Source: Chrysoperla carnea
Taxonomy: Eukaryota; Arthropoda; Insecta; Neuroptera; Chrysopidae
Assembly (NCBI RefSeq): GCF_905475395.1
Contig: NC_058342.1
Span: forward strand, 36,538,140 to 36,602,139
Direction: 5' to 3'
DNA: 64,000 bases
Of this stretch, positions 1 through 64,000 are shown piece by piece (position 1 is the first letter of the stretch; every line of letters begins with the position of its first letter). The translations under genes and the position numbers were made by a program. The notes under the pieces are model-generated. The model was not told the origin of the DNA. It ran no database searches and saw only the letters and a program-made list of their open reading frames with translations.

Positions 1-716
1 ATTCACAATTATTAATTTTGTAATATTGAAAATTGTATATGCTTCCTAGAATTTGCTCTTATATTTAGATCAAAACCATATTATTGTGTTATTGTGTAGG
101 TTTCTAGATGCATTTCCTCGAAAGATTATCTCTCACACTCCATATCTCTCTCCGATTTCTATCGCTATATGTATAAACTGTGTTATACCAAGTTTAAATG
201 TCGAAAATTTTTATATTTAATTTTATGAATTAAATTTAATTCAAAAAACAATTTTGAACGGTTTTCATTTTTGAATTGAATTGTTTGAATTAAAAAACTA
301 GAACGTTTCATAATGATTACAAACCAACGTTTGATGAGAAAGTTTTTTTTTTTATTTGTTAAAAATTGACAATACCAATTCAATTTAACAGCAATTATTA
401 TGTTTAGAAAAAATTTATGTAAGGGGGGTCCTTTAGTGTCACGGTTATCAACCTTCCATAACATCTATATTCAAGCCAAGGTTTGTATATGGATGTTATG
501 TACAGGAAATACCCTCAGATGATATTTCAAAATCAAAATTTATGCGTCTTTGGGTTATTTATGATAATAAAGGTCCATAAAAGACAAAAATCGGGTTTAT
601 TTGATGATTGAAATCATGGTTTTCGGGATGAAGCTATAATAAGACGATTTTTTGTCCATATCACAAAAACCATTATTGTAATCGTAAAATGAAGTGGATA
701 TTTGAATTTTAATTCA
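1..716. other. Gene-free AT-rich DNA
   Basis: No coding pattern, repeat partner or RNA gene recognised in this stretch. Confidence 0.6.
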
Positions 717-1291
717 ATGAGTATGAGTATGAGTATGGAGGTTAGCGGGCCATGCTCGAGCATCGAGCCTCGAAGCAATGGTTCAGATCACCTAGCCAAA
801 TAGACCCTTGTACTCTATCCCCACTACTCTTTTCAGTGGCTATTATAACCAACTGGGGGACTGAAACCTAGGATTTGCCTAGCGCTGAGTTTCCTAATTT
901 CTTCTGGTTCGACTATGGCCGGACCAAACCATTTCCTTCGCTGCTGTATGAGCGCCGGGCAGTAACAGAGAAAGTGGATCGATGTTTCTTCTGAATTTTC
1001 TCCGCATCGCACGCGGGAGATTGTCTTTTTCCAATCTGATGTTGTAACTTGTTCAGGTTATCATGCCCTGTGAGTAACTCTACGATGACTCAAATATCAG
1101 CTCTGTTTAGTTTCAAGATCTCCTCGGCTCTGTTACCGAGCGAGTTTCCTTCACCTACAGACTTTTGGCGATTCGCCCTCCCTCGTAGCTGGTCCATGCC
1201 TTTAATTGTTGGTTTTTCAGATTATCTCCAAATCTGTTAAGACCTTCTTGGTACGGAATCCTCGCAAGCTTTTCGTGAGTGGGAGCCATGG
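717..1291 (-). mobile_element. Non-LTR retrotransposon family 1, 3' end fragment (decayed ORF2 and tail)
   Basis: Reading the minus strand gives the same C-terminal ORF2 block as the copies near 15.4 and 24 kb (LLTGHDNLN, CDRCGE, IHFLCYCP), but with frameshifts. The copy ends in a short TACTCA-type hexamer tail (720-740), which marks the true 3' end. It is 5' truncated inside or before the RNase H domain, as usual for LINEs. Confidence 0.85.
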
Positions 1292-1299
1292 TAATTTTT

Positions 1300-1999
1300 G
1301 TGATACAGCATTCTAAATATTCCATATCAAATATTCGTTGACAACAAATTTTTGAATTTATCAGTAAAATGTTTATATTAGTACAAAATTTTGTAAATTT
1401 AACAATATTTATTTATGAAATTAATAAAAACGATTAACCGCGATTTTGATAAGATAAATAAAATCATGTTTCAAAATTTTAACATAATGTGTAAACATCC
1501 ACATATTTTTCCATCGTCGAATAAAAATCATCGATTATATGTTTTCATAATTTAATTACATGGAAAATTTTATTGTTTAACACAGAGAAAATCAAATAAC
1601 AGCCTTAAATATTTACTTTAAGTTTATAATTTTATAAATATTTATAAATATTGAAAAATTATTTAACACTAGCTGTATCCTGTCACGCTTCGCTGTGCTG
1701 TAATATACTCGTTATGCCCTTTTATTTGATACCTAATTTGTGGGTTTATCTGAAAATATTCGATTGTTCATCTTCGCTTCCAAGACCCCCTCCAAGACTA
1801 GAAGTATATTACCTCCTTATACGGTATACAAATTATTATAAAATAGTATTTTATTAAAATTATATATTTTAATAAATTATTTTGCATAAAATTACCATCT
1901 CTATCACTCGCGTATATATTTATTAGTGATGCGACGAATATTCGTATATTTTTTTCACATTCACATTCACAAAAAACGATGCGAACACAAATATAAATG
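1300..1999. other. Gene-free AT-rich DNA
   Basis: Nothing supported between the first LINE fragment and the first Rep-A copy. Confidence 0.6.
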
Positions 2000-2404
2000 T
2001 CACACATACATAACTGATATTCCCATATAATACAAACTATACAATTTGCGCTTAGTTTGCAATCTCACAGGTAAACAGTGATGTTTACGAAAAAATGTTT
2101 TAAACAAAAGTTGTTTATTTTTTTATAAGGAATATTTTTTTTAATATTTAAATTTTTGTTCTATCTCTAACGGTTTACAAGATAAGACCCAATTGACCTA
2201 TATTGCTCTTTTACGAACTCGACGTCACTCTTTTTGTTTTTGAGACGACAGACAGACAGCCAGACAACCGGAAATGGACTAATTTGGTGATTCTATGAAC
2301 ACTTATACCAAAATTTTGTTGGTAACATCAAAATTTTAAAGCGTTACAAACTTGGGACTAAACTTGGTATACCTTGATATATTTCATATACATGGTATAA
2401 CAAT
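2000..2404 (+). repeat. Rep-A element copy
   Basis: Contains the family landmarks GTAAACAGTGATGTTTACGA, TTCTATCTCTAACGGTTTAC, CAACCGGAAATGGACTAAT and the end TATACATGGTATAA. Frames inside it are closed by stops in most copies. Confidence 0.75.
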
Positions 2405-3510
2405 AAAAGTAGATTTGAATGTTATTTGCTAGTAATGTAGCATTCTATTCTCAATAATGGCGGTATATAACAATTTGCGAGCGCTTCATTTGGAAGCTAA
2501 CATTTGCAATCACGAATGTACAAAATTGAACACTCGTCACACCACTAATACTTACCAACTTACCATTGTAGCATGCACGCTGTACATTGTACACCGTGTA
2601 GGTAGAGACTAGCGAGCGACTAGCGAGCGATTAATACTTCAGCTCACTGTATTATTGAATATGAGAATGGCGAACAGTAAGAAATGAAAGTTTAATACAA
2701 AAATAATCACAGAATTGTGTTTCATAAACAACCAACAATTTTTTAGTATTCAACACAGAGCTAATATTGTAACAAGTGTTTTCAAGTGACCTCCTCCGCG
2801 ATAAACACGCACCGTTGCGGCCCTCAAAAGAACAAAAAAAACATTGAAGTCCCCAAAAATTTTTGAGATTTGTGTGGTAGTGTTGTTGTGTGTTTGTGTG
2901 TGTGTGTTTTTAGTGCTCTTCTGCCAAGTGTGGACCCAATGTTTACATTCTTGCTGCCATGTATTGTAAAATTTATTATGGTCGGCCCTATAATACAGTT
3001 TACAGCAGTCACAAGTATGTCATTTTGAAAGTAGTTTGTTTTTTTTTAATATTACGTAATAGCCCTAGAGCTTGTTACAGTAAAACTGATCTTACACGAT
3101 CTTATTTAACGAAAGGTAAAATATGGACTGAGTGTGCAAGGATTTATCATGGCAGAAATGATTTTGCATGAATTTTTGTTATTTTTTACTGGTTTGACAG
3201 ATATTTTGGTCAAGTTTTGAGCTGTCACATCGAGATAATTCAAAATTTTATTGGCTATATGTATTAAAATCGGTGTGACAGACATTTCTACCACGATTAG
3301 AACTGCTACACCATATTTTCCTGAAAATAGCTAAAATTTGCAATAAAATGATCTCTTACAAATTAATTTCCATGAGAGTGCAAAAGATTAAAAATATAAA
3401 ATATATTTTTGCCAGGATAAACTCTGGCACACTTGGTACATATTGTACCTATCGTTAAATAGTATTGATTCATTGGCGAAATTTCTAAATCCAAGTGCAT
3501 TTTTACTGTA
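2405..3510. other. Gene-free region, partly less AT-rich
   Basis: Contains a short duplication of GACTAGCGAGC (about 2607-2632) and a GT microsatellite (2873-2910). The mixed base composition at 2560-2960 would fit an untranslated first exon or promoter, but there is no direct sign of one. Confidence 0.4.
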
Positions 3511-3804
3511 AGAGCCTAAATGGCTGAGCGGTCTAAAGTGTTTGTCTTTGTCTGTTTGTCCATTTAGGCTTAGGTTGCGGGTTCGAATCCAGGCAGCGGC
3601 AGTGTGAACAATTTATAATTAATGGGTGTACAAAATCGATCACATTATCGTCGCTTGGATAAGAACGAAGTAACCGACTCCACCCACATCAAAAATGTAA
3701 TTGTAAAATATGTTTGTAATTAAATATATAAAGATTAACAAATAATGATGTGGGTGGCCTCTTTTTTAACGGAGGTTAAACTCCATTATTATTATTATTA
3801 TTAT
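3511..3804 (+). mobile_element. SINE family A, full-length copy (tRNA-Leu-like head)
   Basis: Starts with an A box (TGGCTGAGCGGTCTAA) and B box (GGTTCGAATCC) separated by a long variable region, as in class II tRNAs. A body follows with TGATGTGGGTGGCCTC and a tail AACGGAGGTTAAACTCC plus an (ATT)n run. Five copies occur in the window. The T-stem is mispaired, so this is not a working tRNA gene. Confidence 0.85.
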
Positions 3805-4009
3805 ATAGTTTTACTGTAACTGGCTCCTCGCTTATTAATAATTTATTTGATCATTGTAAGATTTGTAAAAAATACTGTAGGCACAAATCTAAAATATCAA
3901 AAATAATTAACTGTGGAAATGTCAGAGTCATTAAGTCTTTTAATCTTTAAGGCCACCCACCTGCAATGCTACGATTTTTATTTTTTTTGAACTTCACCTT
4001 CAGCTTATT

Positions 4010-4215
4010 AAGAAAGTGCACCAATGCCATTTTAAATAAAAAGCTTGATTTTTACAAGCTTTTATTTAGTCCCGTTTTCTGTCTTAAATCAAATCTTGCA
4101 AGTCAAATTTGATCCACTTTTCCGATTGAGCTGAAATTTTGCATGCAAGCTTAGTTTGGATGACAATGAATGGTAAGGTTAAGGCGTCCTGATTTTACCA
4201 TCGCTTCCAGCTGAA
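4010..4215 (+). repeat. R4 repeat copy
   Basis: TTGCAAGTCAAATTTGATCC, GATGACAATGAATGG and CCTGATTTTACCATCGCTTC are shared with copies at 23.6 and 31.9 kb. Confidence 0.65.
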
Positions 4216-4592
4216 AATAAGGAACAAATAATTTCAACCGCAAGTCTAAACTCGCCTTGGCGCTTGTACTATCTTAAATTCTTTAAATTTCGTGTAAATT
4301 GTTGAGGACCTTGGATTGTTGTTAAAAAAATATTTGTAAATTTTATTAACTAATATGGAAGTTGAGTGAAAAAGACCTCGCACGAATCCTATGGGATTTG
4401 GATTTTGGGAGATTTTTGTAGATATTAGAATCCTGATTTAATGCCTCAATGGACACTAGAGTTGTGGGCGTTAGGTAAAAAGCATTATGAAATTGTTGAA
4501 ACAGTTCCTTTTTAAGTTGGCATATGCTTGAAAAATATGTTCAATCGAAAAAAATGGTTCAAACGAAAAATATTAATTTTTAAGTCTTACAA

Positions 4593-5071
4593 GGGAAAGC
4601 AAACAATTGATTGAATTAATTGTTGAAATATCATGTATAGACAGGATTTATTACGCAATCGTTTGTTTTTTTTCCATGTAGGTATGGAAAGATAGCCACT
4701 CTTAGATATTCCCATAATTTGGACCCTCACGGGTAAACAGTGATGTTTACAAAAAAATATTTTAAACAAAAGTTGTTTATTTTTTATAAGGAACATTTTT
4801 TACATTTAAACTTTTGTTCTATCTCTAACGGTTTACAAGATGGGTTCTACGGACCCAAGACCCAATTGACCTATGTTGTTCATTTACGAACTAGACCTCA
4901 CTTTTTACGTAATAAGCACGCTATAAAAATTTCAGCTTGATATCTCTTTTCATTTTTGAATTATCGTGCTTACAGACACACAGACGGACAGACAACCGGA
5001 AATGGACTAATTTTTGGTCTTAGGACTAAACTTAGTATACCTTGATATATTTCATATATACATGGTATAAA
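4593..5071 (+). repeat. Rep-A element copy, near full length
   Basis: Starts with AACAATTGATTGAATTAATT and ATATCATGTATAGACAG and ends TATACATGGTATAA, so it is the most complete copy. The left ATA(C/T)CATGTATA and right TATACATGGTAT motifs are mutually inverted. The 66-residue frame at 4740-4940 is not conserved open elsewhere. Confidence 0.75.
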
Positions 5072-5641
5072 AGTTTGTAGTATTTGAGTTGATATTTTAT
5101 GGATGAGATGATCGAATAACCTTAAAAAAATGTAATTAAAATCAATATTTTAAGAATAAAACAATATTCTTAAAATAATAAATAAAAAATTTATTATTAT
5201 TATCAGAAAATAGATAAATCAAGGCCGTTTGTATGTGGGAGTTAGAGGGAGTATGGAGTATGGAGTATGGACTATGTATGTAATAAATACTTGTGTACTG
5301 TGGTACTAACACAGTAGATAGACTAGGGTGATTCAGGATGTGCCTGAACCTCACAATCCTAGTTTAGAGTACACACCAGTAGGTAAATATTTAAAATATA
5401 TGCTAACTAATACTATGTTTTGATTTTACTCCAAGCAAATTAGCAATAATTTTTGAATTTCTTATCGAGCACGCTCTGAATATATATTCTCTCATTGACT
5501 AAACTTATAAAGTGATAAAAGTATTTGTGATAACTATAACTGACCCGTTTCACTCTCAATATTTCTAAAATATTTGAAAAAGTCATCATAAATCGATAAG
5601 AATCATTATTTGAAAAAAAAAATCATAAAAAAGATACTTTT

Positions 5642-5922
5642 TAGTCGCCTTATTAGCTCAGTTGGTTAAGGCGTAACCAATTCCGTCCGGGGGTTTAATT
5701 CCCGACGTCACAACAAAATTAATTTAATTAATAGTTTTGATGGGCTGGTGTAGTGCATGGTATATGCATGAAGGAGGTGCACTCAGCCTCTGAAATTGAG
5801 GAGCTGATAAATGAAATTATCAGCGGAAAAGGTGGTAAAACACATATATGGTATCACAAAGGTTCTCTATAGCCTAAGTGTGTCCTTCGTGGACAGCCAA
5901 TATAACCTAACCTAACTTATCC
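5642..5922 (+). mobile_element. SINE family B, full-length copy
   Basis: tRNA-like head (TTAGCTCAGTTGGTTAAGGC), damaged B box, then a body with two small hairpins (CCTCTGAAATTGAGGAG and GATAAATGAAATTATC) and a 3' tail TATAGCCTAAGTGTGTCC to TATAACCTAACCTAACTT. It abuts a piggyBac-like MITE at 5926. Confidence 0.85.
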
Positions 5923-5925
5923 TAA

Positions 5926-6150
5926 GGGACAAGCTTTTTTTTGTAATAAAAAGTAGATAATCATTTTATATTTGAGTCAATCATATCCGAATATTCGCAA
6001 AAGCTTGAGGTGCTTAATATCAAGAATGAATGGGAACGTCTCATCTATTCCACATGCCTAATTATTTTTCGATTCATTCTTGATATTAAGCACCTCAGGC
6101 TTTTACAAATAAGCGAGTATGAGTGATTCATTGATAAAATTATTTTCTAT
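5926..6150 (+). mobile_element. piggyBac-like foldback MITE, right end truncated
   Basis: Begins GGGACAAGC after CTAA and contains near-perfect inverted arms (6000-6031 and 6072-6104, core GCTTAATATCAAGAATGAAT) around a 40 bp loop. The right terminus seen in the 9.4 kb copy is missing. Confidence 0.75.
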
Positions 6151-8439
6151 AACTTTACGTTGAGAAAAGTTTCAGAATTTAAACAATCAAATGTCTAATT
6201 TGCTTGGAGTATAATAATTTATAAGCAACATAAAAAATGCGTTTGTTCTTTTTGTCTCGTTGCGATGTACTACACTCAGAGAAGGATACACTTATTAAAC
6301 TGTTATAAAAGTTAATTTTTCGTTTGTACACTCGTACACTTAGTGTAAATAGTGTAAAGAGTGCGATACAAAAAGAACAGCAATCATAATATTATAATCT
6401 ATGAACGAACGCAGCAATATTTTCAAATCCATCCTTCAATGACCTTGTTAATTAATTATTGAACTACTTAACTAACGAACGAACGATTGTTTTTAATCAG
6501 AGAATTTTTTTTTTTATAACCATTGTTAATTATAATATTGTTATGTTAAATACTTTTATAAATACAGGACCGTATCAATAGAAATAGTTAATAAAAACAT
6601 CGCTTTAAAATTCTTATGTTATACGCGCATCAAGGTGTATCCAGAAACGCTCTCTATCCGTTAAGGTAACTGAAGTGACCTAATTTAAAAAAAAAAACTA
6701 AGGTCATAGTCTCTAAATTTCCTTAATCCGGGTCTTATTTGTGTTAATCCACTTAGTCGCGGTTAAATAGATAATATATTTTAAATGTTTAAACGTCATG
6801 CCTCACTGCTGAAGAGTTTTAAACTTTAAACGAATTTTTTAAAAGGTTTAGCTATAAAATCCCTTTAAATCTAATCTTATCTAATCCCTATTTTTGAAAA
6901 AGTACCTCAAAATGTTGATTTTGCTAATAAAAAGCCACAAAAAATCCAAAAACTTAAATTCCCAAATCTGCAACTTGGAATCATTTTGGAAAAACAGTAT
7001 TCCCAAAAAGCATTCAAGGTTATAGGCTTTTCTAACCTGTAGAACAAAAAATTTTGAATCGATATGCCCGTGATAATTTTATGTATTGCGTGCTAAATTT
7101 TTTTAGTAAGTAATTTTCCACATCTTAAACATTTTAGAAATCCCAATCAATTGAAATTCTGTGAATTCGATTTATAATAATTATCACATGCTAATGACAA
7201 AAAATAATAAAATTTGATAATGAATATTAATTAAAAAGTTATTCCTCAAAACATCACGTTTTACTTCCATTTTAAAATATATACTATCTTTGAAGATGTA
7301 AGCAGAATTGATGCTTAGTGAAGAGTCGAAAAATATTGAATTTTAGCAGAAACAAATTTGAATAGTTTTATTCTGTTCGACAAAATTTGGAAAATATCCC
7401 TAAATAATTCTACGAAAAATTGTGAAAATGGGGTAACAGATCAAAAGATAGATTCACTTGTAGAACGGCTAATTGACGTCTTGAAAACCACTTTCTGAAG
7501 GCAATTGATTGTTTGTGTAACCAAAGTTTGTGGATCTCATTGATCTTGCATATGATCAATAAGAAATAAGAATCACCAGGTCGTTACACAACCTCTATTG
7601 TGTGTTTTTCGCCAAAGAGGCTGGCCTGGAAAATCTGTCTAAACAATCGACAATCTTGTTAAAACCGTTTAAAATTGCGGTACATCACTCCTACCAGTAT
7701 TTAATGTACAGTTATGGAAGTATTACTTTATAAATACGCCTACTTATCACCAAGCCAATATCAGAACAAATATATCAACATCTGTTTTCATTTGTTTTGA
7801 AACCTTTTGACTTGTTTGCAAAAAAAATAAACCGAAAATTGAAAATTTTCCTTTTTTGTGCGATAAACACGAACTAAAAATATGCACGACTTATCAATTA
7901 AATGATGATAAGAAATTAATATCTTTTTTGAAAAAGTTCATCTGACGATTGAAATAATCGATGTACGTCCACTTGAAGGCGATGTGGCCTCGGCCTAAAG
8001 AAACGTTTCCTAACTTACAGGTGGAATCGTTAAATCATATATTCTGCAAGGTTACCCATAAAAAATATTGTCAAAAGGCTTCCGGGCTTGAATCAGTGCT
8101 ACCAACTTTATATCTAAATCTACATATATAACAGTTTATTAAGCATAATAAATAATATTTTAAAAAAAAATTAAAGGCCCGATGGCAATAGAACAACGGC
8201 GTAACATCTTAGATACATAACACAATGCAAAACAAGTTTATTAAATAATGAACATATTATGTAACACATTTGTGGATCAAAATTGATTTGTAATGGTAAT
8301 TAATTTATGGATTCAATGACGGACGCGACGTTAATTGTGTTTGTGTCCGTCCAGCAGTGCAAATGATTATATTTTTTTTATAGCATATAAGTAATTATAA
8401 AGCCTACATGTTTTTGTTTGTACAGTGTCATCCATAACA
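6151..8439. other. Gene-free AT-rich DNA with one R5 repeat
   Basis: No frame with protein-like content was seen. Short inverted runs occur but no clear element ends. Confidence 0.55.
6886..6975 (+). repeat. R5 repeat copy
   Basis: CTATTTTTGAAAAAGTACCT, then TCAAAATGTTGATTTTGC and AATAAAAAGCCA. Also found inverted at 18490-18612 and, short, at 43274-43312. Confidence 0.5.
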
Positions 8440-8765
8440 AAGGCACACTTATTTATTTCAGACGAATTATCAGTGAAGTATTTATACCAAATTTCCGGAT
8501 AAAAGTCACAAACTTAATTCTTTTTGATTTGAAAGATTTTTTTTTGGTGTAGTTAGATAACAATTCCATCACAAACAGGTCTCTTGAGTTACCTTAACTT
8601 CGCCATTCGTCTTTTTTGTAAGCCACAATCTTCCTACTCTTACAGATGCATGTTATTATTGCTGTTGCTCTCGATTTACCGTGTCATTCAATCAACGTTT
8701 ACTGTGTTTGTGCTTTATTTATTAGTATTTAACCTCCCACATCTAAGTGTCTCTGTATTGGTGAA
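8440..8765 (+). repeat. R6 repeat, forward copy
   Basis: Shares GGTGTAGTTAGATAAC, CACAAACAGGTC, GTAAGCCACAATCTTCCT and TTTACCGTGTCATTCAAT with the inverted copy at 21.1-21.4 kb. Confidence 0.65.
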
Positions 8766-8894
8766 ATAATTTGATAAATATGTATCATTTTTTTGTTTTC
8801 TTTATAAATAAAGACAACAAAATATTTTTTTTTAAGTATTCGCTACCCAATTAAATCAATTTACAATCAATTATTGTTTTATGATACTCCCTCT

Positions 8895-9015
8895 ATATCT
8901 ATCTCCCGAATTAGGCCTCAGATTCATAGCTTTTTAGAAATTCGGTTCATAGCTTTTTCATTTGTTTTGATAAGCTTAATTTTCTGCTATCAATAACAGA
9001 ACACGCTGTATATTT
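8895..9015 (+). repeat. R7 repeat copy
   Basis: CTCCCGAATTAGGCCTCAGA to CTATCAATAACAGAACACGC. Further copies at 11222-11345 and 44165-44265; all end AATAACAGAACAC followed by a CTGTATA- or CTATATA-like end. Confidence 0.55.
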
Positions 9016-9356
9016 GCTACCATGTTAAGATCATATTTTCTGGCAACTAAAAAATAAATGTGGATTTTTTTTCTGGATGACACGGTACATAAATATAAGT
9101 ATGTAGATGTACGTATGATTATTTAACTTTCAATAAATTAAGTGAAAGTGCTTCTTAATTTGTGAATGTAGCTTCTGGTTTGATTTGCTACTTTCAAACA
9201 TAAAAATAATCTAACTGTTATAAGACAGAATGCTAATTATAAAATTTCTTGTTTCTAAAAATAATGAATCTTTTATTTTTTTTTACCTAAAAAGATGAAT
9301 TATGAATTCTTAGGAGTAAATCTAAGAATCCTTCATTTTATCCAGCAAAATTTTAA

Positions 9357-9580
9357 GGGGCCAGCTTTTATTCAAGCTCATTCCCGACTATATATAAAAG
9401 CTTGAGGCGTTTAATGTCAAGAATGAATCGAAAAATAATTAGGTATGTAGAGTAAATGAGGCGTTTCGATTCATTTTGGATATTTTAAATTAAGCGCCTC
9501 AAGCTTCTACAAATAGTCGGGTATGAGTGACTCATAGACAAAATTATTTTCTACTTTTTAGTACAATAAAAGCTTGTCCC
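9357..9580. mobile_element. piggyBac-like foldback MITE, complete, flanked by TTAA
   Basis: The element is flanked by TTAA on both sides (9353-9356 and 9581-9584). Ends are GGGGCCAGCTTTTATT and AATAAAAGCTTGTCCC, and almost the whole 224 bp is one inverted repeat. TTAA target choice and terminal G-runs are typical of piggyBac superfamily insertions. No coding capacity. Confidence 0.8.
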
Positions 9581-9589
9581 TTAATTTAT

Positions 9590-10500
9590 TTTAATTTCCT
9601 TTACTTTGATATCCTACTCGATAGGTTTTGTTAAAACTTTTTTAAAAACGTATTACTTTTTCCCTTAGAAAATCGGCCATTTTGTTTTGTTTTTTCAAAA
9701 ACCTATCTAAGAGCACTTGGGTTTTTGAGACTAATATAATGATACCTTCAATGGTGAAATCCATTGAGCTCGTGAATGATACGAGGTAAAAAAGAAATTT
9801 ACATACATACATGCATACATACAATCACTTCTTGATAGTCGGGTAAAAAAAATTGTATATATAGGTATAAAAATAGAAATCAATAAATTGTTATCTCGAT
9901 AAAAATGTTTTAAAGAGAAAAATAGAAGGCCAATTGAATATTATTAAAAAATATAAAATTTTACGGTTAAATGAATGAGCACAGTTTCACTGTACGCGTT
10001 TTAAATTAATTATCGTAATTAACCGAGATAAATTCAATTTAAACAAAAATATTTTTCTTTTACTTCTATTCTTATAAAATGTCAAACGTACAAAACACAA
10101 TATTTTTATTTTTATAGAAAAAATTAATTTTTTTATATATAAAACAAATTTAATAAAATCATAAAATATAAATAATATTCTAAACCGCAAAAGCAAACAA
10201 GTTCTAGTCATGCGTAAAGCGTAACCAATATCGAGGTGCTTTTGTTGTGTCTATTTACCTAAAGACTTCGTCTCATATTTTAGTATACCTCCGTATGTAC
10301 TAACTTTCATCAAATTTCTAACTAAGAGGTATTAAACGGTGTGGTTTGTTTGTTTACGTTCAATAAGATAATGTTTACTCAAAATAATATTTGTTTTAGT
10401 ACAATATTATAATAAAAATATAAAAAGTGGGATATTTTGACCAAATCCAATTAAATCAGTTTATACTCTTTTTTTAAAATCCCTTTCATTATTTAATGAA
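9590..10500. other. Gene-free AT-rich DNA
   Basis: Includes a short CATA microsatellite (9804-9822). No other feature. Confidence 0.55.
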
Positions 10501-10504
10501 TAAA

Positions 10505-11145
10505 TGAAAGCATGTAATCCTACTAAATTTGGGCCATACTTTTAAAATTTTTGGTCAAAATTAACCTAGCACTAATAGGTTTCAAGAATGTGGAAGTCTG
10601 GTTTCGGAATTAAGCACATACATGGTAACTAGCGAAAAAGTGACATCACAGCTGAAAAGAATGACCCAAAATTAGTGGGTTTCAAAAAAAATTCCAATAA
10701 GATCGGATCAAAATTGTCTGTGTTATTAAAAAAATCGAATTTTTGAACTTGATGACGTCATCAAAATTCAAAATATTTAATTTTGCTCTATTACATCGAA
10801 ATTTTATCCAATTTTGATCAACAAAGTATGTAATCCTACTAAATTTGGGCCATACTTTTCAAATTTGTGGTCAAAATTAACCTAGCTCTATTAGATTTCA
10901 AGAATGTGGAGGTCTGGTCCCGGAATTAAGCACAAAAGTGATAACTAGCGAAAAACTAACATCACAGCTGAAAAGAATGACCCAAAATTAGTGGGTTTCA
11001 AAAAAAATTCCAATAAGATCGGATGAAAATTGGCTGTGTTATTAAAAAAATCGAATTTTTGAACTTGATGACGTCATCAAAATCCAAAAAATTTAATTTT
11101 GCTCTATTACATCAAAATTTTATTAAATTTTGATAAACAAAGTAA
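10505..11145 (+). repeat. Two-unit tandem repeat, period 316 bp
   Basis: TGTAATCCTACTAAATTTGG occurs at 10513 and 10829 and the following ~300 bp match closely, including AACTTGATGACGTCATCAAA in both. Non-coding. Confidence 0.85.
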
Positions 11146-11221
11146 TATAAAATAATACTTAAGTCTACTGATTATCATTGGCTACTGGTTATCGAATGAT
11201 AGTTATTAATTTTTGTCATAC

Positions 11222-11345
11222 CCATATCTTCCAAAGTAGGCCTCAGATCCAAATTTGGAAAAGAGTTTGTGTTGTTGCTCTTGATGAGCTTAATTTGGAA
11301 AGCTGGATACCTGCAGTCAATAACAGAACACCTTGTATAAACAAG
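11222..11345 (+). repeat. R7 repeat copy
   Basis: GTAGGCCTCAGATCCAAATT to CAATAACAGAACACCTTGTA. A 70-residue frame (11178-11390) crossing it is accidental. Confidence 0.55.
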
Positions 11346-11359
11346 GACATACACCGTGT

Positions 11360-11432
11360 ATACATATCACAAAGGTTCTCTATAGCCTAAGTGTGTCCTT
11401 CGTGGACAGCTAATATAACCTAACCTAACTTA
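11360..11432 (+). mobile_element. SINE family B 3' tail fragment
   Basis: Near-identical to the last 70 bp of the 5642-5922 copy (TATCACAAAGGTTCTCTATA to ATATAACCTAACCTAACTT). No head is present. Confidence 0.75.
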
Positions 11433-13234
11433 ATCTCCAATATCATATTACCAATAAAGTTCTACCTGAAATATCTAAACACAAAATTGCTAATATATGG
11501 AGGTTAGTTATATGTCGTGTTTGACACCGGAGATTTTTTTTTCACAATAAAAATGTCTCATAATTTTAATTGGCCGATCAGTTATAACAAGACACACGTT
11601 TCGCATGTGCTGTGGGCTGCATCGCACGTGAGCATATCTATTCATTACAAAGATGATGACGAATAACGATAGTCAGCCTGTCCCCAGCAGTACATAGACG
11701 TACTCCGAGTACGTACCCAAGTATAGTACACACGATACACGATACACGATTACTAATACTTTAATTTCCGGCTGTACGTGACTTACTCTATAAAAATTTA
11801 TCTTCCAACGTTCTTGTGATTTTTTAAGTTTGTTTTAAGTACAAACTCAAACTCAATTAGAGTTCACTTTTTAATTATGTTATAGCAAGTTATAGTCTAC
11901 TTGTGTTGTATGGTTCGTTATTAATTAGTACCAAAACAAACTTATTACATGGTTCGTAACTTCGTATCACGCAGTCGCGCTGCACTCTCAGGGTACGGAG
12001 AAAGAACATGCTAAGTCACATTTTCATATTTTTTTTAACTGAAAATGTAATTTTATTGTGCTATAAATAATAGAAATTTAAAATTTCTTATTTACAGGGT
12101 CGATTGAAAAATACTTTCCAACAATTTCCTAACGATTGGAACAAGTACAGTTAATTATTTATATTTACAATAGAATGAATTTAAAATATGAATTCATGGA
12201 TACAAAATCACTGAAGTTAAATAAACAAAATCATTACTTCTATAAAAGAAATTGATTTTAGTTTAAAGTCATGCATTTTATTGATGGGAAATCAAATTGT
12301 ACTTAGTTGGAATATATAATCGTGTAAATAAAGCGAATCGATGAATTAAAAGAAAAGTTCTTTGCGTTTGCTTTAAATATAGGATTTGTTTATTATGATC
12401 GCATATTTATCATGTCTAGTCTATATTTGATTGAGCCAACTACATGAAGATTGTTGTTACTAACGTTGCTGGTTCAAATCCGATTCGAAGAATTTAATTT
12501 TTTTTTAAATAAACCTTTCATTTTTTTTACCTGCTCATGTAGTTGTGACAATCACATCACCATTTTTTTATAATATTTATAAGCGGTATCAAAAAAAGAT
12601 TGTTTAAAACTATGTTGCATTTCAAAACAACAATTTTTGAAAATTTGTTAGGCAGTACATTACTTTCATAAAAACCAGTCATGCGTTTGTGTCAACTTCA
12701 TCACTCAATCCCAGTAGTTGTATCACATTCGTCGCTCCATTCGAGCTATTTGATCTCGCGATGAGGTTGAGACGACCTCATTTCGGATTTTTTGGTGTAA
12801 TAAGCTAATTTTGTAGTTAACCAATCAAAAATAACTTAAACAAAAGTTTCAGAGTTTTGATGGGGGTTGGGGGGTATAATGTTCTGATATCAGATTGTAC
12901 CTAGTTTTTCTCGGGTTTCTGTAATAATCAATTTAAATATTAAACGGTACTGCACTTTTAATAACAGTTTTAGATATTAATATAATAATAATAATAAGTT
13001 CGTAATTTTTTAATTAATTAAAAAAGTAAAGTTATTAAATGACGTAAGATTACTATATAAGTATAAGTCGACCTAATTATGATTTAAAAAAAACGTAAAA
13101 TCGTGTATAATTTAATAAATAATATACTCTTAATAAATAATTATATTATCGTCTATTTCAAATCAACTGAACTTCATTCATTTACCTAACTCATTAATAC
13201 TAATACAGATAACCTCAAATAAGTGCCCTAGCAT
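11433..13234. other. Gene-free region, parts less AT-rich
   Basis: A less AT-rich patch at 11580-11770, with GCACGTGAGC and three ACACGATACACGAT-like units, and another at 11940-12010 could be regulatory or untranslated exon sequence. A short block at 12720-12780 recurs near 17300. No coding evidence. Confidence 0.4.
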
Positions 13235-13710
13235 CTTAAGCCGTGGAATCTCTTCCTTGAAAACAACAAACCGGGCAGTAAATGAACAAGTTCTCATTCT
13301 GAACCTGAAACCCAGCGGGTCCAAATAAGATATCTGGAGGTTTCATCGTCCACCCCCTACAAGTGATATCATCAGAGATCTCCATGTTACAATGGTGATG
13401 CTGAACGCCTGGGTCTGGCAGTGTATCACGACTACTGCAGGAGACAATGTCTCATCTTCTCTGTCACTGCCCAGCTCTTGTCATGGGGAGATGGACTTAC
13501 TTGAGCCAGCCTCTCTTTGACGACCTCTCCGATCTGGAGTCCATCGACGTCAAAGCTCTCCTGCTGTTCTTAAACAGCTCCAAATGGTTCATGGAGTAGT
13601 GGCCGGGGATTGGCCAACCTTTTTTCGATATCACAACGGATCCTATGGTCTAAGTGTCTCCCAACCCAGGACAGCCACTCTAACCTAACATAACCTATTA
13701 TACAATGACG
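13235..13710 (+). mobile_element. Non-LTR retrotransposon family 2, ORF2 C-terminus and true 3' end
   Basis: A plus-strand frame ending at 13600 reads QETMSHLLCHCPALVMGRW, then DDLSDLESIDVKALLLF to the stop, the standard C-terminal C/H knuckle region of LINE ORF2. It is followed by about 100 bp of 3' UTR that ends in CTAACCTAACATAACC. Upstream reading frame is broken. The 3' UTR resembles the tail of SINE family B (see findings). Confidence 0.85.
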
Positions 13711-13724
13711 GTAGTTTAATCAAT

Positions 13725-14130
13725 AGTGTCCTGGAAAGAACCTTATCAATCTTTTCAACTGTGCTCTAGTGAATTAAAACCGAGCACTGCTCAATAACAA
13801 AGCTTTGGTTATACGTAGCTTGACCTGCCGGATGTCCTGCGCAGTGTTTTAGTAATCAAGATAAGTTTGTCGCAACCATTCCTTGATTCGGTAAATTACG
13901 AAACATTTTATTATGGGCTTAGGTGGAAAGAATGTCTGAGACGTTTCTTGTGCCAACGAGATCGCTGCCTCGATCCTTTAACGCCAGAGCGACCTTGTAC
14001 CTAGTCTGAGTGGAATCTTAACGCTTCAAGGGTTCGAAATGTGACCTGGCTGTCTGATAAAATACTGTGCCTACTGTTACAGATCTGGGCATTTGTCAAC
14101 AGAATAAAGTTACCACTGTCGATTATAACG
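13725..14130 (-). mobile_element. Non-LTR retrotransposon family 2, decayed RNase H fragment
   Basis: The minus strand reads AQICNSRHSILSDSQVTFRT and then, after stops, a degraded SGVKG...RW block, matching the RNase H domain seen in frame at 35.7-36 kb. It lies tail to tail with the opposite-strand family 2 copy at 13235-13710. Confidence 0.7.
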
Positions 14131-14691
14131 ACCCGATTTGTCGCTAATTCAAAATTATTGTCAATTTCAAATAAATTGAATCTTACTTGGCTTGTTAATT
14201 CTACACCAAATTGCATTTTAAAAATATTTCGATTCATTGCCAAATAAATTATTTTTCTAAAATTTTTGTGTACATTCGTTTACAAGGCCATAAAAATCCA
14301 TTGATTTCTTTGTAATAACACACACAAAAAAAAAAAAAAAACTAATTTTTATTTTTTTTTCATACCAAATTGGTTTTTTTTTTTGTAATAAGACGAACAA
14401 TTAAATTGTTTGGGGGGAATTTGTAAACAAAACTATTTAGTTCTGGGCTTAAAATGAACGATTCTGATTTAGAAAAACTATTTAAGTATTAATATATATT
14501 TTTAAACAAATTCTAAAGCTTGCTGTTTTTCTTTTCTGAATATTTAATTAAATCACTGGCTAAATTGGCGAATTTCGTAATTCTTGGGTCTAACTTATAA
14601 TTTCCAATCACGTAGCCTGCGGCTAACTTGATATTACCCTGACATTTTTTTCCTTCATGGATTTGAAATCATTTGGTTAAACTCTGGACAT

Positions 14692-14975
14692 AACCAGCTC
14701 AGTGGTCGAGCGGTTTAAGGCGTTAGTCTTTGACCGTTTGGCTACTGATTGGGAGGTTGCGGGTTCGAGTCCAGGCAGCGGCAGTGTGAACAATTACAAT
14801 TAATGGGGATGCTGAGTTGATCACATTGTCGTTGGTTGGATAAGAAATAAGTAACCGAATCCACCCACATCAAAATGTAATTGTATGTAATATTTATGTA
14901 GTTAAATAAATAAAGATTAACAAATAATGATGTGGGTGGCCTCTGTTATAAAGGGTAAATGTCAGAGAAACGGAT
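14692..14975 (+). mobile_element. SINE family A copy
   Basis: Same A box (TGGTCGAGCGGTTTAAGG), B box (GGTTCGAGTCC) and body ending in GATGTGGGTGGCCTC and GTCAGAGAAACGG. The variable region between the boxes differs from the other copies. The (ATT)n tail is absent. Confidence 0.85.
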
Positions 14976-15100
14976 TGATTTTGATGAAATTAAAAAGAAT
15001 CAAACGAATCGATTTTGATGAATCAAATCAATTGAGCTGAATTTAAAAAGAATCAAACGAATTGATTTTGATGAATCAAATCAATTGAATTCATTCCATC
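14965..15100 (+). repeat. Short tandem repeat of ~55 bp, about 2.5 units
   Basis: AAAAAGAATCAAACGAAT and GATTTTGATGAATCAAATCA recur in order. Follows a SINE A. Confidence 0.7.
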
Positions 15101-15381
15101 ACTATTTAATATAAATGGAACTTTGTTGATTGATAAATGAATTAAAAATTTTGTTTACATTTTAAATTTTATGTGAAACATATGCGACGAATTGTTAGAT
15201 TTAAAAAAAAAAAAAAAAGTATTCCAACCACACATTAAGAGTTCATTTTTTATGGTAATGGATCAGTCCATAGACAAAAGGCTTTTAACATAAAGAAAAA
15301 TGTTATTTTTTTTAATAATTGGTATGGGGGAAAACATTGATTAAGCAACACGGAGGTCATGACCGCTGTTTCTTGCTTTCT

Positions 15382-16090
15382 TTAAAGTAAAATGTAGGCG
15401 ACCTCACAAGATTGAAATTTTAAGTTTTTTTTGCATATCGTCGGGCAGTAACAGAGAAAGTGGATCGATGTTTCTTCTGAATTTTCTCCGCATCTGTCAC
15501 ACGCGGGAGATTGTCTTTTTCCAATCTGATGTTGAAACTTGTTCAGGTTATCATGCCCTGTGAGTAACTCTATGATGACTCTAATATCAGCTCTGTTTAG
15601 TTTCAAGTTTCGGTTCTGTTACCGAGCGAGTTTCCTTCACCCAACAGGCTTTTGGCGATTCGCCCTCCCTCGTCCATGCCTTTAATTGTTGGTTTTTCAG
15701 ATTATCTCCTAATCTGTTAATATCTTCTTGGTATGGCATCCTCGCAAGCTTTTCTTGAGAGGGAGCCACGGTGGTTCCCAGTTTGGTCAGCTTGTCTGCT
15801 CTCTCATTACCGTTCCAACCAGATTGTACGGGGATCCAGGTAATATTGACTTTATTGTTCCTCGCCAGGTTTTTTAGACTGTATCTAGTCTCCTTGATGA
15901 GTCGCGATGACACTGTACAGTTTGATAGCGCTTTGAGTACTGCTTGACTGTATGTGCAGATACTAATCTCATCATCCTTCAAATTGGCCAATTGAAGGTG
16001 GTCAGCACATCTCATGATGGCTACCAGCTCTGCCTGGAATACAGTATTGTAACTGTCCAACTTAATGAGGTCTGAGTAACCAAGGAACAA
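15382..16090 (-). mobile_element. Non-LTR retrotransposon family 1, RNase H and C-terminal zinc-knuckle fragment
   Basis: Two minus-strand frames joined by a frameshift near 15600. The upstream one (16090-15587) is an RNase H domain: the catalytic Glu is kept in VFQAELVAIM, but the Asp position reads TYSQAV instead of SDSQA and the usual His of GHSGWNGNERAD is Gln, so the enzyme would be inactive. The downstream one (15606-15382) carries LTGHDNLNKFQHQIGKRQ and the CxxCGE...H...C motif typical of the C-terminus of Jockey/R1/I-type ORF2 proteins. The tail is replaced by unrelated sequence near 15430. Confidence 0.9.
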
Positions 16091-16689
16091 TTTTATTGAA
16101 TCTTTTGAGTATTTTCTAAAGGTAACGATAATATCATTGCTAGGTCACATTATCTTCACTTGTTTTTCGGAATACCCAATTAATTTAGCTTTCGATTATT
16201 CAAATGTCAACATGCCAAATATTAAATTAACCGCCCATAACGTCTCTTATTCAAAAGAAATATTTTACAAATTACAGTAATACCCCTATAACAAAATTTG
16301 CCACCAAAATATGTAACCGTACACAGCAGAATAACTTCATATTGTTATGATGGTCCATATTACGACAAACGGCTTTTAAAAGCAATCAAAAACAATTTTT
16401 TTTTTTTAATATCAACCATAAATTTAAAAGGTAAAAGCGAAAAGGAATGTAAGTGGAAGAAAGAACGACCTGTGTATTGAAAAATAACAATGGAACAAGT
16501 GTTGATTATACATCAAATCTACCATCGTTTTTTTTAAAGGTACCATCAAAAGCAAGAAGCAGTTGTGATCTCTACTCACAACAGCAAACAGCAGCTGTTT
16601 GTTTCAATTTAAAACTGTGCCTATATAGTACAATCAACGAATCCAGAATGTTTTGATTCTTACGAAAAAATTGTTTACCTCAGAAAAAA

Positions 16690-16945
16690 ATGAGTTCATT
16701 TTATATTAAGAGAAGTAATTTTCGAGATAACATCCAAAATCGATCCGAAAAATCGTTTTTCTCAGGAACTACTATCTCAATCGCCAAATGAACTCGATTT
16801 TTAAATTTTTTTAGATCAAAATTTCCCTCTAACATGAGTTTTACCCAAATAAGTTTTTATGAGGAATACCCCCTTAAAAAAATTGCGAAAAATCGAAAAA
16901 AGTCTATATGGTTTCAAGCGAAAATTTTTAGTTTTAACCCCGCGC
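16690..16945. repeat. Diverged single unit of the palindromic satellite family
   Basis: Shows the ACTCGATTTTTAAATTTTTT and TCAAAATTTCCCTC arm followed by GGAATACCCCCTTAAAAAAA in place of GGGGTACCCC. Lower identity than the two arrays. Confidence 0.5.
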
Positions 16946-17290
16946 CATTGGGGTGAAAATTGAATCAATTTGATCATACATTTGAGATCAGTGACTTTAA
17001 AATCTGCCTAAAAAGGTTTAAATTTTCCAAAAAAAAATGGTGTTTTTACTTCGGAGGTCTACTTATGTGGTCTAAAAGGGGGGAGGGGGGTTACAAATTT
17101 AACAAGCTACCCCAAAAACCCCCAAATGGTACATTTTATTTCAGGGGTGAGTGGGTTGAAAATCGAATCAACTTGATGTCTTGATTAGATGCCTTAAAAA
17201 AGATTAAATTTTCAAAAAAATGGCTTAATTTATTTAGGAGATCTACTTATGTGGACTAAAAGAAAGGGTTGGATAACAAATTTAACATTT
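16945..17290 (+). repeat. Tandem duplication, period about 190 bp
   Basis: GGTCTACTTATGTGGTCTAAA near 17063 and GATCTACTTATGTGGACTAAA near 17241 sit in matching surroundings (TTTAAATTTTCC / ATTAAATTTTCA). No function visible. Confidence 0.6.
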
Positions 17291-17611
17291 TGACTAGCCT
17301 CATTCGCCTTATTTGATCTCGCGATGAAGTTGAGACAACCTCTTATCAGTTGATATTAAGAAAGTTTTTTCAGTTTACATTTGATCACATTATTTTGAAA
17401 TTTAAGTAAAAAGAATATTTAAGATAGATCTTTTTTTTTGACCACTTTGTGTATATAACAACTGTTGATTACACAAGGACTGAAGCTGTGCTGTGCGTAC
17501 ACAAATAAGGAATTAAAGACATATAAATTGTAGGTACATCTTATATAATTCTTATACAATAAATCATCAGTTACGTTATCAACAATCTGTAAAACAAAAT
17601 CAGTTTCATTT

Positions 17612-17680
17612 TTATACCCTGTATATATGTCATATTTATCAAGGTATATTAAATTTAGTCCCAAGTTTGTAACTAGAGCA
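17612..17680 (-). repeat. Rep-A terminal fragment
   Basis: Reverse complement shows TACAAACTTGGGACTAAATT and ATACCTTGATAAATATGAC, the last 70 bp of the family. Confidence 0.5.
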
Positions 17681-18489
17681 GACATCGGTGAGTTATTTTA
17701 AGTCGAAGTCACCACTGTTATAACTTTATTGTGTGTCTCTTTATCCAAGTCCGCATTGCTTATAGTTGCTCAAACCTTAATTGAGTTGAGTTAACACGGG
17801 TTGAATACAGGTTAATCTTTTCTAATGAGTGAGAACTGCATTTATCGATTTTTTTTTTTATATCAGGTGTACTTTTTTTTTTAATAAAAAGTTGTGTATG
17901 ATTGAAGTTTTTGAGGTAAATCATATTTGGGAAGTCGTGTGTGTGTCATTTGGTTGAATTACTATTTTAAGTAACAATACAGAAACAAAACACAATAGAT
18001 GAATTTCTTATTGGTTTTCTTTTTTTTTTTAATAATAATTGTTTGGACAGACACACTGTCACATATATAGATATATTAATGTACAGTGCTGCGTCAAAAA
18101 TATATTTAATCAAATAGGGTATTATTGTTAGTCAAAAATAAATCATGAAATTTGAAAAAAGATATACTTAAATATTTTGATTTCGAGTCATAAAAACACA
18201 TTTTTCTTTTAAAATATCAAAATTAAAAATCGTAATTTTTAAACTGTATATCACGTGAATCTAAAACGCGAGTAAGCCTTGCTGTGATGTCATATCGATA
18301 TGAACCATAGACCATCAATTAGTTCAGTGTAGACAGCTGGGTATAATATATACATAGATAATAAGTGTTTATATTTATTATAATCAGATGTCTATGAATA
18401 TATCTGTCAAACTTATTTGTGTTATTTCGTATAATGATAACCGATATTACGTCATCAAATTGGATGCCCACGTTTTTGACAGTTTAAAA

Positions 18490-18612
18490 AAGGTTTAAAG
18501 TTTAAGTTTTTGGCAAGAAAGTTTGTTTATTTTTCCGAAATAAATTTTTGATGGCTTTTTATTAGCAAAAGCAACATTTTGAAGTACTTTTTCAAAAATA
18601 GTGGAATGGCTG
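18490..18612 (-). repeat. R5 repeat copy, inverted
   Basis: Reverse complement reads CCACTATTTTTGAAAAAGTA, CTTCAAAATGTTGC and AATAAAAAGCCATC, matching 6886-6975. Confidence 0.5.
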
Positions 18613-18887
18613 TATCTGTAAAAGACCTGTTACAATAAATTCATTTTCAGTTTCTAGTTATGTTAGGCAATTGTAATCCAAAACAAGTAAAATTTTTCAG
18701 TTGTTTAAAAAAGTTGAAAAATTTATTCCCTTGTGTGATTAGTTGTAACAATAAACTTTTGAATGTGACTGTATAAAATAAATTTTTAATTACGAATTCA
18801 AATTAAGTAATTCCACTATAACTGTTTATTGTTTATTTTCAAACAATAGCTTATATTATTATATTATTGAATTTGTCGTGGTGTTGT

Positions 18888-18905
18888 CCCCCCCCCCCCC
18901 CCCCC
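18888..18905 (+). repeat. Poly-C run of 18
   Basis: Uninterrupted C homopolymer in AT-rich sequence; length may be uncertain in the assembly. Confidence 0.9.
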
Positions 18906-19678
18906 ACTTGACTTATGATTATGATTTGATGAAAAGAGGGCGTCAATTAGTTGTACATTGTCATACTTATTAACAAATCTCACTTGTGTACGATACGGTT
19001 GTGTACCTCAGACCTCTGTCATATCACTTTACTAAAAATTTTAATATTCAAAAACTCAACGTCGCGTCACTATAAAAAGTCAATATTTATCGTTTAGTAA
19101 AAGTTGTTTTAGATGCAAAAAATAAATTTTAATCAAATTTTTGTGTACAGTGAATGTAAGTAATTGTGATAAAACCAGGGCAATAAGGCTAAATAGGCTA
19201 TAACTCGGCGCGAACATTTTTAATGGGGGACAATTGTTTATGTTTTTATAAGAACCAATTGAATTGTCTTTTAACGATCGGACTTCGAAGATTAGGTTTA
19301 CTCACTAAAATAGGTTTTCCGTAGAAAACATAACTCCCTCATTTTCGATTGAAATTTTTGCCCTAATCACAGGGCAATAGGTTTACAGCCTCCACTCAAT
19401 TTAATTTTGGAATCTATTTCAAAATTCCTCTTCCAAAATTAAGACAATTTTTTGAATTAACAGGCGTTATTTATAATTTTTAATTTTGAGTAACTGCTAG
19501 TATTTTTATAACTTCTAACTGACGTATGAGCTAAACTATTATCAAGTTTCATTAAAATCCATTTAGTAGTTTTTGAAATCGTCCAGTGAAACGGGCAAGT
19601 TACTGCTAGGGCGTGATGTTATAAAGCCTTTACACTTGCTCGATAAATGAGCTTTCCAACACTAGAAATAATTTTTCA

Positions 19679-20025
19679 ATTAGATATTATAAATGTGAAA
19701 GTAAGAATGTTTGTTTGTTTGTTATGCTTTCACGCAAAAACTAACGAATGGATTTAAATGAAACTGTATAACAATATAGCTCATAGATCAGAGTAACACA
19801 TAAGCTATAATTTACAAAGATATATTAACAAAAATTTTGCTACTCCATCTATGAGTATCATTTTGAAGCTATGAAATTAAAAATTTCCGAAAAAATTTTA
19901 AATAGTATATGTAAAAAAATTCATAGCCATCTTTTCTGAAGTATTCAATGAATTATGACTATTTTACACTTTAATAAATTGAAAACTGTGCATATATTAT
20001 GGCTGTGTAAAACAATCCCTTCGAG
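19679..20025 (+). repeat. R3 element, short-core copy
   Basis: Left part TATAAATGTGAAAGTAAGAA and ACGCAAAAACTAACGAATGG, right part CATCTTTTCTGAAGTATTCA and GGCTGTGTAAAACAATCC. The interior holds no tandem array. Resembles sequences common in insect genomes that some authors place with Helitrons; that link is unproven here. Confidence 0.65.
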
Positions 20026-20714
20026 TTTTATGAAAGGGGAATAAGTGAGATCAAGATAGGTAGAAGTTAGTTTAAGTATAAAAACATTCTGCAAAATTAC
20101 TCAAATCGAGTTTTGAAACAATCTTTAATTGACGCCCTGGTTTTACAACAATTAGTTTACTGACGTAATTTTATATAAACAAGTGGACGTCATAAAAACA
20201 AAACAATAAATAAAGTATTTTTTTTATTTGGTAAAAAATAATTGCTTCATATGCAGAAAATTAAATTAAAAGTTATTGTGTTACAGTGTCTGTAAGTAAT
20301 AACTATGTGTTTATGATAGAACAAAATGAATTCAGTGACGTACAAAGTGATATATACTAATTAATGAATTCGTAATTAGATATTATGATAATTAATAAAA
20401 ATGTGGACATTGGGTATAAAACAAGTTATTATAAATGATCATTAAATAACATAAACAATATATAGTCCATGCGCGCTGCGCTGCAGGTGCAAATGTTTTT
20501 TTTTTAATAAAAATATACTTGATTGTGGACCGTGAAAGATACTTACTTTGATATCGAAAGTTGTTTTCAACTCAACAGATTTCTAAATCTTTTTTTGTTA
20601 AAGTACTTAAAATATTACACCTGGATTTTAATTTGAATCATTATACGGGGCACGCAGTGGAGTTTTTATAACAAATTTCTGGGAAAAATATAATGAAGGG
20701 ATTTTTATGCTCAA

Positions 20715-20913
20715 AATTCTATTAGCTCAGTTATTTAAGGCGTAACCAATTCCGTACGCGGTATGCTTAGGGTAGCGGGTTCGATTCCCGACGTCGCAAC
20801 AAAATTAATTTAATTAATAGTTTTGATGGGCTGGTGTAGTGCTGAAAGAAGTGCACTCAGCCTGTGAAATTGAGGAGTTTATAAATGAAATTATCAGCGG
20901 AAAGGTGGTAAAA
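20715..20913 (+). mobile_element. SINE family B, head and body without tail
   Basis: tRNA-like head with an intact B box (GGGTTCGATTCCCG) and the same body as the 5.6 kb copy to GGAAAGGTGGTAAAA, where similarity ends. The 87-residue frame crossing it (20839-21102) is not a gene. Confidence 0.8.
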
Positions 20914-21106
20914 ATTTTCATTGGAAAACTGCTTTCTCTTTTTTTACCTTTCGGAAGTTCGCAAGATGTTTTTCGTATACATGTTATAGAAAATTTAAAC
21001 TTTGCCATGTTAGAAAAAATTTACCGAGCAAAAAAAGGCCCGGAAAAACCGGAAAAAGTTACCTTTTTTAACAACAAACATGAATCACAAATATTTAATT
21101 AAATTA

Positions 21107-21400
21107 ATAAATAAAGCACAAACTTTCGTCTTCAATATAAACAAAAATCCTTACTTAATTGAATGACACGGTAAATCTAGAGAAACAACAATAATAACAG
21201 GCATCCGTAAAAGCAGGAAGATTGTGGCTTACAAAACAGGTGGGGAGGGGGGAGTGAAGTTAAAGTAATTCATGTGACCTGTTTGTGATGGGGTAGTTAT
21301 CTAACTACACCAAAAAACAACTTTCAATGCAAAACAGTTGAGTTTTCTGACTTTATCCGGACTTTTATTAGGTATAAATACTCCACTGTACGATTTAGCG
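21107..21400 (-). repeat. R6 repeat, inverted copy
   Basis: Reverse complement of the blocks listed for 8440-8765, in the same order. Family unidentified. Confidence 0.65.
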
Positions 21401-23117
21401 GTCTAATGCTTCATTTTTTTACAGTAATTGGAAGTAATTTAAGACACATTAAGATTCTAGTTATTATTCGACTTAACTTGATTGGAAATTAAACTTGAAT
21501 TTTTTGTATGTAGTAACCATGCCAAAAACCATTCAGAATTTGATGGCACCATAAATTTTTGCGTCTAGTAAATCGAGAAAAACGATGTTTTGTGTGTGGA
21601 GATGTTTGGCGAAAATTGTGTGTTCGCGGGTGGAGTATAAAAATTTAATAAATGTGTTGTACATTTTATTAGTTTAAGGTATAAATTTTTATTTGTTTGA
21701 TAACACACAGCTCAGCTTGATGCTTGTGGTGCTTGACTTGCTTCGTGTTTGAGCACAATCATCACGTACATATCATGTAGTACTCGACTCTACTCTACCT
21801 TCTTGAAAATCAGTTTTTCCACAAATAAAAGTTGTGGATGGTGTTTGTTTGTGTGTTTCCATTTGTTTCCATTATTACAAATCAACTTTTTTGTGTTTGC
21901 TGTTCTTAATTATTTGTGGTTTTTCACTGTTTTTGTGGTGTTCAGTTTTTTTTTTTTTTGTGGTTGGTGGATCAGATTTTGTGGTTTGAATTTTAATTGT
22001 GCATAGTTCGTTTCTTCAATTTTTCCAGAAAAATGGTTATTATTTATATGTAAGTGAGAGTTATGAGAAAAAAAATTTTTCCTAAACATATGTCCAAGTG
22101 AAAATTAACAATTGATTGCGTTAAAGACTGAATTATTTTTTAGAAGTTTAAAACATAAAAACATTTATGTTGAATAAAATGGCGACCTTAACCCCCCCCT
22201 CCTCCGAAAATTGACCCTTTTGACTCCCTTCCCAAACTTCTATCTTTAACAGTTTTGGAGCAAATGGAAACTTAAGTTTTGCCCTAATTTCCACCGTTAC
22301 GGCTAAATTAAAAACAAAACGCTCGCAATTCGTTGTCAATTTCATAATTTTTATTTTAGCTTGCTCGTTTAGCGTGACGTATTTATTTATAGCCCGAAAT
22401 TTCTAGAAAAAATCGTTATTCAAATTTTGACATGGAAAAGAGTACTTACTATTTTTTGAAACTTGTGTTTTCCGACTCAAATACTGCAGTGGACGTAATA
22501 GTTGAGAAAACATTTGATTACAATTTTTATTGAGAGTTTGGAAAACCACGTTTTTCCTTCTTTCATCATCAAGAACTCCTTTTATGCCGTTTTAATAACA
22601 ATAAATACTTTTTACTATTTGAGAGCGCTGAATGGATCCTAATTACAATACAAAATATGTTTTTTAGTTTAGTTAGTCTCAAAAATCATGGAAAAGTGCA
22701 TTAAATTATACTGAAAATCAGAAATTGTGAAGGAAATTTAATAATAAATGTACTTAAGCGATTGAGTAACGATTTAGTAAGGATAAAATATTGACCTAAT
22801 GGCTTGATTTAAAGTAAATTGGTTAAGTAATAATACTTAAACTGAATTCTGGTCACGTCAAACATCAATAACATTCAAATATAACGTTATTTTCAATTTA
22901 TTGGACAAAATATATAATTTTGTAAGAGCACGGGTCTTTATATCCACATTTACACACATACATAAAGTAATAAATACATTTAGGTCCAAAAATACAGTCA
23001 ATTTCATTTATAACGACATTCAATATTCGTATCATATATTTTTTCAATCGAACGACACTTATGTAATAATAGTTAAAGCTGTACAATTAACTATGAATTG
23101 TTCTTACTCTTATCTTA
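21401..23117. other. Gene-free AT-rich DNA
   Basis: T- and G-rich segment 21700-22000 gives an open frame with low-complexity Phe/Cys composition, not gene-like. Nothing else found. Confidence 0.55.
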
Positions 23118-23424
23118 CTAATAATAATAATAATGGGGTTTAACCTCCGTTTCTCTGACATATACGCCTATAACAGCGGCCATGCACATCATTATTTGTT
23201 AATCTTTATTTATTTAATTACAAACATATTTACAATTACATTTTGATGTGGGTGGAGTCGGTTACTTCGTTCTTATCCAAGCGTCGACAATGTGATCAAT
23301 TCTGCACTCTCATTAATTATAAATTGTTCACACTGCCGCTGCTTGGATTCGGACCCGCAACCTAAGTCTAAATGGACAAACAGACAAAGACAAACGCCTT
23401 AGATCGCTGGGCCATTTAGGCTCT
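23118..23424 (-). mobile_element. SINE family A copy, full length
   Basis: Minus strand carries head, body and the complete tail GTCAGAGAAACGGAGGTTAA ending in an (ATT)n run at 23118-23133. The 5' end abuts the piggyBac-like MITE arm at 23430. Confidence 0.85.
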
Positions 23425-23429
23425 ACTCT

Positions 23430-23552
23430 TTTTTCGATTCATTATTGATATTAAGCGTCTCAAGCTTTTACAAATAGACGGTATTACAAATAGTATGAGT
23501 GACTCATAGATTAAATTATTTTCTACTTTTTAGTACAATAAAAGCTTGTCCC
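23430..23552. mobile_element. piggyBac-like foldback MITE, one arm
   Basis: Right half of the same element, ending AATAAAAGCTTGTCCC. The other arm is gone; a SINE A lies where it would be. Confidence 0.75.
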
Positions 23553-23555
23553 TAA

Positions 23556-23795
23556 AAAAGCATTTTTTATTAAAATTTTAAAGATTACAAAAGATGTGCA
23601 TATTTCAAATATGGTGGAAGCGATGGGAAAATCAGGACGCCACAACCTTACCATGCATTGTCATCCAGACTAAATGAGCATGAAAAATTTCAGTTCAATT
23701 GGAAACTGGGCAGAGGATCAAATTTGACTTTCAAGATTTGATTACAGACAGACAACAGGACAGGTCGGACTAAATAAAAGCTTGTAAAAATACGA
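23556..23795 (-). repeat. R4 repeat copy, joined to a MITE arm
   Basis: Reverse complement matches R4 and runs into the piggyBac-like MITE arm at 23552 through an A/T spacer also seen at 32.05 kb. Confidence 0.65.
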
Positions 23796-23837
23796 CAATT
23801 TTGAAAATTTCTCGAGCAAAATTTTGATGTTGGGCTT

Positions 23838-24332
23838 GAGTATGAGTATGAGTATGGAGGTTAGCGGACCATGCTCGAGCATCGGGCCTCGAAGCAATGG
23901 TTCAGAGCACTTAGCCAAATATATCCTTGTACTCTATCCCCGCTACGCTTTTCAGTGGCTATTATAACCAACTAATGTACTGAAACCCAGGATCTGCCTA
24001 GAGCTGAGTTTCCTAATTTCTTCTGGTTCGACTATGGCCGGACCAAACCATTTCCTTAGCTGCTGTATGAGCGCCGGGCAGTAACAGAGAAAGTGGATCG
24101 ATGTTTCTTCTGAATTTTCTCCGCATCTGTCACACGCGGGAGATTGTCTTTTTCCAATCTGATGTTGGAACTTGTTCAGGTTATCATGCCCTGTGAGTAA
24201 CTCTACGATGACTCTAATATCAGCTCTGTTTAGTTTCAAGATCTCCTCGGCTCTGTTATCGAGCGAGTTTCCTTCACCCAACAGGCTTTTGGCGATTCGC
24301 CCTCCCTCGTAGCTGGTCCATGCCTTTGATGT
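23838..24332 (-). mobile_element. Non-LTR retrotransposon family 1, best-preserved 3' end
   Basis: An open minus-strand frame (24281-23952) of 109 residues covers LTGHDNLNKFQHQIGKRQ, CDRCGENSEETSIHFLCYCP and the terminal GFSTLV region, then a 3' UTR ending in a TACTCA hexamer tail at 23838-23858. This is the longest intact piece of the C-terminus of this family here. It is nearly identical to the 717-1291 and 15382-16090 copies, implying fairly recent activity. It is 5' truncated. Confidence 0.9.
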
Positions 24333-25278
24333 TGGGCTTACGATAATAAATTTTTTTGATTGAATTCTAAAAGTTCACCTTGTTTGTAAAAAGTGAAAAG
24401 TTGATTTTAAATGACTAATGACTGTAATATGACTTGGTTCAATGAGTCGCTATAACGGTTTTTGACTATACATCCAAAATATACACAAAAAAAGACAGCT
24501 GTTTACTAATAAGATCTCAGTGTACAGATACACAGATACAGATACATACACCCTCCTTACATTTTTGCCTTGAGGATAACATATGCATCTTTTGAAAAAA
24601 GGCCAGGTGCAGTAGAAGAAATGTGTGTACATCAACTGACACCTGGCCCCTTCCTATTTCATTTTTTTTTCTTTTTCAAAAATTTTTAAGATGCATTTAA
24701 GGATTTTAGAGTACCAAAAACATTCAGTATCTTTTAAGACAGTGATTTGAGATCAAGTGAAATAAAAAAGTGGTTTTTGTATTATGTAATAAAAATTAAA
24801 AAGTGATTTTCTTTTGTTTGGAAAACTTTGATTGAATAACTAGGAAAAATGATTATATGTATATCTGGTTTTATAATTGGCGATGGAAGGTTTGTGTGTT
24901 TATGTTCTTTGATCAAGGTTTTTAATTATTTCAACTTACAACTTAATTTGCATATTTATTTTACTTAAAACTTATTTTATTCTTTTTTTTTTATAATGTC
25001 AAATATTTCATAATACTTTTTTTTTTTTGAATTGTATAATCAGTTTTAATTTAATTGGCACAATAATTATATTTTATAAATTTTTATATATATTTCACAC
25101 CACACAACTCAGTCGCAAGCGCACTGTTGCTCCATTCTAATTTTTTTTATTTAATTAATGCATGTTTTTTTTTAATTTAATTTTTATTAAGCATGTAAAT
25201 ATACTTTATATAAAATTTCCGGGTTCGATTTCCTGACTTTTTTTGGTTTAGAATTCAGTGGCGAATTCACAGGTGTTC

Positions 25279-25294
25279 GGGGGGGGGGGGGGGG
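25279..25294 (+). repeat. Poly-G run of 16
   Basis: Uninterrupted G homopolymer about 20 bp before a Rep-A fragment. Confidence 0.9.
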
Positions 25295-25316
25295 TGTTAT
25301 TTATTTTTATGTTTTT

Positions 25317-25545
25317 TATACCATGTAGATATGTAATATATATTAAGGTATACTAAATTTAGTCTCAAGTTTATAACTAGAGCTTCAAAATATTGATGCT
25401 ACCAACAAAATTTTTGTAATCCATTTTCGGTTGTCTGTCTGTTCGCCTGACAACACGATAACTCAAAAACGAAAATAGATATCAAGCTGAGCGTACTAAG
25501 AACGTAAAAAGAGTGAGGTCGATTGTGTTTTCCCATAGTTCAAAT
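25317..25545 (-). repeat. Rep-A element 3' half, inverted
   Basis: Reverse complement reads from the ACCTCAC..TTTTTACGTTCTTAG region through GACAACCG to GGTATA at 25318. Left half missing. Confidence 0.7.
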
Positions 25546-26763
25546 TACTACCCTTGAAAAATTGTACACCCCTCGTTTTTTTAATGAAATTATTTTTATC
25601 TTAATGTGTATATGTTACGGTGAATAAAAATTATTGGGTCACTAATTACTATACACAATAACACATGTATCCTAAAATTTCCTGAATTCCTTCATTTTTC
25701 TATTTTCTTTAAAAATTTTCGCGAAAAACAGCCATAAACTGATCGTCGTTAATATTTCACCGTGCTTTTTTTTGTTTCGTTACCTTAAATTTTCCAATTT
25801 TTCATATTTTTGTTGCTATTATACAATGCCTTCGAACTTTTGACAGAAAGTTTACAACCTATGAGCCACATGAACAATTTCTCAATGTCGTGAGGGTCTC
25901 ATCAAATTTTCAGACACGTACACTCGCTTAAAAAGACTTGAGACAACTGAAAAAATAAAGAAACCAATTTGTGAAGTTTTTTCGATCGATATCTCAATAA
26001 CGATGGACGATAGGTCAAAAATGTAAAGGACCTTAACTATAGATCGTGAGAAAAGCAACAAAAAAGTATTGTATAAAAATTTTCGTATCTCAACGGAGAA
26101 TCGAGTTATTATGAAAAAACTTAATTTAACCCTTTTTTCAAGATGGCGGAAAATCCACAAATTCGAAGTTAAGTTTTTCTAGGCCTCCTTCACGTTAAAT
26201 CAAAAATTTAGCTTGTTGGGTTCATATGCTTATCTACCTTGGGTTTCCGATGTAATGACTGGATACCTTAAATTCTTTTCAATCAAATATGTCACATTTA
26301 ACCTGAACAGTTGCACCAACTTGCTACCGAATTTAATAACAATAAAATTGCAAAAATAATTTTTGATGTAATTTAAAAAAAAAAATAAAAATAAAAAGAC
26401 CCTCATGTTATTTTTATTTTGGAAGGGACACCATATCACATATTATACATATGTTCTTTTATTATACATACATGATAGATAATTTAGGGGTTAAGCAGGG
26501 TGGGGGGTTTAGAATTTTAGAAGTAGACACGATATGTGGATGAAATATATATTTATAAAAAGCATTTCTCTAAATTATTACAAAGATTGGCAGATGTTTT
26601 TAAATTTAAAGCCAAGGTCATTAAATGTTTGTCGATTTATACATTTAATGATGAATACTTTTTAACAGTCAACATCAATTATAGCGACACTGAACAACCC
26701 CGTACACTGTACACTGTACAGTTATCGGTCAAGGGAACAAATTTTCAACTGTATTAAATAACT

Positions 26764-27042
26764 GAGAGCCTAAATGATCGAGCGGTCTAAGGCGCTAGTT
26801 TTAGAACGTTAGACTATTTAGACTTAGGTTGCGGGTTCGAATCCAGGCAGCGGCAGTATGAACAATTTATAATTAATGGGAGTGCAGAATTGATCATATT
26901 GTCGTCGCTTGGATAAAAACGAAGTAACCGACTCCACCCACATCAAAAATGTAATTGTAAATATATTTGTAATGGAATAACTAAAGATTATCAGATAATG
27001 ATGTGGATGGCCTCTGTGATTAGGCTTCTGTGGCCTCTTTAA
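26764..27042 (+). mobile_element. SINE family A copy
   Basis: Head ATGATCGAGCGGTCTAAGGC and B box GGTTCGAATCC, then the family body to GATGTGGATGGCCTC. The tail has diverged after 27016. Confidence 0.85.
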
Positions 27043-27057
27043 AATTTGCGCATAATT

Positions 27058-27448
27058 TACACTCTCAAGGGTAAACAGTGTTGTTTACGAAAAAATGTTT
27101 CAAACAAAAGTTGTTTATGTTTTTTATAAGGAACTTTCTTTATATTTAAACTCTTTTCTATCTCTAACGGTTTAAAAGATGGGTCCTACGAACCCAAGCC
27201 CCAATTGACCTATGTTGATCATTTACGAACTTGACCTCACTTTTTACGTCCTCAACACGCTATAAAAATTTCAGCTTGATATTTCTTTTCGTTTTTGAAT
27301 AATCGTGATGACAGACAGACAGACAACCGGAAATGGACTAATTAGATTGATTTTATGAACACCTATACCAAAATTTTGTTCATAGCATTAATATTTTTAA
27401 ACGTTACAAACTTGGGACTAAACTTAGTATACCTTTGTATATTTCTGT
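27058..27448 (+). repeat. Rep-A element copy
   Basis: Starts at GTAAACAGTGTTGTTTACGA and ends GTATACCTTTGTATATTTC. Lies directly behind a SINE A. Confidence 0.7.
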
Positions 27449-27785
27449 CGTTAGAAATGATTTTGACTGTACATTGGCTTAGTATGATAATGATGTATAT
27501 TTTAATAAAATTAAATATTGATTTTCATTGTTTGTGGTAATTGGAACACCCGTTATGATAGAAAAAAATAACAATGTCAGTTCTGTAAGTGAACAACGAA
27601 CGACGAACAGACGCACAGACGAACAGTAGTCAGAGATAGGAGTCGGCAACAGTGAAACAATAAAAGTTGTAGCACACAAGAAAAACCATTTTCATATCAT
27701 TTGTACATAAAAAGAAAATTAACTGTAGATATTTAATTATATAGAATATTATTCAACTTTCTCTGTCCAGTTAAATCTGGTTTGC

Positions 27786-28020
27786 GTCGTTTACGAAAAA
27801 ATGTTTCAAACAAAAGTTGTCTATTTTTTTACATTTCAAATTTTGTTATTCAGTAACGATTTACAAGATGAGTCTTACGAACTCAAGACCCAATTGACCT
27901 ATTTTACTCATTTACGAACTCGACCTCACTTTTCAGACAACCGGAAATGGACTAATTAAGTGATTTTATGAATACCTATACCAAAATTTACGATTACGAT
28001 TAAACTTAGTATACCTTGAT
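27786..28020 (+). repeat. Rep-A element, internally deleted copy
   Basis: Same landmarks, but the segment between the ACCTCACTTTT and CAGACAACCGG motifs is deleted. Joins the R3 element at 28021. Confidence 0.65.
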
Positions 28021-28199
28021 ATCTCTATCTCTATATATTATAAATGCGAAAGTAAGCATGTTTGTTTCTTTGTTTGTTACGCTTTCAAACTAAAACTAGC
28101 GAATGGTTTTTAATAAAACTGTACGTCAATATAGCTTATACTTCAGAATAACACATGAGATATAATTTATAAAGATATATTATTATTATTATTATTATA

Positions 28200-28890
28200 T
28201 TAATGTTTCCATACAATCTCTCTCCTTTTCGAAGGGGTACCCCTTTGAAAAAATCGAAAAAATCAGAAAATTTTTTTTTCTTTCGGAATTCGATAAAACT
28301 TAGTTTCTAAGGTAAGTTTGACCCAAAAAGTTCAAAAATCCTATTTATTTGACGATTAGATGAATAGTTTACGAGATATGCATTGTAATCTGTCTGATTA
28401 TAGCGTTTTCTCAGAAATTATGATTCCAATCGACAAATGGACACGATTTTTGAATTTTTTGGGTCAAAATTACCTTATAAACTAAGTTTTATCGAAATCG
28501 GAAATTTAAAATTTTTCTCGATTTTTTGCAAATTTTTTTAAGGGGTACCCCTTTAAAAAAATCGAAAAAATCGAAAAATGTAATTTTTTTCGGAAATCGA
28601 TAAAACTTAGTTTCTTAGGTAAGTTTGACCCAAAAAGTTCAAAAAACCTATTTATTTGACGATTAGATGAATAGTTTACGAGATATGCGCTGAAATCTGT
28701 CTGATTATAGCGTTTTCTCAGAAATTATGATTCCAATCGTCAAATGGACACGATTTTTGAATTCTTTGGGTCAAAATTACCTTATAAACTAAGTTTTATC
28801 GAAATTGGAAACAAAAACTTTTTTTACACTTTTTGCAATTTGTAAAAATCGAAAAAATCATAAAAAATTCAAAAAAACACAATTTTTGTA
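28200..28890. repeat. Palindromic ~308 bp satellite inside R3
   Basis: Two centres GGGGTACCCC at 28234-28243 and 28542-28551 (308 bp apart). Arms either side are inverted copies (GTCAAAATTACCTTATAAACT versus AGTTTCTTAGGTAAGTTTGAC). Confidence 0.85.
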
Positions 28891-28896
28891 ATTTTT

Positions 28897-28992
28897 GGTT
28901 GGGTTGGGTTGGGTTAGGTTGGGTTGGGTTGGGTTAGGTTGGGTTAGGTTGGGTTGGGTTAGGTTGGGTTAGGCTGGGTTAGGTTGGGTTGA
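28897..28992 (+). repeat. Interstitial TTGGG/TTAGG pentamer array
   Basis: About 19 consecutive pentamers, mostly GGTTG with GGTTA interspersed. GGTTA is the canonical insect telomere unit in another phase. Confidence 0.85.
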
Positions 28993-29799
28993 GTGTGGGT
29001 GTGGATGTTGGTTTTGGTGTGGGAGTGGGTGTGGGTGTGGGAGTGGGAGTGGGAGTGGGTGTTGGTGTGGGAGTGGGTGTGGTTGTTGGAGTGGGCGTGG
29101 GTGTTATTATTAATATTATTATTATTATTATTATTTGACATTACCATAAATTACAGATTTCTGTAAAAGTAGTCATTTGACATTACCATAACTTACAGAT
29201 TCCTGTAAAAATAGTCAATATAAAATATTTCACGACCATCTTTTCTGATATACTCAATGAATAATTACGACTGTTATACATTTAAAAAAAATTGAAAACC
29301 ATACATATATTTTACCTGTGTAAAACAATCCTTACCATTATGTGGCTTGGGTTGAGTGTACAATGTGATTGTACTGTTGATTTATTCAATTAGTTTCATC
29401 TAGTTTAATTACAAAACGGAAATGATTTATAGTGTACTACATTGGTCGGTGCCCGTGCTCACATCAGTACATCACTTCCATGCTACACCACTCAAGTTGT
29501 TCCCCCCATCAAAGAAAAATATTTTTTCCTTATGTTATTTCCTTTTGATAGTATTTATTAAATCCAGTCAAACGAGTTCTAATCGATATCAAATCAATTT
29601 TATATCAAATAAACAACTTTCTTTATTACATTTTTATTTATTTGCGATTATGTATCATCTCCTTTTTCGAATTTTTTTTTTATACCCTGTGTATATTATT
29701 AAATGCACAAGGTATAATTTTTTGCAAAATTTTTCTTCTCATAGATTTGAACGAAGTCATTTGGATTTTAATCAAAAAACAAGTGAAAAAAAAAACAAT

Positions 29800-30215
29800 T
29801 GAATGAGTTAATTGTTAAAATACCATGTGTATACAGTGTTGATTAGACTGTCACATTACACATACATACATGTCACACATATATGACTGATGTAGCAATA
29901 CAACATACATACTATACAATTTGCGTATAATATGCGCTCTCACGGGTAAACAGTGATGTTTACGAAAAAATGTTTCAAACAAAAGTTGTTTATTTTTTTA
30001 TAAGAAACATTTTTTACATTTAAACTTTTGTTCTATCTCTAACGGTTTACAAGGTGAGTCTTATGGACCCAAGACCTTGACCTATGCTGCTCATTTACGA
30101 ACTCGATCTCACTTTTTACGTTCTTAGTACGCTCAGCTTGATATCTCTTTTCGTTTTTGAGTTATCGTGTTGTCAAACGGACAGACAGACAACCGAAAAT
30201 GGATTAATTAAGTGA
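29800..30215 (+). repeat. Rep-A element copy
   Basis: Starts AACAATTGAATGAGTTAATT, then ATACCATGTGTATACAGTG; ends in GGATTAATTAAGTGATTTTG without the terminal TATACATGG. Confidence 0.7.
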
Positions 30216-30744
30216 TTTTGTCGTTCGTACTACCTTAAAATTGTCAAAAATTCACTTTGGACATGCATACTACCTTTTACGATTTTTATTTCAAGTGAAC
30301 TTTATACGCATTGCTTAATTTTTTTATAAAAAAGGTTAAAAAAAATAAATTTTGCTTGGAATTATTTTTTTTAATTTGAAACTAAGCAATTTTAACATTT
30401 TGTGTGTACACATATAATTTGGTAATATAATAATTGGGTTTTTCCCCCCTTTTAAAAATTTTATAAGACGTGTTCACCTTGAAAACGACCGTTCCAAAGT
30501 ATTCTATTACCTAAAAAAATAAATATATATATATATCGCAATACGATTTTTTTTTTGATAGAATCAAAGATTTTTTTATATTTGAAAAATTTTATACTTT
30601 TACGATTACATAACACATTTTTATTTGTTTTGTAAATACAAAGAAAAAAATTTAATCATTGTTTATACAGTTCAATTCAGAAAACTTGAACAAACGTCTA
30701 TATAAGGTGGTCAGTTTTTAAAGCTTTATCTCTTTTTTAGAATT

Positions 30745-31075
30745 TAATAGACAAAGCCTCTATTGTTCGAAACCGGCAATAACCGGACGGACACAGCACA
30801 CAGATTAGTTGTTACTCGCTGTTTCAGAATGACTACACAAATTAACTGTTTAGTTATGAGTATGTATACGTGTGTAACAAACAGAAGATCTATTGATCGA
30901 AACTGACAATGACCTGACGGACACAGCCACAGTGTAGTTGTTACCCATCGATATAGAATGACTACATAACTACTCAGAAAATCGTACATCTCCAAGTTTT
31001 TTCGGGTTAGGATATATATATTATAGTACGTATAACAGACAAGGCATCTATTGTTTGAAACTGACAACAACCTGT
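30745..31075 (+). repeat. Minisatellite with ~130-155 bp units
   Basis: Three diverged units start with CTCTATTGTTCGAAACCGGC, ATCTATTGATCGAAACTGAC and ATCTATTGTTTGAAACTGAC. The 108-residue minus-strand frame over it merely reflects the repetition. Confidence 0.7.
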
Positions 31076-31799
31076 CACATTATACAACACTTAAGGAGTA
31101 AATTCCAGTCGTTTTTAGTAAAATATCATTTTAAAAAATGTCGCCCCAATTCCTTGAAACATCCAGTATGATTGTAGCAATAAAGAGATTGAAGATGACC
31201 CAATTTCAAGTTGTATGTAAAGGAAATGATGCACATTTAATGTAAATGACTACCGAATAATAAGAGATACGGCACTAACGGCAATATATGGCCTAGTCGC
31301 CTAGTAAAGAAGACATAGACGATGGCTTTTTACAACAAAACAATTGCAACACGACTCCCATAAAATATAAAAGAAATCAATAAAAGATTTTTGGATCGAC
31401 TCCAATATGCGTATAAAAATATTGTCATAATATGTACTTATTTTATTATTCGGCTAAAGGAACACAAACGGGACGACTCAATTTTAAAAAGTTCGTCTAC
31501 ATTTCTACTTCAAATGAGTGTGTCACTAGTCCATTGCACGTTAATACCGGTTAAAGCCACGTTCACACTTATCATTTTAGTTGAGTGGCAAGCAAATATA
31601 CGCTTACCAAAGTTTCGAAAGTGTGATATGTTTATCTTGTTTGAAGTTGTGAAATAATGTGATTAGTGAAGTTTTTGAAATTTTTGTAAATTAGAACAAA
31701 TTTCAAAATAAATTTTTATTTAGTATCAAATTATGACACAAACTCTGATAAATGTTTCCAAAAATTTGAAAGGTAATGAAACTAATAAAAAAACTTTAT

Positions 31800-32055
31800 T
31801 TTTTCGCAAAGCTTTCCTCACAAATAAAAGTACATTAAGGTTATTCGGATACTAGCGATATGTATTCAAATTTTGCAAGTCAAATTTTATCCACTTCCCG
31901 GTTTCCGATTGAGCTCAAATTTTGAATGCACATTAAGTCTGGATGACAATGCATGGCAAAGTTGTGGCATCCTGATTTTCCCATCGCTTCCACCATATTT
32001 GATATATATGCATTTTTTTAGTCTTAAATTAAAAATTTTAACAAAAAATAGTTTT
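31800..32055 (+). repeat. R4 repeat copy, joined to a MITE arm
   Basis: R4 core CAAATTTTGCAAGTCAAATT to CATCGCTTCCACCATATTTG, then the spacer and the MITE arm at 32059. Confidence 0.65.
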
Positions 32056-32058
32056 TAA

Positions 32059-32140
32059 GGGACAAGCTTGTATTGTACTAAAAAGTACAAAATAATTTTA
32101 TCTACGAGTCACTCATACCCGACTATTTGTAAAAGCTTGA
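32059..32140. mobile_element. piggyBac-like foldback MITE, one arm, 76 bp before an IQSEC exon
   Basis: Left half starting right after TTAA (32055-32058) with GGGACAAGCTTGTATTGTAC and ending at AAAAGCTTGA. The IQSEC acceptor lies at 32215-32216, so the remnant is within the region that may hold the branch point. Confidence 0.75.
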
Positions 32141-32216
32141 ATTTTTTTTCGTACTTAATAATTTCACTCAAACATTTCGAAAATCTTTTTAACAAATTTT
32201 GTTTTGTTTTTTGTAG

Positions 32217-35200
32217 TTTTCCACATCGAATGGAACGGACATCGTCTGTGGCAGCCGTGACAATGTTCTCACCAGGTCAAACATACGTTCCAAGTCAATC
32301 ATACATTCAAGCTCAAAACTATCAAGTACCAACGTACCCAAACATCATGAAAAGTTATCCTGGATCCGAGACACAAAATGTTGCATTCATACAAAGTCCA
32401 ACACCGACAATCCACAAACAACAATCCATACGGAACGTAAGCGGTGAAATGAAACGTAATCGGACACAAACCGGCTACGAACTGTCACAAGATTTATTGG
32501 ACAAACAAATTGAAATGTTGGAACGAAAATATGGTGGTGTGAAAGCACGTAAAGCTGCGCTAACAATCCAAAGAGCTTTTAGACGATACACATTATTAAA
32601 AAAATTCGCAGCAATTACAGCTATGGCCAAAGCAGAAAAACGACTATGTCGTAGATTACCAAATATGGTTGAAGCTACCAATGAATCACTACATATGAAC
32701 AGTGTTGGGGCACCGATTGATCCAAATCGACGGGTCAAAAGTCCTGAGGGTGATCATACACAGACATATGCAAAGTAAGTTTTACACTTTTAATTTATTA
32801 AAAGCTTATTGAAAGAATGGGCTGTTTCTGCCCTCTGCCCTTCTTGAACTCTGCTACTTGCAAATGAAGCTTTTATCGAGGCAGTTTGTATTTGTGTGGG
32901 CAGTGAATGTCTTCAGGTGTCTTCAGATTCGAGGTCAGGAAGAATGCAAAACTTTTAACGCTTTCTTACTGAGGCTTCATTAAAAATCATTAGATCCAAT
33001 GACTGGGCTAAGGATCCGAGAATTATATACCCTGTAAGCTTTTCTGGATACAAATAACGATAGTGTGGAATCATCGATGATCCACAAAACGTTGAATGAT
33101 TCATTTGGGTCTGATTCAATAGGACTTATTACAGACAGAGGGGCGTTTGATTTGAAAAACTGCCAAAATCTTTACGCGTTAGGGAATTTTGCGATTCTGA
33201 ACATATTTTTGAGTCCTGGCCGTTGAGTTGCCTTAGCAAATAATTTTGAACCGAATCTGAGCCAAATAAACTATTTGTACATATTTGGCCCTGACAGAGC
33301 CCTTCGACAAATAGACAAAAGCTTTTAACGTTTGTTAATAGATAGCTTTAAAGCTCATTTTAATAAAATATCTTTTCTAAATTTTCAGTACGTACGAAGC
33401 ATGTAATAATATAAACAATAATCCATCATCAAGGCCGGTTCGTTCAATGTCGTTACGAGAACGTCGAAATTTGGATATGAGTCAATTGCCACGAAGTCAG
33501 TCAGGAACAGCCACCACATGTTGGGGTAATTATGTGGGAACATATTATGTACAACGACAGGATAACATAAACGAGGTATGTATTTTATTTTTGTCTTCTG
33601 GATTTGTTTTTGGATTGAAACACATTTTTTGGATTTTTTGTCTTTTGTTCGATTTTCAAAATCGGTAGTCTTGAAATTGGATCTATTTTTGGATTATTTA
33701 ATATTATTAAGACCCTAATCATACAAAAATTTAGTTAATTAAACAATTTAATGAGTAAGGAGTAGTTTTTGAGATATAGCCAAAAATGGCGCCGAAATTT
33801 TTTTCTTCGTGTATGGTTTCAAGCGACATTTCAAAAACTAGTCGTCCAATCACTAAATGCACCCAATTTTTGTAATTTTTGGACCAAAATTACCTTTGAA
33901 ACTAAGTTTTATCAAATTCCGAATCAAAAAAAATTTTTCGATTTTCTCGATTTTTTCGAAGGGGTACCCCTTGAAAAAATTCAAAAAAATCGAAAATTTT
34001 TTTGTATTCTCGATTTCGATAAAAGTCTATATATAAGGTAATTTTGACCCTAAAATTGCAAAAATCGAGTTCATTTAACGATTAGGAAAATAGTTTTTGA
34101 GATATCGCGAATTTTGAAGTTATTTTGAATGATATCTCGAAAACTATCAGCTCAATCGTAAAGTACACTCGATTTTTGTGATTTTTGGACCAAAATTACC
34201 CCAGAAACTAAGTTTCATCAAATTCCGAATCAAAAAAAATTTTTCGATTTTCTCGATTTTTTCAAAGGGGTACCCCTTGAAAAAATTCCAAAAAATCGAA
34301 AAATATTTTATATTTTCGATTTCGATAAAAGTTTGTATATAAGGTAATTTTGACCCAAAAATTACAAAAATCGGGTTTATTTAACGATTAGGCAAGTATT
34401 TTTCGAGATATCGCTAATTTTGAAGCTATTTTCAGTGATATCTCGAAAACTATCAGGTCAATCGTTAAGTACACCCGATTTTTGTAATTTTTGGGCCAAA
34501 ATTACCCTAGAAACTAAGTTTCATCAAATTCCGAATCAAAAAAAATTTTTCGATTTTCTCGATTTTTTCACTGTTATTTGGAACGTTTTTGTTTTCAGGA
34601 TATGCTAAACAGTCCCGTAAATGTAAGTTCCTGTAAAGTATGTTCACCAAGTGGTGGTATCCCACCAAATATACATTGGACACGAACGCCAGAGAGTAGT
34701 TACTCTGGTGTGGGTGGTCCAAGTACACCCAACAATGTAATATATGCGCAAGCACGAATAAATCCACAATCATCACCGCAGACACCCCAACAGCTTATGG
34801 CACAGCAAAGTGCGCAGTACCAACAACAATTACAAGCGCAACAGTCTGCATCAGCGAAAAAAATCCCACCAGAAGTACCAAAACGAACTTCGAGTATATC
34901 ATCGAAATCAATGGAGCCACGATCGTATCGAACCGCCAGTGGGGGATTGAGTAAATGTGCTGATAATGGTAGCTTATCGAGTGTACAAAGTTCTGGCAGT
35001 GATAGTAGCATCTCGACAGATCGAGTTATGTGCGGTGATAGCAATTCAACCGGGTGAGTTTTCTAAAAATATTCTTAAATCTTCATCCCGCTACTTTATT
35101 TTGGAATAAGAAAGCTAAATTTATTAAGGGAGTAAGGGCATTAGGAAAGGAGTTCCATACATTAGAAAAGGAGTTCCATATCTTCCTCAAGTGCGTAACC

Positions 35201-38200
35201 CTACTCCCTTAAGGATTTTTAGAAACAAAATATTTACCAAATATGTAATAATTAATTTTGTACTTTTTGTTTATAGGGGTTGTTCATCGCCATTATGGAA
35301 ACGAAAAGGTTTAGGACATTCACAATCACCAGAAGCTGTTTCAGAAAGTAGTTTAATCGGTATATCGCATACATCGGCCTCTGTATACGCTTTAGAACAA
35401 CCCGAACAACCAATGTCTACCCCAATTAGTTATAAAGTATCGGAAACAGTACGCAAACGTCAATACAGAGTCGGATTAAATCTATTCAACAAGAAACCAG
35501 AACGTGGTATAACATATCTAATGCGTCGAGGTTTCCTTGAAAATTCACCAGAAGCTGTTGCACGATTTCTTATTTCACGTAAAGGCTTAAGTAAACAAAT
35601 GATTGGTGAATATTTAGGCAATTTACAAAATCAATTCAATATGGCAGTTTTAGAGTAAGTACCATTTTTTATTTATTTCTAACTTCAAAATAAGTTGCCC
35701 GTAATGTAATACCCATTGTAACGGAAATCTTCGCCCTGCTGGGAGGTGCCCAGATCTGTAACTCGAAAGGTTACAGCAAGGCGCATATCAGCATCTTCTC
35801 AGATAGTCAGACCGCTCTACGGGTCCTTGAAGCCTCAAGACTCCAATCAAGGATAGTTTATGAATGCTTCAAGGAGCTGATCTGGATTCCGACTCACTCT
35901 GGCGTTAAAGGGAATGAAGCAGCAGATTCGTTGGCACGAGAGGGGTCGTTTCAGACGCTCCTTTCACCTGAGCCTATCATTCCCATAGCAAGATGCTCTA
36001 TAATTTACCGAATCAAAGAATGGCTACGACAAGCCCATCTTGAATTTGTACGTGCAGAAATCTGCAGGGCGTTAGATTCAGAATGTCCGGGTTCGAAACC
36101 TTGGATCAATCGGAGAAGCTGTAGGCTTTCTGTGTGGCGTCTGGCCTAGAATCCTCTAGCTTCATTTGATTTTAAAAGCGCCTCCTACCCGAAAACTCCT
36201 CGTCTTGTGTTATTAATTGTATAAATTTGATATTTGTAGATGTTTTGCCCGTGAATTGGATTTATCTGGAATGCAAGTGGACGTTGCATTACGTAAATTC
36301 CAAGCATACTTCCGTATGCCAGGTGAAGCTCAAAAAATCGAACGTTTAATGGAAGTATTCTCGCAACGATATTGTCAATGTAATATCGATATTGTAACAC
36401 GTTTACGTTCACCAGACACAATATTCGTGCTAGCATTCGCCATCATCATGCTGAACACCGATCTACACACACCAAATCTAAAACCAGAACGACGTATGCG
36501 TCTGGACGATTTCATTAAAAATCTTCGCGGCATCGATGATTGTGGTGATATAGATCGTGACATGCTAGTCGGCATCTACGAACGTGTCAAAGCGAACGAA
36601 TTCAAACCAAGTTCAGATCATGTGACCCAAGTGATTAAAGTGCAAGCGACTATTGTGGGTAAAAAACCGAATATGGTGTTGCCACATCGACGTTTGGTCT
36701 GTTATTGTCGATTGTATGAGATTCCTGATATTAATAAGAAAGAACGACCTGGGGTCCATCAACGAGAGGTCTTCTTGTTTAATGATTTACTTGTGATCAC
36801 GAAAATTCTAAGTAAAAAGAAATCGTCTGTAACGTATACATTTCGACAGAGCTTTTCATTATGTGGTATGGTTGTTACTTTATTTGAAGTTCCACGTAAG
36901 TACTAATTTTTTTATTCTCATTGAAACCAATTACAATTTTGAATCCAAATTTAATTGAAATGAATTGGATGTAATTGGAAAAAAATTTCCAATTCATTCC
37001 GATTCAATCCAATAGAACTAGTCGGAAATTTCCAATTGGTTTCAATTCATGAATGGGATCGAATTGGAAATTTTATATTGGCTTGAATCGGAATTTAATA
37101 AGAATGGGTTGGAAATTTTAATCAGAATTGAATTGGACTTTTTTATCAGGGATATCCAAGTGTAATATTTGTTTCAAAGACTAATAAATAATGAATGTGA
37201 TTTGTTTTTTGTAGATTATCCTTTTGGAATACGTTTAGCTCAACGTGTCGATGACAAAGTACTTATTACATTTAATGCTCGTAACGAGCACGATCGTTGT
37301 AAATTCGCTGAAGATTTACGTGAATCCGTCTATGAAATGGACGAAATGGAGAATTTACGTATTGAAGCTGAATTAGAACGTCAAAAGTCTAGTCGTGGTG
37401 GTAATCGTTCTGGTGCGGAGAATCGCGATAGTGGTGTGGCCGATGTTGAAATATGCTCGTGTACTCAGGGTACAATTCTAGTCAAAGATGGTAATGGTGG
37501 GGATCGTACTGTTGTCCAAACACAACAGCCAACAAACGAACAAAGTCAAAGAGATGCACAACTTAAGAGAACTGCTCTCAGTAATTCTTTACTCGATATT
37601 CATGATCAATGTAAGTATCAATAACACCACCCACACCATTCACACCATTCAACTTTCATTCAACTTTCTTTTCAAATACAATCAAAAAGCTCAGAGAATG
37701 AGTTGGGCTGGGCACCAAAGCTTCATCACTCAGTTCATTACATGCTTTTTATCATTAGATGCTTTGTATTTAAATTGTCATCACTCTAGCTCAATTCGGA
37801 GGAACTTTGGAGATGCGTAAAAGTTTTTAAAATTGCAAAAAAGTGATATTTCGACATAAAAAAGGGAAAGGATTTGACTTCTTGAAGAGAGAGAAAGTTA
37901 AATTGTTAGGATTTGGTGGTGAATCGTCCCGTCCCCGTTTCCTAATAGTTCTTGGAATACTCTATAAATAAAGATATATTTATAGTTACAGGTGAAAAAC
38001 CACAAAGGAGGGGTAGTGTGGGATCATTAGACAGTGGAATGTCTGTATCGTTTCAACCGACAAGCTCATCGACACTATCGCGAATTGAATTCGGACAAGG
38101 CGGTCAAAAGCCAAAACCAATGAATCAACAGCAATCATTCCTTGGTGGTCTATTTCATAAACGTGAACGTAAATTATCTCGTACTGAGGATCCAACACAA

Positions 38201-38233
38201 AAGGATCCATTTATACGTTCAACAGAAGTTTAA
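32217..38233 (+). CDS. siz: IQSEC/BRAG-family Arf guanine-nucleotide exchange factor (schizo/loner orthologue), 7 coding exons
   Basis: Coding exons read as 32217-32774, 33389-33575, 34599-35053, 35277-35654, 36240-36895, 37215-37610 and 37992-38233; every junction is GT-AG and all phases agree. From the first in-frame ATG (32230) this gives 952 residues. The frame is open back to the acceptor at 32215-32216, so earlier exons may exist. Seen in order: IQ motif (about 109-130, [12 protein letters not shown]) after a short coiled-coil-like helix; Gln/Pro-rich linker; Sec7 domain (about 451-645) with FRMPGEAQ carrying the catalytic Glu551 and the second motif [15 protein letters not shown] domain (about 655-790); and a C-terminus ending STEV, a class I PDZ ligand. 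The family loads GTP on Arf6-type GTPases and in Drosophila acts in myoblast fusion and midline glia. The Sec7 and PH blocks match vertebrate IQSEC closely, so identification is firm. The true N-terminus is uncertain. Confidence 0.95.
33745..34570. repeat. Palindromic ~306 bp satellite in IQSEC intron 2
   Basis: Centres GGGGTACCCC at 33961-33970 and 34267-34276 (306 bp apart), plus a third half-unit that stops just before its centre. Same family as the R3-internal array. It ends about 28 bp before the exon 3 acceptor (AG at 34597-34598). Confidence 0.9.
35695..36195 (+). mobile_element. Non-LTR retrotransposon family 2 RNase H fragment in IQSEC intron 4
   Basis: Plus-strand translation gives [36 protein letters not shown] and [18 protein letters not shown], i.e. 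an RNase H domain with its Glu, second Asp, His and final Asp kept. A short deletion lies before WIPTHSG, the first catalytic Asp is missing through 5' truncation and the frame breaks downstream. It lies in the same orientation as the host gene, between exons 4 and 5. Confidence 0.85.
36940..37150 (+). repeat. Imperfect short repeats in IQSEC intron 5
   Basis: Alternating forms of TTCCAATT and AATTGGAA recur many times on both strands, giving self-complementary sequence. Non-coding. Confidence 0.5.
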
Positions 38234-40757
38234 ATAAATCAATTTTAAATTTGAAAATATTAATTAATTAATTAATTAAAAATAATTACAAAAAAAAATA
38301 TGGAAAAATACGTAACAAAAAAATATGTATTATATAATTTATAAACAAAATATAATTCAATATTTATAAACAAAGTATTTATAAAAAAAAACAAATCTCA
38401 AATCTCATTGTACTATTTTTCGAGACACAGTTTTGGAAATGAGCTTCTCTCTGATTCAGGACATCATTTATTTTTTTATTCAGTTTTGTCTTAAAATGAA
38501 TTGTTCGCATTCCATTTGTACTTTTCAAAGGGCGACGCACAAAATAAATTGTTTTTGAGATTTTTCCCGCACAAAATTGATTGAAGTATGGCACGCTGTT
38601 TTAATTTTTATAACCTCAAATTATTTTTTTCGGATTTGTTTATCAGGGAGCAATGGATTACCTTAAGATAGTGTTCCGTTTTGTAAGCACTTTATTTGAA
38701 AAAAATAACTTGAGGTTTAAAAAAATAAAACGGGGTGCCATATTGATGACAGTTGATTTTGTGACGTAATTCATAGAATGACGTGTTTTGTGCGTTGTCC
38801 TTAGCGTCGGCCATTTTGTATATACACTTTCCATACATCAAATGTCATCTATTAACATTGACTAATTCTAAGTAATCGCATTTTCTAACATAAAAATCGT
38901 CGTTTAGTGAAAACCTGTAGTTTCATATGTGCGTGCCATCACAAGCCACATAATTCTAACTTTAAGTGAAGCTCACACCACCGTCAAAACTATCGAATGC
39001 TTCGACGTGCGTTTTTTTGATAAAATTATCTTAAAATTCCATTTTAATTGAAACAAAACGTACGTTGAAATGGACGTTTGTGTGACCCTACTTCCTAGCC
39101 TTAAAGTAAAGTTTGTAAATAAATTTTCCATACATCACGTTTACTAATAGCTAATCATTTTTTCTTAACAATTTTGTGTCCGTGGATTCAATTCTAAAAA
39201 AGAATTAAAGGAATAATTCATTTTAATTGATTCATTTAAGTAAATCAATTCCTGAATCAGAATCGTTCAGTACATTACTAATCTCACAACTTCATTGTAC
39301 TATTTTTAGAATTTGGAGCAAATTGTGGTTAACATTTTACTGGAAAATATGCTGTTTTAGATTTTCAAATTAATTTGGATGGTCGAAAACATGAAATTTT
39401 TGAATAGATCAAAAATATATTTAAAAAATCTGAAACAGCCTATCAAATAACTCAATTTTAGGTCTATTATTTGAAAATATTGTATTTAATTGAGACCCAT
39501 TTCCCCCTCTCTTCAACTATAATCAGAATTTTGAATTAGTAAATGTCGAATGTAATTTATAAGTACTTACTCACGGATAAGGGTATAATAAAAAATAATT
39601 TCGTGAGACCCCGTTAAATATTTTCAAATTATGGATTTAAAAACTCAATTAAATGTTTACTCGCTCTCAAAAAAACAAATCTTTCAAAATATATTGCAGA
39701 AGAAACACTTCAAAGAAAATTACTGAAATATTTTTGATATTTGAGAATTATTTATAGTAATCATTTTCGATTCAAATCTCGTTATTAAAAAAAAGCTTTT
39801 CAAATACAATTGCGCATGTGTAAATAATAAATTCTTTAAAACAAATGTTTAAACAAAAATAAATTGTTGTATATAATTAAAAGAAAATTATTATCTCAGA
39901 ATATCCACAAAAGTATCGCAGTAATTTTTGAATTATCAAATTTTGAAAAAAAGAAAAATGGCTGCAAATTTGATAGCAAAATATGTAATATATTTTCTAA
40001 AAAAGCCGTTTGTGTTTAAATGGCGCTAAATTCAAAGGAAAATTGAACATAAATTTAAGGAAAAACCTTTGTAAAGTAAAAAAAAAACCGATTTTTGTTA
40101 AATTTTTTATTTTATGCAGTAGTGTGGTGTTTCTGTGTTCGAGGACCGAAGGGCGAAGGACCAAGCGTAGTATTTTATACAATTTCTACGCTTGATTCTA
40201 GACTTAACAATTTTCATTGAAATTTGAGTTCAAGAGGAAGGCATTGAGTAAAATGGTGCAAAAATACATTTTCTTTTTGTGGTGCTAATTTGGCAACTTT
40301 TTATTTATTTTTAAATTCTATTTATTTTTGAGGTCAATTCAAATTTCAAATGAAAATTCACAAAATTTAATTTTCCGTAGAAAAACATTTACGGATTCGA
40401 GTTAAATAATTCCTTTCGTGTAATAATTACATTGTTTGTTTAATTTTAGAGGGGGAATTATTTGATTGGAATAGTTTTTATGGACGTAGCTTGACTAGAT
40501 AAAGCCCAAAATGGTCTAATTCAGGGGTGAATAATTTTGAATACACTCAAATACGAAAGTACAGTGAGCTGAAGTTATTTTCCTTTGTTTTGGTGGTTAT
40601 TCCAGGATATGGAAATTTGCTAACAAGTTACAAACAATTAAAGACTTGCTTAAGATTTCATTTGACATAACCCCTTCAAAAATAATCTTGGATCCCAAGT
40701 AGTCAAGTCTATTACAAACAGAATACCATAAATCTTTTAGGGGGAAAATTAAAAGGA
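38234..40757. other. IQSEC 3' flank, no gene
   Basis: Probably begins with the IQSEC 3' UTR (AATAAA overlaps the stop at 38233-38238 and another lies near 38549, so the poly(A) site is unclear). Beyond that nothing recognised. Confidence 0.5.
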
Positions 40758-41024
40758 AGTTGGACTAGAAATATTAAATCAGAACATAATCAACTAGACG
40801 TTTCGTCTCTTTATTAAGACTTCTTCAGCAACTACCAATTATCAAAATTACAATATAACCTCAAATACATAATTACTTAGAAAAAAAAACTCAACTAATA
40901 AAAGTTCAGGGTTGTATTATATTGTAATTTGGATAATTGTAAGTTGTAGTTCCTGAAAAAGTCTTAATAAAGAGACGAAACGTCTAGCTGGTAATATTCT
41001 GATTTAATATTCCTAATCCAACTT
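40758..41024. mobile_element. Foldback element with ~100 bp inverted arms (FB1)
   Basis: Arms 40758-40853 and about 40917-41024 are inverted copies with the shared core CTAGACGTTTCGTCTCTTTA. The 60 bp loop is AT-rich. No coding content; type of transposon unknown. Confidence 0.75.
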
Positions 41025-42123
41025 TTCGGACGTGGAAAATTTTAAATTAAGAGAAATGTTTGTCAATTTCATTCGATCTACGTCCATGAAAGATCTGTTG
41101 AATGCCATAGAACAATATATTTTCTTCAAAATTACTCAAGTGATATTAGTACTTACTAAGTTTGTGGGGAGGGGGGTGAGTGGTAAGAAAAAGAATTGAA
41201 ATCAAACAAAAATGATAATAAAAAAAAAATCAAATGTCAACATGCCCATTTTGACATATGATTTTCCTGTGAAAATGTCTGAATTTTACAAAGTATATAT
41301 TTTTTTAATTTATTATAATTTTCTTAAAATATTTATAAAATAATTTTTCATGTTTCTGCGTTTAGAGAAAACTCTTTTTAATAATCACATTTTACAACGA
41401 ACTGATTTTTTGTTGTTTCAAAATCAGGGGAGGGGAATATTATAATTTTTTTTTCTTTTGAATATAAATTGGAGGCTGTGAATTTTTTTAATTTTTATTT
41501 TTGAGAAAAAAAACTTTAGATTTTCTACGTCATTTGTATAAACTCACCATGTAGGAGTAGGAGTAGCACGATTCAAAAATCAGGATTGCAGCATGTATTC
41601 AGTAGGGATTCAGTTAGGGAAAAATTGTTTAAAAAAGGAAATCACAAGATCTACGAAAAAATGTGAATTTAAATTGATTTTAATAAGAAATTCCTCCACA
41701 AGAAGTTACAATCAATGTCTCTCAAAAGGTTTCGTTTGCTGGATATCCTTTGAAATGTGTATTTTTCAAAGTTTTTCCCAATACTTAGGGATTTCAAGTT
41801 TTGAATTCCCAAAGTATCATTTTTAGACATGAAACGACTAGAATATTGACCAAGACCATATTTCCTTGAACATGCGATACTTATGGAAATTTATATCTAA
41901 CATAACATTTTGAGATTTTCGAATTTTATAAAAAGTTTTGGCTGTAAAAGAAAAGGATTTTGTGATTTCAAGTTTTTAAAAGGAACGAATTTTAAAATCT
42001 TTTTTATTTAATATAATTGTATATAATTTTTAAGGGCCGCTATAGTAGACTTGTAAAACATCTGTAAAACATCGGCAATATTTCAGGGAAATCTCAACAA
42101 AACCGCTGTAACGACGCCTATAC

Positions 42124-42394
42124 AGACGGTTGCCACCTCTCCAAATTTGATCGGGAGACTCCCGAAATCGTAAAATCTCTCCCGACTCCCGATGTCAACA
42201 TAAATTCTCTAAAGTTTAGTACAAAAGATATTTTTTGATTATTTGTTTCATATTCACAATTTTGAGCAGCTTTTATTTTATTAAGGAAAAACTGGGTACA
42301 CAAAACATCAAAAATATCGAAGACTTTTATAATTAGGTGCTATAATTTAATTTCACTATTTCCCGACTTCCCGAAACTTTGAGGTGGCAACCCT
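42124..42394. mobile_element. hAT-like MITE with target-site duplication
   Basis: Ends AGACGGTTGCCACCTC and GAGGTGGCAACCCT form a 12-13 bp inverted repeat. Outside them lie GCCTATAC (42116-42123) and ACCTATAC (42395-42402), an 8 bp duplication with one mismatch, as hAT elements make. Interior 271 bp is non-coding. Confidence 0.75.
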
Positions 42395-43314
42395 ACCTAT
42401 ACTCCGTGAAAACTTTTGAAAAAAGAAACTCAAAACCAGAAAAATGATTATTTTTGGAGTTATAGGTTCAGTAAAATTGTATAAGCTTGCACGAAGAATA
42501 AAATTTGCACTTTAGCGACCCTAGAACACAGTATTTTTTACGCTTCCTCCTCTATGAGCAATGCGTTCTTGGATAAAGAGGCACACAATAAAGTTTATGA
42601 CACATAATAAAGTTATAACAATGGTGACTTCGACTTAAAGTAACTCACCCATGCCTGTTTTAGGGGAAATTTCAAGAAGAATCGCTGTAGTGCAAATTTT
42701 ACTTAAATTTTGATTTGTGTCTCAAAAAACTAAGTGTAAATTTGTTTATTTTTTTCTTTTTCTAAACGTAGAAATAGCAGAATAGAAACTCGAATGAATA
42801 GTTACCTGATAATAAATGTTAATTATTTTTTTTTTTAGTTGTTTTCTTTCAGAATCTAACACTACTGTATTTGTATCTTGTATGTTTGTTTAATTTTTAA
42901 TGATTTTGTAATTTTTGAAATAAAACAATAAATAAGAAGAGTATTTAAAAATCATTACAAGAAAATCAAATAAAGGCGCGTTTATTTAAAATCAAATATG
43001 AACGCTAGTTAATTGGGTGATTTTTAATGAAAAAAATAAGTCATTTAGTGTTTGTAAAATGATATACAAAACATACTTAAAACAAATTTTAATTATTTCT
43101 GTTGTATTTATTATTATTCTTCTGATTAAGTAATTTATGTTGTATTTGTTCACTCATCAACAAAAAAATGAAAAAAAAAACAAGAACTTTCGTCAATAAA
43201 AATACATTTTTAAAACTGTAAACACTTCGTTTTTAATTATATGGCGTCCAACCTCCCATCCCAACAGGATATTCTACTATTTTTGAAAAAGTACCTCAAA
43301 ATGTTGATTTTAGA

Positions 43315-43640
43315 CAGAGTTTAATTGTTAAGAGTCCGTTTTGGAGGGTAGTTTCCAAAATAAACCGTGTGGTATCGCAAATAGGTTCCTAGCACCTATA
43401 CCAAGAGGTCTAGGGGCTTTCTTGGAAAAAACCAGCCACCTGAAAGCGAGGAATCTCCGGGCAAGAGATCTTATTTTAATCAGATAAAGATAATGGATTC
43501 ATTAGACGCCACACAGAAAGCCCACAGCTTCTCTTCCAGAATCTCTGAATCCAAGAATTGATTGGTGTCCAAGGTTTCGGATCCAAACATTCTCAATCTG
43601 AAAGTGTTTGAAATGGGAAATTCGAAAAGAGAAAATAAGA
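43315..43640 (-). mobile_element. Non-LTR retrotransposon family 2, downstream fragment
   Basis: Minus-strand sequence shares GAGAAGCTGTGGGCTTTCTG and the following CTACCCG/CAGGTGGC region with the pieces at 46175-46465 and 53110-53500. Coding potential is lost. Confidence 0.6.
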
Positions 43641-44164
43641 AAAGCATTTTGTAAGTAAATAAAATATGTATATTTGACAAAACATTTGTATAAAATTTAC
43701 ATAAACGAGCAAAAAAGGGTAAGAAGAGCTTACATTTTAAAAAATAAATCTGAAAATAGAAAAACAAATGCATATCACAAATAGCTAAGATATGAATATG
43801 TCAACTCAAAAATTTACGTCATTTCCCTTCAACTACCATACATTTAAACCTTTTAACAAAAGGTGTAAATTTTATTTCGAAAACGGGTAAGAGAATTGAT
43901 ACCATTTCCTAGTTGAGATTTTTATAAGGAACAAATTTATTAACCTTATTAAGAAAAAACTTGATTGAGCTTATGAAAACAGGAAATGCATTTATTTTCA
44001 AACACACTCCAGCAAGTTATATAAATACTATCAAAAATAAATGAGAACCCCAGGATATTTCGAAATAAATTTCGATTTTATAGTCATCAATCGTTGCGTA
44101 CTTTGTACTGCGCATCAGGTTGCCTAAGTGATTGAAAACAATTGAAGTTGTTTTCAATTTTTCT

Positions 44165-44265
44165 CATAGCTACATCTCCCGAATCAGGCATCAGATCGAA
44201 ATTTGGTTCATAGCTTTTCCATTTGTCTTGTGCTGTCAATAACAGAACACCCTATATATGATCTT
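44165..44265 (+). repeat. R7 repeat copy
   Basis: CTACATCTCCCGAATCAGGC to CAATAACAGAACACCCTATA. Confidence 0.55.
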
Positions 44266-44384
44266 GCCAATGACATTTGAGTATTTTATCACCTGATTTT
44301 GACACTTAATTTTTGATAAATTCTTAACCTTGAAAAAGACGTAAATTTTTAGTTAGATGAAAAATATTCAATCAGGCGCAGTAT

Positions 44385-44660
44385 TTGACAGTTATTTTAG
44401 AATGACTACAAATTTGAGGAGCTGTTAACAATTTAAAGGTAATTACTCTCTTCCTTTTCCAAGAGGACGATTTTCAAATTAAATGCATTAATTGAGGGCG
44501 GTATTCAAATTAAATGCAAAAATCACTTTGTCTAGCAATCGAAAGAATGAGATGTTCCGAAAACAACAGCTTAAAGCTCCTTGAAAGAAGAAAAATAGCA
44601 CGCCCTTAACTATAACCTGTTAAATTTTCAGTCGTTCTGAAATGACGTGTCAAATGCTAC
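44385..44660. mobile_element. Degenerate foldback element (FB4) just past CPT2
   Basis: Left part GTATTTGACAGTTATTTTAG and right part CTGAAATGACGTGTCAAATGC are inverted relatives, and pairing continues inward with gaps to CTTCCTTTTCCAAG / CTTGAAAGAAG. It lies 3' of the CPT2 stop on that gene's strand. Confidence 0.5.
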
Positions 44661-44833
44661 CCAGCAAACCTTTATACATTTACGAAAATCAAATTACGGA
44701 AAAAAAGAATGAAATATTTAATAAAAAATAAAAAAATTATATAAAATGACATGATTCTTCGGCCACATAAAAAAAAAACAGTAAAAAAAGAAAATTAGGC
44801 ACTTCAGTTTTGTTTGTAAAAGAAAAAAAATTG

Positions 44834-47800
44834 TTAGTTTTGTGATAAAATATTCAAAATTTCTTTGTAAGATTGTCGTAAGGCGTCAATAAATTCAGCA
44901 CCATTTTTTTGTCCTTGATAACTTGCTAGAGCCACTCCTAGGCTATCATCCATTATTGTATATCTGTAACAATCAAAAAAATCCCGTCAGCATTAATTCG
45001 TATACACATTCTCAAACCTCTAGCTTAATTCGGAGGGGCTGTGGAGTAAACGAGTCTTTGATTTTTTGCTACCCTGTAGTAAACAGAACTGTTCTCTCTC
45101 GTTTTATCTCACTTAGGTACGATAAGTCGTCTTATTCTTGGACAAATATGAATATTCGCTGTGATTTATCGACATCGTTTACTAATCGTTTTCGTTTACG
45201 ATACCTATAGCATCCTTTTCGATACTTATAGCATTTTTGACGCTTTTAAACCTTATTTTAAAAGTTATGCCTTCATAGATTCCTATAAATGTGCATTCTT
45301 TCGAGATTTATCGCAGATATCATCCTTGAAGAGGTTGACATAAATCTTTACATTTATATTAAGAAAAAAAAAAGGTTTACTTACGCAATTCCATAACCAT
45401 CTTGGACAACTGGCCCAAATCCACCAGCCCAAACGTGTGGAGACGATAAAGTACTGGTTGATAGAATATTATGATTCAATTTTTCATAAGCAAGGTCTCC
45501 AAATATAGACGGTTTTGGTCGACCCATTTTTTCCGCTAAATACTTAAGAGCAAACAAATGACGATCAAAACCTTGTCCCATCGCTGCTTCTTTGGTCAAT
45601 TGCGAGTGTACCTCTGAACACTTTTTAATTTTGTCACGTAACGCTGAATGATTTGTTTCTTTTTTAAGATTGAACGAATCACAGAAATCCTAGAAAAAGA
45701 GATTCACTTATTTATTAGATACGATTCAAAACGTTGTTGAAGCAAGTTTACTTTTGTGGCAACGGTGCAAGGACGCATTGTTTCGGTACGTCCATGTTTA
45801 AATGCGGCAGTACTGCATGATTCATATGTGGCCGTATAATTACCAAATAATTTAAAGTAGGCTGATTGAAAACCTAATTGCATCACTGAATCTGGACTGA
45901 TTGCGTTCTTCTTACAAATCTTCTTTCCAATACCATCAAATTCGAGGATGTTTATATCTAAACTTGAACAAGTTTGATCGTATTTATGGATTGTGGATTT
46001 TATTATGTTTGACATTTGATCATCCAAATTTACATCTAAAAAACAAGCAAAATTATTTATTTTGAATTCTGCACGCAAAATTTATCACGCTCACAAAACA
46101 GACCAAAAACTGGCTCATTTAATAGAACATTTTCGACTTAATTTCGATCATTTCCATAATTTGGGGATCGAAAATGGTCAGATAGTCAGGCTGCTCTTCG
46201 GGTCCTTGAAGCGTCAAGATTACAATCAAGGATAGTCTATGAATGCTTAGAGGAGCTGAATCATCTGGCACTGAACAACCCAGTCTGGGTTCCGGGTCAC
46301 TCTGGCGTTAAAGGGATGAAACAGCAAATTCGTTGGCACGAAACCTTGGACCCATCTATCCTGGGAGTGATCCCCACGAAGAAGCTGTGGGCTTTCTGTG
46401 GGGCGTCTGGCCTAGAGAGAATCCTTAAGCTTGAAGAACGTTTCAGGATCATTTTCGTTTGATTACGCAGTCGATTGATAAAAACAAAAAAGATCGAATA
46501 TAAATACTAACCAAGATGTGTAACATGATCGGGTGTGACGCTGGACGCTGGTTTTGTGTCAGGATGAACTTGTGGTTTTCGTGTAGAATCTTTATAAATA
46601 TCATTAAAATATCTCAAAACTGCAACTCCATCGCCCCAAGAATGTTCAAAATTGACTCCGGTCACTGCATCTTTTGTTACAATTAACGATATTGATTTGT
46701 CAAACCATCTAAAAATTCAATCAAAATTTTAATTTGAATGTGCACAGAAAATGTATTGAGTGTTCAGAAAATAGTGCAAAAAAAAGTTTACAGATTCGAG
46801 AACTCATCTTTTGTATTATTATAATTATCTAGGCGCCCTTGCATTTTGGACTCATAGACTTGGAGCAGCGTCTAGAAATCATAGTAATTAATCCATTCTA
46901 TCCAAATTTGACTTACCGATTTTTACCATTTCCATGCAAGAAGTGTCGTACAAGTTTAACATTATCATTCAAAATTTGATCGTCATCCAAAACTAAATTA
47001 AACAAAGCGGAATCAATTAAACGTAATGTTTTCTCGTTTCCAAGTTTTAACAATAAATGACGTGCTGTTGCCCAAACATTACGATTTTCCGTTGTTAAAA
47101 TACCCAATGGTAATGGATTTGGTGGACGTGGATCATCCAAAACATTTTTTATTTTCGCTAAAATATCTTCAGGTGGTAAAATTTCCCCTACAAAAGTCAA
47201 TAACATTATATTATTACTTAAGTTTAATCTTACATACTTAATGCGGATAAATCGGTCATTTTTTTAAGGTCAAAAACCTTAAGGTTCATTGAATTTCAAA
47301 GCTTGAGTTTGATTAAGGATGTACCTGCGTCAGGGCAAGTCTTGATTTTTTTTATATGAAGTTGAACTAGGTCCAAATCAATTCTGAAAATTTTAAAGGG
47401 AGGGGGGGGGGGTAACGGTGGAAATAAACAAAAAATGACACTTACCAAGTGAATTTAAAACATCAAAAATATAAAAATGTCCATTTCGCATCACCAAAAT
47501 ATGTTTGGCACGTACATCTTGGACAATCATATCCTTGTCCAATTCGGGAACTCGAGTACTATTAAACAAGTGATCATATTGGCTCATATCCAACGGATAC
47601 GCGTTGTTCATGTAACAATACATATACGACAAAAATGGCGGCAATGTTTTGGCAATTTTCGTAAACATTGGTTGATCGGGTGTTTTTGGATTTACAAAGA
47701 ATACTTCTGGTTTTAAAATATTGGCTCGTAACGAGCGCATAAAACGTAACGAACTGATCACCATGTTTGTGGCCTTCAATAGTTGAGTCTCGTATTCTGG

Positions 47801-48229
47801 TTTCGGGCCACGCACATGAATTAACGCTGGATTATAGTTAATCGGTAACGGTTTACGATCTTTCAAATACATATCGAACCATGGTGCTGATATGTAACTC
47901 GTGTGCTTATTTTTATTATCTTGTTCCACAAGCGCGTTATGTAAAAGTTTTCCCGAACTCGTGATAAATCGTTTAACATTCGCTTCGGTTTTCTCAAATG
48001 CTTCGGCTATCGGTATTAATGGACGTTGTGCTTCTAAATATCGTTCACATGTTTTCTCTAATTTTGGAATTGGTAAGCGTGGTAATGCTGTCTGGAAATG
48101 CAATGTTGGTATCTCACTCCGATGTAAGTATTGATATTCTTCTGAAGAGGTTGTGCTGTATTTCGCATATTGTTTAATAACTTGTCGAATATGTCGAATA
48201 TTTTGTCGCTCGAATAATAAAACCGACAT
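44834..48229 (-). CDS. CPT2: Carnitine O-palmitoyltransferase 2, mitochondrial (6 exons, complete)
   Basis: Exons in transcript order are 48229-47446, 47187-46917, 46708-46512, 46035-45752, 45689-45385 and 44963-44834, all GT-AG with matching phases. They give 656 residues against 658 for the human enzyme. CPT2 sits on the matrix side of the inner mitochondrial membrane and converts acylcarnitine plus CoA to acyl-CoA for beta-oxidation. The N-terminus is basic and lacks acids ([18 protein letters not shown]), as expected for a presequence. The catalytic His374 lies in [12 protein letters not shown] (human His372). The STST motif at 589-592 and the block [18 protein letters not shown] are intact. 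An in-frame ATG at 48259 would add 10 residues; I prefer 48229 because the added stretch is not presequence-like. Introns are 62-476 bp, and the third carries a LINE fragment. No broken residues were seen. Confidence 0.97.
46175..46465 (+). mobile_element. Non-LTR retrotransposon family 2 RNase H fragment in CPT2 intron 3
   Basis: Plus-strand sequence encodes [20 protein letters not shown] and then, with a frameshift, VPGHSGVKG, so it is the same RNase H region as at 35.7 kb. It is antisense to CPT2 and lies between the exons at 46035 and 46512. Confidence 0.8.
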
Positions 48230-48447
48230 TTTTTTTATAATACTTTTTGTTTCTTCCAAATTTTTCGATAAATATCTTACAAAATTTTTTTTATACTTAA
48301 TATTTTAAAATACTCTGAAAAAATAATTCAAAATTAGTTTTTTAACAAAAAATCAAATTAAGGAATAGTACTTAGAAATCTTTCTAAAACGAAAATTTAA
48401 TATGTAGAAGTGGGGAGGGAGGCCATAAATGATCAAAATTTGTATTT

Positions 48448-48530
48448 CACACTGCCGCTGCCTGGATTCGAACCCGCAACCTAAGTCTAAATGGACAAAC
48501 AGACAAAGACCGCTCGGCCATTTAGGCTCT
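48448..48530 (-). mobile_element. SINE family A, head-only fragment
   Basis: Minus strand shows only the tRNA-like part (GCCTAAATGGCCGAGCGG to CAGGCAGCGGCAGTGTGA). The body is missing, so it is a 3'-truncated or recombined copy about 220 bp upstream of CPT2. The D-arm here is closest to a normal tRNA-Leu, but the T-stem is still mispaired. Confidence 0.75.
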
Positions 48531-49099
48531 AATATAAATTATTATCCTCTTGAACGTTAAACGAAAATTCGATTGTTTAGAAAATTAAAATATTTTATAA
48601 AAATATCGAAGGGAAATTTTTTCAGCGCAAGTTTAAACACAATTTTTCTCTATAATAATTATAATACTTAAGAAAAACTAAAATGTTTACTTTCTAAATC
48701 ACATAATTTTATTTGATTGGAAAATTTTAAATCAATAATAAATTAAATAAATAATCGAATTAATTTAAAAATAGAAAATAACGTAGATTTAGTTGCATAT
48801 CAATGAACTTTTTATAAAAGTGAAAGTTGAAATGAAAATTCAATAAAAAAAATTTTCATCTACGGTCCTGAATTTTTTATTTATATATGGTAAATAAAAA
48901 TTTAATTGTCCTAATTAATAAATTTTTAAATTTAATTATCCCCATAAAAAAAAAACGAAAAAAAAAATTTTACCTCCGATTTTTAGTCACGGGCCAAAGG
49001 GCACTTTTTTTTTTTTAAATAGATGCACGATTTCAAATTAGAACTAAGTAACATCAATTTTTGTTTAAGTATGAGTTCTAGTCAAGTGTTATTTACACT

Positions 49100-49655
49100 T
49101 TTAATGTAATAGTCTTGTTCAGTAGATAAAAAGCGTGATCGTTGAATCGTTCTCTTTGTAAATTTAGCACCCGGTCATGGAGGTTAGAGAGAAGGAGAAC
49201 GATCGTTACGCGGTAAAGCATTAGAAAATTTGTAGAATATATAGTTTATTTTTCAGCCACCAGCCGCGCTGTCGTCGATAAGTAGTATCTGTGAAGTTAG
49301 CTGTTTATGAGTACAAGTAGCATGAAGTTAGTACCATTCAAATTTATAAAGTAGAATAGATAATTTATAATTTATTCATTAGTAACTAATAATAATAATT
49401 AATAATAATTGCATTATTTTTTTTTATATACACGTATATTAAACGTTGATAGATCATTTGAAATTAGCGCGCTTTTAATGAGACAACTTAGCGATCCCAG
49501 CGCCTCACTTATTTTGTCCATATTTTGGGGACAATATTTTCTATAGCGATCGTTCTCCTTCTTTATAACCTCCATGGTGTATGAGTGTGTTAAATTCACA
49601 GAGAGCAATGTTCGTCCATTTCTTTTTATCTACTAAACACGACCAACTGATAGAC
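49100..49655. mobile_element. Long-TIR element, ~550 bp (FB3)
   Basis: Inverted terminal blocks at about 49107-49215 and 49548-49650 share the GAGAACGATCG / CGATCGTTCTC core and, outwards, the GTAGATAAAAAG / CTTTTTATCTAC stretch. The interior of about 330 bp has no significant frame. I could not fix the target duplication. Confidence 0.65.
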
Positions 49656-50261
49656 AAAGATCAATAGATATGACTTAAGTGACATGTGACGGAATACGAG
49701 TATAGTTGACAATAATTATAAGCACTATTTGATGGCTTATGTTTAGGTTAGGTGACTTATTAAATATTTATACTACACATATCATATTTTTTTAATATCA
49801 ATAAATTAATGAATTTTAATAAACATTTTGCATTAATTATGGGGGAACAAAGAGTTATTGTTTATTGCAATCAAAAAAGTTATGACTTAGACTCTATGAT
49901 AAGCCAATATGGATGTTTAAAAAACTATTTTGATATTAATAAAAATTATTACCTAGTTAAACTTACTTAAAAATCTTTCAATTTGTAACACATAATATTA
50001 AATTTGTTTTATTAATAATAATTATTTAATTTTAATTGTAATCGTAAATATGACTAGAGAACTTCATGTCAAAAACAGCTGTTATATGCACCCAACAATT
50101 CACGGCCACTTTGTCTTCCATTAGTGTACTTAACTTGATGAGTTAAGAGAGTTTTTACTGTAGCGCTCCCATTGTACGCAACTATTGTATTGTAACTAAA
50201 AACATTTAGTTTGAGGCAATCACAATACCTCCATATACAAAGTATCTTTTTCAAAAGATTA

Positions 50262-50625
50262 ATCGTTCGGGAGCGAAGTATATCAGAAAAGATGGCTGTG
50301 AAATATTTTATAATGATTATTTTTACAGAAATCTGTAATTTATGGTAATGTCAAATGATTACTTTTACAGAAATCTGTAATTTATGGTAATGTCAAATGA
50401 CTACTTTTACAGAAATCTGTAATTTATGGTAATGTAAAATTAAATTAATTTTTAATTTTATTTTTTATTAATATATCTTTATAAATTATATCTCATGTGT
50501 TATTCTGAAGTATGAGCTATATTGCTGTACAGTTTCATTAAAAACCATTCGCTAGTTTTAGCGTGAAAGCGTAACAAACAAACAAACAAACATGCTTACT
50601 TTCTCATTTATAATATATAGAGATT
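50262..50625 (-). repeat. R3 element with a three-unit minisatellite
   Basis: Same left and right parts on the minus strand. The interior holds three ~46 bp units (about 50315-50445) with the palindromic core TTACAGATTTCTGTAA. Confidence 0.7.
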
Positions 50626-51504
50626 ATAGTTTTGCGAAGACATCGTGTTACAAGCCACCCAATTTTATATTAAAAAATAGCAGAAAATGCTATTTAAAAA
50701 ATTTCTTTGCTAATTTTATGCACATGACTGAAAAAGTTAAGGTAATATTGTATACTGTACATGGCGGTAACACGTTGAAAAAAAACTATTTGTTGTGAGG
50801 AAATAATTTTTTTTATCAATGTTGATAAATGTATAATTTATGGCCCAGCTTATCAATTAAAATTGTTTATGAAAAAAAATATTCACAATCATTTTTGTTT
50901 TCAAAAGGAATTTATCAGTGAAATCGGATCTTTATTAGTCTAAAATCTAAAACTAAATAAATGAAAAAATGTGATTTGGGCATTATTTTTATTACTTTAC
51001 CTGTGTTCATTTGGGGTTTGGTCACATTTTTGTAAATAATTTGGGCACTAAAGTAAATATTTTTTTAACATATTTGGTCTTACCTGTGTAAATTAAGAAT
51101 TTAGAGGTTTAAACCCTTTTTTAATTAGACCATATTTTATTTATGATTTAGACTGGCTACAATCTTATAAATTGTCCGACCATTGAGAATTATTAAATTA
51201 TTTATTATTATAAAAGTAAAAGATTTTTCTGCCCTCTTTGAACAAAACGCTGTATTTTTAGAACAGAAAATTTTGAGATAGAAGTATTTAAAATTTGTCA
51301 CGGAAAAACCTTGAAACTCGAGATACGATTATATTTAACGTGGTAAATCTAATAGAAAAAATAAACAAAATCAAATCAAATTATCTAATTTTAAAATACA
51401 AAACAAGTGAAAATAAACAATTCATTTGATTAAATTGAAACACTCTGTACATACAATTCTTCATTTTTAATAGTTTTGGAGAAAGTGGAAACTAAAGTTT
51501 TGCC

Positions 51505-51785
51505 ATAATTTGTGTTCTCATGGGAAAACAATGATATTTATGACAAAATGTTTCAAACAAAAGTTTTTATTTTTGTTTTTTCCTAATGAATATATTTCAA
51601 ATTTAAACTATTTTATCTCTTGTGGTTTAAATGATGGGTCCTCCCGATTGATCTATGCCCATTTACGAACTAAAAGTCCCTTTTTACGTCCAAAGCACGC
51701 TATCCACAATTTCTCTTCGATATCTTTTTTCATTTTTGTGCTATCGTATTTACGAACAGACGAAGTAGACTAATTAAGCCATTTT
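51505..51785 (+). repeat. Rep-A element, diverged copy
   Basis: Recognisable CAAACAAAAGTT, ATCTCTTGTGGTTTA, GGGTCC and GAACAGACG blocks at lower identity. An 87-residue frame is open here by chance. Confidence 0.6.
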
Positions 51786-51899
51786 ATAAAAATCGACCTC
51801 TCCCATTTGGCCATTCTGGCACTTTGTTCTTTAATCTCTGAATATATGAATTGAGAAACTTACCTGAACATAGGGCTGTCCAAAATAACTGAAAATAAG

Positions 51900-52190
51900 C
51901 GATTTCATGAACTTATTCAAAGGAAAAAAAAAAAAAGAAGGTTTCTGCATCTGGTTTAAGACCCTACTAACGCACAGTCTCAAAAGTGCTAGGGTAGCGT
52001 TAACTAACGCTATGTATACATAAATAAACGATTTTTGGCCAATATCTCGGAAACCATCAACTTTATGAAAAAAAGTTTATTAATTAACGCATACAGTGAG
52101 ACTGGGCGTTAGTAGGGTCTTAAACAAGATGCCGAAAACTTCCTTTTTTTATTTTATTTTTTTTTTTGGCTTTGAATAATTTCACGTAAA
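51900..52190. mobile_element. Foldback element with ~90 bp inverted arms (FB2)
   Basis: Left arm contains TTTAAGACCCTACTAACGC and right arm its inverse GCGTTAGTAGGGTCTTAAA. Pairing extends outwards through CTTATTCAAAG / CTTTGAATAA. The centre is unrelated. Confidence 0.75.
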
Positions 52191-53109
52191 TACATTATTT
52201 TGAGCGGACCAATAAGGAAATTTTGGGCAGTTTGGGCATGGGATAAATAAAACGACATAATTTTTTTTTTATCGAAAGTAATTATGTATTTTAACAATAA
52301 GTGATATAAATATCAGAATAATAAGGCAGATGTAATTACAATCTGCGGCACATGTAACGATTAATTTAGTTTTTGTATTGTTGAGCAAACGCTAATATTG
52401 ATTTTTGAATTTGAAATATGCAAAAAATGTCGAGAAAGATTTCTTTAATTGTTTTTTGAAAGCATATCATTTTTTTTAAGTATTCTTGGAAACATTTTTT
52501 TTTTTGATTTTTTTTTTTTGGAGAAATATTGAATCAATTTGAAAATTTGTGTGTGTTGTCAATGATTTTGATTTTTGTGTGTGTTGCATTGGCTTATAAT
52601 GAGCCGTCTCCCAGTAATCGGCCCATTTACAAGTCAAGCAATAATGTTTTGGTATCCATATTCCACATTATTGCAGAGAAAACAGTTTTATTTTGATCAT
52701 CTTCTGTTCAAAAGTGTTCAATATACTGCACTCGATTCCATTTCTTCATCACTGTAATAGGCGCCTTTATTTGTTTATAAACAAGAGATGGTGTTACATG
52801 AACAGTTTCATTTGAAAGGTCTCTCACAAAATATGCACTTGCTTCGATCACAATTCACTTTAACCCTTAACTGCACATCGTTAGATCAGTTATATAAATA
52901 TAGCCCAATCATTTTCAAAACTATATTATTTTTAATTCGACCCGGCAAAATCATATTTCCCTTTTGATATTTGTAGAGCAGTCTTAAGATCCTAGAGCAA
53001 CCCATCCTAGGTACATGAAAGGAAAGATCAGAATTATATTTAGATTGTTCCCCTTTTATATAAACCCCCGGTTTATGGTATAAATTCCCGGAAGTGTAGC
53101 CCAGGAATA

Positions 53110-53500
53110 TTCTACAGTTTATAAAAGCTGTAAGGCTTTGGAGCACCTTTGAAGCAAAGGAGGAGCAATAGATCAAACTGATCGCAGTACAAAAGTCTTC
53201 TAAGACTTGCTCCTAGCTTAAATGTTTCAGATTCAGAATGTTCGGGTCCGAAATCTTGGATCCATCTATCCTGGGAGAGATCCCGACTGAGAAGCTTTGG
53301 GATTTCTGCGTTGCGTCTGGCCTCGACAGAATCCTTTAGCTTCATCTGATTTTAATCGCGCCTCCTACCCGAAGACGTGTCGTCTTCAGGTGGCAGGTCG
53401 TTCTCAAGGAGGGCACAGATTACTCTTGGTCTAGGTGCTAGGGACCCATTTACGGTACCCCCCTTATTGATCCCACGATGTCAGTTAAGAATTAATGTAT
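53110..53500 (+). mobile_element. Non-LTR retrotransposon family 2, region downstream of RNase H
   Basis: Plus strand shares TTGGATCCATCTATCCTGGG, the following GAGAAGCTTTGGGATTTCTG and the CGCGCCTCCTACCCGAAGAC stretch with the IQSEC- and CPT2-intron fragments and extends them. It lies just beyond the 3' end of the short TEH gene, in the opposite orientation. Confidence 0.65.
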
Positions 53501-53558
53501 ATAAAAATTTAAGGCAGAATTTAATTCGAAATAGAATTTATAAAAAAGTCACAAAGTG

Positions 53559-53564
53559 TTTATT
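53559..53564 (-). terminator. AATAAA polyadenylation signal of the short TEH gene
   Basis: Canonical AATAAA on the minus strand about 50 bp after the TEH stop codon at 53612. No better hexamer lies between. Position relative to the stop is plausible for a compact 3' UTR; cleavage site not visible. Confidence 0.5.
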
Positions 53565-53611
53565 TTGTGAGTTTGCAATAAATAGAAAAGTTTGTAAAAA
53601 ATGATAAATGC

Positions 53612-54397
53612 TTACTCGTCTTTTGAAGGATATTTGGCAGCATAAATTTTGTTACATGTTCTTCCACATCCAGGACAATACCAATAACTGAGTACACCAA
53701 TCGACACCCCAAATAATACATTTGGTATAATTAATGATAGGACAAGATGTCGCAGATTGTCATCCCAACTATATCTTGCAACAACCGTTTCTGGATATGT
53801 CCGACTATAATAGCATGGAAATTGTTTACCCAAATTATTATAACCATATTTCTTCGCGAATTCCGTACAATTAACACGCGGTGGATAACCACAACCTTCC
53901 GTATTAACAAAGAATCGTGTATCCCCCACATCCCATTCCACAGTATCCAAATTTCTTTCCTCCGAATTCTTAATCCATTCACTATATGGAATTTTCGTAT
54001 AATTGACAAGTATTTGGTGACATTTAATTGCGGCATTCGTACAACCCTCTCGACACGAAGACCATGAACAATTACGTAATCCTTCGGCATAAACATGATC
54101 GACTGCCATACAAGTGACAGGTTCTGGTTCGTAATTCGCTAAGATTGTTGTAATCGCTGGATCGACCACGAACGGTATTAAAAACATGAACGCAAAAACT
54201 GATAGTACAGCAGTGGTACCCAAACAAAGCGATGTATAAAATTTCGCTTTTTCAATTAACGATACAATCACTTCTTCTTGTGATCCCATTAAACCAGTTT
54301 TCAAACCAATACTTTTTGGTGAACTTGGAGTTGGTGAATCCAAACCACCATCGCCGGTATCACCCAAACCGCCATCGCCACCCTCTTGGGCACCCAT
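53612..54397 (-). CDS. TipE/TEH-family sodium-channel auxiliary subunit, short type (TEH1/TEH2-like)
   Basis: Single open frame of 261 residues. It has a Gly/Asp-rich cytoplasmic N-terminus, a first membrane helix at about 53-78, an extracellular loop with the family signature NCSWSSCREGCT (109-120), further cysteines at 96, 126, 169, 177 and 195, and N-glycosylation sites NYT and NCT. A second helix follows at about 217-240, then a short cysteine-rich tail (YCPGCGRTCNK). TipE-family proteins are two-pass partners that raise surface expression and tune gating of the Para voltage-gated sodium channel. The frame extends to an ATG at 54544, but those 49 residues are Lys/Ile-rich and unlike the family, so I use 54397; Met37 is a further option. 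An AATAAA (53559-53564, minus strand) lies about 50 bp past the stop. Assignment to TEH1 versus TEH2 needs a tree. No intron is needed, which is common in this family. Confidence 0.93.
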   Translation of the reverse strand: MGAQEGGDGGLGDTGDGGLDSPTPSSPKSIGLKTGLMGSQEEVIVSLIEKAKFYTSLCLGTTAVLSVFAFMFLIPFVVDPAITTILANYEPEPVTCMAVDHVYAEGLRNCSWSSCREGCTNAAIKCHQILVNYTKIPYSEWIKNSEERNLDTVEWDVGDTRFFVNTEGCGYPPRVNCTEFAKKYGYNNLGKQFPCYYSRTYPETVVARYSWDDNLRHLVLSLIIPNVLFGVSIGVLSYWYCPGCGRTCNKIYAAKYPSKDE

Positions 54398-54544
54398 TAT
54401 GATTGTTGACTCGTCGGAATCAATGATGAGGCCGGATTGATTCAATGGTATTGTCCAATAAAAAAAGTTTATTATCACGTATTTTTTAAGCAAAATTTCA
54501 GCTTTTCTATATTTTTTTAATCTACTTTCGATCTCTAATGCCAA

Positions 54545-55457
54545 ATAACATATTTAATAAAATTTGTAAAAATTAAAAACACAACAGCGCTGAATTCGAG
54601 CAGATAAAATTTCTTTAAAGGTTTTTTTTAAGGATAAAATAAGGTTAGATTTAAAGGTTTAAGGTTTTTAGGTTAAATTAGGGATAAGATTAAGGTAAAT
54701 AGGTATATTTATGTATTTTTTGTTTAATCTCTATCTCAGTAAATATATTTGCACTATAAACGAATATGCGTAGTTAAATAAATGATACATAATGTTTAAG
54801 TTTATTTTATATTTTATAATACACGCGTTCCTCTCCTGAGAGCCGGGATTCATCTCGCAAAAAATACCCGCAACCGCAAGTACTGTCCGCGAGTCTTCGT
54901 TTTTTATTACTTTGAATGTCTTTTTGCTTTTTAATATTTGGTTTTATTTTTTGTTATTGTTAGTCATTTGAATTTTAATTTGTTGTCACACGCTTGCCAG
55001 AATGCTGTTTTGAATGTTTTAGAGTTAGTTAGAGCCTGCTCCACTATACATATGGATGTGGAGTAGTACTGGAGTCTGCTCCACGTTGACGTTCTTCATG
55101 GAGTAGTCATTATTAAATTTAATTTCGTTGCAATATGGCATCTAAATATTTTAAAATTATTTAAAAATTACAAAAATGTATCGCGTTTGTCTTCTCACAA
55201 TTAAAATTAAAAGAAAAGTACGGGTTTTTGTTGTGCGATTTCAACGTCAATCCGCGAAGGATTTGTTGTTTTGGAGACACTGATGTGAAGAATGATATGT
55301 GTTGCGATTAGTTGCGATTCTTTTGTTTTGTATTTAGCGACAGATTTGAAGGTTTTTTTTTTTCGTTTAGTTTAGTCACAAATTTTTTGGAAATCAACAA
55401 AGAACGTGAAGAATCAACAAAGTAGAAGTTACGATTTTTTTTGTTGTATTTAGTGCA
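54545..55457. other. Spacer between TEH genes
   Basis: Upstream of the short TEH gene (on the minus strand) and downstream of the unassigned exon. A block at 55034-55105 repeats CTGCTCCAC twice. May hold promoter or UTR sequence; nothing definite. Confidence 0.4.
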
Positions 55458-55574
55458 TTAAGGGCGATTTGAAGCAGCGTGCGGAACTGGCTCTAGGCGG
55501 TGATATTCAATCGTCGTCTCGGCTCGAGAATGTACCTTCTCGATGAGCCGGGCTCTCTTGCAGGAGTGGAATGC
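55458..55574 (-). CDS. Unassigned coding-looking terminal exon between the two TEH genes
   Basis: On the minus strand a good acceptor (pyrimidine tract then TTGTTCCAG, AG at 55576-55575) opens a phase-0 frame of 38 residues that begins AFHSCKRARLIEKVH, passes through AETTIEYHRLEPVPHAA and stops at 55460-55458. It is much richer in G+C than its surroundings, as expected for a conserved exon. It could be an alternative last exon of the TEH3-like gene: a phase-0 weak donor AAT/GTAATG lies 5 codons before that gene's stop, and a stronger GTAAGA donor lies just after the stop. It could also belong to a host gene in whose intron the TEH genes sit, which is known for insect TipE clusters. I do not recognise the peptide. 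Confidence 0.45.
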   Translation of the reverse strand, partial: AFHSCKRARLIEKVHSRAETTIEYHRLEPVPHAASNRP

Positions 55575-56539
55575 CTGGAACAAATCAAATATACCAAATT
55601 ATTTTCCAATCAATAGTTATTCGATTATATTGCACATTTGAGATTTTCTTATCGTTTAATAGTTTTAAGTGTTTTCTGATCAAGTCTTGGAACATTCACT
55701 TTGAGATGGTTTTAATAAGTTCACTTCTTAAGTCTGACTAATTTTGAACCTTACAAAATTGAGGTTAATTTCATAAGATTGAAAACTTGGTCAAACAATT
55801 CTTAATCTTTTAAAAGGGCTCTCTTTGTTCTTTCCTCATTACAAAAAATATTGGGGACGTAACATTGGTATTCAAATTACGAATGAAATAATCTCGGCAT
55901 TTAAAAGTTCAATTTGGAAGTTTTAGGGTTGATTCCTAAGGCTAAATGAGTTTTTTAGGTCACCAGAAGATGATATTTTAGGTCACCAAGTGAAAGGTAT
56001 TAAATGAAAGCTCTTTGGAATAACTAAGAAAACTTGGGGAAGTTTATATGGAAATTGAACGATAATTATTAGAATTAAAAAATTTTTGATAAAAAACTAA
56101 ATATGCACTCTCGAAAAGTTGAAATTTTTGTTTGAGGAACAAAAAACTGTGGTACGGAACGCTGATTGTCCAAGTAGATACAAACTAACAAATTAGCGTA
56201 TACTTTTATATATACGTTCGATTAAAAGAATGAGATAGAACCTGCCCTAATTCGTTCATCGAACTTTCTGAAAATTTCGAGAATATTCTACAGAAGTCTA
56301 TGAAAGTTTCTGAGCCATTCTAACAAGGAATTGTTTTGCAACGTTCTATAGAGCCTTGCCTAAAACTCTAGCATAAAAAATAAATGAAAAAATGTGCTGA
56401 AAAACGCTTCTAGTACATTTTTCTAATTTGTTTCTCACTCGATAAAAAATCCTCCAATGTACGAGAATAAAACATTGATATGGAAGTAATTCTAAAAGAA
56501 AAAAATTATCAAAAAAAAATAGTTCTTACGTGATGGATC

Positions 56540-57898
56540 TCAGAGTGCCATTACATTATCCCCCCCACCACCACCGTCAGCTAAATTATTTGAGGATGCA
56601 TTTTTATCAGTGGGTAAAATGGTGTTGGCACCAGCGCACCCTTTAAATCGCATTTTTGCATCATCGCCCACAACAATCGAACGTTGGCATAAAATAAGTG
56701 TGAAACATGATATTATAAACAAACAAGTCGGTACAATCGCTGCAAATAAGAACTGATGATAGGTTGTGATTAAATCGAATCGTGCTACAACCTTTGTGGT
56801 ATCTGTGTCAGAAAAAAAACATGGAAATCGTGCCCTTGCATTATGATCAGTGCCATCTTTACCATACTCCCTTAAAAATTCCTTGCATTCGTCCATTAAC
56901 GTGTTTACACATCCCTCCATGTTAATTAGTAGTTTGCTATCGTTTGCGATTAATAAATCGAGTTCTGGCGGTGCAACTTTTCTTGTCGGATCTAATGGAA
57001 TTGGATTGGTAACACTTAAATAACTTAAATATGTAAAGTTTGTTAAATCGCTTAAAGTGTTTGTTTCGAGAAGCGATCCATTTATACAATCGTCAGCGAT
57101 TACTCCATTTGTTGTGTTTTGAATGTTGTAACAGGAAGCCATCATAATTGTACCGGAAGTATCGTTCCACACTTCTGTCCCTGTATCTAAATCTAATGCT
57201 TTTTGACACTGAGAGAGGTAAACCTTATCGCCACTTAACAAAATCACATTCTTATTACGGGTTGGGATATCTACACATCGACGATCACAATTATACGGGG
57301 TTAAAATCCGTTCACACGTCCCTCGATTACAATTAAACAACCCCTCAATATCCGCACAATTAAATTTACCACGTCTTCCCGAACACTTTAACGGAGCGTC
57401 AGTATCCTTAAATATACACATAAACGCATCCGTGATATTTATACACATCCCTTCGGTACAATTAAAGGTACCTGTCAAATTTTTACACTCATCCGTTATG
57501 CACCGATTTTTCTTCGCATTCTCCTGATCGATCCCATAACATGTTTTATTCGCTGCATTCGTACAATTTGCCAGAACTATGTTGGAGCCGTTGTTACGAA
57601 GATTCACATAGATTTTCATACATGCTCCCGAAGTTTTACTCAAGCACCATTCACCACAAGAACCCCAATCACATGTATCGGAACTTACGGCTCGTGTTGT
57701 TGTACACATTGCGGGAACTTCGGATATACCAGATTCGAATGCACGAATTGAGGGCATATAAATTGCTACGGTTAAATATACCAAAGCAACACTACTTAAC
57801 ACTGCAGTCATTTGACAAACACAAATCGTTCCACAAATTTTTCCATCTTGTGGTGGGATTATTAAATCTTCCACAGGTACTGGTTTCTGTTTCGGCAT
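56540..57898 (-). CDS. TipE/TEH-family sodium-channel auxiliary subunit with cysteine-rich loop (TEH3-like)
   Basis: Uninterrupted frame of 452 residues. Membrane helices lie at about 24-48 and 382-404, with a long extracellular loop between. The loop opens with a variant of the family signature (CDWGSCGEWCLS, 76-87) and closes with the conserved block MEGC...CKEFLREYG...ARFPCFFS (327-363). Residues 120-208 hold a cysteine-dense insert with two copies of a module with identical spacing (C138/147/152/161 and C181/190/195/204). Many N-glycosylation sites are present. The C-terminus is Gly/Asn-rich (GGGGGDNVMAL). The product is expected to assemble with Para sodium channels. The large cysteine insert sets it apart from TipE and short TEH proteins and suggests TEH3, though I assign that subtype only moderately. 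It lies about 2 kb upstream of the short TEH gene on the same strand. A GTAAGA donor-like site follows its stop codon, see the unassigned exon at 55458-55574. Confidence 0.92.
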   Translation of the reverse strand: MPKQKPVPVEDLIIPPQDGKICGTICVCQMTAVLSSVALVYLTVAIYMPSIRAFESGISEVPAMCTTTRAVSSDTCDWGSCGEWCLSKTSGACMKIYVNLRNNGSNIVLANCTNAANKTCYGIDQENAKKNRCITDECKNLTGTFNCTEGMCINITDAFMCIFKDTDAPLKCSGRRGKFNCADIEGLFNCNRGTCERILTPYNCDRRCVDIPTRNKNVILLSGDKVYLSQCQKALDLDTGTEVWNDTSGTIMMASCYNIQNTTNGVIADDCINGSLLETNTLSDLTNFTYLSYLSVTNPIPLDPTRKVAPPELDLLIANDSKLLINMEGCVNTLMDECKEFLREYGKDGTDHNARARFPCFFSDTDTTKVVARFDLITTYHQFLFAAIVPTCLFIISCFTLILCQRSIVVGDDAKMRFKGCAGANTILPTDKNASSNNLADGGGGGDNVMAL

Positions 57899-58929
57899 CT
57901 TTTATTTATTTATGTTTTTTATTAAGAATTTCAACTTTTCAAATGTACATATTTTTTTCAAATGTTTTTCTCGAAGTGTACACAATGGTATTAGATTGAG
58001 AAACTAGAAAGAACTAGAATGGTGTGTCTGTAGAACATACAGCGCATACTCTCAATGAAAATCACCCTCAACCCCGTTTTTCATACACAACAACAAATAT
58101 ATATGCTTGCTATGAATCAATATTCATGCTAGTGACGTCATACTATTTGAAAATGTTATAAAGGTCGTTTAGGAACAATGCGACAACAAATTTTTATTAG
58201 AAATTTTTGTACTTAAATTTTATATAAAAAGCTAATCGATAAATTTTATACCGTATTATTTTAGGAAGATTGGATACAAATTATTGAATGCGATTGTACC
58301 AGGTGTGTCAGAGTGCAGGTGCGATTTCATGATCATTTTTTTTTCTTCATTTTAGTGAAGTGAAGTACACTGACAGACAAGAAAATTAGATTATTTTAAA
58401 TATACCCATTTTCTGATACTATCGGTTTTAGGAAGTTTTTTGAAATTACTACCATGAGCGTACACTTTTTGATTCTTTTTTACAGAGTGATTCAAAAATG
58501 CACTTACAAACTTTGGCCATAATTTCCCAACAGAAAAAAACCAAGTGTCTTCATCCATATAAGGGATTTTCGAGCAGCCTTGATTTAGGGTTGAAAATAT
58601 TTTTATCTTATTTTTAACTTTGATGGTAAATTTTGATATAATTTCATGAATGTAAACGAAAAATAAGGATACGATTTTCGATATCTGCTTTGGTTTTAAA
58701 AAAATTGAAAACAGGACAAACGTGGATTCAGCCCTCAAATAAGGCGATGGGCACGGCACAACACCCGAAAATCGGCCAAATGCGAATCGGATTAATAAAC
58801 CTGTAAATTGTTAGTTTGCTTACAAAAATTACATTTGTCACATTTATACTCTAAACTACTGAACCAATTTTGATGAAATTCTTACAATTTCAAATTAAAT
58901 TCAACGCTAGTATACATTTTACATTAAAT
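57899..58929. other. 5' flank of the TEH3-like gene
   Basis: Likely contains its promoter, but no TATA or initiator could be assigned with confidence. No gene seen. Confidence 0.4.
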
Positions 58930-59275
58930 AATTTTATTTGGACTCTTTACTTAGATATCAAATTCAAGCTTTTCTTTCGCGAAAGCGTTGTTAATATCAT
59001 CGATATCCAGATGTTTAGGAGAGCTATCCCGAATAACCTTTCTAGTCCCATTAAGGCACGCAACCAAGAATTTACCCCATGAAGTGTAGAAAACGATCTC
59101 TCTGAAGTCGCTACGATGGCCGAAAGACTTTCGGTATAAATCTCGGTCGCATGCTTCAATGAGATGAGCTACCGACTCCGGTAGCGCGCAATTGTTTTCA
59201 CATTCAATAGTTGATTCAATATCATGCTTGTCATAAAGATATGGGTGGATCCGCCACTGAAGCTGAATAATTCAA
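58930..59275 (-). pseudogene. hAT transposase C-terminal fragment (dimerisation domain), decayed
   Basis: Minus-strand reading gives ATSERSFSTLHGVNSWLRAL and MGLERLFGIALLNIW, the hallmark of the hAT C-terminal dimerisation region (family pattern ATSERSFS..LK....R..M...RL..L.LL.I). A frameshift then leads to LDIDDINNAFAKEK. No upstream RNase H-like core remains. Confidence 0.8.
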
Positions 59276-60254
59276 GAAAAGTTTCAATATTTTGAAAATT
59301 ACGCCAGATATCGAAAAATTGTATTCTTACTTTTCGTTTTATTTCTACAAGTTATAAAATAATTTATCATCAAAATTGAAAAAATGTATATTTTTTTATT
59401 CATTTACCTGAGATTACTTGACTTTAAGAGTTAAATGTGAATTTTCGTTCAATATATTTATTTATTTTTTAGTTTTAATACTTAAAAAAACCTTGTATAA
59501 ACAATTTAGTTTTCCAACACTTCCATCATAATACAATCATCCGATTTAGCACTTCTGATCGAAAAATATTAAGTATATTGTTAAATAATGCATGAGAAAA
59601 AATTGTAAATTATAATGAAAGCACTATGCACTCAATTTTTACGATACAACCTGTACTTTTTAAAATTACTTGTATAATTAGTACAATAATATTACCTTTT
59701 ATTTTCACACTGAATCAGAGACTCAAAGACACACTGGCACACTTGTGACCATATAGACCATTTGGACACGAAGAATCATAATAAATTTTTACTAATTTTC
59801 GTAAATTAAATAAATATTGAACGGAAATGACAATTTAACAATTTAAAAGTGTCATTATTACACTGAGATCATAAATTATTCACAAACAAACAAATTTAAC
59901 GAAGCGAAATTCAATGAAAACTTGTGAGTTCGCTAATTTGTAATTCTTCTTAAATGCAATTATCGAGCTGACTAATTCCTTTAGTATAATAACTTTGGGT
60001 GGGTGGAAAAATTATAGTAAGAAAAACTTGTGTATTTGTTAAATAGATCAGGAGCTAGGAACCGAAATTACTTGCAGATCGAATTACATATGCCCTGCAG
60101 TTATTTATGTATCGTATTCACAAATTTAAATTAAAACATATAAAAATGATTTAGGGTTTTAAAAGTTTTGTCCATTACTGATCGATACAGAATTTGATAG
60201 GGTTCCCAAATTTTAAGTTTTTTATCTCTTTTCAGCTTATTACTTACTATTATT

Positions 60255-60915
60255 CAGCGATTCTCGGTTATTTTTTCTCTACGAATTCAAATTGAACGCC
60301 CTTCGACGTTGGTTTGCGAAATTTCGTTCTGGAGATTTTATCCTCAAAGATGAGTTCCATAGTGGTGGATCAAGAGTAATCTAGGGCGAGCGTGTGGATT
60401 TGAGGACCTCGGTAGAAACTCACCCATCACAAGCGAAACGTGGGATGGCGGAATAGCTGGGCGTCAGCTTTCATGTGATTTTTGATGGTTTAAAACGTTT
60501 TCGAAAGTCAAAAGCGAGAAAAGTTGGTACACAGGCCAAACCATCACAGCAGAGCTCTGCATTTGGTTAATAGAAGAGGTCCGATTCTGCTCCTTGACAA
60601 GGTCTGTCGGCACGTTTCACAAATCGCCGTCCGAAAATTAAATGAATTAAGCATCAAAGTTCTGCCTCACCTACCATACTCCCCAGATCTCTCGTCAATC
60701 GACTACCATCTTTTCAAGCACTTTGATAACTTTCTCACCGGTAGAACCTTTGTCAATCAAGACCAGGTGAAAACAACCTTCTTCGACTCCATCGAATCCC
60801 GAGCACCCAATTTTTATGCCGACTGAATTAATCGACTTGTGTTACGTTGGCAACATTGAATTCAAATGGCGCTTATTTCAATAAAATTGAATAAGTATTC
60901 ACTGAGAAATTATAG
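60255..60915 (+). pseudogene. mariner transposase remnant with internal deletion
   Basis: Fragments in order on the plus strand: RRWFAKFRSGDFILKDE and ETHPSQAKRGMAE.LGVS (N-terminal helix-turn-helix region), then, after a large deletion, LVNRRGPILLLDKVCRHVSQ and LPHLPYSPDLSSIDYHLFKH, and a C-terminal FYAD.INRLVLRWQ. The family's DNARPHVS and SDYHLF aspartates are kept but the first catalytic Asp region is deleted and several stops are present. Only the 100-residue piece 60524-60826 is open. Confidence 0.85.
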
Positions 60916-63401
60916 TTTAAAGTGGACTCTGACAATTAGTAGTCGATCAAAATTTTAGTACATTAAGATTACGCAATGATAATTGACATTCGAACCCCCC
61001 CCCCCAGCTCAGAAACGTTTTTATTTGGGTGCCGTGTCCATTGAGACTTTTATTCAGAATGCCAACATCTACAAAATCTCGCAATGTGAGCAAATATGAA
61101 CGAAATCCAATTGATGTAAGATTTGTGTGGGGTTGTTTCTGTTAGTAGTTGTTGGGAGTCGAGTGCGGCAACCGGTCTAAAAAGCGCAATAAAGTATTTA
61201 TCATATAAACATATACCCACATATGGGTTATTATCGGTATTCACTATTCGATATGTATTATAGCGTATATACGTCAATTGTATACGTAACGTAACGGCAC
61301 GTAATACAGTGTTGTAACAGCAAGCAAAGCTAGCAACACGTGTCTTTTATCCGATTCTTTTCATGGAAATCTTATCTATTTCGTATTGTCAATTTTTTGT
61401 TCGTATTTTCCTATTGACGTAAAAAATATTCCGGAGAAGACCTATTACAAATCTTTTGGAAATTATCCCATTAAGAATTAATAACTTTAATCAGGATGCC
61501 AAGATCAAGAAAATCTCGAAATTTGAGCAAATTTACGACGGAAACCTTAATTCCTACAAGATTTGAGCGGGCCTTTTGGCCATTATAAATCAGACTAATA
61601 ATGTCCAAAACTTTCCTAATCGTTACAATTGGTATTTGGGTAAAATTGGGTTTCTTATAATCTCACAATTTCAGTTCAAAATCTTTTGATCTTTTTCATG
61701 TACAACTCAGTATACGCATAGTATTTAAACAAATAACTATTTGTTTTTGTCAGCTTTCTTTCGTGTAAAATATGAATGTTTACACTGGATTAATTAGTGA
61801 AAGCATAGCAAGCACTGGGAAGTTAAATTGGATATTACTAGAATAGAAATTGTCGTTAAGTTCGCCAAGCCATAATTTCGATTTAAAAAAAGTCATTATT
61901 TAAAAACACACTACTAAACTTTTGAAATTGAAAAGAATTCTAAAAGTTTTCAACCTAAAATACCGATTTTGTGTATTTTGTTCGAGGTTTCGTCTATCTG
62001 GGTAGTTTAGGTTAGGTTAGATTGAAATGACCCTGACTCAGAAACCTGAAACCCATTGCGCTACCTATTATTAATACTCATTAGCGTCTCTCGTATCGTC
62101 ATTTCGAAACATTTCCAGGTTTTATTACAAAGCTCATTATTTTTTTCAAGAACCTTTTTTTAGAAGTTTTCGATAACTTTGTCCCAAAATATCAGAACGT
62201 TGCTTGTTCTGCACCTTTCAAGAAAATAGATCATTTGTTGAAAATTTTTTTGAAATTTCCATGAAAATTTTAGTTTTATAATAAAATCAACCCCGAATAG
62301 AAAGCTTTAATAAAGTTTGAAATCATAGACCTAGAATATTCTTCAAAACAATCACATTTAAAATTTTAACCATTATTATTCCATTTTTTAATTTCTTTGC
62401 TTAAAAGTTTTGAATTAATTTGAGTTTTTCTCGTGGATGTTTTAATGAATTCTTACCAAAACTTTGTTTTTCAAGCTTACCATTACCATTATTTATTAAC
62501 CTAAGATAAAAATTTGATAAACTTACCGATAAACAAAAAAAAGTTGACTACGTTTAAAATCCGATATGATACAAAATTTCCACTAATTTTTCTTTTATAA
62601 AAAAATGATTATTTATTACTTAATAGGCACTGTTTTAAAATTTATATTTTCACTTGCAGTTTATAATCTAGTAGTTTCTAGATGGAGCTTTAATTCACGT
62701 CAAACGTATCTTCCACACTTTTCTCTTAAAATTTCCACCACAATTCGTGTCTCTCTGTCTCTTTCGTTTTCGAAATCTAGAGAATTTATCCACAATTCAA
62801 TATTTCAACCAAAAAAAAAACTTAATATAAAAAAAAAGAAAGAAAAATTGGTTAAATTTTCGGGAAAATGTGAACACTACGAGATTTTATTCAAATTATA
62901 ACAAAATGAAAATATGTACTGAGGGTAAAAACTCTAGTGGTTTTTCTAATCGAAAATATCATCTCTAAATAAAACTGTTCGGTATATACGTTCGCTTGTA
63001 TTCGATCAATATACCGAATGAGTTATATAGGGTGGTCGACTAGCTCACTGCTTATAAATGCGCTACTAACAGTTACAACCTAGCTCATTATTTAAATATC
63101 CTGTATATATCGAAATATATAAATTGGCTTCCTTTTAAAAAAGAGAGTTCTTGTATTTTAACTTCTCTTAAAATTCAGCTTACGAAATTGCAAGAACCGA
63201 TTTTCACATGTTTCTGAACAGACAGATTTTTCAAAAAAGAGAAATTAAACCATTTTTCAGACACCTGGATAAAAATTTCTTATCCGCAATCGTTATTTCT
63301 TACCATTCTTAATATTATTACCCAAAAGTTTTATATTTCTCTGCTACTTGAATGAAATTCGATGTAAGAAGCTAAATTAAAAAAAAAAGTTTAGTCGCGA
63401 C
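60916..63401. other. Gene-free AT-rich DNA
   Basis: A short TTAGGTTAGGTTAGA run at 62007-62021 looks like the reversed CCTAA tail of a LINE or SINE. Nothing else recognised. Confidence 0.5.
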
Positions 63402-63484
63402 GGCGGGAATCGAACCCGCTACCCTAAGCATACCACGGACGGAATTGGTTATGCCTTAACCAACTGAGCTAATAGGGCGACTAG
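63402..63484 (-). mobile_element. SINE family B head (tRNA-like, possibly the parent sequence)
   Basis: Minus strand shows TTAGCTCAGTTGGTTAAGGC and a perfectly paired T-arm GCGGGTTCGATTCCCGC, followed 15 bp later by a T-run that could stop RNA polymerase III. Only about 5 bp of the acceptor stem pair and the D-stem is imperfect, so I call it a SINE head rather than a tRNA gene. Confidence 0.6.
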
Positions 63485-63684
63485 TTTTATGAAAATATAA
63501 AGGAAACAATTTTTGTGCTTTTTTCTTTCTCCTGAATGGTTTTTGAGATATCACCTGAAAAGATACAAAGTTTTTGTAATTTTTGGATACATTCCAGCTT
63601 ATACAGTGAATTTTATTCAACGAATTGAAATTGAAAAGATTGTATCTCTCTTAAGCTTACATATTTAAAAAGGAATTTAAAAAC

Positions 63685-64000
63685 AAGTGAAAACAAACAA
63701 TTGACTGAGTTAATTGTTGAAATACCATGTATAGACAGTGTTGATTACTCTGTCACAAACAAGTCACACATATATAATTGATATTTTCATATACATACTA
63801 TACAATTTGCGCATAATTTGCGCTCTCACGAGTAAACAGTGATGTTTACATAAAAATGTTTCAAACCAAAGTTGTTTATTTTTTTTTATAAGGAACTTTT
63901 TTTACATTTAAACTTTTGTTCTATCTCTAACGGTTAACAAGATGGGTTCTACGGACCCAAGACCTAATTGACCTATGTTGCTCATTTACGAACTCGGCCT
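63685..64000 (+). repeat. Rep-A element, left part, cut by the window end
   Basis: Begins AACAATTGACTGAGTTAATT and ATACCATGTATAGACAG and continues into GAACTCGGCCT at the window edge. Confidence 0.7.

Follow-up and report, generated by a model that had tools for sequence, protein, structure and literature searches.

R3, a putative non-autonomous Helitron family with a probably self-derived 42-bp array and a satellite block in one sampled copy

Three copies of an element, here called R3, lie in a 64-kb window (the whole stretch of DNA that was analysed; it belongs to contig C6, one of 337 in a 559-Mb genome), and the copy near 28 kb encloses a large block of satellite and simple repeats. The question raised by this locus is whether R3 transports such tandem DNA or is an element of a familiar kind, one copy of which has acquired a foreign block. 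We consider it highly probable that R3 is an ordinary insect Helitron with a 42-bp array derived from its own sequence, and that the block at 28 kb was a later, one-off gain.

Profile searches of the window bore out the earlier claim that both flanks are common to three copies. Left and right flank were each recovered three times, the left one also as a partial inverted fragment, and in every copy the right flank follows the left in a single orientation. Left flanks were located at 28026-28184 (+), 50625-50467 (-) and 19680-19829 (+), and right flanks at 29209-29335, 50322-50276 (first part only) and 19896-20023. Left-flank identity was 146/154 between the 28-kb and 50-kb copies, 124/145 between the 28-kb and 19.7-kb copies and 129/145 between the 50-kb and 19.7-kb copies. 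The partial left-flank fragment lies inverted at 19519-19582, about 100 bp upstream of the 19.7-kb copy. The three copies (R28, R50 and R19) are read as follows.

28028..29341, + strand: R28, a 3′-truncated, putatively non-autonomous Helitron of the R28/R50 subfamily with a foreign block of about 900 bp inside (delimited by its 5′ end and 3′ match)
28028..28185, + strand: left part of R28, with the 5′ terminus, a (TTTG)n microsatellite and a conserved stretch of about 100 bp
29217..29341, + strand: right part of R28, cut off ahead of the CTAG end
50277..50623, - strand: R50, the second copy, with TC after A at its 5′ end and 3′-truncated after GATATACT (delimited by genomic relatives)
19679..20069, + strand: R19, of the other subfamily, with one unit-like interior segment, an eroded 5′ end and a 3′ truncation

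The 5′ end of R28 is a TC directly preceded by A (junction 28027/28028), as in most sampled genomic copies, and its match to the 3′ part of the subfamily reaches TTACCATTAT and then ends, as judged by eye. With R50 as the query, genomic relatives matched until about base 354 and continued differently beyond; R19 stops near 20069 without a 3′ end. A shared CTRR end was not found in the window copies alone, because all three are 3′-truncated and lack the Helitron 3′ end, and the search for a target duplication around these truncated copies gave none that was clear. LINE-like 3′ ends (a label given by eye) occur at 2199-2380, 4872-5071, 27211-27450, 27900-28027 and 30090-30219, and one of them directly abuts the 5′ end of the 28-kb Helitron. 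The use of this adjoining LINE 3′ end to place the right boundary of the 28-kb copy was rejected, the remainder of the LINE being absent from the other side; its absence there is consistent with 3′ truncation.

The genome was then searched with three queries, and the genome counts given here rest on the best-scored places. With the 19.7-kb copy as the query, the best 40 of 5212 first-look candidates were scored, and each of the 39 other scored rows covered 326 or more of the 347 query bases, with identities of 79-85%; with the 50-kb copy, the best 40 of 2174 candidates were scored (50 match rows); and with the left flank alone, a query chosen to lower bias, the best 40 of 1198. Because of this scoring, carriers of the 28-kb block could be missed. 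The R19-type alignment comprised 20 genomic copies from the top of the match list, and the R28/R50-type sample 40 copies (L029-L068, L029 being the 50-kb copy itself). The left-flank search provided 35 inspected loci, namely the 28-kb copy plus 34 of the remaining 39 that were scored. R3 is a high-copy family.

Tabulating the genomic flanks, a check that the initial annotation had proposed, showed the right flank downstream and in the same orientation in 32 of the 34 left-flank-selected copies. This contradicts the notion, named there as grounds for refutation, that the flanks are usually not paired. The left-to-right gap measured 59-114 bases in 31 of these copies and 820 in one (L095); neither the right flank nor the unit described below was detected in L074, and L093 had two units with the right flank undetected. 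Over 58 loci, 7 of which duplicate others, there were 67 left-right pairs and 3 unpaired flanks.

The interiors of the three window copies had been described as completely different. This description was wrong, as a 42-bp unit is common to the 28-kb and 50-kb copies.

29133..29216, + strand: two 42-bp units in R28, the element's own tandem repeat
50312..50440, - strand: three 42-bp units in R50 (repeat and profile search)

The 50-kb copy does hold three units as stated, each being 42 bp long and not 46 bp. The 19.7-kb copy, taken to have no array, is not an empty site; it has the ordinary interior of the second subfamily with a single unit-homologous segment, and it was in the alignment of 20 genomic copies that one segment of the R19-type interior aligned with the 42-bp unit. 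Within the window alone the likeness of the R19 segment to the unit was suggestive (23-58 of 1000 shuffles and 87 of 3254 window tiles were as good). Among the 40 R28/R50-type copies, two units were counted in 9, three in 25, four in 4 and five in 2, with a bias from the query, which itself carried three units. Profile matches in the 34 left-flank-selected copies showed one unit in 16, two in 17 and none in one.

The units within an array are also ordered. At a marker base, A occupies the last unit in 29 of the 31 arrays that could be read there (9 others could not), and G stands in 58 of the 61 upstream units that could be read (2 could not); the 28-kb and 50-kb window copies show the same order. 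Since the last unit carries A and the upstream units G, the unit order is inherited, and the simplest account of the varying count is that upstream units are gained or lost. It is thus probable that the 42-bp array originated within R3 itself and moves along with it, the second of two array-origin scenarios discussed in the cited section of PMC7492417. The proposal that R3 carries and expands tandem DNA at one site holds for the 42-bp unit, in one to five copies, and does not extend to the large block.

The block itself consists of the following parts.

28177..28199, + strand: (ATT)n tract, left side of the block
28226..28897, + strand: palindromic 307-bp satellite, about two units and a partial third (full units 28226-28841)
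28897..28991, + strand: pentamer array of 12 GGTTG, 6 GGTTA and 1 GGCTG
28993..29103, + strand: G-rich hexamer array, GTGGGA/GTGGGT-like
29104..29136, + strand: (ATT)n tract, right side of the block

The palindromic satellite, the pentamers and (ATT)n are present inside the 28-kb copy as had been claimed, in a block of about 900 bp that contains hexamers too. Folded as DNA, the 307-bp unit pairs with itself at a z-score of -12 (0 of 100 shuffles as good), and its GGGGTACCCC junctions led us to consider a possible origin from a TA-target MITE. The satellite meets the pentamers at TTTTTGGTTGGG, a junction that would be compatible with slippage or with filler repair. The pentamers at 28897-28991 resemble TTAGG/TTGGG insect telomere repeats, here at an internal site, and the string TTAGGTTGGG occurs in a paper on Hymenoptera telomerase RNA (PMC9841428).

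At the position of the block, the 40 related copies carry an A-rich spacer, in L053 with a short AAT run; by eye, none of these spacers contains an (ATT)n tract as long as that at 28177-28199. The two (ATT)n tracts of the block are two of only four such tracts in the 64-kb window. Because (ATT)n stands on both sides of the block, the 40 relatives have the A-rich spacer and L095 offers a parallel (see below), the block appears to be a late one-off. The initial annotation had named independent insertion of arrays, with their own target duplications, as an outcome that would speak against its proposal; independent insertion is indeed favoured for the block, though the (ATT)n tracts show no clear-cut target duplication; owing to their low complexity, one would be indistinguishable from slippage. 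It is conceivable, though in our judgement improbable, that the A/T-rich spacer is a preferred acceptor in which simple repeats first expand and afterwards capture larger tandem blocks, telomere-like and palindromic satellite DNA among them, some of these being transposed onward.

A stronger role for R3 would be that of a satellite vehicle, in which large arrays repeatedly enter the spacer, are transposed and seed dispersed satellites. The 42-bp array does move with the element, and a large insert occupies the same spacer in 2 of the 35 left-flank-selected copies (the 28-kb copy and L095); further, group 2 of the oyster Cg_HINE elements combines related flanks with unrelated arrays, as described in the section cited of PMC7492417. 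However, the two inserts are unrelated. That in L095 (reverse strand, 324-789) is a discrete element of about 465 bp, running from TCTTAATATAT to GCCGCTAG with A before it and T after it, between two (TA)n tracts in the R3 spacer, and has the appearance of a nested Helitron belonging to a different family. The same sequence was found at one other place at 96-97% identity (L007 and L014 are this same place), where it abuts the 5′ side of another R3 copy. L095 shows an event parallel to that at 28 kb, with a different element in the same spacer.

The distribution of the satellite also argues against such transport. A second array was recovered by profile search in the window.

33708..34569, + strand: second palindromic satellite array, without R3 flanks

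Eight separate sites with the palindromic satellite were found in the DNA covered, 7 of them outside R3 and only that at 28 kb inside; four lie in the window and the others in L034, L036, L058 and L070, loci fetched for R3, so that the sites are not a random sample. The satellite in L070 lies beyond the right flank. Between the flanks, the satellite was found in 0 of the 34 left-flank-selected copies other than the 28-kb one, and no second carrier of the block appeared among the sampled copies. Identity was 91-92% within each array and 77-81% between the 28-kb and 34-kb arrays, for which reason the arrays appear to be locally grown. With the block in 0 of 34 other copies and 7 of 8 satellite sites outside R3, the suggested source of dispersed satellites finds no support, and we regard the vehicle reading as quite unlikely. 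A splice-acceptor-like site (by eye) is no more than about 40 bases from the end of the array at 33708-34569, which lies upstream of a Sec7-domain frame at 36217-36906.

The guess that R3 might be a Helitron was largely right. Canonical Helitrons have a TC start, a CTRR end and insertion between A and T (PMC4067079, with termini also in PMC6544945, in the parts cited), and when genomic copies were checked for such ends, these features were mostly present. In the alignment of 20 R19-type copies, similarity ends at TCCCTATATATT on the 5′ side, mostly after A, and at CTAG before T on the 3′ side. The 5′ end was detected in 18 of these 20 copies, with TC in 17/18 and a directly preceding A in 13/18, and the 3′ end in 17 of 20, with CTAG in 14/17 and T as the next base in 17/17. 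For the R28/R50 type, the 5′ end was detected in 38 of 40 copies (TC in 30/38, preceding A in 33/38) and the 3′ end in 32 of 40 (CTRR in 29/32, next base T in 32/32). Because TC and CTAG form part of the fuzzy motifs by which the ends were located, the counts for these two features are favoured; the outer A and T lie outside the motifs, and the alignments of R19-type copies show the same 5′ TC and 3′ CTAG boundaries as the motif search. R19-type copies with both ends (n = 16) measured 372-476 bases, with a median of 450, and R28/R50-type copies measured 447-606 bases, counted from the start of the left-profile match. Taken together, the comparisons support R3 as a family of non-autonomous Helitrons with at least two subfamilies.

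The 3′ hairpin that had been expected was unsupported by folding: between 44 and 292 of 300 shuffles did as well as the last 43 bases of the 16 full-length copies. An inverted repeat, GCCC...GGGC in one subfamily and ACCC...GGGT in the other, can be seen by eye about 10 bases before CTAG. Subterminal inverted repeats of the window copies were equalled by 74-488 of 500 shuffles, and an inverted repeat around the left microsatellite of the window copies was likewise unsupported (157-480 of 500 shuffles as good).

The missing support for a hairpin ahead of CTRR would suit an element of the Helentron or HINE type (DINE-1-like) instead of a canonical Helitron, and so would the tetranucleotide microsatellite and central tandem repeats, which match the descriptions of DINE-1 in the cited text of PMC2374699 and of HINE. 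Several of the 16 full-length R19-type copies even have an inverted match of 7-10 bases (TTACTTT) between their ends. But this match falls short of the described 11-15 bases and is mostly no better than in shuffled sequence (7 to 289 of 300 shuffles as good), the insertion is between A and T and not between T and T, and the ends are TC and CTAG. We thus hold an assignment to Helentrons to be very unlikely. An apparent pairing of unrelated pieces at the three loci, through chance or segmental duplication, as might be thought from a window with only three copies, has a negligible probability and was refuted by the genome copies, dozens of which on contigs C1-C6 keep the flank order, with ends that abut differing flanking DNA.

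For the Helitron reading with a self-derived array, the following course can be proposed. R3 presumably moves by rolling-circle transposition, with enzymes that would be supplied by an autonomous partner. In one subfamily, an interior segment of its own of about 40 bp may have given rise to the 42-bp tandem array, from 1 to 5 units, which transposes along with the element. The A-rich spacer adjoining the array can expand into simple repeats and accept nested insertions; in the 28-kb copy it is an (ATT)n tract that holds the dispersed palindromic satellite and the G-rich arrays. This block may have been gained by insertion or by filler-DNA repair, most likely once and in that copy only.

R3 is not a new kind of element, tandem arrays inside Helitrons and Helentrons having been described in Drosophila (PMC2374699), Lepidoptera (PMC4344730) and oyster (PMC7492417), according to the portions cited here. 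One close counterpart in description is the non-autonomous Helitron Hel-2 (BmHel-2 or MITE01) of Lepidoptera and insect viruses. According to the section cited of PMC4344730, it shares with R3 the 5′ TC, the 3′ CTAG, flanking A and T, a tetranucleotide microsatellite of variable length close to the 5′ end, and internal tandem arrays. The microsatellite is (TTTG)n in R3 and (CTGT)n in Hel-2, and a 3′ hairpin is reported for Hel-2 (same section of PMC4344730), whereas in R3 it was unsupported by folding; the likeness drawn here is one of description, membership of the Hel-2 family being set, in the text cited, at 65% identity or more to a 250-bp Hel-2 consensus. Scans by exact pattern gave no relatives of R3 in collections of viral contigs (five patterns), genome contigs (two patterns), phages and plasmids; the left-part motifs were among the patterns without a match in viral contigs. 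The exact 17-base 5′ motif was not found in the papers searched, and of 10 papers with a 9-base motif none was relevant, as judged by titles.

DINE-1 of Drosophila, as portrayed in the cited text of PMC2374699, resembles R3 in its conserved left and right blocks, in the tetranucleotide microsatellite of the left block and in a variable number of central repeats between the blocks; unlike R3, which inserts between A and T and whose ends give a match of 7-10 bases in several copies, it inserts at TT and has 13-bp subterminal inverted repeats. The Cg_HINE elements of the Pacific oyster likewise have related flanks and different tandem arrays, but are of the Helentron type with monomers averaging 140-180 bp, and their arrays recur in many copies (PMC7492417, section cited), whereas the large block of R3 was seen in one. 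For the insect Hel1A Helitrons, a stepwise gain of internal sequence by filler DNA has been proposed in the cited part of PMC6544945, and a gain of unrelated internal DNA of this kind is one possible route for the 28-kb block.

What R3 adds is a view, within one genome, of how a Helitron may generate a tandem array out of sequence of its own, one subfamily having a single segment and another 1-5 ordered units. A second lesson is that nested insertion or filler DNA, rather than satellite transport, can lie behind a striking composite copy.

As to the remaining content of the window, Rfam and tRNA scans found nothing. Seven reading frames were scanned; two of them gave no match, and the scan identified two TipE-like genes, a Sec7/IQ_SEC7_PH gene, a carnitine acyltransferase and an RNase H fragment. 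The TipE-like genes would suggest an arthropod source, most likely an insect. Another tandem pair lies at 10507-11144, with a 316-bp unit in two copies 92% alike, and is far less palindromic than the 307-bp unit.
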